Source: Bacillota bacterium (lineage in GTDB: Bacteria > Bacillota > Clostridia > Oscillospirales > Acutalibacteraceae). From it: a stretch of DNA of 64,000 nt. The position numbers were made by a program, and so were the translations under genes. The notes under the pieces were generated by a model. That model worked only from the letters and a program-made list of their open reading frames with translations, made no database searches and had not been told where the DNA came from. Shown piece after piece: positions 1 to 64,000 of the stretch (position 1 is the first letter of the stretch; each line of letters begins with the position of its first letter). The DNA lies in assembly GCA_022706685.1 (NCBI GenBank), contig JAKJCA010000010.1:1-64000 (forward strand), given 5' to 3'.

Positions 1-91
1 TTTGCTGAGGTTTGTCGCCGCAAGCCGCAAAGAGCAGCAGAAAGGCAAATGTCAGCAAAAGGGCCGCGATCTTTTTTGTTTTCATCAGCAT
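1..91 (-). CDS. lipoprotein N-terminus (truncated by window edge)
   Basis: Only the first 30 codons are present; the gene runs off the left edge of the window. The visible part is a classic lipoprotein signal: a basic n-region (MKTKK), a Leu/Ala/Phe-rich hydrophobic stretch, and a lipobox ending FAA-Cys at residue 24, followed by GDKP. The start at 91 is preferred because AAGGAG lies about 10 bases upstream; an in-frame ATG two codons later (85) is the alternative. The mature protein would be anchored on the outer face of the membrane. A substrate-binding protein or other surface lipoprotein is possible, but nothing visible decides between them. Confidence 0.7.
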   Translation of the reverse strand, partial: MLMKTKKIAALLLTFAFLLLFAACGDKPQQ

Positions 92-211
92 GGCAATCGG
101 TCTCCTTATTTAAGCCGGACGGTGTATTTAACCAAGAGTTTCAACCCGTTCATCGTAACGAATTCGGGGGGTCTTGTCAATGTCTGCCCGCGGGGATTCG
201 GCCGCATCTGC

Positions 212-244
212 TAAAAAAACGCCCCCGGCTTTTTCAGAGCCGGG
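212..244 (-). terminator. intrinsic terminator after the Thr-rich secreted protein gene
   Basis: On the minus strand a 7-bp stem CCCGGCT/AGCCGGG (238-244 paired with 224-230) is followed by GGCG and seven T residues (219-213). It sits about 25 bases after the stop codon at 268, so it should end transcription of that gene before the lipoprotein gene further left. Confidence 0.85.
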
Positions 245-267
245 AACGTTTAAGTTGAAACAGAGAA

Positions 268-1269
268 TCAATAAGCGAACGTGTAGTTGCCTCTGTAAGT
301 ACCGGTAACGTCGGCGTTGATGCCGATGAGGCTGTACTTCAGCTTGCCGGTGATGTTCGCCGGGGTGGTAATGTCGAGTTTGGTCAGCAGACCCTGCGCG
401 TTGAAGACCGCTTCGATCTTGCAGCCGGTATAATTGACGTTCGCGTCCTGAAGGGTAAAAGGCTCAAGGTCTTCGGGGCCGAGATCGAGCGTATCCATAC
501 ACTTGGAAACGTATTTCGGTTTGTCTCTCAGAGCGTTGGCGCCTGAGGTTTTATCATCGTTCATCACGATGGTCACCTTGCAGCCGCTGCCGTTGGCGAC
601 GCAGGTGGCGGACTTGACGCCGTTGGTGCCCGTGGGGCTCAATTCGCTCATCTTCGCATAATCGCCGCGCGGGAGCCATTTGCTCAGGTCTTTGTTGTCT
701 TTGGTGGATTTGCCGTTGACAAAGGTATAAGTAGGCTTTTCCGTGTAATCGTTCGGCAGCAGATCGAGCGCGATGTTCTTGACAACGCTGCCGCCGGTGA
801 TGGACTGGATGGTCGAGGTCGTTCCGTCTTTTTTGGTGACGGTGACCTTCCCTTTATAGGTCTTCATGGCGTTGGCGTATTGGTTGTAAAACTCAATGAC
901 CTTGGACATGGAGCCGTTGATGGGGAAGGTAATCCCCTGGGGTTTGGTGGTGGTCTGGGTGGTGCCGGGCTTGGTCGTCGCGGGAGGAAGGGTGGTTTGT
1001 CCCTCAACGGTGGTTTCTTCGAGGGTGGTTTCTCCTTCGACGGTCGTTTCAACCTGCGCCGTGGTTTCGCCTTCAACGGTCGTTTCTTCGAGGGTGGTTT
1101 CCTCGCTGGTCGCTTCGGTGGTGGTGGCGGGTTCCGCTGCCGGCGCCTGTTTGAAAAGGCCGAACACGGACGTCACGGACACCACCAGCAGCAGGACCAT
1201 CGCGACGGTCAGCAACTTGGTGATTGTTTTCAACTGTTTTTCCACTGAATAACCTCTTTTCTTATTCAT
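268..1269 (-). CDS. secreted or membrane-anchored protein with Thr/Glu-rich repeat linker
   Basis: A 333-residue protein of unknown function. Residues 1-16 are basic and 17-38 form one hydrophobic segment (signal peptide or N-terminal anchor). A low-complexity stretch at about 46-112 repeats the unit TTxEETTVEGETT about three times and then becomes Thr/Pro/Lys-rich, like the flexible wall-spanning linkers of Gram-positive surface proteins. A globular C-terminal domain of about 215 residues follows, with four Cys residues that could pair. A GTG nine bases upstream (1278) is an alternative start; the ATG at 1269 is chosen because AAGTGA lies six bases before it. The gene has its own promoter and terminator. 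The extracellular domain could bind or sense something at the surface, but I do not recognise its family. Confidence 0.75.
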   Translation of the reverse strand: MNKKRGYSVEKQLKTITKLLTVAMVLLLVVSVTSVFGLFKQAPAAEPATTTEATSEETTLEETTVEGETTAQVETTVEGETTLEETTVEGQTTLPPATTKPGTTQTTTKPQGITFPINGSMSKVIEFYNQYANAMKTYKGKVTVTKKDGTTSTIQSITGGSVVKNIALDLLPNDYTEKPTYTFVNGKSTKDNKDLSKWLPRGDYAKMSELSPTGTNGVKSATCVANGSGCKVTIVMNDDKTSGANALRDKPKYVSKCMDTLDLGPEDLEPFTLQDANVNYTGCKIEAVFNAQGLLTKLDITTPANITGKLKYSLIGINADVTGTYRGNYTFAY

Positions 1270-1295
1270 TTGAATCACTTTTCGTGAGCATAATT

Positions 1296-1325
1296 ATATT
1301 ACTATTTGAAGACCCATGCTGTCAA
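1296..1325 (-). promoter_or_regulatory. sigma-A type promoter for the Thr-rich secreted protein gene
   Basis: On the minus strand there is a perfect TTGACA at 1325-1320, an 18-base spacer, and TAATAT at 1301-1296. An overlapping TATAAT further downstream could also serve as the -10, but its spacing from this -35 would be 21. The predicted start of transcription lies about 20 bases before the ATG at 1269. Confidence 0.6.
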
Positions 1326-1395
1326 GCGACCCGGTATTTGCGGAAACCCTTTATTGCGTCCGTATCGGCGCACAGGCGCCGCTGTCCGGCAGTAT

Positions 1396-2043
1396 TCACA
1401 AGCGGTTTGCCGGCGGCGGAAAGCCGACGCGCTCACGCGGATAAGCCGCGCCGCGGCCGAGTGCGCGCGCGAGCAGCGCAAAGTGCGTGTCGAGGTGCGG
1501 CGGGCTCCAGTTGCCGCTTCTGCACAGGAAAATGAAATCATACGTTTGTTTCAAGATTTCCGTATCGTCCGGGGCGGGTTCTACGCTGCCGCCGCCGAGC
1601 AGGGCGGTTTCGGAATCCTCCCGGGCAGTCCAAAGATAACGCATACCGGGCCTTTCAAGTTCAAGTTCGGCGGCCCAGTTGGCGCAGCTGTAGCGCCGCC
1701 CCGGGGCGCGCAGGCAGTAGCGGTCGTGGTGGAAGTCGACATTGCGCACCTCGAAAACCTCTCCGGGTCCGGTCCTTTCAAGGATAACGGGAACCAGATT
1801 CGCATGGCTTTCCGCAACGGACGCCTCGCAGCGGCAGTCAGCGAACAGGCCCAGGAAACGATAATACGCGGGTATGACACCGACAGCGGGCAGCTCGGCC
1901 GGATGTAGAGCATAGACCTCCCGCCAGGCGGCAAGGATGCGCGCGTCTTGCTCCTCTTCACCGCAGCGCGGAAAAAGAGCCCCGCGCTGCGAAGAGCTGC
2001 AGGCGGGGAAATAGTCAAAATCGACAGAGAGGAAGCGCTTCAA
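1396..2043 (-). CDS. hypothetical protein, possible UPF0489/arginase-like fold
   Basis: 215 residues starting at a TTG, with GGAGGG five bases upstream. The first residues contain SVDFDYF, and near residue 101 there is VDFHHDRY, an Asp/His cluster of the kind that binds metal in arginase-like and UPF0489 proteins. CANW and a late HLDTHF are further His/Cys/Trp-rich patches. There is no signal peptide or membrane segment, so it should be cytoplasmic. It lies 36 bases after the large P-type-ATPase-like gene and could be its last operon partner. The UPF0489 assignment is a motif impression only. If correct, a metal-dependent hydrolase acting on a guanidino group (some relatives are peptide arginases) would be one option. 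No peptide-precursor gene is visible next to it. Confidence 0.6.
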   Translation of the reverse strand: MKRFLSVDFDYFPACSSSQRGALFPRCGEEEQDARILAAWREVYALHPAELPAVGVIPAYYRFLGLFADCRCEASVAESHANLVPVILERTGPGEVFEVRNVDFHHDRYCLRAPGRRYSCANWAAELELERPGMRYLWTAREDSETALLGGGSVEPAPDDTEILKQTYDFIFLCRSGNWSPPHLDTHFALLARALGRGAAYPRERVGFPPPANRL

Positions 2044-2079
2044 AGGGACCCTCCGAAAACCGTCAGGCAGCGGGAACAG

Positions 2080-5000
2080 CTAAGCGGTTTTTTTCAGCCG
2101 GCCCGCCAGCAGGAGCAGCAGGGCGCAGAAGGCTTGGAAAAGCAGCACCGTTATCACGCCGGGAATGCCCCGCGAAGGCATCAGCGCGAAAACGGTATAG
2201 GCGGTGAAACCGGCGGCCGCAAGGATGACCTGCAGCGCCTCGCCGAAGCGGATGACAAAATCCAGCCCGATACAGGAGCATACCGCGCGAAGCGTCGACA
2301 AGAGGCTGCCGCCATGGACGACGGTGGCCGGGGCCTGGTGCCTGACGCGGTTTTTATAACGCATAAAGATTCTGCCGGCTCCCGCGCTGAGAATTTTCAC
2401 GCTGCCGGTTTTCAGCGAGAAGAAGTCGGTAATGAGTTCCTCGGTGATGTTGGAATCCCAGGTGCGCACAAGCAGTTTAACGCCCTGCTTCTGCAATGTT
2501 TTGATATAGGGCGCGATGCGCGCGTCCGGCGCGTAACCGATGACAAACATCGCGGCGAGTTTGTTTTCGACGGCGAGGTAGACGACTTTCCTTCCGTCTC
2601 TGAGATAACGGTCCTCCTCGGCTTTGACGGGCACCTCGACGTTATGGTTGCTTAAAAGCTGCCGGTTGCCGAAAAGCACCGTCTGGTTATAGATAAGGCA
2701 CGTCAGTCCCAGCCGGTCTTCGTAATGCAGGTTTTTGACGGGCGGAAGAATATCTTTCGTCCCGCCGATGACTTTGGTGAATGCTTCCGCCAGGGGGCCG
2801 CCCGCTTTGATGACCACGGCGGCGGAATACAGGAGAATGTCGTCGATACGGACGTTTTTATAGTCCTTGACACCGAACATTTCACAGCGGTAGGGGTCGA
2901 AAAGGCCCGCGGAATCAATCACGACGGCATCGCAGCCGCTGTACTGCGCCGCCGCCCTGCGGCCGGCTATCATGACCTCGTCGGGGTTGAGCTTGCGGTT
3001 GGCGCGGACCACGGTGGACATCAGATAGGCGCCCGCGAATACGGGGGCGCCCGCGCACAGCGCGCCGCTGAAGACCGCGAAACCGTTCTGGACGCTTTTG
3101 GTCAAAATCCCGGCCGCCGCGCCCGCCGCCAGCGACGCAAACGCGATCAACGGCACAAAGACGCGGTTGATGCCGGCCGAAATGCCTTCGTTCGCCTTGG
3201 CGTGCTCGAAGAAACCGGCGGGAAAGTTCATCGCGCAGGCATACAGGATTTCCGGCTTGTCCATCAGAATGCTTTTGCCCGCCTCGAAACTGTCGTTGTC
3301 GTCGTCAATGTCCTGCAAGCCGTGCAGGGAGTCGGCAATATCGAAAGCACACAGCCTGAAATTGCCGGCGTTGGAAATCGCGGCGGCTCGCCGCGCATAG
3401 GCGGCGGCTATCAGCGCGAAAATCGCCGCGGCGCAATAGACCGCCGCGCCGCGCCCGGGGAACAGCGAAAAACCTGCAACCGTATGCAGGGCGCAAACGG
3501 CGACAGCCAGCGCGGGAAGAGCGTCTGTGTTCGGTTTCAGCCGCGCCAGTGACGCGAAGCCGGAGACCAGCGTCGGCGCGTTGAAGGCCGATGCCAGCAG
3601 CAGCAGCAGGAAGTTCAGCGCGAAATATCCCCTGCTCCCCTGCGTAAGCAAAGTGCTTTGGATGGAGAACCTCTCGAGCAGTTCCGGCAGGACAAACAGC
3701 AGCAGAGCCAGCAGTTCGATATACAGCAGCCCCGCCAGGCGGACGGTTGCTTTCTGCCGGGACGCGTTCAGCAGCGAGGCGATGCGGTTGCGCTGCTCGG
3801 GGAAACGGTATTCCAGGCGGCGTTTGCCGGCTTTGCGCTGCCGGTCCGCCTGTTCCGGTTCGCCGTCGGGCAAATCGAGAGGCAGCGGCGCGACCGCGTC
3901 GGGGGCCGCGTCGGGCACGCCGACAAGCGTGAATTTCTTCGCCTTTTCACGGCGTTTGGCGACAAGTTGTTTTTCAACAAGGTCTTCAGTAACGTTTTCG
4001 GAAGGCTGGCCCTGCTCGAACCCTTCGAGAACAATCTGGCCTTCGATATTTTCGGGATTCTCGTCAACGGCGGGAGGCGGCTGGGAACGTTCGGCGATTC
4101 TGGTCCTCTCGCGTTCGGCGGCGATGGTGTGCAGCATTTCTTCCGCGGGGATCACCTTCGGCATCGGCATCAGGTCCCCCGTCGCGGGCGGGCCCGCCTT
4201 TTTGACGATGACGCCCGGTTTTTCAATCGGCTCGCCGCTGTCTGCCGTTTCGCCGCCGAAGGTCCTCTCAATTTTGCCGGCGCCCATGAATCGGCGCCGG
4301 AGGTCGTCGGACTCCATGCCGCCGCTGAAATCGGACGTCAGGGAAATCCGCCGAACTTTTACCGGTTCCTGCCCGTCGTCCGGTGAAGGTTGTTCTGGAA
4401 CCGGGGGTTCAGGAGGCGGCGCGGGGGTTTCGTCTGAACCGCCGCCTTCCATATCCTCCTCACGCACCGCGGAAAAAGCCCGGATACGCGCGGTCAGGGT
4501 CATTTTGCGCAGTTTTTCCTCCGTGATGTCCGGGGCGGGATAGCCGGGCAGCGATACGGAGGGATATTTATCGAAAGGCGTGGCATCTTCTCTGCGCGTT
4601 TCGCCGGCCGGCGCCGCGCTGTCATCCTCCGGATCCGGCGTTGATATAACGAACAGCGGAGAAGCATCTTCCATTCCGGAGGAAGTTTCGGATTCGTCTT
4701 CCACCGCCGCGTAGCGGGGAGGCGAATACGCTTCTTGCTCAGGTTCCGCTGCCGCCGGCGCTTCACCGGCCGCAACAGCGCCGTCATCGTCCGGATGAAT
4801 CGCAGCCTGAGGCTGCGCCGGTTCGCCGACGGAGGGATCGTCCTCCACGGCAGGGGAAACTTCGGCCGGCTGATAGGGTTTGCCGAACGGTTCGGGTATT
4901 TCGAATTCGCGCAGCATGGCGTCTATCGCCTCGATGGTCAACTCGAAAGACGGCGGCCCGCCGGCCGGGACGGCTGCGTCGAAGCTTTGCGGCAAATCGT

Positions 5001-5424
5001 CCGGCGGCGGCACTGCGCCGGCCGGGAGAGGGCCGGATTGAGACCCGGATACGCTGTCGGGTGCCGCATCGCTTTGCAAAGGGGTATACGAATCAAAAGC
5101 GGAAACGAAAAAGCCGCTGTATTCGCCGGAAACCGGCGCGTCTGCCGGCGGCGGGGCGGAAGGCTCCTCTGCGGGAACGGCGTCAGCCGCCGGTCCGGCC
5201 GGCGCGGCGGTATAAGGGCCGAAAGAAGACGTAAAAGCGCCGCTGTATTCGTCAAGGTCCGCAACAGCATCGGGCTCTTCGGGCCGGGCGCCCGTTTTGG
5301 AGGTTTCGGCCAGCAAGCGGTCGATGTCCGCGATGGACCACTTTTTTTTGCCGTCAGGAGGCGAACCCGGACCGCCGGAGGCGGAGCTCCCGCTTCCCGG
5401 GGTACCGCCGGGGTCAGAAACCAT
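2080..5424 (-). CDS. large membrane protein resembling a degenerate P-type ATPase with long disordered N-terminus
   Basis: 1114 residues. Residues 1-540 are Pro/Ala/Glu/Asp-rich and almost certainly disordered. From about 560 the protein has about four hydrophobic helices (561-582, 600-622, 633-653, 660-680), a short soluble part, two more helices (756-800), a soluble region (810-1035) and two last helices (about 1045-1075 and 1085-1107). This is the layout of a P1B-type ATPase. The soluble region follows the P/N-domain order: VVIDSAGLFD (834-843) where DKTGTLT is expected, VLFGNRQLL (916-924) like the P1B N-domain GN motif, and LLVRTWDSN (984-992) in place of the TGD loop. The Lys/Thr of DKTGT, the TGE of the A-domain, the CPx ion motif and GDGxND are all missing. 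Ion pumping is therefore unlikely, and a scaffold or sensor role is inferred. It lies 18 bases after rlmB. ATG start with GGAGGG upstream. Confidence 0.75.
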   Translation of the reverse strand: MVSDPGGTPGSGSSASGGPGSPPDGKKKWSIADIDRLLAETSKTGARPEEPDAVADLDEYSGAFTSSFGPYTAAPAGPAADAVPAEEPSAPPPADAPVSGEYSGFFVSAFDSYTPLQSDAAPDSVSGSQSGPLPAGAVPPPDDLPQSFDAAVPAGGPPSFELTIEAIDAMLREFEIPEPFGKPYQPAEVSPAVEDDPSVGEPAQPQAAIHPDDDGAVAAGEAPAAAEPEQEAYSPPRYAAVEDESETSSGMEDASPLFVISTPDPEDDSAAPAGETRREDATPFDKYPSVSLPGYPAPDITEEKLRKMTLTARIRAFSAVREEDMEGGGSDETPAPPPEPPVPEQPSPDDGQEPVKVRRISLTSDFSGGMESDDLRRRFMGAGKIERTFGGETADSGEPIEKPGVIVKKAGPPATGDLMPMPKVIPAEEMLHTIAAERERTRIAERSQPPPAVDENPENIEGQIVLEGFEQGQPSENVTEDLVEKQLVAKRREKAKKFTLVGVPDAAPDAVAPLPLDLPDGEPEQADRQRKAGKRRLEYRFPEQRNRIASLLNASRQKATVRLAGLLYIELLALLLFVLPELLERFSIQSTLLTQGSRGYFALNFLLLLLASAFNAPTLVSGFASLARLKPNTDALPALAVAVCALHTVAGFSLFPGRGAAVYCAAAIFALIAAAYARRAAAISNAGNFRLCAFDIADSLHGLQDIDDDNDSFEAGKSILMDKPEILYACAMNFPAGFFEHAKANEGISAGINRVFVPLIAFASLAAGAAAGILTKSVQNGFAVFSGALCAGAPVFAGAYLMSTVVRANRKLNPDEVMIAGRRAAAQYSGCDAVVIDSAGLFDPYRCEMFGVKDYKNVRIDDILLYSAAVVIKAGGPLAEAFTKVIGGTKDILPPVKNLHYEDRLGLTCLIYNQTVLFGNRQLLSNHNVEVPVKAEEDRYLRDGRKVVYLAVENKLAAMFVIGYAPDARIAPYIKTLQKQGVKLLVRTWDSNITEELITDFFSLKTGSVKILSAGAGRIFMRYKNRVRHQAPATVVHGGSLLSTLRAVCSCIGLDFVIRFGEALQVILAAAGFTAYTVFALMPSRGIPGVITVLLFQAFCALLLLLAGRLKKTA

Positions 5425-5442
5425 AGCCGAAAATCCCTCCTT

Positions 5443-6180
5443 TCACAGCCGCTGCCTGGCGGCTTCGTATAGTATGATGCCCGCGGCAACAGAGGCGTTG
5501 AGCGAATCGATTCTGCCCTTCATCGGCAGCGAAACCAGAAAATCGCATTTTTCCCGGACAAGCCGGCCGAGGCCTTTGCCTTCCGACCCGATGACGAGCG
5601 CGCAAGGGCCCGTGAAGTCGTGTTCGAACCAGTTTCTGCCGCTTGTATCCGCGCCGAAAATCCAGACGCCGCGCTCCTTGAGCTCCCCGATGCAGGCGAC
5701 AAGATTCTTCACTTTGGCGACAGGCACATATTCGACCGCTCCCGCCGAGGCTTTGCCCGCGGCATAAGTCAGCGTGGCGGAACGCCTCTCAGGAATAATG
5801 ACGCCGTGCGCGCCGGCCGCATCCGCGCAGCGGATGACGGAACCGAGGTTGTGGGGGTCCTCGATTTCATCGCAGATGACCAGCAAGGGCGCCTCGCCTC
5901 TGCTCTCGGCAAGAGCGAATAAATCGTCGAGGCTCGCGTATTCACGGACGGCCGCCGCGGCGGCCACGCCCTGGTGGTTGCCGTGGCCGCACATGAAATC
6001 CAGTTTTTTGATATCGACATATTTGACGGTAACGCCGCTCTCGCGGCCTTTTGCGGCGAGAGCTTCCAGCAAACCGTTCCTGTTGCCTTTGGCAATATAC
6101 AGACAATCGACGGGCCTGCCGCTTTTGAGCGCTTCGGACACGGGATTCCTGCCGATGATGAGCTCTTGCGGGTTTTGCAT
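5443..6180 (-). CDS. rlmB: 23S rRNA (guanosine-2'-O)-methyltransferase, RlmB/TrmH (SPOUT) family
   Basis: 245 residues. The N-terminal substrate-binding part begins LIIGRNPVSEAL and the C-terminal part is the SPOUT knotted methyltransferase. Family motifs are clear: DPHNLG-type (EIEDPHNLGSVIR) near the middle, then VIGSEGKGLGRLV, and the final SLNASVAAGIILYE. These loops bind S-adenosylmethionine in the trefoil knot. The known role is 2'-O-methylation of G2251 (E. coli numbering) in the peptidyl-transferase region of 23S rRNA. The reading frame is open another 54 codons upstream, but the ATG at 6180 has GGAGG eight bases before it and gives the normal family length. An extended -10 promoter lies about 110 bases upstream, and the gene probably heads an operon with the large degenerate P-type-ATPase-like gene. 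Confidence 0.92.
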   Translation of the reverse strand: MQNPQELIIGRNPVSEALKSGRPVDCLYIAKGNRNGLLEALAAKGRESGVTVKYVDIKKLDFMCGHGNHQGVAAAAAVREYASLDDLFALAESRGEAPLLVICDEIEDPHNLGSVIRCADAAGAHGVIIPERRSATLTYAAGKASAGAVEYVPVAKVKNLVACIGELKERGVWIFGADTSGRNWFEHDFTGPCALVIGSEGKGLGRLVREKCDFLVSLPMKGRIDSLNASVAAGIILYEAARQRL

Positions 6181-6291
6181 GTGTCCGGCCTCCGTTTTTG
6201 GCTGGCTTTGTCCGCGGCGCGGCGGCGTTCTGCCGTCCGGCCGGGAACTCCTGTCTACCATATATAGACAAATATTAGCATATTTTACGCA

Positions 6292-6300
6292 ATTATACCA
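6292..6300 (-). promoter_or_regulatory. extended -10 promoter for rlmB
   Basis: On the minus strand TGG-TATAAT (the TATAAT is 6297-6292) forms a TGn-extended -10 element. No convincing -35 is seen 16-18 bases upstream. It lies about 110 bases before the rlmB ATG and just past the end of the convergently read acyltransferase gene's neighbour region. Confidence 0.5.
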
Positions 6301-6356
6301 CAATTTGGTGCATGCCTGCCATTTTTTTGGGCAGCCGGACAATCAATGCAAGGCGC

Positions 6357-7160
6357 TCAACGCAGGCGAAGCAGGAGTGTCACAAGAGCCAGAACGGCGG
6401 CGACCGCGGGCACATGGGCGATATAGACCGCCAGAGCGTGACGGCCCAGAAAGGCCAAAGGCGGTACCCTGCGGCGGTATGCCGACCCGGGCACTTTGCC
6501 CTGTTTGAGCGCGGCGCCCAGGAAGGTACCCGCAGCAAAAATAAAAAACCAGGGAATCAGCGGAAAATAATCGGCCGATGAAAATGAGCTCGTGCAGACG
6601 CCCAGAGGGAACAGCCAGGGAATTTCATACAGGCGCGCGGGCAGGCTGAACTTGAGAAAACCGCTGATGTTCGGGCCCAGCCAGCCGGCTGTCAGCCCCC
6701 TGGTGAGAAAATACAGCGCGAAACTGGCGGCTGCGCCCCAGGCTGGCTTGATTTTATCCAGCAGGGGTCTCAACGCCGCGAAAGCCAGCATCGACAGCGC
6801 CAGGAAATGAAGAATGCCGAAATAGATGCCGAAACCGCCGGCGCCCGCCAGCGGGAGCAGCACCGCCGTTACCAGTGTGACGGCAAGCGCGACGCCGAGC
6901 AGCTTGAGCCCCCTTTTGGCGTTGCTGCGCGACAGCCGCGAAGAAATACCGGAAATAACGATAAAAAGCCCGGCGAAAAAAGGCTCGACGGGCGTGAAAA
7001 AGTCGAACAGGACCTTTCCGATGGAGAAATCAAAAGCCGCGTAGGCGACATAGAAGCCGTGGTAAAAAATCATCAGCAGCACGGCAAAGCCGCGCAATTC
7101 GTCGAGCAGGATGATTCTCGGCTGTTTCGCCTGCGCGGGAGAGCCGGTTTCGGCGCCGAT
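6357..7160 (-). CDS. DUF1624/heparan-alpha-glucosaminide N-acetyltransferase-like membrane protein
   Basis: About 267 residues. The N-terminus RIILLDELRGFAVLLMIFYH is the hallmark opening of the DUF1624 (YeiB/HGSNAT catalytic) family, with the conserved Asp-x-x-Arg-Gly and a His at the end of the first helix. Some seven to eight hydrophobic helices follow, and a late YIAHVP motif matches the family's C-terminal helix. Members transfer acyl groups across or at the membrane, often onto cell-surface sugars; the substrate is unknown here. The start is unusual. The frame runs upstream through purB's antisense strand, but the only position with a good ribosome binding site (AGGAGG, eight bases away) is an ATC codon at 7160-7158. 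No ATG, GTG or TTG occurs between that site and the first conserved helix. Confidence 0.82.
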   Translation of the reverse strand: MGAETGSPAQAKQPRIILLDELRGFAVLLMIFYHGFYVAYAAFDFSIGKVLFDFFTPVEPFFAGLFIVISGISSRLSRSNAKRGLKLLGVALAVTLVTAVLLPLAGAGGFGIYFGILHFLALSMLAFAALRPLLDKIKPAWGAAASFALYFLTRGLTAGWLGPNISGFLKFSLPARLYEIPWLFPLGVCTSSFSSADYFPLIPWFFIFAAGTFLGAALKQGKVPGSAYRRRVPPLAFLGRHALAVYIAHVPAVAAVLALVTLLLRLR

Positions 7161-7253
7161 CGTTTCCGCCTCCTGTCCGGATGTTTGGAATATTCTACCA
7201 TAAAACCCTGCTTTTTCATACGGCGCCGTCTGTATTCGGCGCCGACGTCCGGC

Positions 7254-7283
7254 TTGACACTGCGTCCGGGCGGACACTATAAT
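7254..7283 (+). promoter_or_regulatory. sigma-A promoter for purB-gtrA
   Basis: TTGACA at 7254-7259 and TATAAT at 7278-7283 match both consensus hexamers exactly, with an 18-base spacer. Transcription should start near 7290 and give a leader of about 84 bases before the purB ATG. The leader holds a small hairpin, GGCAA/TTGCC, but no recognisable purine riboswitch core. Confidence 0.85.
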
Positions 7284-7373
7284 AATAATGTTGCGAATGA
7301 AATATGCCGATTTGGCAATTTGGGTTTTGCCCGTACTCAAGGACCGCGAGAATGCAAAGAACGGAGACGCGCC

Positions 7374-8804
7374 ATGAAAAACACCTATGAAAGCCCTTTT
7401 GCTTCCCGGTACGCGAGCCAGGAAATGCAATACCTGTTTTCGCCCGATTTCAAGTTCACCACCTGGCGGCGGCTGTGGATCGCGCTGGCCGAAAGCCAGG
7501 CGGAACTCGGCCTGGACATCACCGCAGAACAGATCGCCGAGATGAAGGCCAACGCTGACAACATCAACTACGAAACGGCCGAAGAACGCGAACGGCAGGT
7601 GCGCCATGATGTGATGGCGCATATTTTCGCCTATGGGGAGCAGTGCCCGAAAGCGAAACCGATTATCCACCTAGGCGCGACCTCCTGCTATGTGGGCGAC
7701 AACACGGATATCATTATCATGACGCGGGCGCTGCAGCTCATCCGGAAAAAGCTGCTCAGCCTCATCGACGTACTGTCAAAATTCGCCGTCGAATACAGCG
7801 CTTTGCCCTGCCTGGCCTACACGCACCTGCAGCCGGCCCAGCCGACGACCCTGGGCAAACGCGCGGCGTTGTGGATCGAAGACTTGATGATGGACGCCGC
7901 TGCGCTCGAGTTCCAGCTGACGCAGATGAAACTGCTGGGCTCCAAAGGGACCACGGGCACGCAGGCAAGTTTTTTGGCGCTTTTCGACGGCGACGATGAA
8001 AAAGTCAAACAGCTGGAAGAGAAGATTGCCGAAAAAATGGGTTTTTCGGAGTGTTTCCCCGTGACCGGCCAGACCTACCCGCGCAAACTCGACGCGCAGG
8101 TGCTGTATGTGCTGTGCTCCATCGCGCAGTCGGCCGGCAAATTCTCCAACGATCTGCGGCTGATGCAGCACTTCAAGGAGGTGGAGGAACCTTTTGAAAA
8201 AGACCAGGTCGGTTCCTCGGCCATGGCGTACAAACGCAACCCGATGAGAAGCGAACGCATGGCGTCGCTGGCGCGGTATATCATCACCGACACGCTCAAT
8301 CCCTGCATGACGGCAGCCGCGCAGTGGTTCGAGCGCACACTGGACGACTCCGCCAACAAACGCATCAGCGTATCGGAGGCTTTCCTGGCCGCCGACGCGG
8401 TGCTCGAGCTCTACCTTAACATCGCAGACGGGCTCGTGGTCTATCCGAAAATGATTGAAAAGCACCTGCGCGCGGAGCTGCCCTTCATGGCGACGGAAAA
8501 CATCCTCATGGAAGCGGTCAAGCGCGGCGGCGACCGCCAGGCGCTGCACGAAAAAATCCGCCGGCACGCCATGGAAGCCGGCAAAACGGTCAAAGAACTC
8601 GGCGGGGAAAACGATATGCTCGAGCGCATTGCCGCCGACCCCGATTTTTCGCTGAATGCGGAAGACTTGGAAAAACTGCTTGACCCGGCCCTCTACACCG
8701 GACGCGCTCAACAGCAGACGCTGGAATTCATCCGGGAGCAGGTCAAACCCCTGCTCGACGCGAACTCAGCGCTGCTGGGCGCCGTTGCCGACATCAGGCT
8801 TTGA
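7374..8804 (+). CDS. purB: adenylosuccinate lyase
   Basis: 476 residues of the fumarase/aspartase superfamily. PurB cleaves adenylosuccinate to AMP and fumarate, and SAICAR to AICAR and fumarate, in cytoplasmic purine synthesis. The signature loop GSSAMAYKRNPMRSE is present around residues 279-293, carrying the catalytic Ser. The Thr-Ser motif HLGATSCYVGDN and the His motif YTHLQPAQPTT are also present. Length and N-terminus (YESPFASRYAS) match the clostridial/human-type PurB. The ATG at 7374 follows ACGGAGACG with normal spacing; the longer open frame upstream is rejected because the promoter lies inside it. The gene is followed after 19 bases by gtrA and is the only purine synthesis gene here. 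Confidence 0.97.
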   Translation: MKNTYESPFASRYASQEMQYLFSPDFKFTTWRRLWIALAESQAELGLDITAEQIAEMKANADNINYETAEERERQVRHDVMAHIFAYGEQCPKAKPIIHLGATSCYVGDNTDIIIMTRALQLIRKKLLSLIDVLSKFAVEYSALPCLAYTHLQPAQPTTLGKRAALWIEDLMMDAAALEFQLTQMKLLGSKGTTGTQASFLALFDGDDEKVKQLEEKIAEKMGFSECFPVTGQTYPRKLDAQVLYVLCSIAQSAGKFSNDLRLMQHFKEVEEPFEKDQVGSSAMAYKRNPMRSERMASLARYIITDTLNPCMTAAAQWFERTLDDSANKRISVSEAFLAADAVLELYLNIADGLVVYPKMIEKHLRAELPFMATENILMEAVKRGGDRQALHEKIRRHAMEAGKTVKELGGENDMLERIAADPDFSLNAEDLEKLLDPALYTGRAQQQTLEFIREQVKPLLDANSALLGAVADIRL

Positions 8805-8823
8805 GCCGGAACCGGGAGAGCAT

Positions 8824-9384
8824 TTGAATAAACTCTGGCTGATTGTCGAGAAAAACACGCTATACCGCAGGCTGAACACCCATAGAGTTTTCGGCAAAGT
8901 CTTCAACCGTGAGATGATCTCCTACGTCTTTTTCGGCGCGCTGACAACCGCCATCAGTTTCATCGTTTTCTGGCTGTTTATTCTACTGCTGGATAAGACC
9001 GGCTGGCTTTCGGGGGATTCCGCCGGCATTGCCGGGCTCCTCGAGCGGCATCCCTGGCTTGAAAAAATGCCGAGCCTTTCGCGGTCGCTGCGCGTCGTCG
9101 CGGCGAACGTGGTCAGTTGGATTTTCGCGGTGGCGTTTTCTTTCGTGACGAACAAGCATTTTGTGTTCGGCAGCACCAGCCGGGAACCGAAGCTTGTACT
9201 CAAAGAACTCACGGCCTTCCTCGGCGCCCGTTTTTTCTCGCTTTTTGCGGAAACGGCGACCATCGTGTTGCTGTTCAACCTGCTGGGTATCCGTGAAATT
9301 GTGGCAAAAGGCGCGGCCATCGTGCTGGTGCTCGCGCTCAATTATATTTTCAGCAAACTGTTCATCTTCAAAAAACGCGATTGA
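8824..9384 (+). CDS. GtrA-like membrane protein
   Basis: 186 residues with four hydrophobic segments (roughly 30-55, 85-115, 125-145, 155-175) and the family pattern FFGALTTAISF near the N-terminus and NYIFSKLFIFK at the end. It matches the GtrA/DPMS flippase-associated family (PF04138), which is thought to help move polyprenyl-linked sugars across the membrane or to act with glycosyltransferases on surface polysaccharide or teichoic acid. The start is a TTG at 8824 with GGGAG about six bases upstream, since no ATG lies in this position. It is downstream of purB on the same transcript and ends at a strong hairpin. A loop between helices 1 and 2 is longer than usual. Confidence 0.85.
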   Translation: MNKLWLIVEKNTLYRRLNTHRVFGKVFNREMISYVFFGALTTAISFIVFWLFILLLDKTGWLSGDSAGIAGLLERHPWLEKMPSLSRSLRVVAANVVSWIFAVAFSFVTNKHFVFGSTSREPKLVLKELTAFLGARFFSLFAETATIVLLFNLLGIREIVAKGAAIVLVLALNYIFSKLFIFKKRD

Positions 9385-9396
9385 GGCGAAGTATAA

Positions 9397-9433
9397 AACG
9401 GCGCGGCGCTTTCCATGCGCCGCGCTTTCGTTT
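9397..9433. terminator. bidirectional terminator between gtrA and the heparinase-like gene
   Basis: A 9-bp perfect stem GCGCGGCGC (9401-9409) / GCGCCGCGC (9417-9425) has a 7-base loop. On the plus strand it is followed by TTTCGTTTC, and on the minus strand by CGTTTTATAC. It lies between two convergent genes, so it can serve both. Confidence 0.75.
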
Positions 9434-9452
9434 CAAGCGGCCCGCGAACCGT

Positions 9453-11258
9453 TCAGGCAACGGTCATGACAAATACGGTTTCGCGCACCTGCTTTGCGCT
9501 CAGCCGCAAACGGTACAGATTCTCCGCGGCGAAATCGCCGCGCAGTTTCGGGTCTGTCAGCGGAATCTTTTCAACGCACGCGGAAAGGGTTTCGTCATAC
9601 CGTAAGACGCGGCCGCCGCCGAGCAGCGCTTCTCCGGCGCGCAGAACTTCGGGTTTGCCCAACAGCAGAATATTGAAAACGACCTCCCCGGGATTCGACA
9701 GCGACAGGCGGTCGGTGATTTCGGCGCAGCTGTCTTTCATGCGCACGACGCGCACAAAGCGGACGATTCCCGCTTCGGCGGGATAAGCGCCCTGCAGTTC
9801 CATGCTCAGGGACCGCGCCGCCCCGTCGTACGCCACCGCCCGGGCGGCATACTCGGCGCCCTGGCGCTGTTCGAAGCCGTTGATATCCGGAAGGTTGTGG
9901 TAAGCGGAGCGCATGGTCCAGATTTCGTAGCGTTTCGCCCCGTCGAACGTCTGGCGGCGGTAGGTTTCGACGCCGGCGTCGATGACCAGCGGCTCTTCCC
10001 CGAAATAAACGACAAAGTTGCCGGCGTCGTTGTGGTTATGGTTCTCGCCGTTATGGCCCGCCTTGGCGGCGAGGTACAGTCCCCCGGCTTGCCGAAGCGC
10101 CATGACCTGGATGCCGTCGAGCCAGATATTTTCCGCCTCCCGCGGCGGCTCGGCCGGTTCGGGAATATCGAGCAGATTCGCTACGCTCCGGTATGGGTGG
10201 TTCGCGCTCTGCCGAGGCGCGTTTGCGCGCCGGTAGGTGCTGCGCCCGAATTGCTCGAGCGGCCGGGAACCCGTGCGTCTTCCGAAACGGGCGACCATCG
10301 CGTATTCGAGTTGAAGATGCGTTCTGGCGTCGGCGAAAGGGATGAAACAGTCGCCGGCGATGTGGACGTTGAGGATGTATTCGCCCATACGGCGGACAAG
10401 CGGCTCGCCGAACACGTCGATTTTCCCGCCTGTCAGGTCATAGATGATTTCCAGCGCGTCGAAAAAGGAGGCGCCGGCTGCCGTCCAGTAAACCGGGCCC
10501 TCGTCGCAGCCGCCGTCGGGATGGTAGGAGTCGGTAAAACAGTCGAGTACGCGAAGCGCCTTGCCGACGAGTTTTTCGCGCAGGCCGCCGCCGCGCACGC
10601 AAAAGGCGGCGCAGGTGAGGATATTGGAGACAATCCAGGGATTCCAGTTGTTGACTTTGCCGCCGTCCAAGCCCATCCAGCGATGGTCGTCGCGCTCGAG
10701 GAAAGGCCGTAGAACGCGCCTCTCGGTTTCATATTCGATTCTTTCGCAGATGAAGGGCGACACCGCGTCAAGCCGAGCGCGGGCAAAATGGCAAACAAAA
10801 CCCAGCAGCGCCGCGGTGGCGGCGGAGAACAGGTCGACGGTACGTATCTTGTCGCCGAACTCCGGCGTCAGAGGGCAGCGCTCGCCGCCGTCCCTGATAT
10901 GGGCCGGCAGAACCCAGGTCGTTTCCTCCAGAATATGCCAGACGCCTTCGGCGAGTTTATCGGCAAACCTGCCTTCGCCCTGCGCCCATTCGCCCAGCAA
11001 AAGGTCGAAGACCGCCGAGCGCCGGTCGAAATAAACCTCTTCATACACGCTCCTATTGCCGTCGCGAAAGAAACGCATATAGTCGGTCGCTTTCAGGATG
11101 CGGAACTCCCCGGCGAGCCGTTCCTCGGCGTTGAGGATGAGTTTCTCTTTTTCAAAGGGGGCAGGCTTCGCGGCGGCAAGCATGGAAAACGGGCGAAATT
11201 CGCCGAAAGGCAGCAGCATACCCGTCTCGGCGATGCCTTTTTCGGCAAATATCTTCAT
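9453..11258 (-). CDS. heparinase II/III family polysaccharide lyase-like protein
   Basis: 601 residues. The N-terminal two thirds is an alpha/alpha-toroid type region with many Trp/His residues (for example DDHRWMG, NNWNPW and a GCDEGPVYW motif). The C-terminal third is the heparinase II/III beta-sandwich, recognisable by GENHNHNDAGNFVVYF and PLVIDAGVETY around residues 398-430. Such enzymes break uronic-acid-containing polymers (heparin, alginate and relatives) by beta-elimination; the exact polymer is not visible. No signal peptide is seen, so it may act on imported oligosaccharides. The ATG at 11258 is chosen over an in-frame start 13 codons upstream because of AGGCGG just before it. It starts 13 bases after the GH36 gene, so both are probably co-transcribed. 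Confidence 0.88.
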   Translation of the reverse strand: MKIFAEKGIAETGMLLPFGEFRPFSMLAAAKPAPFEKEKLILNAEERLAGEFRILKATDYMRFFRDGNRSVYEEVYFDRRSAVFDLLLGEWAQGEGRFADKLAEGVWHILEETTWVLPAHIRDGGERCPLTPEFGDKIRTVDLFSAATAALLGFVCHFARARLDAVSPFICERIEYETERRVLRPFLERDDHRWMGLDGGKVNNWNPWIVSNILTCAAFCVRGGGLREKLVGKALRVLDCFTDSYHPDGGCDEGPVYWTAAGASFFDALEIIYDLTGGKIDVFGEPLVRRMGEYILNVHIAGDCFIPFADARTHLQLEYAMVARFGRRTGSRPLEQFGRSTYRRANAPRQSANHPYRSVANLLDIPEPAEPPREAENIWLDGIQVMALRQAGGLYLAAKAGHNGENHNHNDAGNFVVYFGEEPLVIDAGVETYRRQTFDGAKRYEIWTMRSAYHNLPDINGFEQRQGAEYAARAVAYDGAARSLSMELQGAYPAEAGIVRFVRVVRMKDSCAEITDRLSLSNPGEVVFNILLLGKPEVLRAGEALLGGGRVLRYDETLSACVEKIPLTDPKLRGDFAAENLYRLRLSAKQVRETVFVMTVA

Positions 11259-11271
11259 GTCGATCCGCCTT

Positions 11272-13383
11272 TCAAGGCACTTTTGAATAGCGCACAATTA
11301 CAGCGCCGGGCTTTTCCGGAATGCCGACGGTTAGGCCTTTTTTTGCCAGAAGCGCGCCGGACAGCACCTGTTCGGCACCCGTGTCGACGTCGCGGACCGC
11401 ATACGCCGCTCCGTCTTCGAGGCCGTTGAGGCGGACCGTGACAGTCTGCTTGCAGGCGTCTTCCCTGCGGAAGGCGAGCACGACGCCCGAACCGTCCGAA
11501 GGGTCGTTGAACTGCATCGCGAGGTTCCTGCCGGCGGACGTGGACGCGGGCGTCAGCGGATAGTAGTCGAGCGTAAAATATTTCCTGAGAGCCATATACT
11601 CCGCGACATAGTCCGCATACAGGTCAAAAGCTGCCCTGTCGGAGGCAAAGCTTGAAAAGTTCCAGGATAAAATCAGCGTGGAGGACAGGCAACTGCGAAA
11701 CGCGTAGACATCGGTATAACGGTCGCGGTTGGGCGCTTCGGCTTTACTTAAATCTTTGAGCATCAGCGTGCCGGTACCCTGCAGCGGCAGCCAGTAGGAG
11801 AGGCCGTAGGTATGGCACTGTTCGGCTACCGCGTCATGGCAGGAGTCGCAGCGCCAGAGGACTTCGCTGCGGCGGACGGTCTCCAGGCAGATCCGCCGGC
11901 CGCCCGATGCACAGTTGTCGATGATGAGGCCGGGGTTGTTTTCGAGCAGATAGTCCCAGAACGCGAGGAAATTCGTCACATAAAAGTTTTCGGTGAAGCC
12001 CTCGCGCATTTCGCCGGTGACTTCGGCGCCGGCGTTCCAGAAGTCCGCCGGGTTGATGTTGCAGTCCTGACGGTAGATATCCAGTCCGAATTCCTTGATC
12101 TTGCCGTCGATGAGCCGCGCCATGAAAGCGGCCGCTTCGGAAGACGCAAAATTATACAGCCGGGTTTCCCTGCCCGGCAAAATCAGCAGGTATTCCTCAC
12201 GGTCGTACAAGTCGGAGCCGGGGTCGACGCTTTCGGGTTCGAACCAGAGCACATGCTTCAGTCCCGCGGCATGGCCGAGGTCGGTCAGGGGTTTGAGCCC
12301 CAGGGGAAAGCGGACGGGGTCGGGCCGCCAGCTGCCGCGTCCCTTGTACCAGGTTTCGCCACCCGAATACCAGCCGGCGTCCATCCAGAAGGCCTCGACT
12401 CGATTGCCTGTCGCAAGAATGGTGTTGAGGGTCGCAATCTGGTTATCCGTTGTGGCGTGCTGCATCAGGTCGTGTTCGATGGAACCCGCCGCCAGCAGCT
12501 GCCGCTGGTTGTTGACATAATAGCAGGCGTTGATCCAGCGGCGGAACACGTTTTGCCCCTTCATCACGCCGCCTTCGTAAAACAGCACCGCGGCCAAAGG
12601 GCTCCGGACGGTTTCGCCCGGTTTGAGAGCCCCGCGGATGCTTTTTTGCCCGACGGTGACCCGGACGCCGTTGTCCGCCGAGCGGGTGAAACCCGCCTGC
12701 CATACGCCCGGCCAGCCGATGGCGGCGATCAGGCCGCCGTCGCCGCCGTTGACGTTGAAGAAAGGCATATAATCGTTCGAGCAGCGGCCGTCGCCGGGAT
12801 CAAACATAAGGGGAATACCCTCGGGCAAAGCGCATGTCAGCGGCTCGAACGCGTCGGCGGTGTTGACGCCGCCCTTACTGTAATACAGCCGGGGCTCGCT
12901 TTGCTCGGAGCCCACATCAAACGAGGCGTCCAGGGCGCGGATGCGGCGCAGGACAGCCGTATCTTCGGCGGAAGCGTTTTTGAAATAAAGCGTCCACTCG
13001 CAGACGGGATATTTCTTATAAAGGACCGCCTCGCAGGTGACAAGCAGGCTGCCGTTTTTTTGTTTCATTTGAATAACGGCGCTTGTTTTTTCCGCTTCTT
13101 CGCGCGAGCCTGCCAGCGAAACGTCCCACTCGCCGCGGTGAGTTCTGAAGGTTTTGCAGCCGTAGGCGAAATTGAAAGGCGCTTTTTCTCCCCGCGGAAC
13201 GCCGAGGATATGCAGGCCGAACCATTCCGACGCCATGGCCTTCTCCTCCCCGCTGACAGCCGCCGAAGCGGCGCTGACCGGCTCATACATCTGCAGCTGC
13301 GCCCTGATGAGCGAGCCGAGCGATATGACGGCCGCCATAAGCAGCGCGGCGATTGCCCTCGGCAACCGAAACACGAAATTCAT
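11272..13383 (-). CDS. secreted GH36-type alpha-galactosidase
   Basis: 703 residues. Residues 3-30 form a basic plus hydrophobic signal segment ending near LIRAQ. The beta-sandwich N-domain runs to about 300, followed by the clan GH-D barrel: AFWMDAGWY near 331-339, KHVLWFEPES near 376-385, and DIYRQDCN near 435-442 with Asp440 as the expected nucleophile. Then comes IIDNCASGGRR, and RCDSCHD with the expected acid/base Asp. Known members release terminal alpha-galactose from raffinose-type sugars or galactomannan; related clan members act on alpha-N-acetylgalactosamine. The ATG at 13383 has GGGGGTG seven bases upstream; an in-frame TTG two codons earlier is less likely. It is the first gene of the pair with the heparinase-like lyase. 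Confidence 0.9.
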   Translation of the reverse strand: MNFVFRLPRAIAALLMAAVISLGSLIRAQLQMYEPVSAASAAVSGEEKAMASEWFGLHILGVPRGEKAPFNFAYGCKTFRTHRGEWDVSLAGSREEAEKTSAVIQMKQKNGSLLVTCEAVLYKKYPVCEWTLYFKNASAEDTAVLRRIRALDASFDVGSEQSEPRLYYSKGGVNTADAFEPLTCALPEGIPLMFDPGDGRCSNDYMPFFNVNGGDGGLIAAIGWPGVWQAGFTRSADNGVRVTVGQKSIRGALKPGETVRSPLAAVLFYEGGVMKGQNVFRRWINACYYVNNQRQLLAAGSIEHDLMQHATTDNQIATLNTILATGNRVEAFWMDAGWYSGGETWYKGRGSWRPDPVRFPLGLKPLTDLGHAAGLKHVLWFEPESVDPGSDLYDREEYLLILPGRETRLYNFASSEAAAFMARLIDGKIKEFGLDIYRQDCNINPADFWNAGAEVTGEMREGFTENFYVTNFLAFWDYLLENNPGLIIDNCASGGRRICLETVRRSEVLWRCDSCHDAVAEQCHTYGLSYWLPLQGTGTLMLKDLSKAEAPNRDRYTDVYAFRSCLSSTLILSWNFSSFASDRAAFDLYADYVAEYMALRKYFTLDYYPLTPASTSAGRNLAMQFNDPSDGSGVVLAFRREDACKQTVTVRLNGLEDGAAYAVRDVDTGAEQVLSGALLAKKGLTVGIPEKPGAVIVRYSKVP

Positions 13384-13452
13384 CCGCAAGCACCCCCGTC
13401 AACCGCAAAAGAGTACGCGCCCTGCGCCAACCGTCCGCGGTCTTTTAACGCA

Positions 13453-13490
13453 TAAAAGCAAACGCTCCCGGCCAAGGCAGAGAGCGTTTG
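13453..13490 (-). terminator. intrinsic terminator after the zinc-ribbon/TM2 gene pair
   Basis: On the minus strand a 9-bp stem CAAACGCTC (13490-13482) / GAGCGTTTG (13467-13459) encloses a 14-base loop and is followed by CTTTTATG. It lies 16 bases beyond the stop of the second TM2 gene and before the GH36 gene. Confidence 0.75.
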
Positions 13491-13505
13491 GAAAGGCCGG
13501 ACCGG

Positions 13506-13910
13506 TCAGTCGCTCAAAGGCACGCCTTTGGCGTCGGTCTTGATGGAACCGGTGAGGATCATAACGCCTTCGATTAAGCCCCAGATGCTCGAGACAACCG
13601 CCAAAAAGCCCAGGCTGAGTACGGTAATAAGTAGCTGGGCGACAGCCTTGCCGGTGTAGCCGAGGTAGAAATTGTGGACGCCGAAAGCGCCGAGGAAAAT
13701 GCCGAGCAGACCCGCGGCCATTTTAGACTTCTGCGGGCCCTGGACGGGCTGGGAGAGCGCCGCGCCGCAGGTGGTGCAGACCACCGCGCCGGGCTGGCTG
13801 GGCGCCGCGCAATTCTGGCAGAAATTCGCGCCCTGCCCTCTGGGAGCGCCGCACTTGACGCAGACGACGGCGGCGGGATCGAGCGGGTTGCCGCAATGCT
13901 TGCAGTACAT
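13506..13910 (-). CDS. double zinc-ribbon plus TM2 domain membrane protein (copy 2)
   Basis: 134 residues. The first 48 contain four CxxC pairs (Cys3/6, 17/20, 31/34, 45/48), enough for two zinc ribbons. A linker QPVQGPQKSK leads to a TM2 domain from about 64: a first helix GLLGIFLGAFGVHNFYLG, then KAVAQLLITVLSLGFL, and a short hydrophilic tail. TM2 proteins have two membrane helices joined by a short turn; their role is not settled, and sensing or scaffolding at the membrane has been suggested for zinc-ribbon fusions. It is a near copy of the gene just upstream (50 bases apart), so the pair is a recent tandem duplication. RBS AAGGAGGGTATCAA precedes the ATG. Confidence 0.88.
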   Translation of the reverse strand: MYCKHCGNPLDPAAVVCVKCGAPRGQGANFCQNCAAPSQPGAVVCTTCGAALSQPVQGPQKSKMAAGLLGIFLGAFGVHNFYLGYTGKAVAQLLITVLSLGFLAVVSSIWGLIEGVMILTGSIKTDAKGVPLSD

Positions 13911-13960
13911 TTGATACCCTCCTTGTCATTGTAAAAGATCGTTTTGGATACAGGCCGATA

Positions 13961-14374
13961 TCAGTCAGCCAAAGGCACGCCTTTGGCATCCGCCTTGATG
14001 GATCCCGTGAGGATCTGAATGCCCTCGACAAGCCCCCAGATGGAAGCCGCAATGGCTCCCAGTCCGAACAGCCAGCCGCCGATGAGCGTCAGCAGCAGCT
14101 GCGCGACGGCCTTGCCGGTAAAGCCGAGGTAAAAATTGTGGACGCCCAGCGAGCCGAGAAAAATGCCGAGCAGACCGGCGGCCATTTTAGACTTCTGCAC
14201 CCCTTGTACGGGCTGGGAGAGCGCCGCGCCGCAAGTGGTGCAGACCACCGCGCCGGGTACGGACGGGGCCGCGCAGTTCTGGCAGAAGTTCGCGCCCTGC
14301 CCTCTGGGCGCGCCGCATTTGACACAGACGACGGCGGCGGGGTCGAGCGGGTTCGCGCAATGTTTGCAGTACAT
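13961..14374 (-). CDS. double zinc-ribbon plus TM2 domain membrane protein (copy 1)
   Basis: 137 residues with the same plan as its downstream neighbour: four CxxC pairs in the first 48 residues, then a QPVQG linker and a TM2 domain. The first 68 residues differ from copy 2 at only a few positions. The second TM helix region has diverged more (LTLIGGWLFGLGAIAASIWGLVEGI against VLSLGFLAVVSSIWGLIEGV), which suggests that the two copies are adjusting the membrane part while keeping the zinc part. RBS AAAGGGGGATTTCGA precedes the ATG, and a strong promoter lies about 40 bases upstream. The two genes form a two-gene operon ending at the hairpin at 13453-13490. Confidence 0.88.
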   Translation of the reverse strand: MYCKHCANPLDPAAVVCVKCGAPRGQGANFCQNCAAPSVPGAVVCTTCGAALSQPVQGVQKSKMAAGLLGIFLGSLGVHNFYLGFTGKAVAQLLLTLIGGWLFGLGAIAASIWGLVEGIQILTGSIKADAKGVPLAD

Positions 14375-14412
14375 TCGAAATCCCCCTTTATCAATATGCC
14401 GACTTACTTACG

Positions 14413-14441
14413 ATAATATACTTGACTTTCGCATTCGTCAA
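14413..14441 (-). promoter_or_regulatory. promoter with overlapping inverted repeat for the TM2 pair
   Basis: On the minus strand there is a TTGACG -35 (14441-14436), a 17-base spacer and a TATTAT -10 (14418-14413). The -35 is one arm of an inverted repeat, TTGAC-N10-GTCAA, covering 14422-14441, which would be a natural place for a repressor to bind. The repeat is seen; any operator function is inferred. Confidence 0.65.
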
Positions 14442-14504
14442 TATATATCGCCGTCAAACGCTGATTTTAGCTTCTTTTTTGCGGCGGAAAGGCCAAATCG
14501 CCTT

Positions 14505-15221
14505 TCACGGAGCGATGTCGATGCCCGCCCTGGCCGCCTGCGAGAGCTGCTGGGGCCTTGAGAGGAAATAGGTTTTCCCGTCTTTGACGAAGCGGGCGCC
14601 TGTTTGTTTGAAATGGAACGCGACGCCGGCAGCGGCGCACTGCCTGCGCAAATCGAGCACCCAGGCGTAATCGCAGGCCCTCGCGCCCGGCCCCGATTCG
14701 CCCCCGGCCGTTACCCGGGCGACAGCCGGCGAAAGCCAGGGCGACAGGTCGACGGCCTCAAGCAGCGGTTCGCAGATGACAGAGCGCCTTTTCAGCGGCG
14801 CCGCCAAAAGAAGGGGCATCCGCGACGCGGCGCGCAGCCGGTTTTCCACGGTGCAGCAGACCTCGACATTCGGATAGCCGCCGCCCCAGTCTGCGGGCAG
14901 GCCAACGGCAAAACGTTCGATGCGTTTGGTGATGATGACAAAATGCAGGTTTTCACGCTGCTTGATCATCCGCCATGCCTCAGGCCGCCAGGCGTCGGCC
15001 TGCGCGATAAAAAAATCGGAGGATAGGCAGGTGTAGACCGTTTCCCCGTCCGGCACGCGGTACGCGCCGCTTCGCGTTTTGGAAACAGGCAGCCCGAACG
15101 CCCGTGTCTTTTCCACCCGGGAACTGTCTTTTTCAATACGCGTGTCGATACGGTAGACATAACAGTTCAGGCAGCCCTCGCTGATTTTTTCACACCCGTG
15201 CCAGGGATTCCAAAGCGCCAT
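14505..15221 (-). CDS. DUF5131 (phage Gp37/Gp68-type) family protein
   Basis: 238 residues. The start MALWNPWHGCEKISEGCLNCY is the defining motif of this family: a Cys cluster (CxxxxxGCxxCY) followed by YxxR. The family resembles radical SAM proteins and was first named from phage genes; some members are fused to, or sit near, DNA-repair-like functions. Later conserved parts include FVIITKRIERF, VCCTVENR, VICEPLLEAVDL, AGGESGPGARACDY and the final FHFKQTGAR. It should be a soluble enzyme, probably binding an iron-sulfur cluster through the N-terminal Cys residues; the reaction is unknown. GGGGG lies seven bases before the ATG. It follows the glycosylase gene by 11 bases, so it is the last gene of a three-gene unit with ribokinase. 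Confidence 0.88.
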   Translation of the reverse strand: MALWNPWHGCEKISEGCLNCYVYRIDTRIEKDSSRVEKTRAFGLPVSKTRSGAYRVPDGETVYTCLSSDFFIAQADAWRPEAWRMIKQRENLHFVIITKRIERFAVGLPADWGGGYPNVEVCCTVENRLRAASRMPLLLAAPLKRRSVICEPLLEAVDLSPWLSPAVARVTAGGESGPGARACDYAWVLDLRRQCAAAGVAFHFKQTGARFVKDGKTYFLSRPQQLSQAARAGIDIAP

Positions 15222-15232
15222 GGCCGCGCCCC

Positions 15233-15724
15233 CTAATCGAGATAAGCGAGGATAACCCGATAAGCCTCCACCAGCTTTTCAAGCGGCCAGCGCCCGCGGT
15301 TGGCGGGGCTCGTCGAGGGCAGTCCGACGGCCCGCATGCCGGTCGAAGGAAAAATGTGCTTTTGGTAAAGCCGAAACGCCGTCGAGCCCGTGGTAAAAAC
15401 AGCGCGGATATCCGCGGTGTTGAAAACGGCAGCCATATCGTTGGGCACGGGTGCGCGGATGCTCGCGTCCCCGGCGCCGTCGATGTCGCAACGGGCAAGG
15501 ACGTCCCACAGGGCGATACCGCGGCGAAGCAGCAGCGCACGCTTTTCGGCGTTGGTGCCGGGGACATCAACATTTAAAACCGCGCAAAGAACCTGCCAGA
15601 AGCGGTTTTGAGGGTTGCCGTAATAAAAACCGTTCCGCCTTGACAGCGGCGACGGGAACGAGCCGAGAAGGAGTATCTTCGAGCGGCGGTCATAAACGGG
15701 TTCAATCGTATGGTCGACAAGCAT
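15233..15724 (-). CDS. DNA-deoxyinosine (hypoxanthine-DNA) glycosylase, UDG superfamily family 6
   Basis: 163 residues. The conserved start ILLLGSFPSPLSRRNGFYYGNPQNRFW is the motif-1 region of the family-6 uracil-DNA-glycosylase superfamily, whose characterised members remove hypoxanthine (deaminated adenine) from DNA. LWDVLARCDIDGAGDASI and the late LPSTSPANRG correspond to the other two conserved segments (motif 2 being the DNA-contacting SPA/STSPAN loop). It is a soluble, cytoplasmic base-excision repair enzyme of typical length. The ATG at 15724 has GAGGG upstream, overlapping the ribokinase stop region. Its neighbours, 11 bases away on each side, are ribokinase and a DUF5131 protein. Confidence 0.9.
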   Translation of the reverse strand: MLVDHTIEPVYDRRSKILLLGSFPSPLSRRNGFYYGNPQNRFWQVLCAVLNVDVPGTNAEKRALLLRRGIALWDVLARCDIDGAGDASIRAPVPNDMAAVFNTADIRAVFTTGSTAFRLYQKHIFPSTGMRAVGLPSTSPANRGRWPLEKLVEAYRVILAYLD

Positions 15725-15735
15725 CTCGCTGCCCT

Positions 15736-16662
15736 CTAACGGCCGGCCGGTATGTTTGTTAAAAAGGAAGCAACCTCGCCCGCAGCGGGCAGCGAACGCT
15801 GTGCGCCTCTCTTGGTCACCGTGAGGGCCGCCGCCGCGAGGGCGAAATCTGCCGCCGCCTCAAAGGATTGGCCGCCGCTGACGGCCACGGCGAGCGCGGC
15901 GGAAAACGCGTCGCCCGCCGCCGTGGTATCGACGGCTTCTACCGGGAAAGCAGGCTCGTGCCAAACACGCCCGCTCGCCCCGAACACCGCCCCTTCGCTG
16001 CCGAGCGTGACCGCAACGCAGGGGATTCCCAGGTCGAGCAGATGTTTCGCCGCGGCTTTCGCCTGATCCGCTGTGTCGGCCGGCAACCCGGTGAGGGCTT
16101 CGCATTCGCTCCGGTTGGGGGTGAGGATATCCGCCATTTTGAGCAGGTCCTCCCGGATTTTCCCCGCGGGAGCGGGATTGAGCAGCACCCTTTTGCCGTG
16201 TTTTTTTGCCAGGCGTATGGCGTTTTCCACCGTTTCGGGCGGAATTTCCATCTGAAGCAGCACCGTATCGCACGCTTTGATGCAGTCTTCCGCATTTTCA
16301 ATCATGGCCGGCGTCAGGCAGAAGTTGGCGCCCGGATCCACCACGATCGTATTGTCCGCTTCGGCGACGATAATCACGGCGGCGCCCGTCGGCTTTTCGC
16401 GTGTCTTCAGAACATAACGGGTATCCACGCCGCTGCCGGAAAGGTTGGCCGCCAATTCCCTGCCGAAGGCGTCGTCGCCGACGCAACCGACCATGGAAAC
16501 GAGCGCGCCCAGCCGCGCGGCGGCGACCGCCTGGTTAGCCCCTTTGCCGCCCGGCGAACAGAGAAAACCGCTGCCGAAGACGGTTTCGCCCGGCGCGGGC
16601 ATCCTCGGCGAGGCGACGGTCAGGTCCATATTCAGACTGCCGATTACGGTGATTGAGGCCAT
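15736..16662 (-). CDS. rbsK: ribokinase (PfkB family sugar kinase)
   Basis: 308 residues. Ribokinase phosphorylates D-ribose at O5 with ATP, feeding nucleotide and pentose-phosphate metabolism. The PfkB signatures are complete: IGSLNMDLTV at the start, GGKGANQAVAAARLGA at about 38-53, NPAP near 165, and DTTAAGDAFSAALAVAV at about 240-256 with the catalytic Asp. It has the normal ribokinase length. The ATG at 16662 has GGGGGAG about eight bases upstream. No ribose transporter (Rbs ABC) or RbsD-like partner adjoins it; the fucose-type RbsD relative is 33 kb away. It follows the V-ATPase D gene by 61 bases on the same strand, so read-through from that operon is possible. Confidence 0.93.
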   Translation of the reverse strand: MASITVIGSLNMDLTVASPRMPAPGETVFGSGFLCSPGGKGANQAVAAARLGALVSMVGCVGDDAFGRELAANLSGSGVDTRYVLKTREKPTGAAVIIVAEADNTIVVDPGANFCLTPAMIENAEDCIKACDTVLLQMEIPPETVENAIRLAKKHGKRVLLNPAPAGKIREDLLKMADILTPNRSECEALTGLPADTADQAKAAAKHLLDLGIPCVAVTLGSEGAVFGASGRVWHEPAFPVEAVDTTAAGDAFSAALAVAVSGGQSFEAAADFALAAAALTVTKRGAQRSLPAAGEVASFLTNIPAGR

Positions 16663-16723
16663 GGGCGGCTCTCCCCCTGCGCGGCCAAAACGGGCCCGGG
16701 CGCTGCGGCTTTGAACGCTTGTA

Positions 16724-17374
16724 TTACATGTAATGATGCGCTTTCGCCAGCATCATATCCTTGACTTTCATCAGCCGGGTGGTCGTGCTTCTTTCGTTCT
16801 CGTCGAGTTTCATGGTGATGAAACGGATGGTTTCCTCATAGCGGGGAATCAGCACATGTTCGAGCGCGTTGACACGGCGGCGCGTCTTCTCGATTTCTGC
16901 TGCCATGAGCTGGCACGCTTTTTCCACTTCGGCCAGGCGGAACAGGTCGGGCATAATGTCCGACAGCGATTTCACGGCGACGTCCAAATCGGCCGGCGTG
17001 AAGGCGAAGCCGTAGGAATAGATGTCATGGGCGTCGGGCGTTTTCATTTTGGTGTTGAAGCGCGGGATCAGTACGCTCATGACATTCTCCTGTGTGATGT
17101 CGAGGCTCATCTCCTGCGTGGGCATCATCAGAGCGACGTCGAGGCTTTTATCGCTCATCACCGAACGGGCGACGGCCATGTGCATATTCGCCTGCCCGAT
17201 CCCCTCCTCGACGCGGCGGCGCAGGCGCTTGTTCTCGCGCACCAGTTCGAGGAAGCGGCGCATGAGTTCGTCGCGCTTGTCTTTGAGCAGTTTGTGCCCG
17301 CGGCGCGCCGTGATGAGCTTGCGCTTGAGATTGGTCAGCTCCATGCGGGTCGGATTGATATTCATGACCGCCAT
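16724..17374 (-). CDS. ntpD: V-type ATP synthase/ATPase subunit D
   Basis: 216 residues. Subunit D is the coiled-coil central rotor shaft of V1. The N-terminus (NINPTRMELTNLKRKLITARRGHKLLKDKRDELMR) is the highly conserved opening of the family. A second long helix near the C-terminus (residues 155-200, with RRVNALEHVLIPRYEETI) completes the antiparallel coiled coil. It is the last gene of the nine-gene V-ATPase operon, seven bases after ntpB. The cytoplasmic V1 head transmits ATP-driven rotation to the membrane K ring through D and F. Confidence 0.95.
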   Translation of the reverse strand: MAVMNINPTRMELTNLKRKLITARRGHKLLKDKRDELMRRFLELVRENKRLRRRVEEGIGQANMHMAVARSVMSDKSLDVALMMPTQEMSLDITQENVMSVLIPRFNTKMKTPDAHDIYSYGFAFTPADLDVAVKSLSDIMPDLFRLAEVEKACQLMAAEIEKTRRRVNALEHVLIPRYEETIRFITMKLDENERSTTTRLMKVKDMMLAKAHHYM

Positions 17375-17381
17375 AAACGAT

Positions 17382-18755
17382 TCACACTTTTCCGTAATAT
17401 TCGTCGAGCAGGCTGTCGCTGATGCGTTTGAGTTCGCTGCGCGGCAAGATGGTCAGCAGCCGCCAGCCGAGGTCGAGCGTTTCTTCAATACTCCTGTCGG
17501 TATCGAAGCCCTGCGAAATGTATTCCTTCTCGAACTCTTCGGCGAACTGCGCGTAGGTTTTGTCCATATCCGTCAGCGCCGCCTCGCCGAGGATGACCAT
17601 CAGTTCCTTGGCGTCCTTGCCCCGCGCGTAAGCGGAGAAAAGCTGGTTCATGGTATTGGAATGGTCTTTTCTGGTTTTGCCCTCGCCGATGCCTTTGTCT
17701 TTCAGCCGCGACAGGGAGGGCAGGACGTCGATAGGCGGCGTCACCGCCTTTCGGAACAGTTCGCGGCTGAGGATAATTTGGCCTTCCGTGATGTAGCCCG
17801 TCAAATCGGGGATGGGATGCGTCTTGTCATCCTCGGGCATGGTGAGGATGGGGATAAGCGTGATGCTGCCTTCCTTGCCTTTTTGCCTGCCCGCGCGCTC
17901 GTAAAGCGAGGCAAGGTCGGTGTACATATAGCCGGGGTAACCCCTGCGGCCCGGCACTTCCTTGCGTGCGGCGGATACTTCGCGCAAAGCGTCGGCGTAG
18001 TTGGTGACGTCGGTCAGAATGACCAGCACGTGCATGTTTTTGTCGAACGCCAGGTACTCGGCAGCCGTCAGCGCCATCCTCGGCGTCGCGATGCGCTCGA
18101 TGGCGGGGTCGTCGGCGAGGTTGGAGAACATGACGGTCCGGTCGATGGCGCCGGTGCTGCGGAAACTCTCGACAAAATAGTTCGCTTCCTCAAAGGTGAT
18201 GCCGATGGCGGCGAACACCACCGCGAACTGTTCGCCTTTGCCCAGCACTTTCGCCTGGCGGGCGATCTGCGCGGCGAGCTGCGCGTGCGGGAGGCCGGAA
18301 CCGGAAAATATCGGGAGTTTCTGCCCCCTGACAAGCGTGTTGAGGCCGTCGATGGCGGAGACGCCTGTCTGGATAAACTCCTCGGGATATTGGCGGGCGC
18401 AGGGGTTCATGGGGCTGCCGTTGATATCCATGCGTTTTTCGGGAATGATTTCCGGACCGTTGTCGATGGGCCGGCCGAGGCCGTCGAAGACCCTGCCGAG
18501 CATATCTTCCGACACCCCGAGTTCCATCTGCCTGCCGAGAAAACGCACTTTGCTGTCGGCCAGGTTGATGCCGGCCGAACTTTCAAAAAGCTGGACGAGG
18601 ACGTTGGTGCCGTTGATTTCGAGCACGCGGCAGCGGCGCTTCTCGCCGTTGGCCAGTTCGATTTCGCCCAGTTCGTTGAACTTGACTTCGTCGACTTCGC
18701 GCACGAGCATCAAGGGCCCGGAAACTTCCTGTATGGTTCTGTATTCTTTCGGCAT
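17382..18755 (-). CDS. ntpB: V-type ATP synthase/ATPase subunit B
   Basis: 457 residues. B is the non-catalytic partner of A in the A3B3 head. It begins [19 protein letters not shown], with a beta-barrel N-domain. It lacks the catalytic P-loop and carries the B-type nucleotide-site sequence [15 protein letters not shown] instead. [16 protein letters not shown] and the conserved [19 protein letters not shown] stretch are also seen. The sequence closely follows the bacterial/archaeal V/A-type B subunit in length and order. The start overlaps the last base of the ntpA stop codon, which supports translational coupling within the operon. Cytoplasmic, at the catalytic head. Confidence 0.96.
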
Positions 18756-20527
18756 CAGAGCGTCTCCTTCCTGTCGAGCGCTTCTTTCAGCTGTTCGGCA
18801 AGTTTCTTTTCGACCTGTTTGTATTCCTCTTCGATACGCTGTTCGGGGATGTACTTGAAACGGCCGATGGCCTCTCTTACGGGCAGTTTGACCAGGTCTT
18901 CGATATCGGCGGCGCCGTCGAGCGCTTCGAGCGCGGAATCGTAATAAGAGATGATCAGTTTCATCATCAGATACTGTTTGCGCAGGGAGGTGTAGGTGTC
19001 GATTTCATGGTAAGCGAGCTGGTGAAGGAAATCCTCGCGGATGGAGCGGGCCGCTTCCATCTTCAAGCGGTCCCTGTCGGAAAGGGCGTCCATGCCGACG
19101 AGGCGGACGATTTCTTCGAGCGCCGCCTCTTCCGAAAGCAGACGCAGCAGCACCCCCCTGAGGACCGTCCAGTTTTCCTCGATATGGCCGTTGAACCAGT
19201 TTCCCAGGCTGGCGGCGTACAGCGAATAGCTCGTCAGCCAGTTGATGGCGGGGAAATGCCTCTTATACGCCAGGGTTGCGTCGAGGCCCCAGAAAACTTT
19301 GACGATGCGTAGCGTCGCCTGCGACACGGGTTCCGAAATATCTCCCCCCGGAGGCGAGACGGCGCCGATGACCGTCAGCGCGCCTTCGCGCGCGTCGGAA
19401 CCCAGGGCGACCACCCTGCCCGCCCTTTCGTAGAACTGGGCGAGGCGGCTGCCTAGATAGGCCGGGTAGCCCTCCTCGCCGGGCATTTCTTCCAACCGGC
19501 CGGACATCTCGCGCAGGGCCTCCGCCCAGCGAGAGGTGGAATCCGCCATCAGCGCGACGGAATAGCCCATATCGCGGAAATACTCGGCAATGGTTATCCC
19601 GGTATAAATCGATGCCTCGCGCGCGGCGACGGGCATATCCGAGGTGTTGGCAATCAGGACCGTACGCTCCATCAGCGATTTGCCGGTGTGCGGGTCAATC
19701 AGCGAGGGAAACTCGTTGAGGACGTCCGTCATTTCGTTGCCGCGTTCGCCGCAGCCGATATAGACGACAATGTCCGCTTCCGCCCATTTGGCCAACTGGT
19801 GCTGGGTAACGGTCTTGCCGCTGCCGAAAGGCCCCGGGATTGCGGCGACGCCGCCCATGGCGATGGGAAACAGCGCGTCGATCACTCTTTGCCCCGTCAC
19901 CATCGGTTTGTTGGGAGCCATTTTCTTCGCATACGGCCTCCCGCGGCGGACCGGCCATTTCTGCATCAAGCCCACCTGCGCCTCACGGCCTTTTTCATCG
20001 GTCAGCACGCAGACCGTCCCGGTGACGGTAAAATCGCCTTCCGTGACGGATTTCACCGTGCCGGATAAGCCGGGCGGCACCATGATTTTATGCGAAACGA
20101 CCTGTGTTTCCTGTACCGTACCGACGATATCCCCTTCCGCGAGCCGGTCGCCCGGCTGAACGCAGGGGGTAAAATGCCAGACGTTTTCCCGGTTGAGCGA
20201 AGGGACCTCGATGCCCCGCGACAGCGAGTTGCCCGAACGCTCTCGTATCGCGTCCAGCGGCCTTTGGATACCGTCGAAAATACTGCCGACCAGCCCGGGC
20301 CCCAGTTCCACGCTCAGCGCCACGCCCGTGGATTCCACCGGTTCGCCCGTGCCCAGGCCCGACGTTTCCTCATAGACTTGAATCGACGCCTGGTCGCCGT
20401 GCATCTCGATAATTTCGCCGATGAGCCGGCTGGAACTGACGCGCACGACGTCAAACATATTCGAGTCCCTCATGCCCGAAGCGACGACCAGCGGACCCGA
20501 TATTTTGGAGATTTTGCCTGTGCTCAT
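18755..20527 (-). CDS. ntpA: V-type ATP synthase/ATPase catalytic subunit A
   Basis: 590 residues. A hydrolyses ATP in the V1 head (or makes it when the pump runs in reverse). After the beta-barrel N-domain there is the A-specific non-homologous region (about 110-200), then the P-loop GPFGSGKTV near residue 229, followed by [39 protein letters not shown] and [18 protein letters not shown] are also present, all standard. The open frame continues 17 codons further upstream, but the ATG at 20527 gives the usual length and N-terminus ([14 protein letters not shown]). It follows ntpF by about 47 bases. Confidence 0.97.
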
Positions 20528-20574
20528 GATGCGCTCTCGCCTTTCCCGCGGGCCAAAAGCGCCCGCGCGCTGAT

Positions 20575-20913
20575 TCAAATGCCCTTGGAGGACCTGTCGT
20601 CCTCCGAGATGATGTCCGAACCGACCGCCTGCTCGACGGATTTGCCGACATAGCGCATGCCGAGGCCCGTGTTGCCTTTGACGCCGGGAATCGGGATAAC
20701 CGCGGGCAGCGGCAGATGCCGGTAGCGGTCGAGCTCATCCGTGATTTGAGAAGCCAGCAGTTCGGTGATGTAAATGACGGCGTAATGGTCCGCGGCGAGC
20801 CTTCTTAAGGTCTTCGCCGCTTCCTGCGCGCCGTCCGCCTGAAAAATATGAATGCCGAGCGAGGCGAAGCCGCAGATGCTGTCTTTATCGCCGACGGCGG
20901 CGATTTTATACAT
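20575..20913 (-). CDS. ntpF: V-type ATP synthase/ATPase subunit F
   Basis: 112 residues. F is a small Rossmann-like subunit that binds the D shaft. It opens [20 protein letters not shown], the conserved first strand and loop, and has [11 protein letters not shown] in the middle and [20 protein letters not shown] near the end, matching the family. The C-terminal tail is rich in charged residues. Its start overlaps the end of the C-subunit gene by eight bases, which points to coupled translation. Cytoplasmic, in the rotor of V1. Confidence 0.93.
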
Positions 20914-21892
20914 AGATTTGCCTCACTCTCTTTCGGATCATCTGCGAGGGCAGACCGTTGATTTTTGCGTTGAGAATGATGCGGGCGTTTTTGATTTCCG
21001 CATCCCTGTAAATATAAAAAGCGACGACAGGGTCGGGGCCCAAAGGAGTGTATTTCGCGCGGGCGACCCGGCCGGCGACGGCTTCGTCGCACCATTTTTC
21101 GAACGCCGCAAGGCCTGATTTCAGCGCCTCGGCCGCCGTTTCTCCGAGAGGCGACGACGCAACGAAAGACAATAAGGCTTCTTCCCCGGAAAGCGCGGAG
21201 GCCGCAAGTCCGGCGCTGTCGAGCAGTCCGCAGCGGCATAGAGCCCCGAGGATGAATTCCTCCTCCCTGCCGATGGAAGCGCAGCGGACAGCCGTTTTGA
21301 CGTTGGATGCGGCGGCGGAAAGCCGCGTGATTTCCGCAAGCAGAACGCTGCCGGAGTTTTCCGCAAAATCGACGGCCGTGCCGAGCGCGGCGGTATCCAG
21401 AAAAATTTCCGCCATTCTGCCGTTTTCCAGCCGCACGATGGCATCGTACGCGTCGAGCGCCGGCTGGCGCATATAGTCCGGCAGCAGGCCGAAATCCATT
21501 TTTTCGACGGCAGCGCCAAGCGATTGCGGCGGTATCAGGGCGGGTTCGATATAGTAATCCGACGGTTTGAGGCCGGACAGCACCGCCTTCAACGCCGCTT
21601 TGAGATTGTGAAAATCGTTTGCGACAATCAGGGCGTTGAAGATGCCGATGTCGGGTACGGATTCAGCCATGAGCTGCCAGGTTTTAACGCTTTCAGCCTC
21701 GAGCATGCCCGTGATGCCGGCTTCGCCGGACGAGGCCTGCCAGCCCTTGTCGGCAAGGATCCGCAACGCGGCGGCAAGGTCGGGAGCGGCAATCAGCTGC
21801 TCGGTTTCCGCCGGCGAGAGAAGCGTGTTCTCAAGCGCCCTGATTCTCGCCACACCGTAGGCGAAATCCGTATCGCGCAACTGCTTTGTCAC
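20906..21892 (-). CDS. ntpC: V-type ATP synthase/ATPase subunit C
   Basis: 328 residues starting at a GTG with AAAGAGGACG upstream. C (the V0 d-type subunit) is the funnel-shaped, mainly helical adaptor joining the central rotor to the K ring. The sequence is helical throughout, begins DFAYGVARIRALENTLLSP, and contains IFNALIVANDFHNLKAALKA, typical of the family. The C-terminal part has PDPVVAFYIYRDAEIKNARIILNAKINGLP, the most conserved segment of the family. It is membrane-peripheral, between V1 and V0. It is flanked by ntpE upstream and ntpF downstream, overlapping the latter. Confidence 0.94.
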   Translation of the reverse strand: MTKQLRDTDFAYGVARIRALENTLLSPAETEQLIAAPDLAAALRILADKGWQASSGEAGITGMLEAESVKTWQLMAESVPDIGIFNALIVANDFHNLKAALKAVLSGLKPSDYYIEPALIPPQSLGAAVEKMDFGLLPDYMRQPALDAYDAIVRLENGRMAEIFLDTAALGTAVDFAENSGSVLLAEITRLSAAASNVKTAVRCASIGREEEFILGALCRCGLLDSAGLAASALSGEEALLSFVASSPLGETAAEALKSGLAAFEKWCDEAVAGRVARAKYTPLGPDPVVAFYIYRDAEIKNARIILNAKINGLPSQMIRKRVRQIYV

Positions 21893-21962
21893 CGTCCTCT
21901 TTGTTTATTTTCGGTTCCGGCTGCGCCGCCCGGGGAAAAAGCGCCGCTTTACCAGACAAGCG

Positions 21963-22553
21963 TTAAAAGATGATGCCGCAGACCGTTTCTTTCAACATGT
22001 CCAGTTTTTCCTGCACCAGGGCATCGAAGGTGCAGTTGACCTCGATAACGCCGTATTCGAGAACAAAGCCCCCGTCGATTTGCGCCGGTTGGCCGCTGAT
22101 GGAAATACGGGTGCCGCCCCCGGCGAGCGCCGCGTTGAGCTGCTCTTCAAACCCCGGAGGCAAACGGTCCAGATCGAGCCGGGAAAGGCGCATGACGCCT
22201 TCTCCGGGCATGGCGTTCTCCGCCGCAAGGGCCTTGAGCGCGGCGAAATATCTTTCTTCCGGCAGTTCTTTCAGCGCCTGCAGCGCCGCGGAAATGGTTT
22301 CGTTGACGGCTTGCGCTTTCGCTTCCAGAAGCAGCAGGCTCGCCTTCTGCCTGGCGGCAGACTGCGCCGCGGCGGCGGACTGCTGCGCGCGCAAGCGCGT
22401 TTTTTCGGCGGCAAGCGCAATCATTTTCTCCGCTTCCGCCGAAGCCGCGGCGGTGATTTCCTCCGCTTGCAGCGCGGCCTGCTCGAGGATGCCGGCGCAT
22501 TGGTGGGCGGAATCCCCTTTAATTCTTTCGACAATTCTTTCGGTGCCTGTCAT
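21963..22553 (-). CDS. ntpE: V-type ATP synthase/ATPase subunit E (peripheral stalk)
   Basis: 196 residues. E forms the peripheral stalk with the G/H subunit. The first about 110 residues are Ala/Glu/Gln-rich and read as one long coiled-coil helix (ILEQAALQAEEITAAASAEAEKMI and so on). The C-terminal globular part has QIDGGFVLEYGVIEVNCTFDALV, the conserved end of the family. It is 10 bases after ntpK and 70 bases before ntpC. The N-terminal half pairs with the other stalk protein encoded as the first gene of the operon. Confidence 0.92.
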   Translation of the reverse strand: MTGTERIVERIKGDSAHQCAGILEQAALQAEEITAAASAEAEKMIALAAEKTRLRAQQSAAAAQSAARQKASLLLLEAKAQAVNETISAALQALKELPEERYFAALKALAAENAMPGEGVMRLSRLDLDRLPPGFEEQLNAALAGGGTRISISGQPAQIDGGFVLEYGVIEVNCTFDALVQEKLDMLKETVCGIIF

Positions 22554-22563
22554 GGGCGGCGCC

Positions 22564-25054
<2,491 letters not shown>

Positions 25055-25103
25055 CGGAACACTTCCTTCGCGGCGGCGGTTCGCAGCGGGGTTCTATGAA
25101 CGG

Positions 25104-25421
25104 TTACGCGGGACCGAGCAGACTGCCGATAACGGCCTGCACGGCTGGAGCCCGTTTGAGCGCGGCGCTGTTTTTGATCTTTTGCGCCTCGGCGTCCGCC
25201 TGCCGCGCGGCCTCCCGGACGATTTCGTCGGCGCGCTGTTTCGCCTCTGCGTCCGCGGCTTCGGCGGCGGCCTTGATTTGTTTTTCGGCTCCGGCCAGTA
25301 TGGCCTGCGCTTTTTGTTTAGCCTCTTCGATGAGCGCTTCGGCTTGTTCTTTCGCTTCGCTTTCCGCCTGCCTTGCTGCGGCTTCGGCGGCAAGCACTTG
25401 ATTGAGCATCTCGGATGCCAT
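25104..25421 (-). CDS. V-type ATPase subunit G/H-type stalk protein
   Basis: 105 residues, first gene of the operon. It is almost entirely one Ala/Glu/Lys-rich amphipathic helix (AEAAARQAESEAKEQAEALIEEAKQKAQ and onward), with a short non-helical tail PAVQAVIGSLLGPA. This is the plan of the V/A-ATPase H (also called G) subunit that pairs with E in the peripheral stalk. The ATG at 25421 has GGAGG nine bases upstream; an in-frame TTG two codons earlier is too close to that site. Weak sequence conservation means that the call rests on the coiled-coil form and on its position before ntpI. Confidence 0.85.
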   Translation of the reverse strand: MASEMLNQVLAAEAAARQAESEAKEQAEALIEEAKQKAQAILAGAEKQIKAAAEAADAEAKQRADEIVREAARQADAEAQKIKNSAALKRAPAVQAVIGSLLGPA

Positions 25422-25520
25422 GGACAAAATCCTCCAAGGTTTCGACGGGTAAGCAAACGTTCAAATCATACGGAATTGCCAGCAGCAGCATACAGTTTAC
25501 TGTTTTGGCTCAGTCGAAGT

Positions 25521-25526
25521 ATTATA
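25521..25526 (-). promoter_or_regulatory. putative -10 element for the V-ATPase operon
   Basis: Minus-strand TATAAT (25526-25521) lies about 100 bases before the first V-ATPase gene. The -35 position 17 bases upstream reads TAGTAA, a poor match. Together with the plus-strand element at 25637-25645 it is the only notable content of the 324-base divergent gap 25422-25745, in which I see no additional gene. Confidence 0.4.
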
Positions 25527-25636
25527 ACACGGAAACCGGCGGTTTACTATATCCGCCCCAATGGAAAGTCGCGCCGCATGAAGCGTTTTTCAGGGAACAA
25601 TAATTGAAATCTTCCTGCTTTTCAGCACACATATTA

Positions 25637-25645
25637 TGCTATACT
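25637..25645 (+). promoter_or_regulatory. extended -10 promoter for the transporter-GH16 operon
   Basis: TGC-TATACT forms an extended -10 element. No good -35 is seen. The leader to the ATG at 25746 is about 95 bases long and carries no hairpin that I recognise as a riboswitch or attenuator. Confidence 0.5.
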
Positions 25646-25745
25646 CTGTTAAGAAAGCCGTGCGAAAATACCGGAAAACGCAGCGCGAAATACCCCGCCT
25701 CAGCGTAGGGCATGAAAGAGAAAGCCCGAAACAGGGACGCAACGT

Positions 25746-27035
25746 ATGGAAGAAAAGCTCAAGCTCAATGTCAAAACAACGCTGCTGGTTTCGCTCTCAC
25801 TGGTGACCTGGGGGGCGTTCAGCGAGGTTTTCAACAGCACGGTTCAAAATATCCTCGTAGAGCGGCTTGGCAACAGCGAAACGTTTAAAGGCGTCATCAT
25901 GTCGGCCGGCAACGTCATGGCGCTGGTACTGTTCCCGCTGTTCGGCGTTTTGTCGGACAGAACGGCAAGCCGTTTCGGCAAACGGAAACCTTATATCCTG
26001 GCGGGCGGTTTTCTGACGGCTTTCTCGCTGATGGGCGCCCTCTTTTTTGCCAATACATACTCGACCGCCGGTTTTTCGGGGTTTATTATCCTGGCGCTGT
26101 TCGGCATGTCCGTCAACCGTCCGGCCGCTTTCGCCATCATACCGGACCTGACCCCGAAGCCCCTGAACTCGGAGGCCAACGCGCTCAAAGGCGTGGTGCT
26201 TTCCGCCGGCGGGTTCGCGGTGACGCTTCTCATTATCATTTTCGGCACCGATTTCACGGCGGTATATTCCGGCTCGGTGGCGCTGATGCTGGTTTCGCTG
26301 ATTGTTTTCGCTGTTTTTGTCAAAGAAAACAAGCTGCTTGATTCGCGCAGGGATCTGCTGGACAAATACAACCGCGTTCAGGACAGCTGCCACAAGGGCA
26401 GGTTCCGCATCTCCACCATGCCGCCGGAAAAAAAGCGCAGCGTGCTGTTCCTGCTCGCGGTGACGCTATTCGCGTTTTTCAGTTACAGCGCCGCCATGTC
26501 CACCTACGTCAATTACGCCAATAAAGTATGGGGCATGCCCTACAACCAAACCGGTATCTTTGTCGTCATCATCGGCGCGGGCGGACTGATTGTCCTGTAT
26601 CCGGTGACGGCCGCGGCGAAAAAAATCGGGCGCAAAAATACGGTGATGACAGGGCTGGCGTTTCTGTTCGCCGGTTTTGTGCTGGCGGCTTTTATGAAGA
26701 AGTTCGGCATACTGACTTTGGCCGCTTACCTGCTCATCGGCGTCGGCTGGTCCGCCGTGAGCATCATCACCATGCCGATGCTTTTTGAACTGTCGGACGT
26801 CAGCACGGTGGGGGCTTTTGTTTCCGCCTATACGGTCTCGAGTACAATCGGCAGAACGGCCGCTCCGTTTCTCATCGGGTTTTTGATTGACAACACCCGC
26901 TTCGGGTACGCGGTGCTCTACCCCTGCGCCGCCGCCGGCGTCGTGGCGTCTGCCCTTTGCCTGCTGTTTGTCCGGCACGGGAACGTGGCCGCCGCGCAAG
27001 CCGGCTGCGCTTCAACCGCCGTAATGGAGGCTTGA
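25746..27035 (+). CDS. MFS/GPH-family sugar transporter
   Basis: 429 residues with about 12 hydrophobic helices. Between helices 2 and 3 it has GVLSDRTASRFGKRKPYIL, the RxxxGRRRP-type cytoplasmic loop of the glycoside-pentoside-hexuronide:cation symporters and of SLC45-like MFS proteins. A similar but weaker loop (AAAKKIGRKN) occurs in the second half, as expected for the two six-helix halves. It should import oligosaccharides or glycosides with a cation, in this organism perhaps Na+. ATG start, 77 bases before a second transporter of the same superfamily, then an LRR lipoprotein and GH16, so it most likely takes up products of beta-glucan breakdown. Confidence 0.85.
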   Translation: MEEKLKLNVKTTLLVSLSLVTWGAFSEVFNSTVQNILVERLGNSETFKGVIMSAGNVMALVLFPLFGVLSDRTASRFGKRKPYILAGGFLTAFSLMGALFFANTYSTAGFSGFIILALFGMSVNRPAAFAIIPDLTPKPLNSEANALKGVVLSAGGFAVTLLIIIFGTDFTAVYSGSVALMLVSLIVFAVFVKENKLLDSRRDLLDKYNRVQDSCHKGRFRISTMPPEKKRSVLFLLAVTLFAFFSYSAAMSTYVNYANKVWGMPYNQTGIFVVIIGAGGLIVLYPVTAAAKKIGRKNTVMTGLAFLFAGFVLAAFMKKFGILTLAAYLLIGVGWSAVSIITMPMLFELSDVSTVGAFVSAYTVSSTIGRTAAPFLIGFLIDNTRFGYAVLYPCAAAGVVASALCLLFVRHGNVAAAQAGCASTAVMEA

Positions 27036-27112
27036 CGGCCCGGCGTCAGCAGCGCCGCCGGGATGCCGTCGCCGATAGGAATTTACCGTAAAGCAAAAGG
27101 AAGTGAAATCGT

Positions 27113-28768
27113 TTGAACCGGATCGTCGGCTTTTTGAAAAGCATTTTCGTCTATTGGAAAAAGCCGAAAGACGGGGAATACGTCAGCAACAAGGAAATCT
27201 TCTATTTCGGGCTCGGCGCCATGGGCACCATTATTGTCGACGCCATCGGCATCGGCTGGGGCGTCGGCTGTTTTTTAATCGGCGCCATCTATAAAATCAC
27301 GTTCCGTGATTTATATATCATCGGTTTCATCAACATGCTCACCGGGTTTATTTACGGGCCCATCGGCATGATTATCACCGACAACCTGGGCAACGTGCCG
27401 AAACAGACGATGAAAAAACTCAACCGGTATCTGATACCTTCCGCTGCGGCGGGCGGGCTTTTCATGCTGCTGCCGAACACCTTTCTGTCCAGCATTCTCC
27501 CCGCGTTCCCCAAAATCCTCGGGTGGAACTTTTTGTTCGGCTGCATCGCCGCCCATTACAACAAGTTCGTCTTGAAAAAGTTTTCACCGCGGTTCGGCAA
27601 GTTCCGCTCCCTGATTGTCACCGGCTGGCTGCCGGCCATGGCCGCCACGGCCCTGATCGTCTATCTGCCTTTCAGGGAGATGTATTACCCGAACAAGCTT
27701 TGGATATTGAACTGCCTGTTCGGATTTTTCGGCATGACAAAAACGTTCACCGCCCAAAGGGGGGCCCTGCAGAACGTCATTTCACCCAATACGCAGGAAA
27801 GGGTGAAAATCAACACGGTCATGACCACCCTCATGGCTCCCATATACGGCTTTATGGGGATTCTCGTGCCGATTCTGGCGACCTATACGGGCGGCCTGAA
27901 CAACTACAACACCTACCGCGTTTACGTCATGATTTTCTTTCTGATCGGGGTACCGCTGACGCTGTTCATGGGCTTCGGGGTCAAGGACCGCATCATCCTG
28001 GAGGAAAAGCACACAACCGACATCAAAATGTTCGAGGGCATCAAACAGGTGCTGAAAAACAAATACCTCTGGATATTTTATATTTCCGACAACATGGGCG
28101 CGATCACCTCGGGGGTGGTCAGCCTGGTCAATATCGTCATCATCTATATGCTCCGCGAGGACTGGCTGATGGGCATCGTGAACTTTTTCACCGGTATTTT
28201 CGGTTTCCCGGGGCTGTTTCTGGCACCTTTTTTCGCCAAAAGAATCGGCAAGCGCAACATGGTCCTCATGGCGCGGTTTTTGTATTACTCCTACTTTCTT
28301 TTCGCCTACCTTGCGGTGAAATTCAGCAACGCCTATCTGCTCTATATCGGGCTGATACTCAGCAACCTGTTCAATACGTCCGGCAGCATCGCGCGCGATA
28401 CGATGACTTCGGACATGTGGGATTACCAGCAGTACATCTCCGGCAAGCGGTTGGAATCGAGCATGGGTATTCTCAACACGCTGGGCAGCCCCGTCGTGAC
28501 GCTTATGGCGATGACGGTGCCGGTCGTCTACGGCATCATCGGCTTCACGAACGACTGGAACCTGCTGTATATGCCCGATATACGGACAAAGATACTCAAC
28601 GTCACGTTGCTGCTGTGCCTGATCGCGCATACGCTGGGCATCATTCCATACTTTTTCTATGACCTGTCGGAGAAGAAGCACGCCAAAATCATCGCTCAGC
28701 TGGAAGAGCGCAAAAGGAGCCTGGACGCAGGGCTGACAGACTGCACGCAAGGCGGTGATATGCCATGA
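27113..28768 (+). CDS. MFS/GPH-type transporter, long form
   Basis: 551 residues, longer than the neighbour because of a cytoplasmic N-terminal segment (about 35 residues, FVYWKKPKDGEYVSNKE) and longer loops. About 12 hydrophobic helices are visible, with the basic cytoplasmic loop APFFAKRIGKRNMVLMARF in the second half. The N-half counterpart (FSPRFGKFRSLIV) has lost most of the usual basic residues. The start is a TTG with AAGGA about ten bases upstream; a GTG just before lies in another frame. The last codons overlap the LRR lipoprotein start by four bases (ATGA), so the two are tightly coupled. Likely substrate: a glycan fragment; not determinable. Confidence 0.82.
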   Translation: MNRIVGFLKSIFVYWKKPKDGEYVSNKEIFYFGLGAMGTIIVDAIGIGWGVGCFLIGAIYKITFRDLYIIGFINMLTGFIYGPIGMIITDNLGNVPKQTMKKLNRYLIPSAAAGGLFMLLPNTFLSSILPAFPKILGWNFLFGCIAAHYNKFVLKKFSPRFGKFRSLIVTGWLPAMAATALIVYLPFREMYYPNKLWILNCLFGFFGMTKTFTAQRGALQNVISPNTQERVKINTVMTTLMAPIYGFMGILVPILATYTGGLNNYNTYRVYVMIFFLIGVPLTLFMGFGVKDRIILEEKHTTDIKMFEGIKQVLKNKYLWIFYISDNMGAITSGVVSLVNIVIIYMLREDWLMGIVNFFTGIFGFPGLFLAPFFAKRIGKRNMVLMARFLYYSYFLFAYLAVKFSNAYLLYIGLILSNLFNTSGSIARDTMTSDMWDYQQYISGKRLESSMGILNTLGSPVVTLMAMTVPVVYGIIGFTNDWNLLYMPDIRTKILNVTLLLCLIAHTLGIIPYFFYDLSEKKHAKIIAQLEERKRSLDAGLTDCTQGGDMP

Positions 28769-29601
28769 AAAGAATCCGCAAAGCGGCGGCCGTTTTTATC
28801 GCGGCCGTTGTGCTGTTGTCGTTATTCGGCTGCGCCGGCCTGAGCGAATCAATCAAATACAAAAACACGGACGGCGGGCTGGCCCTCTTCCGTTACTCCG
28901 GCATACCCACCGTCGACCGTTTGACCATCCCGGCCGAAAAAGACGGGAAACCGGTCGTCGAGATCATGGAGTTCGCGGTGTCAAGCGCGGAATACTTAAA
29001 GACGGTCACCATCGGAAAAAATATCCGTAAAATCGCCCAAAGGGCTTTCACGAACTGTCCGGCGCTCGAAGCATACAAGGTGGAAAACGGCAATGCCTGG
29101 TTTGAAACGGACGGCAGCGGCGTTTTGTACACAAAAGGCAAAAAAGCTCTGGTCGCCTATCCGTGCGCAAGGGTGAAACTGGAAAAAGACAGCGGCGGCA
29201 ATATCATAAAAGGCGCCGAATTTGACGTGCCGCCGACGGTGACGGAAATACGCGACGCGGCGTTTTACCTGTGCGGCAACCTGACGAAAATCACTTTCCC
29301 CGAAGGGTTGCGGAAAATCGGGAACTACGCGTTTATGAAGTGCGAGAACCTCAGCAACTTCACGTTCCCCGAGTCCCTGGCCGAAATCGGGAGAGACGCG
29401 TTTTCTTACTGCGACAGTCTAACCCGGGTGACCCTGCCGGAAAACACCGGAATCATCGGGGATTACGCCTTCTTTTCGCTGTCAAGCAGCATCGAGAAGA
29501 TTGTCGTACTGTGCCCGCAAAACAAATTGCGGGCGGGAAAGGACTGGGTGCCGAAAGCCAAGGGGCAGGTCAATGTCGAGGTCCCTGTCGAATACCGCTG
29601 A
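28765..29601 (+). CDS. LRR_5 (BspA-like) leucine-rich repeat lipoprotein
   Basis: 278 residues. A lipoprotein signal ends in LFGC with the lipidated Cys at 23, so the protein should be anchored on the outside of the cell. From about 60 onward it carries LRR_5 repeats of about 23 residues with the pattern AFxxCxxLxxItFPegLxxIGxxAF, at least five in a row, interrupted around 105-150. Such BspA-type repeats often bind proteins or glycans at surfaces. Its start overlaps the upstream transporter stop (ATGA), which is unusual for a surface lipoprotein and suggests function together with that transporter, for example presenting substrate to it. Confidence 0.85.
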   Translation: MKRIRKAAAVFIAAVVLLSLFGCAGLSESIKYKNTDGGLALFRYSGIPTVDRLTIPAEKDGKPVVEIMEFAVSSAEYLKTVTIGKNIRKIAQRAFTNCPALEAYKVENGNAWFETDGSGVLYTKGKKALVAYPCARVKLEKDSGGNIIKGAEFDVPPTVTEIRDAAFYLCGNLTKITFPEGLRKIGNYAFMKCENLSNFTFPESLAEIGRDAFSYCDSLTRVTLPENTGIIGDYAFFSLSSSIEKIVVLCPQNKLRAGKDWVPKAKGQVNVEVPVEYR

Positions 29602-29667
29602 ACCGGGAACAACCGTTTTGCCGCCGGCCAAGGCAACGTGAAACAGATGAAAGAAAGGTGAACCGCT

Positions 29668-30645
29668 ATGTTCGACCAGCTGCTCGGCAAGTTTTCCTAC
29701 CGTGAAAAAGTCATGTGGGCCAGGCTTTTCAAGGCCTTGTGCGGGCTTTTCAACCCCGCAACCCTCGGTTCTTTTACCCGCGTGGCCGCATCGATTCTCC
29801 TGATTGCGGAACTGCTCGGCGCGCTGATGTTTCAGCTGCCCCAGACGCCGCGGGGCCAGGCGATCGATTTGTCCGAATGGCAGCTGGTCTGGTCCGACGA
29901 ATTTGACGGCAGCAAACTCGACGCCTCGAAATGGAGCAATTGGTATGTCAACGCGCCCCGGCGGGGCGGATACTGGGATAAAAACCAGATCCTTGTCGAA
30001 GACGGCTGCCTGAAAATCAGGACCCAATACCGGGACGACGTGCCCGGCAAGGCAGGCTGGTATTCCGGAGAGGTGGAAACCAAGAACAGGTTCGCCAAAA
30101 AATACGGCTATTTTGAGTGCCGCTGCATCTGCCCGGGCGGCATCGGCTTATGGGCTGCGTTTTGGACGCTCGGCGAAGGGATGTTCGCGCCGCCGACCGG
30201 CAGCGCCGCAAACGGCTGCGAAATCGACATGTTCGAATCCCCGAATTTTTCGGCAAAGACCCGTTTCATGCGCGACGGCGTCAATCAGGCCACCGGTTAC
30301 GACGGTTACGACGGCGTCATCAGCAAAGGCGTCGTGCTCGGCAAATATGCCGGCAAGAATATTTATACGCAGTTCAACACCTACGGCCTCGAATGGAACG
30401 AAAACGAAATCATTTTCTATATCAACGGCGTCGAAACCGACCGTCTGACCGGCGTCTGGGTCCCGCAGGTCGAACAGTATCTTTTGCTCTCCGTCGAAGT
30501 GGCGGGCCAGACACAGGAACTGGGCATCGGCGGACAGTCCGTGCCCTTCCTGAGGGAAAAAGATAATATTGCGCAGAACGACAGCAGTATTTTCCCGCTG
30601 GATTTTATCGTTGATTACGTCCGGGTTTATGACAGAAAACCGTAA
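29668..30645 (+). CDS. membrane-anchored GH16 glycoside hydrolase
   Basis: 325 residues. After a basic stretch, residues about 40-58 form one hydrophobic segment (signal anchor). The GH16 fold follows, beginning WQLVWSDEFDGSKLD near 71. The catalytic motif ExDxxE is present as Glu185-Ile-Asp187-Met-Phe-Glu190, with the nucleophile and acid/base Glu in place. FWTLGE before it and FNTYGLEWNENEIIFYING after it are typical. Members cleave beta-1,3/1,4-glucans, xyloglucan or red-algal galactans; the substrate cannot be chosen here. AAAGGTG precedes the ATG. It lies in one transcription unit with two transporters and an LRR lipoprotein, suggesting that it releases the imported sugars at the surface. 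Confidence 0.92.
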   Translation: MFDQLLGKFSYREKVMWARLFKALCGLFNPATLGSFTRVAASILLIAELLGALMFQLPQTPRGQAIDLSEWQLVWSDEFDGSKLDASKWSNWYVNAPRRGGYWDKNQILVEDGCLKIRTQYRDDVPGKAGWYSGEVETKNRFAKKYGYFECRCICPGGIGLWAAFWTLGEGMFAPPTGSAANGCEIDMFESPNFSAKTRFMRDGVNQATGYDGYDGVISKGVVLGKYAGKNIYTQFNTYGLEWNENEIIFYINGVETDRLTGVWVPQVEQYLLLSVEVAGQTQELGIGGQSVPFLREKDNIAQNDSSIFPLDFIVDYVRVYDRKP

Positions 30646-30690
30646 AATCGAACGCATCGGCGGGCATAAGAGATGGAGGGCGAGGGGACT

Positions 30691-31269
30691 ATGAAAGCCG
30701 GCGAACCGGACAGCGGCCAAACATTGACGGCCTTTCAGCGCGAAGAACTGCTGGCTGTTTTGAAGGCGCGGTTTGAGATCAACTTGAGCCGCCATCCGGG
30801 CCTTTCATGGCTCGAAGCGGCGGCACGCCTGGCAGCCGAACCGGGCAAACTGCGGTCGCTTTATGAAATGGAAAGAAGCGGCGGCGAGCCGGATGTGACC
30901 GGTTTTGACGAACAGACGGGCGAATACATTTTTACCGACTGCTCGGCGGAAAGCCCGGCCGGCCGCAGGAGCCTATGCTATGACCAGGAGGCGCTTGACG
31001 CCAGGAAAGAGAACAAGCCGGCGGGCAGCGCGTTGGGGATGGCCTCCGAAATGGGTGCCGAATTGCTCGATGAGCGCGCATACCGGCAGCTGCAGAAACT
31101 CGGGGCGTTTGACGTAAAAACATCCAGCTGGATTTTGACGCCGCCCGATATCCGGCGGCTCGGCGGGGCGCTCTTTGCCGATCGGCGTTACGGCCGGGTT
31201 TTCGTCTACCACAACGGCGCGGATTCCTACTACGGCGCCAGGGGATTCCGCTGCATGCTGCGGGTATAG
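30691..31269 (+). CDS. DUF4256 domain protein
   Basis: 192 residues. Matches the uncharacterised DUF4256 family: an N-terminal helix ELLAVLKARFEINLSRHPGLSW, a central TGFDEQTGEYIFTDCSAESPAGRRSLCYDQEALDARKENKP block, and a C-terminal RRLGGALFADRRYGRVFVYHNGADSYYGARGFR. The conserved Asp/Tyr/His/Arg residues in the last two blocks suggest an enzyme-like pocket, but no function is known to me. No signal peptide or membrane helix. The ATG at 30691 is used; another ATG six codons upstream is possible, but its ribosome binding site is poorer. Probably co-transcribed with GH16 (45 bases). Confidence 0.85.
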   Translation: MKAGEPDSGQTLTAFQREELLAVLKARFEINLSRHPGLSWLEAAARLAAEPGKLRSLYEMERSGGEPDVTGFDEQTGEYIFTDCSAESPAGRRSLCYDQEALDARKENKPAGSALGMASEMGAELLDERAYRQLQKLGAFDVKTSSWILTPPDIRRLGGALFADRRYGRVFVYHNGADSYYGARGFRCMLRV

Positions 31270-31283
31270 GGGCGGATTCTGTT

Positions 31284-31299
31284 TGCCTGATGTCAGGCA
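31284..31299. repeat. short perfect inverted repeat between DUF4256 and DUF1538 genes
   Basis: TGCCTGA-TG-TCAGGCA: two 7-base arms around a 2-base centre. No T-run follows, so it is not a good terminator. It could be an operator for the DUF1538-PII pair, whose first start codon lies about 105 bases downstream, or chance. Confidence 0.4.
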
Positions 31300-31404
31300 G
31301 GGCGGCGTGTCTGCTTCGTAAAGAACGCAAGGGAACGCTGTTGAGCGGGCGCAAGCAGCTGCTTCGGATATCTTTCATCTTCATTCGGGGAGGGATAAAA
31401 CACT

Positions 31405-32919
31405 TTGCGTGTGCTGGGCAAAAAATTCAAAGAAGCGCTCTTTGCCGTGGTTCCGATCACGGCGCTGGTACTGGTACTGAATTTCACGCTCACACCGCTT
31501 GAAACGCCGCTGATCGTACGCTTTGTCATCGGCGCAGGATTGATTATCATCGGGCTGGCTCTTTTTCTTCTCGGCGTAAACGTCGGCATCACCCCTATCG
31601 GCAACCACATGGGGTCGATCATAACCAGGCGCAACAACATCTGGATTGTCGTCACAGCCGGCCTGGCGCTTGGCTTTATTGTTTCGATTGCCGAACCGGA
31701 TTTGCATATTCTGGCGGGTCAGGTGAGCGAAGTCACCTCGGGGACGGTGACCAAATTTGCCCTCGTCGGAGTCGTTTCGGCGGGCATTGCGGTCATGCTC
31801 GCATTGGGTTTGGCGCGGATTGTTTACAACATTCCTCTTTATCCGGTTCTCGCCGCGCTTTATGGGATCATCCTGGTTCTCGCCTTGTTTGCATCGCCCG
31901 AGTTTCTGGCCATTTCGTTTGATGCTTCCGGCGCGACAACCGGCGCCCTGACCGTGCCTTTTATCCTCGCGCTTGCGGTCGGCGTTTCTTCCCTGAAAAA
32001 AGACAGTAAAGCCTCCGAAACGGACAGTTTCGGCCTGGTCGCCATCGCGTCAACCGGGGCGATCATTGCCCCGATGCTGATGGGCGTCGTTGCCAAGCCA
32101 CAGGGGCTGACGGGGATATTTCAACCGGACAAAGCGGTGTCGGACGCCGTATTGCTGCCCTTTGCCCAAAAATTCCCCGTGATTGCGCTGGAGATTTTGA
32201 TAGCCCTGTCCCCCATTTTGCTGGTGTTTGTGTTCTTCCAGGCGGTGTTTTTCAGAATGCCGGCAAAACCGTTTTTTACCACGCTTATCGGCATGTTCAT
32301 CACTTTTACAGGGCTTGTTTTTTTCCTTGTCGGCGTCAACGCGGGTTTCATGGATGCCGCGGGTTTGATCGGTCAAAAAATGGCGCAGCTCGACAGCAAA
32401 GTTTACGTCGTCGCTTTCGGTTTTATCCTGGGGCTTGTCACAATCCTCGCGGAGCCGGCCGTTCACGTGCTGACCGACCAAATCGAGGATGTTACCAGCG
32501 GTTATGTGAAAAAGAGGCTGGTCATGCTCGCGCTTTGCGTCGGCGTCGGCGCGGCGGTGGCATTGTCCATGCTGCGCATCGTTATGCCGGGGATACGGCT
32601 TTGGCATTATCTGCTGCCCGGATACATCCTTTCCATCGCCATGACGTTCTTTGTGCCGAAACTTTTTGTCGGCATCGCTTTTGATTCCGGCGGGGTGGCC
32701 TCAGGGCCGATGACGGCAACTTTTATCCTCGCTTTTTCACAGGGGGCCGCCGGGGCGGCGCAAGGCGCGGACGTTTTGGCGGAAGGGTTCGGGATGATCG
32801 CCATGGTGGCTATGACGCCGATTATTACCCTGCAAGCGATGGGCTTGCTGTTTTTAATCAAGACAAAAAGAGGAGGCGCGAAGAGAAGTGGGGCATCAAA
32901 CGCAGCCGGAGGGTTTTGA
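31405..32919 (+). CDS. DUF1538 membrane protein with internal duplication
   Basis: 504 residues with about 12-13 hydrophobic helices. The two halves are direct repeats offset by about 253 residues: AEPDLHILAGQVSEVTSG (96-113) matches AEPAVHVLTDQIEDVTSG (349-366), and ISFDASGATTG (170-180) matches IAFDSGGVASG (424-434). The Asp/Glu/His/Ser residues inside membrane-like segments look like ion or solute ligands, so a transporter or channel is inferred; the family (DUF1538) has no established substrate. The start is a TTG at 31405 with GGGGAGGG about 11 bases upstream; a GTG two codons later is an alternative. The last 32 bases overlap the PII-like gene, a coupling that recalls AmtB-GlnK pairs. 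Confidence 0.88.
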   Translation: MRVLGKKFKEALFAVVPITALVLVLNFTLTPLETPLIVRFVIGAGLIIIGLALFLLGVNVGITPIGNHMGSIITRRNNIWIVVTAGLALGFIVSIAEPDLHILAGQVSEVTSGTVTKFALVGVVSAGIAVMLALGLARIVYNIPLYPVLAALYGIILVLALFASPEFLAISFDASGATTGALTVPFILALAVGVSSLKKDSKASETDSFGLVAIASTGAIIAPMLMGVVAKPQGLTGIFQPDKAVSDAVLLPFAQKFPVIALEILIALSPILLVFVFFQAVFFRMPAKPFFTTLIGMFITFTGLVFFLVGVNAGFMDAAGLIGQKMAQLDSKVYVVAFGFILGLVTILAEPAVHVLTDQIEDVTSGYVKKRLVMLALCVGVGAAVALSMLRIVMPGIRLWHYLLPGYILSIAMTFFVPKLFVGIAFDSGGVASGPMTATFILAFSQGAAGAAQGADVLAEGFGMIAMVAMTPIITLQAMGLLFLIKTKRGGAKRSGASNAAGGF

Positions 32920-33556
32920 TCTCCTTTATGCGGTTGTGGACTGCGGCGCTGGCAGCCGGGTGATGCATATCGCCAAACGCTGCGGCGTGTCGGGCGGTAC
33001 CGTGATGATCGGCCGCGGCACCGCGCACAACCATTTGCTGGAGTATCTGGGGCTTGCGGACGCAAGAAAAGAAATCGTTATGATGGTCAGCGGCAGGCAG
33101 ACGGCGCAGACCGCTGCCGGAGCAATCGCGCGGGAACTGAAGATTGAAAAAGCAAACCGCGGTATCGTCTTCACGGTACCCGTGTGCAGCGTAACGGGCA
33201 CGCACGCCATGGTGTGCGGCAATATCGAACAGGCGGGAGGCGAAAGCGCAGCGATGTTTAAACTGATAACGGTTGTTGTGCCGAAAGGGAGCGCGGAACA
33301 GGTCATTGACGCCGCGGCGAAAGCAGGCGCAAAGGGCGGCACCATCATCAACGCCAGGGGCGCAGGAATCCACGAGACAGAAAAAGTCTTTATGATGGAC
33401 ATCGAGCCGGAAAAAGAAATCGTTTTGATCCTTTCGAAAGCCGACGGCGCCCATGCGCTCGTCGATTCCATCCGCGACAGTCTGAATTTGGACGAGACGC
33501 GCAAAGGGATTCTGTTCGTTCAAAATATCGGCGAAGCATACGGCATAGCCGACTGA
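32888..33556 (+). CDS. two-domain PII (GlnB)-like regulator paired with DUF1538
   Basis: 222 residues made of two PII-like ferredoxin-fold domains. Domain 1 (11-110) has AVVDCGAGSRVMHIAKRCGVSGGTVMIGRG; domain 2 (122-222) has LITVVVPKGSAEQVIDAAAKAGAKGGTIINARGAG and ends GILFVQNIGEAYGI. The GGT(V/I)xxxRG pattern matches the PII strand before the T-loop; the T-loops here are shorter and lack the Tyr uridylylated in classical GlnB. PII proteins bind ATP/ADP and 2-oxoglutarate and often gate a membrane partner. Start GTG at 32888 (AGGAGG 11 bases upstream), inside the end of the DUF1538 gene. A regulatory subunit of that membrane protein is the natural inference. Confidence 0.85.
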   Translation: MGHQTQPEGFDLLYAVVDCGAGSRVMHIAKRCGVSGGTVMIGRGTAHNHLLEYLGLADARKEIVMMVSGRQTAQTAAGAIARELKIEKANRGIVFTVPVCSVTGTHAMVCGNIEQAGGESAAMFKLITVVVPKGSAEQVIDAAAKAGAKGGTIINARGAGIHETEKVFMMDIEPEKEIVLILSKADGAHALVDSIRDSLNLDETRKGILFVQNIGEAYGIAD

Positions 33557-33598
33557 AAAGAGGAAATCCGCACTTTTCGGCCTGTTCGCATTTTCCTG

Positions 33599-33628
33599 TT
33601 GTATTATTGCATGGCGTAATGCGATAAT
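33599..33628 (+). promoter_or_regulatory. putative promoter for the DUF4965/glutaminase-type gene
   Basis: TTGTAT (33599-33604), an 18-base spacer and GATAAT (33623-33628). An imperfect inverted repeat ATTGCAT-N6-ATGCGAT lies in the spacer and -10 region and could be an operator. Moderate match only. Confidence 0.4.
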
Positions 33629-33663
33629 TGAGGCAATAATCATCACATCGGAGGTCAACCAGC

Positions 33664-35604
33664 ATGAGATTACCCGCATATCCGTTAATCACCATCGACC
33701 CCTTCATGAGCATCTGGAGCATGAGCGACACCCTCACGGCCGGAACCACGCAGTTGTGGTGCGGGCAGGACAAAACCCTGAAAGGCATCCTTTCGGTGGA
33801 CGGAAAAAAGTTCCGTTTCATGGGCAAGGGCAGGGAACGGCTGATTGCTCAAACCGGTCTGGAGATAACGCCGCTGATTACGACATATACGTTTGAAAAC
33901 CCGTCGTTCCGTCTTCAGGCCGACTTTTGGACGCCGCTGTTTTTGGACGACATCCATATCATGTCCACGCCCTGCAGTTTTATCGATTACCGTGTGACGG
34001 TGCTTGACGGCAAAAAGCACAGCGTTGAAATCGCCCTGACGATGGATGAAAATTTCTGTTATAACGGGGCAAAGAAAAAGCCGGTCACCGGAGGGGTTAA
34101 AACCGCCCGCGGCGTGGAGGCCGCGTTCATGGCGCGGGAAACCCAGGTACCGCTGGAAAGCACAGGCGACGGCGTCGGAATCGACTGGGGCGAGTTTTAC
34201 CTGTCCGGGGAAAACGCCTCTTTTGTGCGCGGCGATGCCGGTGCATTCCTTATCAGTGTGCATTCGGCCGAAACAGACGGCGGCTTTGCCGTGACAGATA
34301 TTGTTGCCTATGATGACGGTTACAGCATCGAATACCTCGGGCAGCAGCTCAAAGGCATCTGGACGGAAAAGTTCGCCGGTATTTTCGACGCCATAACGTA
34401 TTGCAGGGACAATCGCGAGGCGCTGCGCCAAAAAGCGGAGGAATGGAACGGCAGACTGCTGGCCGACGCCGAACGCTACGGGCAAGATTACCAGACCATC
34501 CTCACCGCCGCGTACCGTCAGGTGCTCGCGGCGCATAAACTGGCCAGGAACTCCGGCGGACAGCTGCTGTATATGTCCAAGGAGTGCCATTCCAACGGCT
34601 GCATCAATACGGTGGATGTTTCCTACCCTTCCGTGCCGCTGTTCCTTCTATATAACCCCGCCCTGGTGCAGGGAATGATGAACGGCATTTTTGATTTTGC
34701 GCGCCTGCCGGTTTGGAAAGGGGATTTCGCTCCCCATGATTTGGGCCAGTATCCGGTGGCGAACGGCCAGGTGTACGGCGTGACGGTCAAGGACGGCCAA
34801 GCGCGCAGGGAAATCTATCAGATGCGCGAAGACGTGTTCGACTTCAAACACCAGATGCCGGTGGAGGAATGCGGCAATATGCTCATTATGGCGTACGCGT
34901 ACGCCATTGCCGGCAGCGACACGGATTTTTTGAAACGGAACCTGGACTTGCTGAAAAAATGGGCGGACTACCTGGTAAAAACAGGGAACGACCTGGCGTA
35001 TCAGTTGTGCACGGACGATTTTGCCGGCGCGCTGGCTCAAAACGTCAACCTCGCGGTGAAATCCTGCATCGGTATCGCCTGCTTCGGCAGAATCCTTTCG
35101 CTGTTGGGCGAGAGCGGCGGCGGTGATTACCAAAAAGCCGCCGAGGCGAACGCCTCCGATCTCGTCCGGCGCGCAAGGGAGGGCAGGCGGCTGCGTCTGG
35201 CGTTCGATCAAAAGGGCAGCTGGAGTTTGAAATACAACATGGTTTGGAATTTCATCTTCGGACTCGGCCTTTTTGACGAACAGGTCGCCGCCGACGAAAT
35301 CGCTTTTTACTACGGCAAAGAAAACAAATACGGCGTGCCGCTCGACAGCCGGAAGACTTTCACCAAGTCCGACTGGCTGATGTGGGCCGCCGCGCTAGAC
35401 AGCAGCGGGGAAGCGGTCCGGCGTTTCGCGAAAGATTTGGCGGCGATGCTCGCGGACACCAAAAACCGCGTACCGTTTACAGACTGGTACGAAACGAAAA
35501 ACGCTAAAATGTGCTGGATGTGGCACCGCACGGTGCTCGGCGGGCTGTGGATGCCTCTGCTGCGGGACCGGTGGGAAGAGATAACGCGCGGGCAGGGCCG
35601 GTAA
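33664..35604 (+). CDS. DUF5127/DUF4965/DUF1793 glutaminase-type protein
   Basis: 646 residues. The order and motifs match the glutaminase GtaA-like family: an N-terminal beta domain starting PAYPLITIDPFMSIWSMSD, then a helical toroid with KECHSNGCINTVDVSYPSVPLFLLYNPAL and the hallmark MPVEECGNMLIM near residue 399. Also FAGALAQNVNLAVKSCIGIACF and the closing MCWMWHRTVLGGLWMPLL. Fungal members were described as glutaminases, but many bacterial ones sit in carbohydrate loci and may act on glycans. No signal peptide is visible, so it is probably cytoplasmic. The gene stands alone with its own promoter, and ends at a hairpin terminator. CGGAGG lies upstream of the ATG. Confidence 0.88.
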   Translation: MRLPAYPLITIDPFMSIWSMSDTLTAGTTQLWCGQDKTLKGILSVDGKKFRFMGKGRERLIAQTGLEITPLITTYTFENPSFRLQADFWTPLFLDDIHIMSTPCSFIDYRVTVLDGKKHSVEIALTMDENFCYNGAKKKPVTGGVKTARGVEAAFMARETQVPLESTGDGVGIDWGEFYLSGENASFVRGDAGAFLISVHSAETDGGFAVTDIVAYDDGYSIEYLGQQLKGIWTEKFAGIFDAITYCRDNREALRQKAEEWNGRLLADAERYGQDYQTILTAAYRQVLAAHKLARNSGGQLLYMSKECHSNGCINTVDVSYPSVPLFLLYNPALVQGMMNGIFDFARLPVWKGDFAPHDLGQYPVANGQVYGVTVKDGQARREIYQMREDVFDFKHQMPVEECGNMLIMAYAYAIAGSDTDFLKRNLDLLKKWADYLVKTGNDLAYQLCTDDFAGALAQNVNLAVKSCIGIACFGRILSLLGESGGGDYQKAAEANASDLVRRAREGRRLRLAFDQKGSWSLKYNMVWNFIFGLGLFDEQVAADEIAFYYGKENKYGVPLDSRKTFTKSDWLMWAAALDSSGEAVRRFAKDLAAMLADTKNRVPFTDWYETKNAKMCWMWHRTVLGGLWMPLLRDRWEEITRGQGR

Positions 35605-35615
35605 ACTGTGTCTGA

Positions 35616-35660
35616 AAACGGCCCCGGAACCTTCAAAGGCGCCGAGGCCGTTATTTTTTA
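35616..35660 (+). terminator. intrinsic terminator after the DUF4965/glutaminase-type gene
   Basis: A 7-bp stem AACGGCC (35617-35623) / GGCCGTT (35646-35652) with inner pairing is followed by A and six T residues. It lies 12 bases after the stop at 35604 and between convergent genes. On the opposite strand the T-run is weak (TTTTC), so its action is mainly on the plus strand. Confidence 0.8.
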
Positions 35661-35673
35661 CAGGCCGCTTGTG

Positions 35674-38028
35674 TCAGGAATCAATCCCGATATACAAAAA
35701 ATCGTCCGTCAGCCCGGCGCCGGCATAGTCGACGGCCTGAATACCCATCCCGGGCGCCGGCGAGCCGGGAGCGAAGGAGAAGTCGCCGTTCGCGGCGTCG
35801 GTGAACAGCGGGTCGGCGATAATCGAGTTTTTCTCGTAGCCGTTGAGGCGCATCCGCCAGATGCCGGCGTTGTGGATTCTCGACAGGCGGAACGTATGGC
35901 GAAACGCGAACAGGTCGGTCAGTTTGGTGAAGTATTCTGTATCCGCCTTCGTGTTGAAGTAGATGTTGTCGTCGCTGAACGCCAGGGCGTCTTTGAACTC
36001 CCCGTCGTTGGTGGTGACATTGACATATTTGGCATAGGACGGATAGTGCAGGCCCGGCAGCGGCAAAAAGCCGAACAGTTCGCACGCGCTGTTGGTGTCT
36101 TTGCACTCATAGACGATGTTGTGCCTTGCGGTGGCGTTTGAGGACGGTTCGTTATCCCCGTAATCAGGGAAGGTGATGGCATTTTTCGCCTGGCAGAAAG
36201 CGATAATATTGTTGGTGCAGACCTGGTTTGCATACTTCATAACAATGATGCCTTCAATCGCCGCCTCCCGGCTTTTGCCGTTGTTGGTGAAATGCTTCAT
36301 GTTGTAGATGAGGTTCCCCGTAACGGTGGTTGAGGGGTTGAAGTCGTCGATATAGATGCCGAAACCGTAGGAGGTCAGACGCGCCGTGCAGTCGTGAATC
36401 ACGTTGCTGCGCACGATGTTGCCGGGGCCAGAGCACCACATCTCGATGGTGCCGCCGTCCTGCGTATCGAACATTGCGTTGGTGATGTCGTTGTATTCGA
36501 TGATATTGCCGTAGGACTGCATGTACCGGTCCTCGGTTCCTTCCCGAACCGTCACGGCGGGCGCGTCGGGGCCGTCCGGCCAGACCTGCATACCCGCCTC
36601 CGGCCGCATGCCTTTGATGCTCGCGGCATACCGGGGCGTGCCGTCGATTCGGTTATGGGATATGACGGAGGTGTCCGTCGCCATGATCTGCACGCCCGCG
36701 CCGTGGCCGACAGACAGGCCGGTTTCGTAAATGAGGTTGTTTGTTATCAGGTGGCGGAAGCTGGAACGGCAATAAGCAGCCCCCTCGATTTGCACGCCGG
36801 TATGGCCGCATTCGCCGATGACACAGCCGGTGACAGTGATGCCTTCGTTATACCCTGACGCAAAAACGCCGTGGCAGCCCGCGCCGGATATACGGCAGTC
36901 TTTGACCGTGATATTCCGAGAGTTTGCCAGTTCAATCAAGCCGCTGTTCCCGTTGCGCAGCGTGTCGGTATTGCGCAGGGAAAGCCCTTCGAGGACGATG
37001 TTTTCGACCCGGCTGCTGCGCGACGCGCCTTGAAAACGCACGGTGTTTTTCAGCAGCGCGGCCGAAACGGCGCCGTTTTCAAGGTTGGCCGCGTCGTGGG
37101 GTTTGTAATAAACAAAGCCGTCCGCCGAATCGCAGAAGAACTCGCCCGGTTCGTCGAGCAGGGATAAATCATTGAGCAGATAAAAGCGCGAGCCGCCGCC
37201 CATCACATAGCCGCAGGAGCCGGCTTCCCGCGTAAAATAAACCGTGGAGGCCGCGGTGTCGATATCCGTCACGGGGTAGTAGCCGGAAAACCAGTTCCAG
37301 TCCCCGCCCACGCCGCCGGGAAAGGCGAACACTTCGAGCGTTTTCGAATCCGCAAGCGACGCGAAAAGCGCCGTTTCGTCATATACAAAACTGTTGTTCG
37401 GCTGCGCGTGGTCGGTGAACTTGATTTGATTGGCGGAAACGTGCAGGTAGTCCCCTTTTTCCGGCTCGCGCGCAATGCTGCCGACCTTGCCGTTTTCGCT
37501 CAAAACGCGGAAAGCGGGGCCGTTGTATGCGGTCCGGTAAATGCCGTCTTTGAACGCCCGCCAACCCGTCAGCGCGGCGCCGGCGTCGAAAACCGGCGTT
37601 TCGCCAGGGTAGTTGCGGTAAATGACATGGTATCCATCGAAACCCGAATCGGCGGAAGAGAAGACGACGGTTTGATTGACATGATAAACGCCGCCGCAGA
37701 TAAGGACGTTGATGTCCCGCGGCCCTTTCATCCATGTTTTCATTTCGCGCACGGCGTCGCGCGCCCGCGCCAGCGTGGCGAAAGCGGTCGCCGCCGTTTT
37801 GCCGTCGTTGAGGTCGGACCCACCGGGCGAAACATAGAAGTCGGCCTCGGTGGAGGCAGCGTTTTGTTTGACGGGCGCGGCGTTGATGTCATAGCCGGTG
37901 CCTTGGTACAGGATATTGCCGCTGAGGTCGTAACTGTCTTCGGAGTTCAAAAACCCGACGAGCGAAACGAAGGTGGTGACGGAAACGATAACAGCGGTGA
38001 GTTTCTGGACGATTTTGGAAATATTCAT
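35674..38028 (-). CDS. secreted right-handed parallel beta-helix protein (putative glycosidase or lyase)
   Basis: 784 residues. Residues 1-27 are a signal-like segment (MNISKIVQKLTAVIVSVTTFVSLVG). A conserved entry ADFYVSPGGSDLNDGKTAATAFATLARARDAVREM follows at about 61-95, then PVFDAGAALTGW. This entry is shared by several beta-helix glycosidase groups (for example GH120 and GH141). From about 350 to 620 the coil repeats with N-rich and G-rich turns (ITVKDCRISGAGCHGVFASG, ITVTGCVIGECGHTGVQIEG and more), giving roughly ten rungs. It is presumably extracellular and attacks a plant or host polysaccharide; the family cannot be fixed by eye. It follows GH38 by 122 bases on the same strand. Confidence 0.82.
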   Translation of the reverse strand: MNISKIVQKLTAVIVSVTTFVSLVGFLNSEDSYDLSGNILYQGTGYDINAAPVKQNAASTEADFYVSPGGSDLNDGKTAATAFATLARARDAVREMKTWMKGPRDINVLICGGVYHVNQTVVFSSADSGFDGYHVIYRNYPGETPVFDAGAALTGWRAFKDGIYRTAYNGPAFRVLSENGKVGSIAREPEKGDYLHVSANQIKFTDHAQPNNSFVYDETALFASLADSKTLEVFAFPGGVGGDWNWFSGYYPVTDIDTAASTVYFTREAGSCGYVMGGGSRFYLLNDLSLLDEPGEFFCDSADGFVYYKPHDAANLENGAVSAALLKNTVRFQGASRSSRVENIVLEGLSLRNTDTLRNGNSGLIELANSRNITVKDCRISGAGCHGVFASGYNEGITVTGCVIGECGHTGVQIEGAAYCRSSFRHLITNNLIYETGLSVGHGAGVQIMATDTSVISHNRIDGTPRYAASIKGMRPEAGMQVWPDGPDAPAVTVREGTEDRYMQSYGNIIEYNDITNAMFDTQDGGTIEMWCSGPGNIVRSNVIHDCTARLTSYGFGIYIDDFNPSTTVTGNLIYNMKHFTNNGKSREAAIEGIIVMKYANQVCTNNIIAFCQAKNAITFPDYGDNEPSSNATARHNIVYECKDTNSACELFGFLPLPGLHYPSYAKYVNVTTNDGEFKDALAFSDDNIYFNTKADTEYFTKLTDLFAFRHTFRLSRIHNAGIWRMRLNGYEKNSIIADPLFTDAANGDFSFAPGSPAPGMGIQAVDYAGAGLTDDFLYIGIDS

Positions 38029-38150
38029 CCTTGTTGCTGTCCTTTCGCGTATCGATTATTTCAGTGTCGGGACTTCAGCGATTGGTCCGGTTGATGCGCA
38101 GCCGTATTTTACAGATATTCCCGGCAATTTTTATTTCAAGATGAAAATTG

Positions 38151-40955
38151 TCAGAAACAAACTTGAACGGTCGCCACTTCAAAGGCGCCTAAACGGAAAC
38201 TTAAAGTATCGTTGTCGACGGTCACGGCGCCTAAATCCTTCGTCTCCGTCAGGTCGGTCAGCATAGCGCTTTTGATGGCTTTCGGGAAGCCGATTTTAAC
38301 CGCGCCGCCCTTGCCGTTTGCGTCATACAGGCGGACGATGAGGCCTTCGCCATCCTCCGGCGTCTTCACCGCCGAGCATTTGACATCGCCCTGCAAAGAT
38401 ATCATTTTCGCTTCCTTCGGCAGGGTCCCGGAATGGGCCGTCCCCGATACAAAGCTGATCGGGTGGACAAAGCCGGTAGAGGCTTTGAAGACATCCATAT
38501 TGCAAAGCGAATCGACCATGCCGACGCCGATTTTCATCCGGTGAATACCGTCCTCCGGGCTGGGGTCGGGTTCATAGGAAGAACGGATGAGGTTAACGGC
38601 TATGCTGTTATTGACGCCTCTGTAACCGTATTTTGTATCGGTAACAAGCATCAGCGGCTTGATACAGTCGCAATCCGGAATCGCCATGATAAAGCTGTTG
38701 CCCGGTGTGTCATCATGTATCGGCGCACGGTCAATCGTGCCGAACGGAATATCGTAGCGGTATTTCGACGCGTCAAAGTGAAACGGCACGGCAAAGTTCA
38801 GCTGAGGGACACAGGACGCGTTCCCGATTTCATGCCAATCCGCCGTCACATCGAATTGCAGCATTTTGCTGTTTTCATCGAGCGAAACGGCGACGTCGAG
38901 GCAGGAGCGTTCAAATTCTATTTTGTATTTGACGGTCTGCCTGAGCGCCCCTTTGCGCTGCTCGTAAACGATCACCTTGCCGTCTTCATTTAAATCGGTA
39001 CTTTTCGCGTACCTTCCGACACGCCAGGCGGACATACCCGCCACGGTGTCCTCCTGAATAAACCGGAACCCGCAAGCCGGGTTGTCCCTGCAAATAATGT
39101 CTTTGCCCGTCTGTTTGTCGATAAAGGAGATCAGGCGCATGTCGCCGGATTTGAATACGGCCTTTACCAAATCGTTTTCCAAAACCTTGTCAAAGTCGGT
39201 GTAACTGTCGGTCATGACGGTTGAATAAACATATTTTTTGGAACTTTCGGCGCTCTCTTGCGTGACAGTATAGGTGGTGTAGCCGAATGCCGGTATTTTC
39301 GCGTCAATCAGCAGCACCGTTTGCGTATGTCCCCAGTAATTCCCCGGGCGGCCTTGTTCCAAAATCTCAAACTTTACGGCGTTGCCTTTTACATCCTTAA
39401 CGGACATTCTGGACACATCGTAATTCCAATCCCAAACAACCACTTTCACGGGGCCTTCCCGGTCAAAATCCGTGGGGTTGAAAAGATGGAGAATTCTGGT
39501 CTTTCCGCGTCCTCTCTCCGTCTGGGCAAAGCGGTAATTCGACGGGTCGCCCACGCCGTAACCGACGCCGGCGCCCTCCGAGGTCGTCAGATTGTCGCTG
39601 TCGACAAGTATATCGGAAGTGTCAATCGCCTGAGCGATTTTACTCATAGCGTTTTTGGCGTTGGTATTGGCAATCGCCATCGTTTTTTGAAATTCTCCCA
39701 AGGCGTATTCCCTTGTCTCCGTAATACCCGAACCCGGCAAAATATCGTGGAACTGGTTAAACAATGTCTTTTCCCACGCCGCGAAGAAACTTTTTTTGTA
39801 ATCCCCGGCTCCCGCGAACGCCGCGGCGCCGGCCGACAGGACCTCGGCGTCATAAAGCCTGGCTTCCGAAATACGGTTGCCCATTTTGATGCGCGACTGC
39901 GATGTGTAACAGCCCGTGAAAACGAAGTTCAGCTCTTGGTTGACGACGGGCAGGCTTTCGCGAACGGCTTCAAGCTTTGAGAAAAACTCCGCGTAGGTGC
40001 TGAACTTGATAACCGGCGCTATGGGCCAGGTCATCATATCGATGAGTTTTTCAATGTCGCGCCTTGTCGGCCCGCCGCCATGGTCGCCCACACCGTACAG
40101 ATACAGCATATCCATAATGGACGCGTCGTTGCAGAATTGAACCGAGTAAGGAATATGCTCACAGGAGACCGTGGCGTTGTACCCTTTCGGGTCCCTGAAC
40201 ACAATGGCTTCGGCATGGCTCCTCGACTGCCAGCGGTAAACATAATGTCCATCATAGGCCCTGCAGTGGTAATAGTATTTCACGCCGCTTTTGCTCATAA
40301 TTTCGGGGATGTTCCAGTTATGGCCAAACGTGTCGGGCTCAAAATCAAGGGACAAGTCATCCGGTTCGACACCGAACGTTTTGTTGATATATCGCTTGGT
40401 ATACAAAACGTGCCTCGCAAAACTCTCGCCGTTGGGCATGTTTTTGTCCGCCTCGACCCAGGTTGAGGCGGAGATTTCCCAACGGCCCTCTTTTACCCTG
40501 GCTTTTATCTCCTCCAGCATTTCCGGGTCGTACTCTTCAACAATCCGGTAGGTGGAGGCTTGCGACTGCGAAAAGGTGAATTGCGGATATTCGTTCATTA
40601 AATCAAGCATGGTGCGGAAGGTATCGACAGCAACGGACGCTGTCTCGGAGAAACCCCACATCCAGTTCATATCAATATGGGCGTGCGCGACGCAGTGCAT
40701 GGTGTATTCCTTTGCGTCGGGTGAAACGGGCAATAATATGCCTTCGGCGGCCATGGCTGCCGGTTTTGTAATCGTGCCGTTTTCAAGAAAGTTGTTTGTC
40801 AGGCACCGAACGGACTCGTTGATGAGTCCGTTATATTTACCGCCCTTGCGCTCGGATATTTTCATTGCGCAACTGATTTCAGCCAGTATTCTTTCGCTCC
40901 AGTACCCCTTGGCGTTTTTCTGCAGATTTTCAAGCTCATCATAGACAGTCGTCAT
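38151..40955 (-). CDS. GH38 alpha-mannosidase
   Basis: 934 residues. The GH38 metal and catalytic motifs are present: HAHIDMNWMWG with His91/His93 and Asp95 (zinc site), and DFEPDTFGHNWNIPEIM with Asp208 as the expected nucleophile. A further conserved block is EKTLFNQFHDILPGSG (His/Asp) near 392-407. The C-terminal beta-sandwich domains fill the rest, ending in a typical LGAFEVATVQV strand. Such enzymes remove alpha-linked mannose from N-glycans or their fragments. No signal peptide is visible, so oligosaccharides must be imported first. GGGAGGAAGAAAGC precedes the ATG, and an extended -10 element lies about 60 bases upstream. Confidence 0.94.
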   Translation of the reverse strand: MTTVYDELENLQKNAKGYWSERILAEISCAMKISERKGGKYNGLINESVRCLTNNFLENGTITKPAAMAAEGILLPVSPDAKEYTMHCVAHAHIDMNWMWGFSETASVAVDTFRTMLDLMNEYPQFTFSQSQASTYRIVEEYDPEMLEEIKARVKEGRWEISASTWVEADKNMPNGESFARHVLYTKRYINKTFGVEPDDLSLDFEPDTFGHNWNIPEIMSKSGVKYYYHCRAYDGHYVYRWQSRSHAEAIVFRDPKGYNATVSCEHIPYSVQFCNDASIMDMLYLYGVGDHGGGPTRRDIEKLIDMMTWPIAPVIKFSTYAEFFSKLEAVRESLPVVNQELNFVFTGCYTSQSRIKMGNRISEARLYDAEVLSAGAAAFAGAGDYKKSFFAAWEKTLFNQFHDILPGSGITETREYALGEFQKTMAIANTNAKNAMSKIAQAIDTSDILVDSDNLTTSEGAGVGYGVGDPSNYRFAQTERGRGKTRILHLFNPTDFDREGPVKVVVWDWNYDVSRMSVKDVKGNAVKFEILEQGRPGNYWGHTQTVLLIDAKIPAFGYTTYTVTQESAESSKKYVYSTVMTDSYTDFDKVLENDLVKAVFKSGDMRLISFIDKQTGKDIICRDNPACGFRFIQEDTVAGMSAWRVGRYAKSTDLNEDGKVIVYEQRKGALRQTVKYKIEFERSCLDVAVSLDENSKMLQFDVTADWHEIGNASCVPQLNFAVPFHFDASKYRYDIPFGTIDRAPIHDDTPGNSFIMAIPDCDCIKPLMLVTDTKYGYRGVNNSIAVNLIRSSYEPDPSPEDGIHRMKIGVGMVDSLCNMDVFKASTGFVHPISFVSGTAHSGTLPKEAKMISLQGDVKCSAVKTPEDGEGLIVRLYDANGKGGAVKIGFPKAIKSAMLTDLTETKDLGAVTVDNDTLSFRLGAFEVATVQVCF

Positions 40956-41012
40956 GCTTTCTTCCTCCCGTTATCTTGGGCGCGCATCGCGCGTCCGCAG
41001 CGCTTATTCGAA

Positions 41013-41021
41013 ATTATATCA
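41013..41021 (-). promoter_or_regulatory. extended -10 promoter for the GH38 gene
   Basis: Minus-strand TGA-TATAAT (TATAAT at 41018-41013) forms a TGn-extended -10. No clear -35. The 231-base region 40956-41186 otherwise holds only the tRNA terminator hairpin. Confidence 0.5.
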
Positions 41022-41151
41022 CATTTATATTTGAATGCCTGATTACGGTTAAAAAGCATTGACCTCCGCCAGGCATTCGCCTGCCGCCTATGCTTTGTTA
41101 AAGCAGGGCGAGGAGCGGCCGTTTCGCGGCCTTATCAAGAAGCGGATGGAA

Positions 41152-41186
41152 AAAGAAAAAACCTTGTCCCGCGACAAGGTTTTTTC
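41152..41186 (-). terminator. intrinsic terminator of the tRNA-Ala gene
   Basis: The minus strand has AACCTTGTC (41181-41173), a 4-base loop and GACAAGGTT (41168-41160) followed by TTTTTCTTTTT. It begins immediately after the encoded CCA end of the tRNA. Confidence 0.92.
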
Positions 41187-41262
41187 TGGTGGACCTGAAG
41201 GGATTCGAACCCACGACCTCTCGGATGCGAACCGAACGCTCTCCCAACTGAGCTACAGGCCC
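41187..41262 (-). tRNA. tRNA-Ala (anticodon CGC)
   Basis: A 76-base cloverleaf including an encoded CCA end. The acceptor stem GGGCCTG/CAGGTCC contains the G3-U70 wobble pair that is the main identity element for alanyl-tRNA synthetase. The D-arm is GCTC AGTTGGGA GAGC. The anticodon stem TTCGG/CCGAG encloses TTCGCAT, giving anticodon CGC, which reads GCG codons. The T-loop is TTCGAAT with stem GTGGG/CCCTT (one U-U mismatch). GCG is frequent in this GC-rich window, so a dedicated CGC tRNA is sensible. It has its own consensus promoter and terminator. Confidence 0.95.
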
Positions 41263-41295
41263 GTGTGCCGGGGAATGCCCCCGAACCGCAAAAGC

Positions 41296-41324
41296 ATTAT
41301 ATTCTATCGCTTTTTTTATGTCAA
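41296..41324 (-). promoter_or_regulatory. consensus promoter of tRNA-Ala
   Basis: Minus-strand TTGACA (41324-41319), exactly 17 bases, and TATAAT (41301-41296) match both hexamers perfectly. The start of transcription should be about 27 bases before the mature 5' end. This is the strongest promoter in the window, as expected for a stable RNA gene. Confidence 0.92.
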
Positions 41325-41345
41325 GACCGGCGGGCGGGTCCTGTT

Positions 41346-42335
41346 TTATGCCGGATCAAGGGGATAGCGCACGCCGATTTGACGGCGGATGGCGTCCATC
41401 TGCGCCATGATAAAGCGCGACTGGCTGTGCGGGACGATGTCGCTTTCGAGTTTGCCCTCGCGGATGCAGCGGCTGCTTTCGATAATCTGCTCCTCAAAGC
41501 CGTTGCCGAGGAAGGGGCAGCGGTAGGTCTGCGGCTTGCTGTCCCTGACATGCACCGTGAACTCCTGGGGGGCGTAGAAACGGTCCTTCGTTTTGATATA
41601 GCCTTTGTCGCCGAACACATAGCCGTCGCCCGGTTTTTCCAGCAGCATGGCCGATGTGAGCGAAGCGATGGCGCCGCTTGCGTATTTGATTAAAACGCAG
41701 CAATGGACGTCCACGCCCGTCGGGCCGAGTTCGGCTTCGGCAACGATATCCGCCACGGGGGAGTCCATATTCCACGAAGCGAAACTCAGGCAATAACAGC
41801 CGACGTCGAGCAGGGAACCGCCGCCGTAAAGGGGGTTGAAGGCATGGTGGTCCGGCTCGTCGGACATATCGTAGCAAAACGCGGCCTGAATGCCCTTGAC
41901 CTCGCCGATGGCGCCGGACTTCACGATCTCCAGCAGCTTGATGGTGCCGGGTGTCAGCCGCGCCCACATCGCTTCCATAAGGAAGACTTTGTTCTTTTGC
42001 GCGCAGGCGATCATTTCGTCGAGCTGCAGCATATTGACGGTGATCGGTTTTTCGGACAGGACCGCTTTGCCGTGGTTCATCATCAGCATGCCGTTGGGCG
42101 CGTGCAGGGCGTGCGGCGTCGCGATATAGGCGGCGTCGATGCCGTCGAAACGGGCCATATCCTCGTAACTGCCGAACGGGTGCGGAATACCGAACTCGTC
42201 CGCGAATTGCCGCGCGGTGCCGTCGTTCCTCGAAGCGACCGCCTCCAGGCTCACACCTTCGACATTTTTCGCCGCTTCGGCAAATCTGTGCGCGATGCCT
42301 CCTGTGCCGACGATACCCCATCTGACGATTTGCAT
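41346..42335 (-). CDS. Gfo/Idh/MocA family NAD(P)-dependent oxidoreductase
   Basis: 329 residues. The Rossmann domain opens RWGIVGTGGIAHRF with GxGxxA for NAD(P). SEKPITVNMLQLDEMIACA contains the family EKP motif with the conserved Lys near residue 94. The C-terminal alpha/beta domain holds GSLLDVGCYCLSFASW, the GGGxxxDxGxH-type catalytic block with Asp and Cys/Tyr. Members oxidise or reduce sugars, cyclitols or glycosides; some use bound NAD for glycosidase-like reactions. The substrate is unknown. ATG start. It ends 84 bases before the tRNA-Ala gene and shares its upstream region with the divergent desulfoferrodoxin gene. Confidence 0.9.
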   Translation of the reverse strand: MQIVRWGIVGTGGIAHRFAEAAKNVEGVSLEAVASRNDGTARQFADEFGIPHPFGSYEDMARFDGIDAAYIATPHALHAPNGMLMMNHGKAVLSEKPITVNMLQLDEMIACAQKNKVFLMEAMWARLTPGTIKLLEIVKSGAIGEVKGIQAAFCYDMSDEPDHHAFNPLYGGGSLLDVGCYCLSFASWNMDSPVADIVAEAELGPTGVDVHCCVLIKYASGAIASLTSAMLLEKPGDGYVFGDKGYIKTKDRFYAPQEFTVHVRDSKPQTYRCPFLGNGFEEQIIESSRCIREGKLESDIVPHSQSRFIMAQMDAIRRQIGVRYPLDPA

Positions 42336-42373
42336 GGTTCATCCTCCGTTGCTGTTGGCGACATTTCCCGATA

Positions 42374-42402
42374 TTGAAAAAGGCGGCATACTGTGGTAGT
42401 AT
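42374..42402 (+). promoter_or_regulatory. promoter for the desulfoferrodoxin-rubredoxin-flavodiiron operon
   Basis: TTGAAA (42374-42379), a 17-base spacer, and TAGTAT (42397-42402) preceded by TGG, making an extended -10. It overlaps the divergent promoter region of the Gfo/Idh/MocA gene. Confidence 0.65.
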
Positions 42403-42423
42403 CTGAAAAGGGTTGCGGATGTT

Positions 42424-42432
42424 ATTATACCA
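42424..42432 (-). promoter_or_regulatory. extended -10 promoter for the Gfo/Idh/MocA gene
   Basis: Minus-strand TGG-TATAAT (TATAAT at 42429-42424), with TTTGAA 16 bases further upstream as a plausible -35. It is divergent to, and lies inside the leader of, the desulfoferrodoxin operon. Confidence 0.5.
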
Positions 42433-42486
42433 CCTTTCCCCCGCGTTCAAAACCCTTGGCAGAATATGGAAAGAAAGGGGATTATC

Positions 42487-42870
42487 ATGAGCAGAAAGCA
42501 GAAATTCTACATCTGCCGCATCTGCGGCAACCTGGTCGGCATGATCCATGATTCCGAAGTCGAGATTATCTGCTGCGGCGAACCGATGCAGGAGTTGGTC
42601 CCCAACACGGCCGAAGCGGCGTTCGAGAAGCATCTGCCCGTCGTCAAGACCGAGGGCTCCAAGGTCACGGTGACAATCGGCAGCACGCTTCATCCCATGG
42701 TGCCCGAGCATTATATCCAATGGGTTTACCTGCAAACCAAAAACGGCGGCCAGCGAAAGAACCTCGAGCCGGGTGCGCAGCCGGAAGCCGTGTTCTCCGT
42801 CGAGGGAGACGAAGCCGTCGCCGCGTTCGCCTACTGTAACCTGCACGGGCTCTGGAAAACCGAAATCTGA
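42487..42870 (+). CDS. dfx: desulfoferrodoxin (superoxide reductase)
   Basis: 127 residues, the standard two-domain form. The N-terminal desulforedoxin-like domain has Cys10, Cys13, Cys29 and Cys30 (centre I, rubredoxin-like iron). The superoxide reductase domain has Glu47 and His49, His69, His75, Cys117 and His120, matching the His4-Cys centre II that reduces superoxide to hydrogen peroxide without making oxygen. The ATG at 42487 follows AAAGGGG at six bases; an ATG seven codons upstream lies in the leader and is rejected. It is the first gene of an operon with rubredoxin (its electron donor) and a flavodiiron protein. Confidence 0.96.
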
Positions 42871-42893
42871 CCTATATAACGGAGGAAATACGT

Positions 42894-43049
42894 ATGAAAA
42901 AGTTCGAATGCATCTGCGGTTATGTTTATGACCCCGAGATCGGCGACCCCGACGGCGGCATCGCCCCCGGCACTGCCTTCGAGGATATCCCCGACGACTG
43001 GACCTGCCCTGTCTGCGGTTTGAGCAAAGACGCTTTTACCGAGGTATAA
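42894..43049 (+). CDS. rubredoxin with shortened first cysteine knuckle
   Basis: A 51-residue rubredoxin: MKKFE, then [33 protein letters not shown] and the end FTEV. It carries single electrons on a FeCys4 site, here probably from NAD(P)H-rubredoxin oxidoreductase to desulfoferrodoxin and the flavodiiron protein. The first knuckle reads Cys6-Ile-Cys8-Gly-Tyr (CxC), not the usual CxxCGY; the second is the usual CPVCG. The ATG has GGAGG eight bases upstream. It lies 23 bases after dfx. A single-residue deletion in the knuckle is the oddity; the rest, including the conserved Tyr/Trp core, is ordinary. Confidence 0.95.
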
Positions 43050-43133
43050 GACCCGGCCTCAATGGGATTTTCATGCAGGCCGCGCACAGACGGGCGCGGC
43101 CTGCCTAATATGGAGCAAGTGACGGAGGTTATA

Positions 43134-44327
43134 ATGAGCACTCTGCCAGTGACCCCTCTTATCAGCAGCATCGGCGTCCAGAACCCGACGCTGCGCGTTT
43201 TCGACATTATTATGGAGACCGAGTACGGCACCTCCTACAACGCTTATCTGGCTCGGGGAACCGAAAAAACGGCGCTGGTCGAAGCGGTTCACGGCGCGTT
43301 TTTTGACGAGTATCTGGAGAATATCCGTTCGCTCGCCGATATCAGGCAAATCGACTACCTGATCCTCAACCACACCGAGCCCGACCACTCGGGCTGCGTG
43401 GCGAAACTGCTGGAAATCAACCCGGACATCACCGTCGTCGCGACGGGGCCGGGGCACAAATACCTTGTGGCCATTGTCAACAGGCCTTACCGGGCGCTGA
43501 CGGCCGCGGCGGGGCAAAGCATCGGCCTGGGCGGGCTGACGCTTTCTTTCATTCCCGCGCCGATGCTGCACTGGCCGGACTCGATGTTCACCTGGTGCCC
43601 GGAGGAAAAAACACTTTTCTCCTGCGATTTTTTAGGTGCGCATTACAGCGAACCGCGCGTGTTCGACACCAAGGTCACCTATCCCGAAAAGTATCTGTCG
43701 GCTTTCCGTTATTATTACGACTGCATCTTCGCGCCTTTCAAACCGTTCGTGCTGCAGGGGCTCGAGAAAGCCGAAGCCCTGGGCGCGGCGTTCGTCTGCC
43801 CCAGCCACGGGCCGATTCTGACCGAAAGCATAGAGCAAGCCATGGCGCTTTACCGTTCCTGGAGCGCCCCGCCCGCGAAGCGCGAAAAGAAGAAAGTATT
43901 CATCGCCTATGTGTCTGCCTACGGCTGCACGCGCATGCTCGCGCAGGCGATGGCGGCGGCGCTTGAGGCCGAAGGGTTGCAAACGGAAAGCCTCGATTTG
44001 CTCAAAGCGGACTTCGCCGCCCTCAAGGAAAAAATCGACGGAGCCGACGGCCTGCTGTTCGGTACGCCGACCATCAACCGCGACGCGCTTAAACCCGTCT
44101 GGGACGCCACCACCCTCATCGACGCCGTCGCCAACAAAGGCAAACCGGCCGGTGTGTTCGGCTCCTACGGCTGGAGCGGGGAAGGCGTTCCGATGATTGC
44201 CGAGAGGCTTAAGGGGTTGAAGCTCGGCGTCCTCGGCGACGGTTTCAAAGCAAACTTTGTCCCCTCGTCCGACGAGCTTGACGCAGCCGCGGCTTACGCG
44301 AGGGAATTCGCCGCGATGCTGAAATAG
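43134..44327 (+). CDS. FprA-type flavodiiron protein (oxygen/NO reductase)
   Basis: 397 residues. The N-terminal metallo-beta-lactamase domain carries the di-iron ligands His80-x-Glu82-x-Asp84-His85 in HTEPDHSG, a His in LHWPDSMFTW, an Asp in SCDFLGAH and a His in PSHGPI. From about 255 a flavodoxin domain binds FMN (VFIAYVSAYGCTRMLAQAM, FGTPTINRDALKPVW and GSYGWSGEG). Such class A proteins reduce oxygen to water or NO to N2O with electrons from rubredoxin, encoded just upstream. The ATG at 43134 has GGAGG five bases before it; the frame is open 24 codons further, but with no site. Third gene of the oxidative defence operon. Confidence 0.96.
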   Translation: MSTLPVTPLISSIGVQNPTLRVFDIIMETEYGTSYNAYLARGTEKTALVEAVHGAFFDEYLENIRSLADIRQIDYLILNHTEPDHSGCVAKLLEINPDITVVATGPGHKYLVAIVNRPYRALTAAAGQSIGLGGLTLSFIPAPMLHWPDSMFTWCPEEKTLFSCDFLGAHYSEPRVFDTKVTYPEKYLSAFRYYYDCIFAPFKPFVLQGLEKAEALGAAFVCPSHGPILTESIEQAMALYRSWSAPPAKREKKKVFIAYVSAYGCTRMLAQAMAAALEAEGLQTESLDLLKADFAALKEKIDGADGLLFGTPTINRDALKPVWDATTLIDAVANKGKPAGVFGSYGWSGEGVPMIAERLKGLKLGVLGDGFKANFVPSSDELDAAAAYAREFAAMLK

Positions 44328-44354
44328 TGCGCTGATTTTCAGCAAAACGGCAAT

Positions 44355-44390
44355 GACAAAGCCGCGCGTGGCAGCATGCGCGGCTTTGTC
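44355..44390. terminator. hairpin terminator between the flavodiiron gene and the fucose cluster
   Basis: A 13-bp perfect stem GACAAAGCCGCGC (44355-44367) / GCGCGGCTTTGTC (44378-44390) with a 10-base loop. No long T-run follows on either side, so termination strength is uncertain, but its position between convergent genes fits. Confidence 0.6.
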
Positions 44391-44453
44391 TTGAGAAGCC
44401 GGTATGGGCATTCCTGTTTCCAATGGGCTCAAACGGCCCAAGACAGCCGTTAA

Positions 44454-45407
44454 TCAACCGGCCGCCCGGTACGATACGATTTGAAAATCCTTGATTTCGA
44501 TTGTACAGTCGTAATTGCCGTGAATCTCGAAGCCGATGTTGGCGCCGCCGATGAAGAAGTCCGACGCGGTTAACCGCCGGCCGAAAGTCCCGTCTTCGTT
44601 CGCTTTCGCGAGCATGGCGCGGATATGGGGGACGAGGTCCAGTTCGATACCCGCCCACCGGTCCGACACACGGGGCCTGCCGAAGGGGGTGAGGCTGAAA
44701 AGGCCGCAGCCGTAGGTATCGGCGGTGGAAACGGTGTAAATCATTTGGTCGCTGCCGGCTGTGTCTTTGCTCCAATAGGTATTTTGCAAACCGCGGCTGT
44801 CGAAGAGGTTTATGCCGAACCAGACGAAATCTCGGCCGTTGACGCCGGTCAGGTATAAATACGCCAGAAACTGCGCCGCGTTGACGCCTTCTTTGTTGAC
44901 GGTGTCCTTAAAATCCGTCAGCCGTATTTTAAGGCGCAGCACCAGCTTGTCCGACGCGCAGGAATAAAACGCCTTATCCTCCCCCGACGCGCCCGGCAGC
45001 GGCGACTGTTCCAGCAGCAGATGCGGCCAATTGCCGTCGCCCGCCGGCCGGCCGCCGTAGACATTCGCGCCGTTCAGGCGCATGGAGACGGATTGGGAGG
45101 CGGGGTTATAGCGGACGGTCTTCGTTCTGCCGTCGGTGATGGTATACATATCCGAAGGTACCCGCTCTGCCCACAGGCAGTATCCGGAGTTCCACTGCGC
45201 GATCTTCCAGCTTGGCTGTACCGGCAGCGTGTTGTAGGTAAAGTTGCCAAGCGGCACGCCGCTGCCGTTGAGGGTCTGCATGCTCATGACCGTAAAGCCG
45301 TTGGCAAATCCGGCGTCGGCAAACAGCGGCCTTGTTTCGTACGGCGCCGGCCGAAAGCCGAACACGGCCAGCATCGCCGCGACAAAAGACAGTATCCGGG
45401 CAATCAT
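44454..45407 (-). CDS. secreted protein of unknown function, last gene of the fucose cluster
   Basis: 317 residues if started at the ATG at 45407 (another ATG is at 45419). The N-terminus ARILSFVAAMLAVFGFRPAP is a signal peptide. The mature part looks like an all-beta carbohydrate-active or binding protein: many Trp/Tyr/Asn-rich strands (WKIAQWNSGYCLW, VNGRDFVWFGINLFD, FFIGGANIGFEIHGNYDCTIEIKDFQIV). I do not recognise the family; the last strand pattern resembles concanavalin-like or CBM-type jelly rolls. It starts 13-25 bases after fucI, and no clear ribosome binding site is seen, so translation may be coupled to fucI. It may bind or process fucose-containing glycans outside the cell. Confidence 0.65.
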   Translation of the reverse strand: MIARILSFVAAMLAVFGFRPAPYETRPLFADAGFANGFTVMSMQTLNGSGVPLGNFTYNTLPVQPSWKIAQWNSGYCLWAERVPSDMYTITDGRTKTVRYNPASQSVSMRLNGANVYGGRPAGDGNWPHLLLEQSPLPGASGEDKAFYSCASDKLVLRLKIRLTDFKDTVNKEGVNAAQFLAYLYLTGVNGRDFVWFGINLFDSRGLQNTYWSKDTAGSDQMIYTVSTADTYGCGLFSLTPFGRPRVSDRWAGIELDLVPHIRAMLAKANEDGTFGRRLTASDFFIGGANIGFEIHGNYDCTIEIKDFQIVSYRAAG

Positions 45408-45432
45408 TCCAGGCAGCATCACGATGCGGGCG

Positions 45433-47235
45433 CTACCGGTACATAGGCCCGTAGGCGGCGCAGGCCCTGTAATCGGCGCTCTCCAGGTTGCCGGTGCCGA
45501 AGGCGGCCCATGCATGCGGGCGGTAAACGTCCTCGTCGGGCACGTTGTGCATCGAGACCGGGATGCGCAGTATGCTCGCGAAGGTGATTAAATCCCTGCC
45601 GATATGGCCATAGGTCAGAGAGCCGTGGTTCGCGCCCCAGTTCGCCATGACCGAATAGACGTCCTTGAACGCGCACTTTTCGTTGGTGTTGGGCACAAAC
45701 CAGGTGGTCGGCCAGGTCGGGTCAGTGCGCTTGTCGAGTTTGTCATGGATTTCGTCAGGTAAAATGACCGTGTAGCCCTCCGCCAGCTGCAGCACGGGGC
45801 CGACGCCGTCGACGAGGTTGAATCGGATCATCGTCACGGGCATCTGCGCCCTGGTCTTAAACTGGGAGGAAAATCCGCCGCCGCGGAAATAGCCGGTGTT
45901 CGCCGGGCACCAACGGGTGACGGAGAGCATCGCTTCGATGTCCTCGTCGCTGACTTCCCACCATTTTTTAATGACGGCGTTGCCGGCGGCGTCTTTCGAC
46001 ACGCCGGTCGCGTCGAGCGCGGCGGCGCCGGAGTTGATGAGATGGATGAAGCCGCCGGCCGCGAGCCCGTCCGGCTTGACGCCGGTGACGCGTTCGACCG
46101 CTTCGGGGCTCCAATAAGTGCGCACGTCCGCGAACACGCTGGCGGTGCCGGTGAGCAGTTTGCCCGCGAGCATGGCCAGGCCGTTGAGGCCGTCGTTTTC
46201 CGTGGCGAAAACGAGGGGTTCTTTTTTGCCGTTCCAATCGAACGAGGAGTTGAGGATGGCCTCGGTAAAATCGCAGTTGGGCATGAAGTCCGTCCACATC
46301 CGCTGGCCCTGGAAACCGCCGAGAATGGCGTTGCGGCCGAGCGCTTCTTCGTGCCAGCCGTCTTTCGGGCCGGTGTAAGCCGCCTCTTCTCCCCGCGGTT
46401 TGACCGTTTTGAGTTTTTCGTTGCCGATGAGGATGTCGCGGCAGATGAGCGTCATTTTGACGACGTACTCCCATTCCCAGTCCTTGCGTTCGCGTGAGGA
46501 AGGCGACGCGTTGTTGTCGGGCCCTTCCTTGCAGTTCTTTTTGACCCAGGCGAGCGCGCGTTCATACTCCTCGTGGTCGTAAATGCCCAGGTTAACCCGG
46601 CGGATGACTTCGGACATGTCCACCCATTCCGCGCGCAGGCCGAAGTATTTCTGCATGAACGCCGCATCGCAGTAGGAGCCGGCGATCCCCATGGAAACGG
46701 AGCCGATGCCTACATAGGCCTTGCCCCTGATTTGCCCGACGGCGGCGGCGCAGCGCGCGAAGCGGAGGATTTTTTCCTCCACGTCGGCGGGGATGGAATT
46801 GTCGTCGAGGTCCTGCACGTCCCTGCCGTAGATGGAAAACGCGGGCAGCCCTTTCTGCGCGTGCGCCGCCATGACGGCGGCCAGATAAACCGCGCCGGGG
46901 CGCTCCGTGCCGTTAAAGCCCCAGACGGCTTTGATGGTCATGGGGTCCATATCCATCGTTTCGCTGCCGTAGCACCAGCAGGGCGTCACGGAAAGCGTGG
47001 CGCAGACATTCTGCGCGGCAAAATACTCGGCGCACCTCGCCGCCTCGGCGCCGCCGCCGATGGTGCACGGCGAAATGACGCATTCAAAAGGGGAACCGTC
47101 CGAATAAAACACGTTCGCCTCGATGAGTTCTTTCGCCGCCTTCGCCATGGCCATGGTTTTCGACTCCAGCGATTCGCGCACGCCGCCCCAGCGGCCGTCG
47201 ATGATGGGCCGGATGCCTATTCTTGCTCTGAACAT
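45433..47235 (-). CDS. fucI: L-fucose isomerase
   Basis: 600 residues, usual length. FucI interconverts L-fucose and L-fuculose in the cytoplasm with Mn2+. Family blocks are clear: the opening [70 protein letters not shown] containing the metal-binding Glu and the conserved Asp, and the C-terminal [19 protein letters not shown] with the conserved His. Some relatives also isomerise D-arabinose. It lies 27 bases after the kinase gene and is followed by a secreted protein gene. Together with FucU and the kinase it forms the first three steps of fucose use. Confidence 0.95.
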
Positions 47236-47262
47236 AATAACTTCCCTTCCGTAAATATTTGT

Positions 47263-48735
47263 TTATTGAATCACTTTGAGGGCTCTGTCATACGCTTCTT
47301 TCCACCGTGGGGTATCCTGCGGCAGGTACTCTTTGACGCTTTCGCTGCGGGCGACGATTTCCCTGGCCTGCGCGATGCTCTCGATGTCGCCCGTCGCCAG
47401 CAGCTGGACCGCGATATTGCCGAGCACGGTCGCCTCGATCGGCCCGGCCAGCACCTTGCGGCCGCAGGAGTCGGCCGTCATCCGGCACAGCAGCGTGTCT
47501 TTGGTGCCGCCGCCGATGACATGGATACAATCATAGTCCTTCCCGGTGCAGTCCATCAGTTTTTCAAACGTCAGGCGGTATTTCATCGCGAGGCTTTCAT
47601 AGATGCAGCGGACGATTTCGCCCGCGCTCCGCGGCACCGTCTGGCCCGTTTTGGCGCAGAAATCCCGCACCCGTTCGGGGATATTGCCGTGGGGGAGGAA
47701 CACGGGGTCGTCGGGGTTGATAAAGCTTTGGAACGGGGGTGCCTCCAGGGCCAGCCGCTCCAAATCGGCGTAAGTGTAGTCGTTGCCGTGGCGGTTGAAA
47801 TGGCGGCGGCTTTCCTGAATCAGCCACAAGCCGGTGATGTTTTTCAAAAAGCCGACGGAGTAACCGTACCCGCCCTCGTTGGTCACGTTCATCTGAATCG
47901 ATTTCTCGTTGACGATGGGCTCGTCGAGTTCCGTGCCGAACAGCGACCAGGTGCCGCTGCTGATAAAGGCGAAATCCTTTTTCGCGCTGGGGACGGCGGT
48001 CAGCGCCGACTGGGTATCATGCCCGCAGACGGATATCACGGGCACCGGTTCGACTCCGCATTCTGCGCAGAGATCGTCGCCCAGGGGCGCGGCAACCGTG
48101 CCGGAGGGAACGATTTCGTTAAGCAGGCGCGCGGGGATGCCGAGCTTTTCCAGAACGGCCGGCGACCAGCCGCGGGTTTTCAAATCCACCATCTGCGAGG
48201 TGGTCGCGATGGAATACTCCGTCAGCTTTTTGCCGGTGAGCATATAGGTGAAAAGGTCCGGCATAAACAGCAGTTTATCCGCCCGCTCGAGGATATGGGG
48301 GCGGTATTTTTTCAACGCCAGCAGCTGGAACACGGTGTTGAGTTCCATAAACTGAATCCCGGTTATCGCGTAGAGTTCCTCACGCGGAATCAAGCGGAAC
48401 ACCTCGTCGAGAATCCCGTTGGTACGGCGGTCGCGGTAATGGACCGGGTTCTCAAGCAGGCAGCCGAATTCGTCGATCAGGCCGAAATCCACGCCCCAGG
48501 TATCCACGCCGACGCTGTCAAAGCCGCCGGCGCTTTTCGCTTTGACGAGCCCCTGCTTGACCTCGTAAAAAAGCCGCAGGATATCCCAATAGATCGTTCC
48601 CCGCACTTCGACCGGGTCGTTGGTAAAACGGTGAGTCTCCTCGAGCGTGATTTTTTCGCCGTCGAAACTGCCGATGATCGCGCGGCCGCTCGAAGCGCCG
48701 AAATCGAACGCGAGAACGCGCTTTGGGGCTGCCAT
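47263..48735 (-). CDS. FGGY carbohydrate kinase, rhamnulokinase/fuculokinase type
   Basis: 490 residues. The two actin-like FGGY domains show RVLAFDFGASSGRAIIG at the N-terminus, VGVDTWGVDFGLID near 80, VCGHDTQSALTAVP near 240, SSGTWSLFGTELDEP near 265, and CIHVIGGGTKDTLLCRMTADSCGR near 405-430, the ATP-binding region. By sequence it is closest to rhamnulokinase (RhaB), but it sits between fucose mutarotase and fucose isomerase and no rhamnose isomerase is present, so it most likely phosphorylates L-fuculose. ATG start with GGGGG upstream. The 88-base gap before it contains a palindromic repeat. Confidence 0.9.
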   Translation of the reverse strand: MAAPKRVLAFDFGASSGRAIIGSFDGEKITLEETHRFTNDPVEVRGTIYWDILRLFYEVKQGLVKAKSAGGFDSVGVDTWGVDFGLIDEFGCLLENPVHYRDRRTNGILDEVFRLIPREELYAITGIQFMELNTVFQLLALKKYRPHILERADKLLFMPDLFTYMLTGKKLTEYSIATTSQMVDLKTRGWSPAVLEKLGIPARLLNEIVPSGTVAAPLGDDLCAECGVEPVPVISVCGHDTQSALTAVPSAKKDFAFISSGTWSLFGTELDEPIVNEKSIQMNVTNEGGYGYSVGFLKNITGLWLIQESRRHFNRHGNDYTYADLERLALEAPPFQSFINPDDPVFLPHGNIPERVRDFCAKTGQTVPRSAGEIVRCIYESLAMKYRLTFEKLMDCTGKDYDCIHVIGGGTKDTLLCRMTADSCGRKVLAGPIEATVLGNIAVQLLATGDIESIAQAREIVARSESVKEYLPQDTPRWKEAYDRALKVIQ

Positions 48736-48787
48736 ATTTTGACCCCCTCAGTGATTATTGAAGTCGGCATCCTTGCCGCTTCGTTTT

Positions 48788-48811
48788 ATAGGGGCGAACA
48801 GCGTTCGCCCG
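48788..48811. repeat. REP-like palindrome between fucU and the FGGY kinase gene
   Basis: The core GGGCGAAC-AGC-GTTCGCCC is a perfect 8-bp stem with a 3-base loop, flanked by TAG and G. The form resembles the short GGGGCGAAC...GTTCGCCC intergenic palindromes that recur in many Bacillota genomes. Only one copy is seen in this window. It may stabilise or separate the upstream and downstream parts of the fucose transcript. Confidence 0.65.
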
Positions 48812-48823
48812 AATGGACGCCGG

Positions 48824-49246
48824 CTAAACAACAACGCCTTTTTTCACGATGATATTCGCGTATATCGCCGTTTCACCGGTCGCGACGACGGCGTAGGCCT
48901 TTTTCGCCCGCTCGTAGAAATCGAAGCGGCCGACGAGTTCGAATTGCTTTTCACCTTCGCGCTGCCGCACGATTTCGCGGTAACGTTCCCACACGGCGGG
49001 CGGATGGGCGGCGTCGCCGTTATCCATCAGGGCGACGGGCGCGTCCACATAGGTATCCAGCGGAAAAAGCGCGAGCACCGCGTCAAGCAGTTCCGGCACG
49101 CCGTGCCCGTCCGCGCGCACCAGCCGCCGGGCGACCGACGCGGCGGGGAAATTGCCGTCGCCGATGACCAGTTCGTCGCCGTGCCCCATTTCGGCCAGGA
49201 TTTTCAGCAACTCCGGCGAGAGCAGCGGGGAAATGTTCTTAAGCAT
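48824..49246 (-). CDS. fucU: L-fucose mutarotase (RbsD/FucU family)
   Basis: 140 residues, the usual length. FucU interconverts alpha- and beta-L-fucose, feeding the isomerase. Motifs: SPELLKILAEMGHGDELVIGDGNFPA with the catalytic His, LFPLDTYVDAPVALM, and YANIIVKKGVV at the end (Tyr of the active site). The start at 49246 is chosen because it gives the family length and AAGGA lies ten bases upstream; a GTG seven codons earlier (49267) is possible. The ATG lies inside the last codons of the upstream glycosyltransferase gene (eight-base overlap), so fucose catabolism is coupled directly to that gene's translation. Confidence 0.93.
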   Translation of the reverse strand: MLKNISPLLSPELLKILAEMGHGDELVIGDGNFPAASVARRLVRADGHGVPELLDAVLALFPLDTYVDAPVALMDNGDAAHPPAVWERYREIVRQREGEKQFELVGRFDFYERAKKAYAVVATGETAIYANIIVKKGVVV

Positions 49247-50072
49247 TGGCGTCACGTCCTTTTTCACTTTTGCTGTCCGCTTTTTTATGGTAGCCGGCCA
49301 TCCAGGAAGGCGGAATAACCGCGCAGGCGACGGGCTTGAGTATATAGGGGTAATACTTCAGGGGGAACTTTAGCGCCTTGAAACCGCGTTTGAGCACCCT
49401 GGAGGTGTTCAAGGCGTGGCGGATGTTCCGGCGGGAAAAATTTTTGGAATCTTCGCGCACGAGATACAGCGCCTCCTGAATGTTGTAGCCCCTGTAGCCC
49501 GCCTCGAAGAACCGGAACCAAAGGTCGACGTCCTCGCAGCGGGTAATCTCCGGCGAAACGCGGTAGCCGCCGAGCGCTTTGAACATGCGGCTGCGCGCCA
49601 TAACGGTCGCGTGCGCGAAAGGGGTGTTGGTGCGGATGCGGTATTTGTCCGGCTCCTCGGGCATCGCGCGCGTGCCCTTTCGCCCTGTTTCGTCGAAAGG
49701 CGCCATCAGCGTGCCGACAAGCTCGTATTCCGGATGGGCGTTGAGGAAGGCGACCTGTTTCTCGAAGCGGTCGGGCAGGGAGATGTCGTCGCCGTCCATG
49801 CGGGCGACAAATTCGCCGCTGACGTGCTCGAGGCAGCGGTTGAGCGTGGCCGCGAGCATGAGGTTCTTTTCGTTTTGAAGGAAGATCAGTTTGCCGCCGA
49901 GTTCCCCTGCGAAGGCGAGGACTTTTTGCGCGGTGTCGTCTTTGGAACAATCGTCACAGACGACCAGTTCCCAGTCGGGGTAGGTTTGGTTGACGATCGA
50001 ACGCACCGCCTCCTCCACGGTGGAGGAGCAGTTGTAGACCCCCATGATGACGGATACTCTTCCGGGTACCAA
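49239..50072 (-). CDS. family 2 glycosyltransferase
   Basis: 277 residues with a GT-A fold opening VSVIMGVYNCSSTVEEAVRSI. CDDCSKDDT binds the nucleotide sugar, RMDGDDISLPDRF is the DxD region (near 92-104), and EITRCEDVDLWFRF is the ED motif with the likely catalytic Asp. The last 60 residues are basic (RVLKRGFKALKFPLKYYPY) and may touch the membrane. The start is a TTG with GGAGGG five bases before it. It probably adds a sugar to a surface glycan or glycolipid. It overlaps fucU by eight bases and lies 31 bases after another GT2. Confidence 0.9.
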   Translation of the reverse strand: MVPGRVSVIMGVYNCSSTVEEAVRSIVNQTYPDWELVVCDDCSKDDTAQKVLAFAGELGGKLIFLQNEKNLMLAATLNRCLEHVSGEFVARMDGDDISLPDRFEKQVAFLNAHPEYELVGTLMAPFDETGRKGTRAMPEEPDKYRIRTNTPFAHATVMARSRMFKALGGYRVSPEITRCEDVDLWFRFFEAGYRGYNIQEALYLVREDSKNFSRRNIRHALNTSRVLKRGFKALKFPLKYYPYILKPVACAVIPPSWMAGYHKKADSKSEKGRDANA

Positions 50073-50103
50073 GCGTTCCCTCCGTTCGGGCAGTCTGCCG
50101 CCT

Positions 50104-51150
50104 TTAAGAGCCGATGATGCTGTTCATCGCCTCAAGCAGCGGCAGGACTAACGCGGACTGTTTCATCTTGACAAAGAAAAAGAAAACCTTCCATACCGGC
50201 GGCAGCCAGCGCAGCGAAAAAGACGACGCGGCCCGCGCGAAGACCGGCTCGGAAAAGATTTTATCAATCTCCGCCTTCTTCTCGGCCTTTGTCAGGCCGC
50301 TGCGGGCAATATTGAGGCCCAGCCCGATGATGCTCATCGCGATGCGGTTTTGAAGCGCCAGGCGGAACTCGTCGCCGAGGCCGTTCCGCTCGATAAAGGC
50401 GTTCATCTTTTCGTACAGGCGCAGCCAGCGCTCCGGCAGTTCTCTTTTGTAGGTATAAGTCAGCGACGACGCATTCGTTTTGCGGTAATGGGTAAAGTAC
50501 CAGTCGACATAAACGGCTTTATGTACATGAACAAAGTATTCGATATTAAACAGCGCGTCCTCGGTCCCGATCTCCTTGGTGTCGGTGAAGCGCAGGTTGT
50601 TTTCACGGATAATCGAGGCGCGCAGCAGTTTGCCCCAGGCAGTGACGATGGTATTGGCGTCCTCCGGGTGTTTGAGCTGCCTGCCGGTCAGCCCGAACAG
50701 CCGCAGGTGGATTTCGCTGCGGACCGCCGCCTCGTCGAACACGCGGCCGCCGTCGAAAAGCGCCTTGGGTTTGCTCTGGTTTTCAAACTCGCGCACATAT
50801 CCCCAAAGCACCGCGTCGGCATCGTGTTCCTTCGCCGCCTCGAGGGCGGTTTCGACGGTTTCGGGGTCCAGGGTATCGTCGGCGTCGAGGAAAACGATGT
50901 ATTCGCCCGCGCACGCCTCGATGCCGGTGTTGCGCGCGGCGCTCAAACCGCCGTTGGGGCGGTTGACGACCATCACGCGCTCGTCCCTTGATTCGTAGGC
51001 GACAAGGATGGATTCAGAGTCGTCGGTGCTGCCGTCGTTAACGCAGACAACCTCGATGTCCGAGAACGTCTGGCTGATGACGCTGTCGAGGCATTCCTCG
51101 AGCGTGGCGCTGCTGTTGTAAACGGGGATGATTACCGAAACCGCTGGTAT
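50104..51150 (-). CDS. family 2 glycosyltransferase, probable ATA start
   Basis: 348 residues if the ATA at 51150-51148 is the start. The conserved GT2 opening VSVIIPVYNSSATLEECLDSV is encoded from there, followed by CVNDGSTDDSE and FLDADDTLDPE (DxD). An ATG further in (50976) lies after these motifs and would cut off the nucleotide-sugar site. The only good ribosome binding site, AAGGGGG, ends nine bases before this ATA, and there is no in-frame ATG, GTG or TTG between the previous stop and the motif. The C-terminus has a basic and hydrophobic stretch. It starts 14 bases after the ABC transporter gene. Confidence 0.85.
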   Translation of the reverse strand: MPAVSVIIPVYNSSATLEECLDSVISQTFSDIEVVCVNDGSTDDSESILVAYESRDERVMVVNRPNGGLSAARNTGIEACAGEYIVFLDADDTLDPETVETALEAAKEHDADAVLWGYVREFENQSKPKALFDGGRVFDEAAVRSEIHLRLFGLTGRQLKHPEDANTIVTAWGKLLRASIIRENNLRFTDTKEIGTEDALFNIEYFVHVHKAVYVDWYFTHYRKTNASSLTYTYKRELPERWLRLYEKMNAFIERNGLGDEFRLALQNRIAMSIIGLGLNIARSGLTKAEKKAEIDKIFSEPVFARAASSFSLRWLPPVWKVFFFFVKMKQSALVLPLLEAMNSIIGS

Positions 51151-51164
51151 GTCAACCGGCCCCC

Positions 51165-52925
51165 TTATGTGTCGAAATACAACTCGTACATGTCGTAATA
51201 GAGCCCTTTTTTCGCCATCAGTTCGGCATGGCTGCCGTGTTCGGCGATGCCGTCGTCGGTGAGGACGAGAATCTCGTCGGCATGGCGGACGGTGGTCAGG
51301 CGGTGCGCCACGGTGAGGGTCGTCCTGCCGGCCGCGAGTTTCTCGAGCGAGCGCTGTACAATTCTTTCGTTCTCGTTGTCGAGCGAAGAAGTCGCCTCGT
51401 CGAGAATCAGAATCGGCGGATTTTTCAAAAACAGGCGTGCGATGGAGATGCGCTGCTTTTCGCCGCCGGAAAGGCGGACGCCGCGTTCGCCGACGTAGGT
51501 GTCGTAACCGTCGGGCAGAGCCGTGATGAAGTCGTGCGCGCCGGCGTCTTTCGCCGCCTGCTGCACTTCCTGCAGAGAAGCGCCCGGCTTGCCGTAGGAA
51601 ATATTTTCGTAAACCGTGCCCGAGAACATGTAGACATCCTGCTGGACAACGCCGATTTGCGAGCGCAGGGAGGCGAGTGTGATGTCTTTGATGTTGATCG
51701 AGTCGATGAAGATATCGCCCGAGGTAATCTCATAAAAACGCGGGATGAGGTTGCACAGCGTCGTTTTTCCGCTGCCGGATGGGCCGACCAGGGCGACCTT
51801 CCGGCCCTGCGCGATGCGCAGATTCAGCCCTTCGAGCACCTGCGCGCGCGTGCCGGGGTAGGAAAAGCCGACGTTTCTGAACTCGATGTCGCCCTTGAGA
51901 TCGTCGACCGGTTTGGCGCCGGGGCTGTCTTTGACTTCGGAAAGGACGTCCATCACTTCGGTGAAGCGTTCGATGCCGGTCATGCCGTAACTGTATTGTT
52001 CGCTGAAATCGACGATGCGGCTGATGGTCCCCAGCACGGTAGAAGTCAGCAGCAGGCTTGCAGAAAAATCACCGGGCGTCATCATTTTTTTAATCATCAG
52101 CATCGCGCCGGTGCCGACGACGGTCATATACATCACGCCGTCAAAAAGGCGGACGGTCGAATGAAAACTGCCGAGATGGCGGTAACTGGTGCGTTTGATG
52201 CCGAGGAACTTCACCGCGGTTTTGCCGAACTTCTCTTTCTCCAGTTCTTCGTTGGCGAAGGATTTAACCACCCGGATGCCCAGCAGGGAATCTTCCGTCG
52301 CGGCGTTGATTTCGCCGATCTGGTCGCGCTGCTGCTTGAACGCCCGGCGCATTAGCCGCCTGCTGCGCCGCGTCAGCAGCAGCATCGCCGGCAGCACGGC
52401 AAAAACGACCAGGGCCAGGCGGATGTTCATCGACGCAAAAATCGCGAAACCGGCTGTGATTTTGATGACGGCGATAAAAATTTCTTCCGGCATGTGGTGT
52501 GCAAATTCGGTGACGTCAAACAGGTCGGAAGTGATGCGAGACATCAGCTGGCCGATTTTGGTATTGTCGTAATAGGAATATGAAAGGCCCTGCAGATGCG
52601 CGAAAAGGTCGTTGCGCATTTTGGTCTCGATCCTCGCGCCCATCATGTGGCCGCCGGTCGTCATGTAGTAACTGGCCGCGGTGTCGACAAGGCGAAGCAG
52701 GATATAAAAAACGCTGATGTTGAGAATATAGCGTACGCTCAGCGAGGCGAGGTCGTTGAAGGCCTTGTCGGTAATCTGCCTGACGATGAGCGGGAGGACC
52801 AGTTCGCATACCGTGGTCATGGCGGCGCAGAACAAATCGATGGCGAGGGGGCCGCGGTAGCCCTTGACGTACGGCATGAAGCGTCTGAGAAGGCGAATGT
52901 TTTTGTGGAAGGCCCCGTTGCTCAA
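51165..52925 (-). CDS. ABC exporter-type ATP-binding/permease protein
   Basis: 586 residues, a half-transporter that should work as a dimer. Residues 1-320 hold six membrane helices; from about 340 the ATPase domain shows Walker A GPSGSGKTT (around 378), LSGGEKQR (around 483), Walker B ILILDEATSSLD (around 500) and the H-loop TVAHRLTTV. This is the MsbA/multidrug/lipid exporter type, not a sugar importer. The start is a TTG at 52925 with GGAGG seven bases upstream; an in-frame GTG at 52949 is less likely. First gene of the cluster with two glycosyltransferases and the fucose genes, so it may flip a glycolipid made by the two enzymes. Confidence 0.92.
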   Translation of the reverse strand: MSNGAFHKNIRLLRRFMPYVKGYRGPLAIDLFCAAMTTVCELVLPLIVRQITDKAFNDLASLSVRYILNISVFYILLRLVDTAASYYMTTGGHMMGARIETKMRNDLFAHLQGLSYSYYDNTKIGQLMSRITSDLFDVTEFAHHMPEEIFIAVIKITAGFAIFASMNIRLALVVFAVLPAMLLLTRRSRRLMRRAFKQQRDQIGEINAATEDSLLGIRVVKSFANEELEKEKFGKTAVKFLGIKRTSYRHLGSFHSTVRLFDGVMYMTVVGTGAMLMIKKMMTPGDFSASLLLTSTVLGTISRIVDFSEQYSYGMTGIERFTEVMDVLSEVKDSPGAKPVDDLKGDIEFRNVGFSYPGTRAQVLEGLNLRIAQGRKVALVGPSGSGKTTLCNLIPRFYEITSGDIFIDSINIKDITLASLRSQIGVVQQDVYMFSGTVYENISYGKPGASLQEVQQAAKDAGAHDFITALPDGYDTYVGERGVRLSGGEKQRISIARLFLKNPPILILDEATSSLDNENERIVQRSLEKLAAGRTTLTVAHRLTTVRHADEILVLTDDGIAEHGSHAELMAKKGLYYDMYELYFDT

Positions 52926-52958
52926 AAAGATACCTCCGGCAAACGGCACGTTTCAAAT

Positions 52959-52987
52959 ATTATACATGACAGCCCTTGATTTGTATA
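52959..52987 (-). promoter_or_regulatory. promoter of the ABC exporter-GT2-fucose operon
   Basis: Minus-strand TATACA (52987-52982), a 17-base spacer and TATAAT (52964-52959). The leader to the TTG start is about 27 bases. It overlaps the region upstream of the divergent yifB gene. Confidence 0.6.
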
Positions 52988-53025
52988 GACGCGGCGCACG
53001 GTGTGTTTCATTTTACCGGCCGTTG

Positions 53026-53034
53026 TGCTATGAT
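53026..53034 (+). promoter_or_regulatory. extended -10 promoter for the yifB/alr operon
   Basis: TGC-TATGAT (TATGAT 53029-53034) forms an extended -10, with TTTCAT 17 bases upstream as a weak -35. The leader to the ATG at 53076 is about 35 bases. Confidence 0.5.
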
Positions 53035-53075
53035 TTCATTCGACGAAACCGCGGCGCCCGCACAAAGGAGAAGCC

Positions 53076-54605
53076 ATGTTCGCCAAGGTCAACAGCATCG
53101 GAATCTTCGGGATGGAAACTTACATGGTGGAAGTCGAGGCCGACCTTTCGCAGGGGCTGCCCCGCTTTGATATCGTCGGGCTGCCCGACACCTCGGTGAG
53201 CGAATCGCGCGACCGTGTGCGCGCCGCCGTCAAGAACTGCGGGTTCACTTTCCCCGTCAGCCGCATCACCGTCAACCTGGCGCCCGCCGACACGCGCAAA
53301 GAAGGCGCGCTGTACGACCTGCCCGTTTTCGTCGCGCTGCTGCTGGCGAGCAAACAGCTGCAGGCGGACCTGGACGGCTGCGCTTTCATCGGCGAACTCT
53401 CGCTCGACGGGATGCTCAGGCGCGTCGACGGGGCGCTACCCATGGTGATACGCGCCCGCGACGAGGGAATGAAAGCCGTTTTTGTCCCGGCCGCAAACGC
53501 TGCGGAATGCTCGGTTGTCCAATCCGTCGCGGTTTATCCGCTCGAGAGCGTGTTCCGACTGACACAGCACCTCAAAGGGGAAAATCCGGTCGAACCCGTA
53601 AAGTCCGGCGATTTCGGCGATTACGCCATGCCGGACGACCTCCCGGATTTCCGCGACGTCAGGGGTCAGCGCGAAGCCAAGCGGGCGCTCGAGGTGGCCG
53701 CCGCGGGCGGACATAATGTGATGATGATCGGCCCGCCCGGGTCGGGCAAAAGCATGCTCGCCAAGCGCCTGGCTTCCATCCTGCCGGAGATGACCTTTGA
53801 GGAAAGCCTCGAGACGACCAAACTCTATTCCATCGCCGGCCTTCTGCCGCCCGACATTTCGCTGATGAAGGCCAGGCCCTTCCGTTCGCCGCACCATACC
53901 GTATCGCCGGCCGGCCTTTCCGGCGGGGGCGCGGTGCCCCGGCCCGGCGAAATATCCCTCGCACACAACGGCGTGCTCTTTCTCGACGAACTGCCGGAGT
54001 TTTCGCGCACGGCGATGGAAGTGATGCGACAGCCCGTGGAGGACGGCGTCATCACCATCGCGCGCGTCGCGGGCACGCTGACCTTCCCCTGCAGCGTGAT
54101 GCTCGTATGCGCAATGAACCCCTGCCCCTGCGGCTATTTCGGCCACCCCAAGCGGGAATGCACCTGCCCGCCCGGCGCGGCGGCGAAATACCTCGCCAAA
54201 GTGTCCGGCCCGCTGCTTGACCGGCTCGACATCCACGTGGAGATCCCGCCCGTCGAATTTGAAAAACTGACCGGCGAACAGGGCGGCGAGAGCTCCGCGG
54301 ATATCCGCCGCCGCGTCAACGCCGCGAGGAAACGGCAGCAGGAGCGTTTCGAGGGCACCGGGATCGCCTGCAACGCGCGCATGACACCCGCGCAGACGAA
54401 ACAGCTGTGCCGGCCGGACGCGGCGGCGCTGAAACTGCTCGGGCAGGCGTTTGAAAAATTCGGTTTCTCCGCCAGGGCGTACGACAAGGTGCTGCGCGTG
54501 GCCCGGACGCTCGCCGACCTCGACGGCAGCGAAACAATCGAAGCGAACCATATCGCCGAGGCGGTCCAGTACCGCAGCCTCGACCGCAAATTCTGGAAGA
54601 CCTGA
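53076..54605 (+). CDS. YifB/ComM-type Mg-chelatase-like AAA+ ATPase
   Basis: 509 residues. The N-terminal domain (about 1-180) is the ChlI-like ribosomal-protein-S5-type fold with GLPDTSVSESRDRVRAAV and the ADTRKEGALYDLPV motif. The ATPase domain has Walker A GPPGSGKSM near 220-228, Walker B VLFLDELPEF near 300, and a C-terminal domain with CNARM. Characterised ComM acts as a helicase-like motor for integration of transforming DNA; YifB relatives are widely kept even without competence. Cysteines in CAMNPCPCGYFGHPKRECTCP suggest a zinc-binding insert. GGAG lies upstream of the ATG. Followed after about 31 bases by alr. Confidence 0.95.
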   Translation: MFAKVNSIGIFGMETYMVEVEADLSQGLPRFDIVGLPDTSVSESRDRVRAAVKNCGFTFPVSRITVNLAPADTRKEGALYDLPVFVALLLASKQLQADLDGCAFIGELSLDGMLRRVDGALPMVIRARDEGMKAVFVPAANAAECSVVQSVAVYPLESVFRLTQHLKGENPVEPVKSGDFGDYAMPDDLPDFRDVRGQREAKRALEVAAAGGHNVMMIGPPGSGKSMLAKRLASILPEMTFEESLETTKLYSIAGLLPPDISLMKARPFRSPHHTVSPAGLSGGGAVPRPGEISLAHNGVLFLDELPEFSRTAMEVMRQPVEDGVITIARVAGTLTFPCSVMLVCAMNPCPCGYFGHPKRECTCPPGAAAKYLAKVSGPLLDRLDIHVEIPPVEFEKLTGEQGGESSADIRRRVNAARKRQQERFEGTGIACNARMTPAQTKQLCRPDAAALKLLGQAFEKFGFSARAYDKVLRVARTLADLDGSETIEANHIAEAVQYRSLDRKFWKT

Positions 54606-54636
54606 AACGCCATCAATCACGGGCAGGGATGTTGTC

Positions 54637-55794
54637 ATGAACCGCTACAGAAGGCTTTACGAACTCATCGACCTCGACGCCATCGACTCGAACGTCGCCG
54701 AGATCAGGAAACTGCTCAAGCCCGGCACACGGCTGATGGCCGTCGTCAAGGCCGACGGCTACGGGCACGGCGCCGTACCGGTGGCGCGCGCTATCGAGGA
54801 CAAGGTCGACGCGTTCGGCGTTTCCATCATTGAAGAAGCCGTCGAACTGCGGCAGGGCGGCATCGTCAAGCCCGTGCTGATTTTCGGATTCACCGCGCCC
54901 GAACGTTACGGCGAACTGTTCGAAAACAATATCGAACAGACCGTCTTTTCGGCGGACATAGCCCGCAGCCTTTCCGCCGCTGCGTCCGCCGCCGGCGCGA
55001 CGGCCAGGGTGCATATTAAAATCGACACCGGCATGCAGCGGACGGGTTTCGAGGACACGGCAGAAAATATCGGCGTCGTAAGGGAAATCGCGCAGTTGCC
55101 GAACCTGCGTATCGAAGGTATTTTTTCGCATTTTTTCAGCGCCGACTGCGCCGACAAGAGCGAAATGCGGATGCAGCTGGAACGCTTCACCCGTTTCACC
55201 GAACAGCTCGCGAAAGCGGGCGTTGACATCCCGCTGAAGCATATCAGCAATTCCGCCGGTGTTTTCGACGGCGAATGCTGCCTGGATATGGTGCGCGCCG
55301 GCATCGCCGTGTTTGGCCTGTACACGTCGGACGAACTCGACCGGAGCAAGGCGGCGCTGAAACCGGCGATGCAGCTGAAAACGAAAGTGATTTTTATCAA
55401 AACCGTCGGTCCGGGCCAGGGCGTCAGTTACGGCCACACCTATGTCACCGGGCGCGAAACGGTCATCGCGACCATCCCGGTCGGTTATGCCGACGGTTAT
55501 CCGCGCTCGCTGTCCTCGCGGGGCCGGGTGATTGTCAACGGGCGGTACGCGCCCGTCATCGGCCGCGTGTGCATGGATTTGATGATGATCGACGTCACAG
55601 GCATCCCCGGCGTGGAAACAGGGACCGACGTCACCGTGATGGGGCGCGACGGCGACGCAGAGGTTTCCGCCGAGGAAATCGGCGCGCTGGCGGGAACTTT
55701 TCATTACGAGATTATATGCGGAATCAACAAACGCGTGCCGCGCGTCTATACGCGCGGGGGACAAGAAGTGGAAACCTGCTCGTTTTTTGATTAA
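54637..55794 (+). CDS. alr: alanine racemase
   Basis: 385 residues. Alr makes D-alanine for peptidoglycan using pyridoxal phosphate. The cofactor Lys38 is in AVVKADGYGHGA, and the second catalytic base Tyr265 in VSYGHTY. IGRVCMDLMMIDV is the conserved substrate-loop block. The barrel and C-terminal beta domain are both of normal length. The ATG at 54637 is preferred because the longer open frame overlaps yifB, and AGGG lies upstream. The same-strand location before a long glycoside-hydrolase run is unusual; alr may be part of the same transcript. Confidence 0.96.
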   Translation: MNRYRRLYELIDLDAIDSNVAEIRKLLKPGTRLMAVVKADGYGHGAVPVARAIEDKVDAFGVSIIEEAVELRQGGIVKPVLIFGFTAPERYGELFENNIEQTVFSADIARSLSAAASAAGATARVHIKIDTGMQRTGFEDTAENIGVVREIAQLPNLRIEGIFSHFFSADCADKSEMRMQLERFTRFTEQLAKAGVDIPLKHISNSAGVFDGECCLDMVRAGIAVFGLYTSDELDRSKAALKPAMQLKTKVIFIKTVGPGQGVSYGHTYVTGRETVIATIPVGYADGYPRSLSSRGRVIVNGRYAPVIGRVCMDLMMIDVTGIPGVETGTDVTVMGRDGDAEVSAEEIGALAGTFHYEIICGINKRVPRVYTRGGQEVETCSFFD

Positions 55795-55859
55795 CCGGCG
55801 CAAGGAGCGCTCATGGCTGCCGCGGCTTTGCGCTGATTACGCAAACAGGAGGCGGACCG

Positions 55860-58346
55860 ATGATATCCGGTGATTACGGCAACGACCTGATTTTTTCGGA
55901 CAAGCCGGCTTCGGAGTGGGCTCTGGGCTATCCGCTCGGCAACGGGCGGACCGGCGCTATGGTCAAAGGCAAGGTCAAAGCCGAACGCATCGCGCTCAAC
56001 CATGATTTATTATGGCGCCGGTTTATGGACCGGCCGGAAAAGAAAACGGCCGCGCTGCTGCCCGAGGTGCGCCGGCTGTGCGCGCAGGGCCGATGGGACG
56101 AAGCGCAGGACCTTTTCCTGACGCGGGTGCCCGAAACGGGTCACGCGCTTTATATCAACCCCTTCGTCCCCTTCTGCGACCTCGGGCTTTTCCTCCACCA
56201 TAAGGGCGGGGAAATCACCAACTACCGCCGGCAGCTGGATATGAAACGCGCTGTCGTGACCGTCGAATACGACGCGGGGCAGCGGCATTACCGCAGGGAA
56301 TATTTTTGCTCGTTCCCCGCGGGTTTGTTTTTTGTGCGCGTCACCTGTTCGGCGATGGGCTGCCTGGGCGGCGAGGTCTCGCTGTCGCGCCTGCCGGACC
56401 CGGATTGTGAAATCACGGGTTGTTCGTCGCCGGGCCTGATCCTCCTGGAAGGCCTTTTCGAGGAGGGGGTGCGCTTTGCCGCGCGGGCGCGCGTTTACCA
56501 AAAAGGCGGACGCCTCACCAACGGCATCCGGACATATCAGCCGCCTCCGGGCAAAATACCGCCGCCCGATACCGGCGGCATCGTTTTTGACTTCCGCGAC
56601 GAGACGCAGAAATTCGAACCCTGCGGCGTATCCACCTGTTTCGATGCCGCCGACGAGGTGCTCATCGCTGTCGCGCTGGCGACCGACGACGAGGCGGACT
56701 GCCCGCCCGAAGCGCTGTGCGACCGTAAAATCGAGGCGCTGGGCGACGTTTTCCCCGACACGCAGGCGCTGCTTGAGCAGCACGCCGCCGACCACGGGCA
56801 GTTCTACGGCCGCGCCGGTTTGTTCATCGGCGGCGGCAGCGTCGGCGAAACCGCGGACACGCTCGTAGAGCGCGCGGCCGCGGGCGACGTCGACAACGCT
56901 TTATACGGGCTGCTGTATCACATGAGCCGCTACCTCGCCATCGCGGCCGGCAGGCCCCAGTTGCGGGGGGGCGCTCCGAAATCGCCGATCAACCTGCAGG
57001 GGCTCTGGAACCAGGACCGCCGGCCGGCTTGGGATTGCGACTATCATCTGGATTTGAACCTGCAGATGTCCTACTGGGGGCTCGACGCGGCGAATCTCGG
57101 CGACCTCATGGAACCTTTAACGGCATGGATCAGGCGCCTGCTGCCGCAGGCGCGCGCGTGCGCCGCCGATATCCACGGCTGCGGCGGTATCCTGTTGCCC
57201 GCGACCTGCGACAACAAGACCCCCGGCAATATCGACAACATCGGCTACTGTTTTACGGCCGCGGCCGCATGGCTGGCGCAGGTGCTTTGGATCCATTACG
57301 ACTATTCGCGCGACGAGACTTTCCTGAAAAACGATTTATACGGCTTTCTGAAAGAAATCGCGGCCTTTTATGACGATTTTCTGATACTCGATGACAAGGG
57401 GCGCCTGGTGACCTGCCCGAGCTGCTCGCCGGAAATGGGCATCATGGGGCGTACAAAATGGAGCGTCCTGTCCTCGGCTTCGTCGATGGACCTCGAACTC
57501 ATCCGCGAAGTCTATGAACACCTGCTGGAAGCGTCCGCGCGCCTGGGCGTCGACGCAGGGCTGCAGGCCTCCTGGTCCCAAACACTCGCAAAACTGCCGC
57601 TGCCGCCCATCTCGGCCGAACACGGCCTCGAGGAGTGGCTGGAGCCGCACGAACCTTACGACCCCGGACACCGGCACCGTTCGCACCTGGTCGGCATTGT
57701 GCCCGGCGGGCGCATTACGCCCGAGGATACCCCCGAATACGCGCAGGCCGTCCGCAAGGCGCTGGAATACCGGCTTGCAGAGGGAGCGGGCAGTTCCGCC
57801 TCTTTCTCCTGCGTGACCGACGCGATGATTTTCGCCCGGTTGTACGACGCCCCCGCGGCGCTTGAGCAGCTGCGCCAAACCGTCGAGCGGCACGTGATGG
57901 AAAATCTGCTGACCGCCATCTGCGACTGGCGCGGCCGCGGCGAAAGCCTCGCCTGGTTCAACGGCCGCAAGGTGTTTCAAATCGAGGCGGGCCTCGGCCT
58001 CGGCTGCGCGATAGCCGAAATGCTCCTGCAAAGCCGCAGGGGTGTCATCCGCCTGCTGCCGGCGCTGCCCGGCGAATGGAAAGACGGTTCGTTTTTCGGC
58101 CTGTGCGCTGCCGGCGGATTTGAGGCCGCCGCAAAGTGGGCCGGCGGAAAACTGGAGCAGGCAAAAATCATCTCGAAATTCGGCGGACCCTGCCGCGTGA
58201 TGCCGTTCAGAGCCGAATGGCCTTTGACGGTTTGGTTGGAAGGCGCAAAAATTCGGGCCGACGTGTCCGGCGGAGTCTTGTCGTTCGAAACCAAAGCCGG
58301 CGGACGGTACACACTGCGGCCGGCGGAAAACGGGGAGAACAGATGA
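55860..58346 (+). CDS. GH95-family glycoside hydrolase (fucosidase-like) with altered catalytic-site residues
   Basis: 828 residues. The N-terminal beta domain opens ASEWALGYPLGNGRTGAMV, the typical GH95 start, followed by the (alpha/alpha)6 barrel. INLQGLWN near 378, YHLDLNLQMSYWG near 396-408, PSCSPEMG with Glu525 (expected acid), HRHRSHLVGIVPG near 605, and FQIEAGLG with Glu709 are the matching blocks. In the described 1,2-alpha-L-fucosidases the N-x-N pair and the Asp of FQIDGN form the catalytic base system; here they read Asp398-x-Asn400 and Glu709, so the exact activity may differ. No signal peptide. AGGAGG lies upstream of the ATG. It overlaps the next gene by four bases (ATGA). Confidence 0.88.
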   Translation: MISGDYGNDLIFSDKPASEWALGYPLGNGRTGAMVKGKVKAERIALNHDLLWRRFMDRPEKKTAALLPEVRRLCAQGRWDEAQDLFLTRVPETGHALYINPFVPFCDLGLFLHHKGGEITNYRRQLDMKRAVVTVEYDAGQRHYRREYFCSFPAGLFFVRVTCSAMGCLGGEVSLSRLPDPDCEITGCSSPGLILLEGLFEEGVRFAARARVYQKGGRLTNGIRTYQPPPGKIPPPDTGGIVFDFRDETQKFEPCGVSTCFDAADEVLIAVALATDDEADCPPEALCDRKIEALGDVFPDTQALLEQHAADHGQFYGRAGLFIGGGSVGETADTLVERAAAGDVDNALYGLLYHMSRYLAIAAGRPQLRGGAPKSPINLQGLWNQDRRPAWDCDYHLDLNLQMSYWGLDAANLGDLMEPLTAWIRRLLPQARACAADIHGCGGILLPATCDNKTPGNIDNIGYCFTAAAAWLAQVLWIHYDYSRDETFLKNDLYGFLKEIAAFYDDFLILDDKGRLVTCPSCSPEMGIMGRTKWSVLSSASSMDLELIREVYEHLLEASARLGVDAGLQASWSQTLAKLPLPPISAEHGLEEWLEPHEPYDPGHRHRSHLVGIVPGGRITPEDTPEYAQAVRKALEYRLAEGAGSSASFSCVTDAMIFARLYDAPAALEQLRQTVERHVMENLLTAICDWRGRGESLAWFNGRKVFQIEAGLGLGCAIAEMLLQSRRGVIRLLPALPGEWKDGSFFGLCAAGGFEAAAKWAGGKLEQAKIISKFGGPCRVMPFRAEWPLTVWLEGAKIRADVSGGVLSFETKAGGRYTLRPAENGENR

Positions 58347-61036
58347 AACCGAGGGCTTTCGACCCTTTCAGCGGGCAATGGCAGCGACCTTTCCCCGCCT
58401 GCCTTTCGCGCCACGACATCGTATACGAATCCCCGCCGGAGGACGCGCTTCAGGGTCTGCCCGTCGGCAACGGCGACATGGGGCTGCTGCTGTGGACCGA
58501 GGGCAGCCGTCTCGTCGCGGCGCTCAATAAGGTGGACCTTTTCGACGATTATCCGGAACCGGGCGGCGCGACCAACCGGATCGAATACGACCGGGAACCC
58601 GCGCTCAGGCACGGCGCGCGGCTGGTCGTCGACTTTGGAATGCCCGTGTTCGATATATTGTTTCTGCAGCGGTTCCTGGCGAAAATCCGCCTGGCGGACG
58701 CGGCGGCCGAGATCGAGTCGCAAACGCCCTTCCTCGGTGTGAAAATCCGGGCTTTCGGCAGCGCCGGTTCCAAAGTAATCGCACTCGAGTGCGAAAACCG
58801 CTGCGGCGAGGAAGTCACGGTGAGCGCCACGCTCGAACGTTTCGGCAGCCGGCCGTATCCCTACTGGTACAGCGCCGTCAACCGTGACGCGGCCATCGGC
58901 ACGCAGGGCACCCAAACGCAGGTGTGCGGCAGCACGGTCCTGATCACACAGCAGCTGCGGACGCTGCATTTCGCGGCGGGCATGCGCATCGCCGGCACGG
59001 AGCACACGGCGCGGCGCATGAGCGCGCACGCGGGCCGCTTTGAGACGGGCAAAGCGAAAAGAAGCCGCTTCACCCTTTATCTCAGCATCGTCACCTCCGA
59101 GAACGCCTCTAACCCCGAGGCGGAAGTCGTCCGGCTGCTCGACGCCGCCGAACGTGCGGGCGTCGCGAAACTGCGCGCCCGGCACGCGCGGGAATGGAAG
59201 CGTTTCTGGAACGCCTCTTTCCTTTCGATACCGGACGATTACCTTGAGAATATCTGGCACCTGAACCTGTACTACGCGAATTCATCCTGCCAGGGCGCCT
59301 ATCCGCCGCGCTTCAACAACGGCATCTGGGGCTGGAACCGCGACGTGTCGAACTGGGTGTATTATTTTCATTGGAATATGCAGAACTTCATCTGGCCTCT
59401 GCACACGGCGAACCACGCCGAACTGGCGGAGCCGTACTTCCATTTCCGCCGCCGCTCGCTGGACAACGCGATGACCTACGCTAAAAACAACCAGGGGCGC
59501 GCCGGGGCCTTTTACGCCGACGTCGCCGACCGGCTGGGCAACAACATCGGCGCGCATTGGTCGAACGAAACGCCCGGCGCGCAGATTGCCCTGCTGTTTT
59601 GGAAGCATTACCGCTTTACCCTCGACAGGCGTTTCCTCGAAACACAGGCCTGGCCGGTCATGCGGGAGGTCGCCCGCTATTACGCCTCCCTGGTTGTACG
59701 GGGCTCCGACGGCGTCTTCCGCACGCTGCGCTCGCAGGCCTACGAGGGTTCCCCTGTGTTTGAGGAAGTCATCACGGACACCGCCATGATCAAGGCGCTG
59801 ATGCCCGCGGCCGCGGACTGCGCCGCGCTGCTTGGCCTGGAGGACGGCGAAACTGCGCGCTGGAGGGAAATCGGGGAGCACATGAACGGCTTTGACACCG
59901 TCGAACTCGACAGCGACGAAACGGAAACGGACGCCTCCGGCAAAACGGTGTTCCGCCACGGCCTGGGCAAAGGCTGCGAAGTGCTCGCCGGCCGGGCTTT
60001 CACCGTCGGGAAGTACGTAATGCTCGAGGGAGAGGACCGCGAAGGGTTCCGAATCGAAAACGTGCCCGATTTTATCAGGGAGCCGCTCAAAGGCGTTCAA
60101 AAAGGCGACCGGATACGCAACCGGCATGGCAACCCCGAGCGCCCGGCCTATTACGGCATCCCCGACCCGGAGTTCGCCCCAGTCTACCCGGCGGGGCTCA
60201 TCGGCCTGAGGGACCGCGAAAGCGAACTGTTCAAGACCTGCGTCGACCAGGCGCGGCTGCACCCGCCGACCGTGCCGCAGAACAATCCAGGCACGGATAT
60301 GACCGGCGCCGGCAGCGCGATGTGCATGGGCTGGTGCCCTTACCCCATCGTACTCGCGCGCCTCGGCCTCGCTCGCGAGGCGGCTGAAGCGGTCGAAAAT
60401 TCCGTCAAGGCATGGCAGTTCTATTGCCAGGGTTTCGGCCATTACGGGCCCTACGAGGTTTTCACCCGGGACAAGGACAACCGCTGGCACACCAATACGG
60501 TGACGGATGTCAAAACAAAAGAGAAACTCCTTTCGCCGGCATGGCCGTTTCGGCACTTCACGCTCGAGGCCGTGCCCATCGCCTGCGCCGCGCTCAACGA
60601 GATGCTGCTGCAAAGCTACGATGGTTTTCTGCGGCTGCTGCCTGCCGCGCCGCCTGCATGGAGCGGCAGTTTCAAACTTGCCGCCGAAGGCGGCTTCACG
60701 GTGCACGCGCAGTTCACCGGGGGCCGCGCGGACTGGTTCGCCGTCGAAAGCCGGACCGATACCCTCTGCAAAGCCGTGAGCCCGTGGGGCGAAAAAAACG
60801 TCTACGTTCACCGGCCGGACGCCGGCGCGGGGCAAACGGACACCCGTATCCTCAAGCCGGTCAAAGACGGGCCGGACTTAATCCTCGAATTTCCCGTTCG
60901 GCCCGGCGCGCTGACGCTGCTGACGCCGCAGCGGGATGCCCTCTCCCGCTGGCGGACGCAAGCGGCCGTTTGCAAAGTCAACGGGTCGGCAAAACGCTAC
61001 GGCAGCGCGCAGCTGGGTCTGCCGAGAATGTATTGA
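58343..61036 (+). CDS. six-hairpin glycosidase-fold protein, DUF5703-like
   Basis: 897 residues. The start PVGNGDMGLLLWTEGSRLVAALNKVDLFDD resembles the N-terminal beta domain (DUF5703) found next to six-hairpin glycosidases of the GH95/GH65-like type. The (alpha/alpha)6 part contains FNNGIWGWNRDVSNW near 324 and WNMQNFIWPLHTANHAEL, with aromatic and acidic residues that could form an active site, and a later TGAGSAMCMGWCPYP. The final beta domain ends ALTLLTPQRD. No signal peptide. It starts inside the stop of the GH95 gene (ATGA), so both are coupled. Its substrate is unknown; a fucose- or galactose-containing glycan fits the neighbours. Confidence 0.75.
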   Translation: MKPRAFDPFSGQWQRPFPACLSRHDIVYESPPEDALQGLPVGNGDMGLLLWTEGSRLVAALNKVDLFDDYPEPGGATNRIEYDREPALRHGARLVVDFGMPVFDILFLQRFLAKIRLADAAAEIESQTPFLGVKIRAFGSAGSKVIALECENRCGEEVTVSATLERFGSRPYPYWYSAVNRDAAIGTQGTQTQVCGSTVLITQQLRTLHFAAGMRIAGTEHTARRMSAHAGRFETGKAKRSRFTLYLSIVTSENASNPEAEVVRLLDAAERAGVAKLRARHAREWKRFWNASFLSIPDDYLENIWHLNLYYANSSCQGAYPPRFNNGIWGWNRDVSNWVYYFHWNMQNFIWPLHTANHAELAEPYFHFRRRSLDNAMTYAKNNQGRAGAFYADVADRLGNNIGAHWSNETPGAQIALLFWKHYRFTLDRRFLETQAWPVMREVARYYASLVVRGSDGVFRTLRSQAYEGSPVFEEVITDTAMIKALMPAAADCAALLGLEDGETARWREIGEHMNGFDTVELDSDETETDASGKTVFRHGLGKGCEVLAGRAFTVGKYVMLEGEDREGFRIENVPDFIREPLKGVQKGDRIRNRHGNPERPAYYGIPDPEFAPVYPAGLIGLRDRESELFKTCVDQARLHPPTVPQNNPGTDMTGAGSAMCMGWCPYPIVLARLGLAREAAEAVENSVKAWQFYCQGFGHYGPYEVFTRDKDNRWHTNTVTDVKTKEKLLSPAWPFRHFTLEAVPIACAALNEMLLQSYDGFLRLLPAAPPAWSGSFKLAAEGGFTVHAQFTGGRADWFAVESRTDTLCKAVSPWGEKNVYVHRPDAGAGQTDTRILKPVKDGPDLILEFPVRPGALTLLTPQRDALSRWRTQAAVCKVNGSAKRYGSAQLGLPRMY

Positions 61037-61051
61037 AGGACGGAGCGGACG

Positions 61052-63046
61052 ATGGAAAAGAGAATATCAAAAGCCTCGATGTCCCTGAGAGTCCCGACAC
61101 AGCGGTGGCTCGACGCCGGTCTGTTTGAGGAACTGCTCGGGCTGCTGGACTTAAATACGGGCGTCGTGGATGAACTCGCGCTGTTCACCGCCTTCACGCA
61201 CCCGCCGATCCCGCTTGAAACGGTGACCGGCTACGCGCCAATCCTTAAGGAAAGGATGGCCGCCGCCAGGGCGCGCGGATACGCGTGCGGGGTGAACATC
61301 CTCGCGACGATGGGCCACCACAACGAGAACCTCAGCCATTCGCTGCAGGGTGATTATGCCAGAAGGACGGACATCGACGGCAACACCTGCGCGGGTTCCT
61401 TCTGCCCCAACGACGCGGCTTATGTCGCCGAATACGTGGTGCCGCTCTACACGGCCGTCGCGCAGGCGCAGCCCGACTTTATCTGGATTGACGACGACGT
61501 CCGCTCGGGCCACGGAGGCATCGGCCCCGACTGTTTCTGCGAACATTGCCTGGCCGAATTTTCGAAACTGTGCGGCACGCTCTACAGCCGCGAAAGCCTC
61601 GCGGCGGCCTTCGCCGCGGAGAACGAAAAAGCGGTTCTGGCGCTTAAAAAGCAATGGCTGCAGGTCAAGCGCCGGACGATCAACCGGCTGTTCGAGACCG
61701 TCGAAACGGCCGTGCACCGCATCGGCCCCGCCATCAAACTCGGCTTTATGACCGGCGAGCGTTTTGCCGACGGCTACGGTTTCCGCGAGCAGGCGCGCAT
61801 CCTCGCCGGGGAGCAGCAACGCGAAGTGATGTGGCGGCCGGGAGGCGGCTTTTACCGCGACACGGCGCCGGCGGGCATGACGCAGAAGGCGCATGAAATC
61901 GGCAGGCAGGTTTCGCTCCTGCCGCCCGGCGTGCGCGTCATCCAGTCCGAAATTGAGAACTTCAACTACGAGGCGTTGGGCAAGAGCATCGTCATGAACA
62001 CCGCCGAGGCCGCCGTTTATATCGCCGCGGGCTGCACGGGCGCGGCGCTGAACATCATGAACCTGTATGAGGACGTCGCGCTGGAAAAAGGCGAACTGAT
62101 CCGGCAGTTCGCTAAACAGCGGCCGTTTTACGACGCGCTCGCGTCGGCGGTTGAACGAAAACCGACGCGCGGGATTTTCACCGGCTGGAGCCCGGACGGT
62201 GAAGCGGTCAAGAACCTGCGCGCGGGCGCGGCGTACAATCTGCCTGCGCATTTCGCGGACGAATGGTTTGAAATCGGCCTGCCCGCGGCCTATTCGCCCG
62301 AAGGAGCCTGCCTGACGCTGTTGGGCGGCCTGTTGCCTCTGGCGTTCGACGAAAATACGATTCTCGACTTCCTGTCGCAGGGCGTCTTTCTCGACGGGCC
62401 CGCGCTTGACGCCCTCAACGAGGCGGGGTACGGCGAACTGACCGGTTTCAGAACCGCAGGCTGCGGCGACGATGACTGTATCGAAGTACTCGGCGGCCAT
62501 CCGCTCAACGCCGGGCAGGACGGCCGCATGCGCGACTGCCGGCAGTCGTTCTGGAAAAGCCGCTGCTTCTATCTGGAGCCGACCGACGCGCAGGCGCAGC
62601 CGCTCGCCCGCGTCGTCGACTATGCGGGAAAGACCAAGGCGGACTGCTGCATGGGCGTTTTTGAAAACAAAATCGGCGGACGCGTCTGCGCGGCCGGCTA
62701 CTACCCGTGGAGTTTTCTGCTCAGCCATTCAAAATCGTCGCAGTGCCGGAGCGTCGCGCGCTGGCTGACGAGGGACACGCTGCCGGCTTACGTCGCCACG
62801 CTGCACAAAATCGGCCTGTGGGCGCGCGAAGAAGGCGGCGAAACAACGCTGATACTGCTCAACCAAAGCATGGACCCCGCCGAAGGGGCGCTGGTGAAAG
62901 TGCTGACACAAAAAACGCGCCTGCGGACGCTGAATAAAGAAATGCGCGAACAAACCATAGACAGCATCGGCGGCGACGGACCCTACCGCCTGTTCCGCCT
63001 GCCGTCCGTTGCGCCGTGGAGCGTGCTGCTCGCGGTGACGCAATAA
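61052..63046 (+). CDS. putative TIM-barrel glycoside hydrolase (GH42-like)
   Basis: 664 residues. The first about 330 residues look like a TIM barrel: NILATMGHH near 82-90, PDFIWIDDDVRSGHGG near 141-156, then the Cys cluster CFCEHCLAEF (161-170), similar to the zinc-binding CxCxxC of GH42 beta-galactosidases. VIQSEIENFNYE near 296 may supply a catalytic Glu. A middle alpha/beta part (about 340-480) and a small beta domain at the end (LLNQSMDP...) complete the GH42 plan. No signal peptide. It lies 15 bases after the DUF5703-like gene. I cannot place it in a named family with certainty. Confidence 0.65.
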   Translation: MEKRISKASMSLRVPTQRWLDAGLFEELLGLLDLNTGVVDELALFTAFTHPPIPLETVTGYAPILKERMAAARARGYACGVNILATMGHHNENLSHSLQGDYARRTDIDGNTCAGSFCPNDAAYVAEYVVPLYTAVAQAQPDFIWIDDDVRSGHGGIGPDCFCEHCLAEFSKLCGTLYSRESLAAAFAAENEKAVLALKKQWLQVKRRTINRLFETVETAVHRIGPAIKLGFMTGERFADGYGFREQARILAGEQQREVMWRPGGGFYRDTAPAGMTQKAHEIGRQVSLLPPGVRVIQSEIENFNYEALGKSIVMNTAEAAVYIAAGCTGAALNIMNLYEDVALEKGELIRQFAKQRPFYDALASAVERKPTRGIFTGWSPDGEAVKNLRAGAAYNLPAHFADEWFEIGLPAAYSPEGACLTLLGGLLPLAFDENTILDFLSQGVFLDGPALDALNEAGYGELTGFRTAGCGDDDCIEVLGGHPLNAGQDGRMRDCRQSFWKSRCFYLEPTDAQAQPLARVVDYAGKTKADCCMGVFENKIGGRVCAAGYYPWSFLLSHSKSSQCRSVARWLTRDTLPAYVATLHKIGLWAREEGGETTLILLNQSMDPAEGALVKVLTQKTRLRTLNKEMREQTIDSIGGDGPYRLFRLPSVAPWSVLLAVTQ

Positions 63047-63071
63047 CATCAGCCGCAAAGGAGGCGAGTGC

Positions 63072-63593
63072 ATGGAACCCGCCGGCGACATTGAATTCAG
63101 GGATATGACCGAGGCGTATCTGGGCGCGGCGGCCGCGCTGTATAACCATTATGTGCTCGAGACAACGGCCACGTTCCACACCGCGCCGCTGAGTCCCCGG
63201 GACATGCGGGAACTGCTGTTTTTCGACGACGGCCGTTTCCGCTCGTTCGCCATCCTCGACGGCAGCGCGTTTTGCGGCTATCTGATCCTGTCCGCTTACA
63301 AAAACAGGGAGGCCTACCGCACAACCGCCGAGGTCACCGTATACCTGGACGCCGCCCGCACGGGCAGGGGCATCGGCACGAAAGCCCTGCGGCACGCGCA
63401 GACGTATGCTCAAACCAACGGTTTTCACGCCCTGCTGGGCATCGTCTGCGGCGAAAACGCGGCGAGCATCAGGATGTTTGAAAAAAACGGTTATTTCCGC
63501 TGCGGGCTGCTCAAAGAAGTCGGCGTCAAGTTCGGGCGGAAACTCGACGTCGTTCTCTTTAAAAAAATCATCGGCCTCGACACCGAAACATAA
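63072..63593 (+). CDS. GNAT family N-acetyltransferase (phosphinothricin acetyltransferase-like)
   Basis: 173 residues. Starts with IEFRDMTEAYLGAAAALYNHYVLETTATF, the substrate region of Pat/Bar-like enzymes. AEVTVYLDAARTGRGIGTKAL (87-106) contains the acetyl-CoA pyrophosphate loop, and LLGIVCGENAASIRMFEKNGYFRCG is the C-terminal part of the fold. Such proteins acetylate small amines, amino acids or amino-sugar-like compounds; the target is unknown. Its place between glycoside hydrolase genes (25 bases after the TIM-barrel gene and 12 before GH3) suggests that it belongs to the same transcript, maybe acting on a modified sugar or on a toxic by-product. Confidence 0.85.
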   Translation: MEPAGDIEFRDMTEAYLGAAAALYNHYVLETTATFHTAPLSPRDMRELLFFDDGRFRSFAILDGSAFCGYLILSAYKNREAYRTTAEVTVYLDAARTGRGIGTKALRHAQTYAQTNGFHALLGIVCGENAASIRMFEKNGYFRCGLLKEVGVKFGRKLDVVLFKKIIGLDTET

Positions 63594-63605
63594 GGAGGTT
63601 CGGGT

Positions 63606-64000
63606 ATGGACTACTCTCAGGCGGCGGCTCTCTACCGGGCGCAGCCGACGGCTCAGACGCTCGACCGGGTTTGCCGCGAACTTACCGCCGCCCTAACGAT
63701 AAAAGAAAAACTGCTGATGCTGTCGGGACATTTCTACCTACTGAAAACATTGAGAGACATCCTGCTCCACCATCGGTCCTACAACTATTCGCCCATCTGC
63801 ACCGGCGCGGTGAAACGGCTGGGCATCCCGGCCGTCAAGTTCTCCGACGGGCCGCGCGGCGCGGTGATGGGGCACAGCACCTGCTTCCCCGTTTCGATGG
63901 CGAGGGGCGCTTCTTTCGACATCGAACTCGAGGCTGAAATCGGACGGGCCATCGCCGACGAGATAACGGCGCGGGGCGCCAATTTCTTTGGAGGCATCTG
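63606..64000 (+). CDS. GH3 family beta-glycosidase (truncated by window edge)
   Basis: The first 131 residues are visible. IKEKLLMLSGHF, RLGIPAVKFSDGPRGAVMG and FPVSMARGASFDIELEAEIGRAIADEITARGANFF are the typical opening of the GH3 barrel domain (beta-glucosidase or beta-xylosidase-type), with the SDGPRG substrate loop. The catalytic Asp would lie beyond the window. The ATG has AAGGAGG seven bases upstream. No signal peptide, so it probably hydrolyses imported oligosaccharides. Last visible gene of the alr-GH95 unit. Confidence 0.9.
   Translation, partial: MDYSQAAALYRAQPTAQTLDRVCRELTAALTIKEKLLMLSGHFYLLKTLRDILLHHRSYNYSPICTGAVKRLGIPAVKFSDGPRGAVMGHSTCFPVSMARGASFDIELEAEIGRAIADEITARGANFFGGI

Follow-up and report, generated by a model that had tools for sequence, protein, structure and literature searches.

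Degenerate P1B-type ATPases encoded beside rlmB form a conserved family in Oscillospirales

The P-type ATPases, a textbook superfamily of enzymes, should become unable to transfer the phosphoryl group when the Lys of the DKTGT motif and GDGxND are lost. In the copper pump CopA, adenine is contacted by the Glu and His of SEHP and by the leading Gly of GxG. The protein described here is encoded in a 64,000-nucleotide stretch of DNA from an Acutalibacteraceae bacterium (hereafter the window). It resembles CopA (LpCopA, PDB 3rfu/4bbj) in its eight-helix topology, in the order of its P and N domains and in a remnant A-domain, and it shares with CopA the Pro of CPx, the T and D of TGD and the GN of the N-domain. 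Unlike CopA, it has no DKTGT, TGE, GDGxND (the segment is deleted), SEHP, CPC or HMA, and it carries a long disorder-like N-terminus where CopA has its metal-binding domain. The closest earlier case is a P4-ATPase-like domain that is also degenerate, in Plasmodium GC-beta (PMC6592433). As in the alveolate guanylate cyclases (TgATPaseP-GC, PfGC-alpha and PfGC-beta; PMC6592433), a P-type ATPase fold is joined to other parts; however, these cyclases are eukaryotic, of P4 type and cyclase-fused, whereas our protein is bacterial, of P1B type and stand-alone, with a disordered arm. The initial annotation had recognized no known family in it, and in the searched open-access literature we likewise found no report of a bacterial family that is widespread and stand-alone, keeps the whole pump fold and has lost the chemistry. 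No Pfam or NCBIfam model is dedicated to the family, which is thus invisible to annotation.

The gene is a single intact frame directly behind rlmB, and its parts are listed in Table 1. The identity of rlmB is genuine (TIGR00186, 236 bits versus a cut-off of 160). The ATG of the ATPase-like gene lies 18 nt after the rlmB stop codon, which is overlapped by the Shine-Dalgarno sequence AAAGGAGG.

Table 1. Features of the locus (window positions; residue numbers refer to the ATPase-like protein)
Feature	Residues	Position	Strand	Remarks
Pseudo-P1B ATPase gene	1-1114	2080..5424	-	Single intact frame, 1114 aa
rlmB, 23S rRNA G2251 2'-O-methyltransferase		5443..6342	-	Directly upstream of the pseudo-P1B ATPase gene; start codon uncertain
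N-terminal region, disorder-like	1-540	3805..5424	-	By composition; in relatives, about 60 to 1060 aa long
Short linear motif WSIADIDRLLAE	29-40	5305..5340	-	Type WS[LMIV]x[DE]IDxLL
Second, similar peptide FELTIEAIDAMLREF	160-174	4903..4947	-	Found by eye, in the window member
Helices MA-MB	546-628	3541..3789	-	Predicted structure
Helices M1-M2	634-696	3337..3525	-	Predicted structure
A-domain remnant	697-748	3181..3336	-	Without TGE
Helices M3-M4		2983..3180	-	CAGAP (790-794) at the CopA CPC site, Pro alone retained
P-domain, part 1		2869..2982	-	DSAGLFD (837-843) at the DKTGT site
N-domain	853-962	2539..2868	-	AGGP replaces SEHP; G906 and G919 near-invariant; most conserved domain of the family
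P-domain, part 2		2317..2538	-	Y964 replaces the VAD Asp; TWDSNIT (TxDPNIT in the family); segment of GDGxND deleted
Helices M5-M6	1041-1110	2095..2304	-	Predicted structure

Kinship with P-type ATPases was assessed by sequence and by predicted structure. No Pfam model matched residues 545-1114. The same residues gave weak but significant NCBIfam matches to CopA and P1B ATPases (CopA, 1.9e-11), and phmmer matched them to the sequence of the LpCopA structure at 1.3e-6; the curated family cut-offs were missed by far (TIGR01525, 30.6 versus 346; PRK10671, 42.9 versus 1316). From an alignment of 50 relatives, AlphaFold predicted for this core a complete P1B (Cu+) ATPase fold (pLDDT 93.8, pTM 0.90) with eight helices and A, P and N domains, the A-domain being merely a remnant. 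The best PDB neighbor of the model was LpCopA 3rfu (Z 23.7, 483 residues aligned), and Foldseek returned 4bbj (E 4e-18), Cu+ P1B ATPases being the closest structural neighbors. The whole-chain rmsd to LpCopA was 8.5 Angstrom, which reflects domain movement or divergence, and that of the N-domain alone was 2.3 Angstrom over 115 residues. The same fold was predicted for a distant member only about 18% identical to the window protein. The NCBIfam match to CopA, the phmmer match to LpCopA and the match over the whole predicted fold put the kinship beyond chance.

To describe the loss of catalytic motifs, 136 distinct family members were compared with 21 CopA controls. DKTGT and GDGxND were present in all 21 controls and in none of the members, and the columns of the GDGxND segment were gapped in 136/136; relatives with intact motifs, which according to the initial annotation would have pointed to a sequence error here, were thus not among them. 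SEHP (1/136 members) and the TGE of the A-domain (2/136 by pattern) were each found in 21/21 controls, and the window protein has neither. The three adenine-contacting residues of SEHP and GxG were gone in nearly all members, and an HMA CxxC was found in none of the 136. The Pro of CPx in M4 was retained in 123/136 without its flanking Cys. In the window protein, D837 aligns with the phosphorylated Asp, and the Lys and both Thr residues of DKTGT have been lost. Family-wide, this Asp was retained in 102/136, Lys was never among the residues listed at its site, and the Gly was changed to Asp or Glu in 124. With the aligned Asp surviving in these 102 members, some residual chemistry is conceivable on sequence grounds. 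The TGD Asp (D990) was kept in 132/136, followed by PNIT-like residues, and the VAD Asp was replaced by Tyr (Y964) in 131/136. Together with G919 (136/136) and G906 (135), D990 and Y964 are near-invariant. The places of the lost motifs are taken by a new family signature, DAx[DE]LFP, VxY and TxDPNIT; judged by this alignment, the substitutions are new family invariants and not random decay. The comparison shows a pseudo-pump without phosphorylation, dephosphorylation, metal-binding and ATP-contact residues, inactive by its sequence.

These results uphold the initial description of the locus as a degenerate P-type ATPase beside rlmB in its parts: (i) the gene is intact and lies behind a genuine rlmB, (ii) a full P1B fold is predicted for residues 545-1114, (iii) the motifs read as reported (DSAGLFD at 837-843, TWD at 988-990, and neither TGE, CPx nor GDGxND), and (iv) the stretch of about 540 residues ahead of the fold is disorder-like by composition, 79% of it being P/E/S/A/G/D/K/Q/T/R and 20% hydrophobic, with P, E, D, A and S abundant.

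We then determined the range of the family. With the window core as query, 57 of the 60 related genomes yielded relatives, true pumps included. In a class-level profile search, the 12 genomes of its own order scored 389-712 bits over the full length. The 279 other genomes of the class reached at most 147 bits, at model positions of about 203-480 only, and the proteins read among these were ordinary CopA; full-length members were absent from all of these approximately 279 genomes. A phylum sample gave nothing above 133 bits outside the order. Within the order, a family-level match (E below 1e-50) was obtained in about 275 of 295 genomes and in 220 of the 226 of good quality. Two small genomes of 1.0-1.3 Mb (G008 and G036) gave no family-level match. 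A profile scan of named genomes, biased by its use of a sub-alignment, found relatives in Caproiciproducens, Anaeromassilibacillus, Caproicibacter, Candidatus Avimonas and Ruminococcus sp. Caproiciproducens belongs to Acutalibacteraceae in the NCBI taxonomy, and GTDB assigns these relatives to Oscillospirales. The near-universality in a major gut order suggests an important role, testable in cultured species such as Caproiciproducens.

Among the six good-quality genomes of the order without a match, the gene is cut by a contig end in one (G348). The remaining five (G418, G380, G446, G405 and G585) also miss the rlmB orthologue, and G418 in addition the EF-G-like neighbor. This double absence may reflect joint loss or an assembly gap, which are indistinguishable, and we draw no conclusion from it about a functional link.

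Across 14 pairs of closely related members, dN/dS was 0.02-0.12 for the core and 0.08-0.29 for the N-terminal part, showing at the level of codons a gene family under strong purifying selection. By its defining features the family is not a P1B ATPase, although homologous to one; since catalytic residues are lost family-wide while the gene is under purifying selection, it is to be classed as a pseudoenzyme family. A pseudogene, a frameshift or an assembly error, as one relative split by a stop codon (L042 in G058) could suggest, can practically be dismissed, given intact frames order-wide, these dN/dS values and the many independent assemblies, isolates included. Recoding was also considered for three members of one genus with a reported in-frame TGA and was rejected, their frames being complete (834 aa).

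Within the family, mean column identity peaked in the N-domain (0.40), and the helices had the lowest values (0.20-0.25). The order was reversed in the CopA controls (N-domain 0.55, M5-M6 0.76), a comparison between groups that differ in divergence. By this measure, constraint is shifted from the transport path and membrane parts to the cytosolic head, chiefly the N-domain.

The initial annotation had left open whether the pairing with rlmB is conserved, and the survey shows that it is: in 49 of 53 genomes, rlmB immediately precedes the gene in the same orientation. The four exceptions are the split gene, which does adjoin rlmB, a locus at a contig end (L030), one in which the genes are 4.2 kb apart (L052) and one without rlmB in the stretch read (L071). 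In a larger set, which includes some loci from the same genome, rlmB adjoins 139 of the 145 loci that are not truncated by an end. No other neighbor was widely conserved in the 53 loci, an EF-G-like gene being next in about 10. In other orders, what comes after rlmB is a gene for an NYN-domain protein or a sigma factor, or else an ACT/DUF711 pair (names assigned by reading). We infer that the rlmB link has functional meaning beyond shared transcription.

In a small order of the same class (family f42), an intact CopA gene lies directly behind rlmB in 5 of 14 genomes (L334-L338, in G076, G110, G137, G164 and G186); in most of the others, an ACT and DUF711-like pair comes shortly after rlmB. These CopA proteins resemble the pseudo-pump in their position (gap -4 to +10) and differ from it in their intact catalytic motif and HMA and in their patchy occurrence. 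They form one clade in the tree. In AU tests, grouping of the pseudo-pump with the rlmB-linked CopA, with P1B-2 pumps and with other CopA were all accepted; the tree cannot place the family because its stem is too long. Descent from an rlmB-linked copA, a pair that is patchy in f42, is a tentative proposal to which we give somewhat less than even odds.

Conserved short peptides within a variable arm are typical recruitment sites. Two such patterns were detected near the N-terminus, which by these patterns occur in about half of the members. FSLDDILxE ([FY]S[LIV][DE][DE]ILxE) was found in 66/136, versus 2.1 in shuffles (maximum 6), and DIDxLL, the window protein's own type (WSxxDIDxLL), in 23/136 versus 0.15. 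Genome-wide matches to DDILxE outside the family were mostly SecA-like, RecF-like and other folded proteins, so DDILxE alone was rejected as a specific marker. A DDILxE-type peptide also occurs in two further membrane proteins that have disordered arms.

Which role could a strongly preserved pump without chemistry have? That the catalytic parts are lost, yet the pump shape is kept and strongly preserved, suggests an old pump repurposed as a membrane adaptor or sensor. We favor, at a probability of about 0.6, a non-catalytic membrane-anchored adaptor or sensor descended from a copper-pump-like P1B ATPase as an order-wide family. The protein would not pump; its helix bundle would serve as membrane anchor, its conserved N/P head would bind a ligand or a protein, and the disordered arm would recruit a cytosolic partner through one or two peptides (FSLDDILxE, WSxxDIDxLL). 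We infer this role from the conservation of the N/P head, above all the N-domain, and of the arm peptides, and the hedged suggestion of the initial annotation, a membrane scaffold or sensor, fits the evidence best. A stricter version, in which the N-domain still binds a nucleotide or metabolite and signals to the arm, could explain why this domain is best conserved, with G906, G919, Y949, Y964 and the DPN loop near-invariant, and why it superposes on that of CopA; we consider it unlikely, though worth keeping in view, as nearly all members have lost the residues that contact adenine in CopA. More speculative still, and rather improbable as a whole, is a scheme in which a single early event in Oscillospirales turned an ion pump into a membrane signaling adaptor, the old nucleotide domain sensing a ligand, the arm recruiting cytosolic machinery via a DDILxE-type peptide shared with other membrane proteins, and expression being coupled to ribosome maturation via rlmB.

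Active enzymes are often regulated by pseudoenzymes related to them, and an ordinary CopA is encoded elsewhere in the same genome; the dead protein might therefore pair with this CopA and control it. This is quite doubtful, however, because conservation is lowest in the helices and the gene sits with rlmB, not copA, across the order. A transporter still active by unusual chemistry is very improbable: the aligned Asp in 75% of members, the TxD Asp in 97% and all eight helices are kept, but the Lys of DKTG is never present, GDGxND is deleted in all, TGE and the metal site are gone and the helices are poorly conserved. The family is a natural experiment in a pump turning into something else.

A second dead ATPase, P1B-2-like and apparently independent, was observed elsewhere (L253, G356:C9, minus strand, 3538-5589). 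It reads NKTGT, has SEAGHDQ in place of GDGxND and keeps TGDN, HP and GxG. In the tree it groups with P1B-2 pumps on a long branch, and its nearest relatives elsewhere look like ordinary Zn/Cd pumps. With the pseudo-pump family it has in common the loss of the phosphorylated Asp and a peptide, here SYDLDDILREY, at the N-terminus ahead of an acidic arm; it differs in its P1B-2 grouping, in the motifs kept and in being a single case. A single-pass VanW/YoaR-like protein (L255, G372:C47, minus strand) starts with ISVDDILNEY, an N-terminal peptide of similar type, followed by a disordered arm. In four loci of the family (L047, L049, L050 and L053), the disordered arm contains a lineage-specific conserved peptide of the APHALTPDELL type. 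Downstream of the pseudo-pump gene, positions 268-1278 of the window (minus strand) encode a 336-aa Thr/Glu-rich protein of unassigned family, probably secreted, which is also present in two relatives of the genus.
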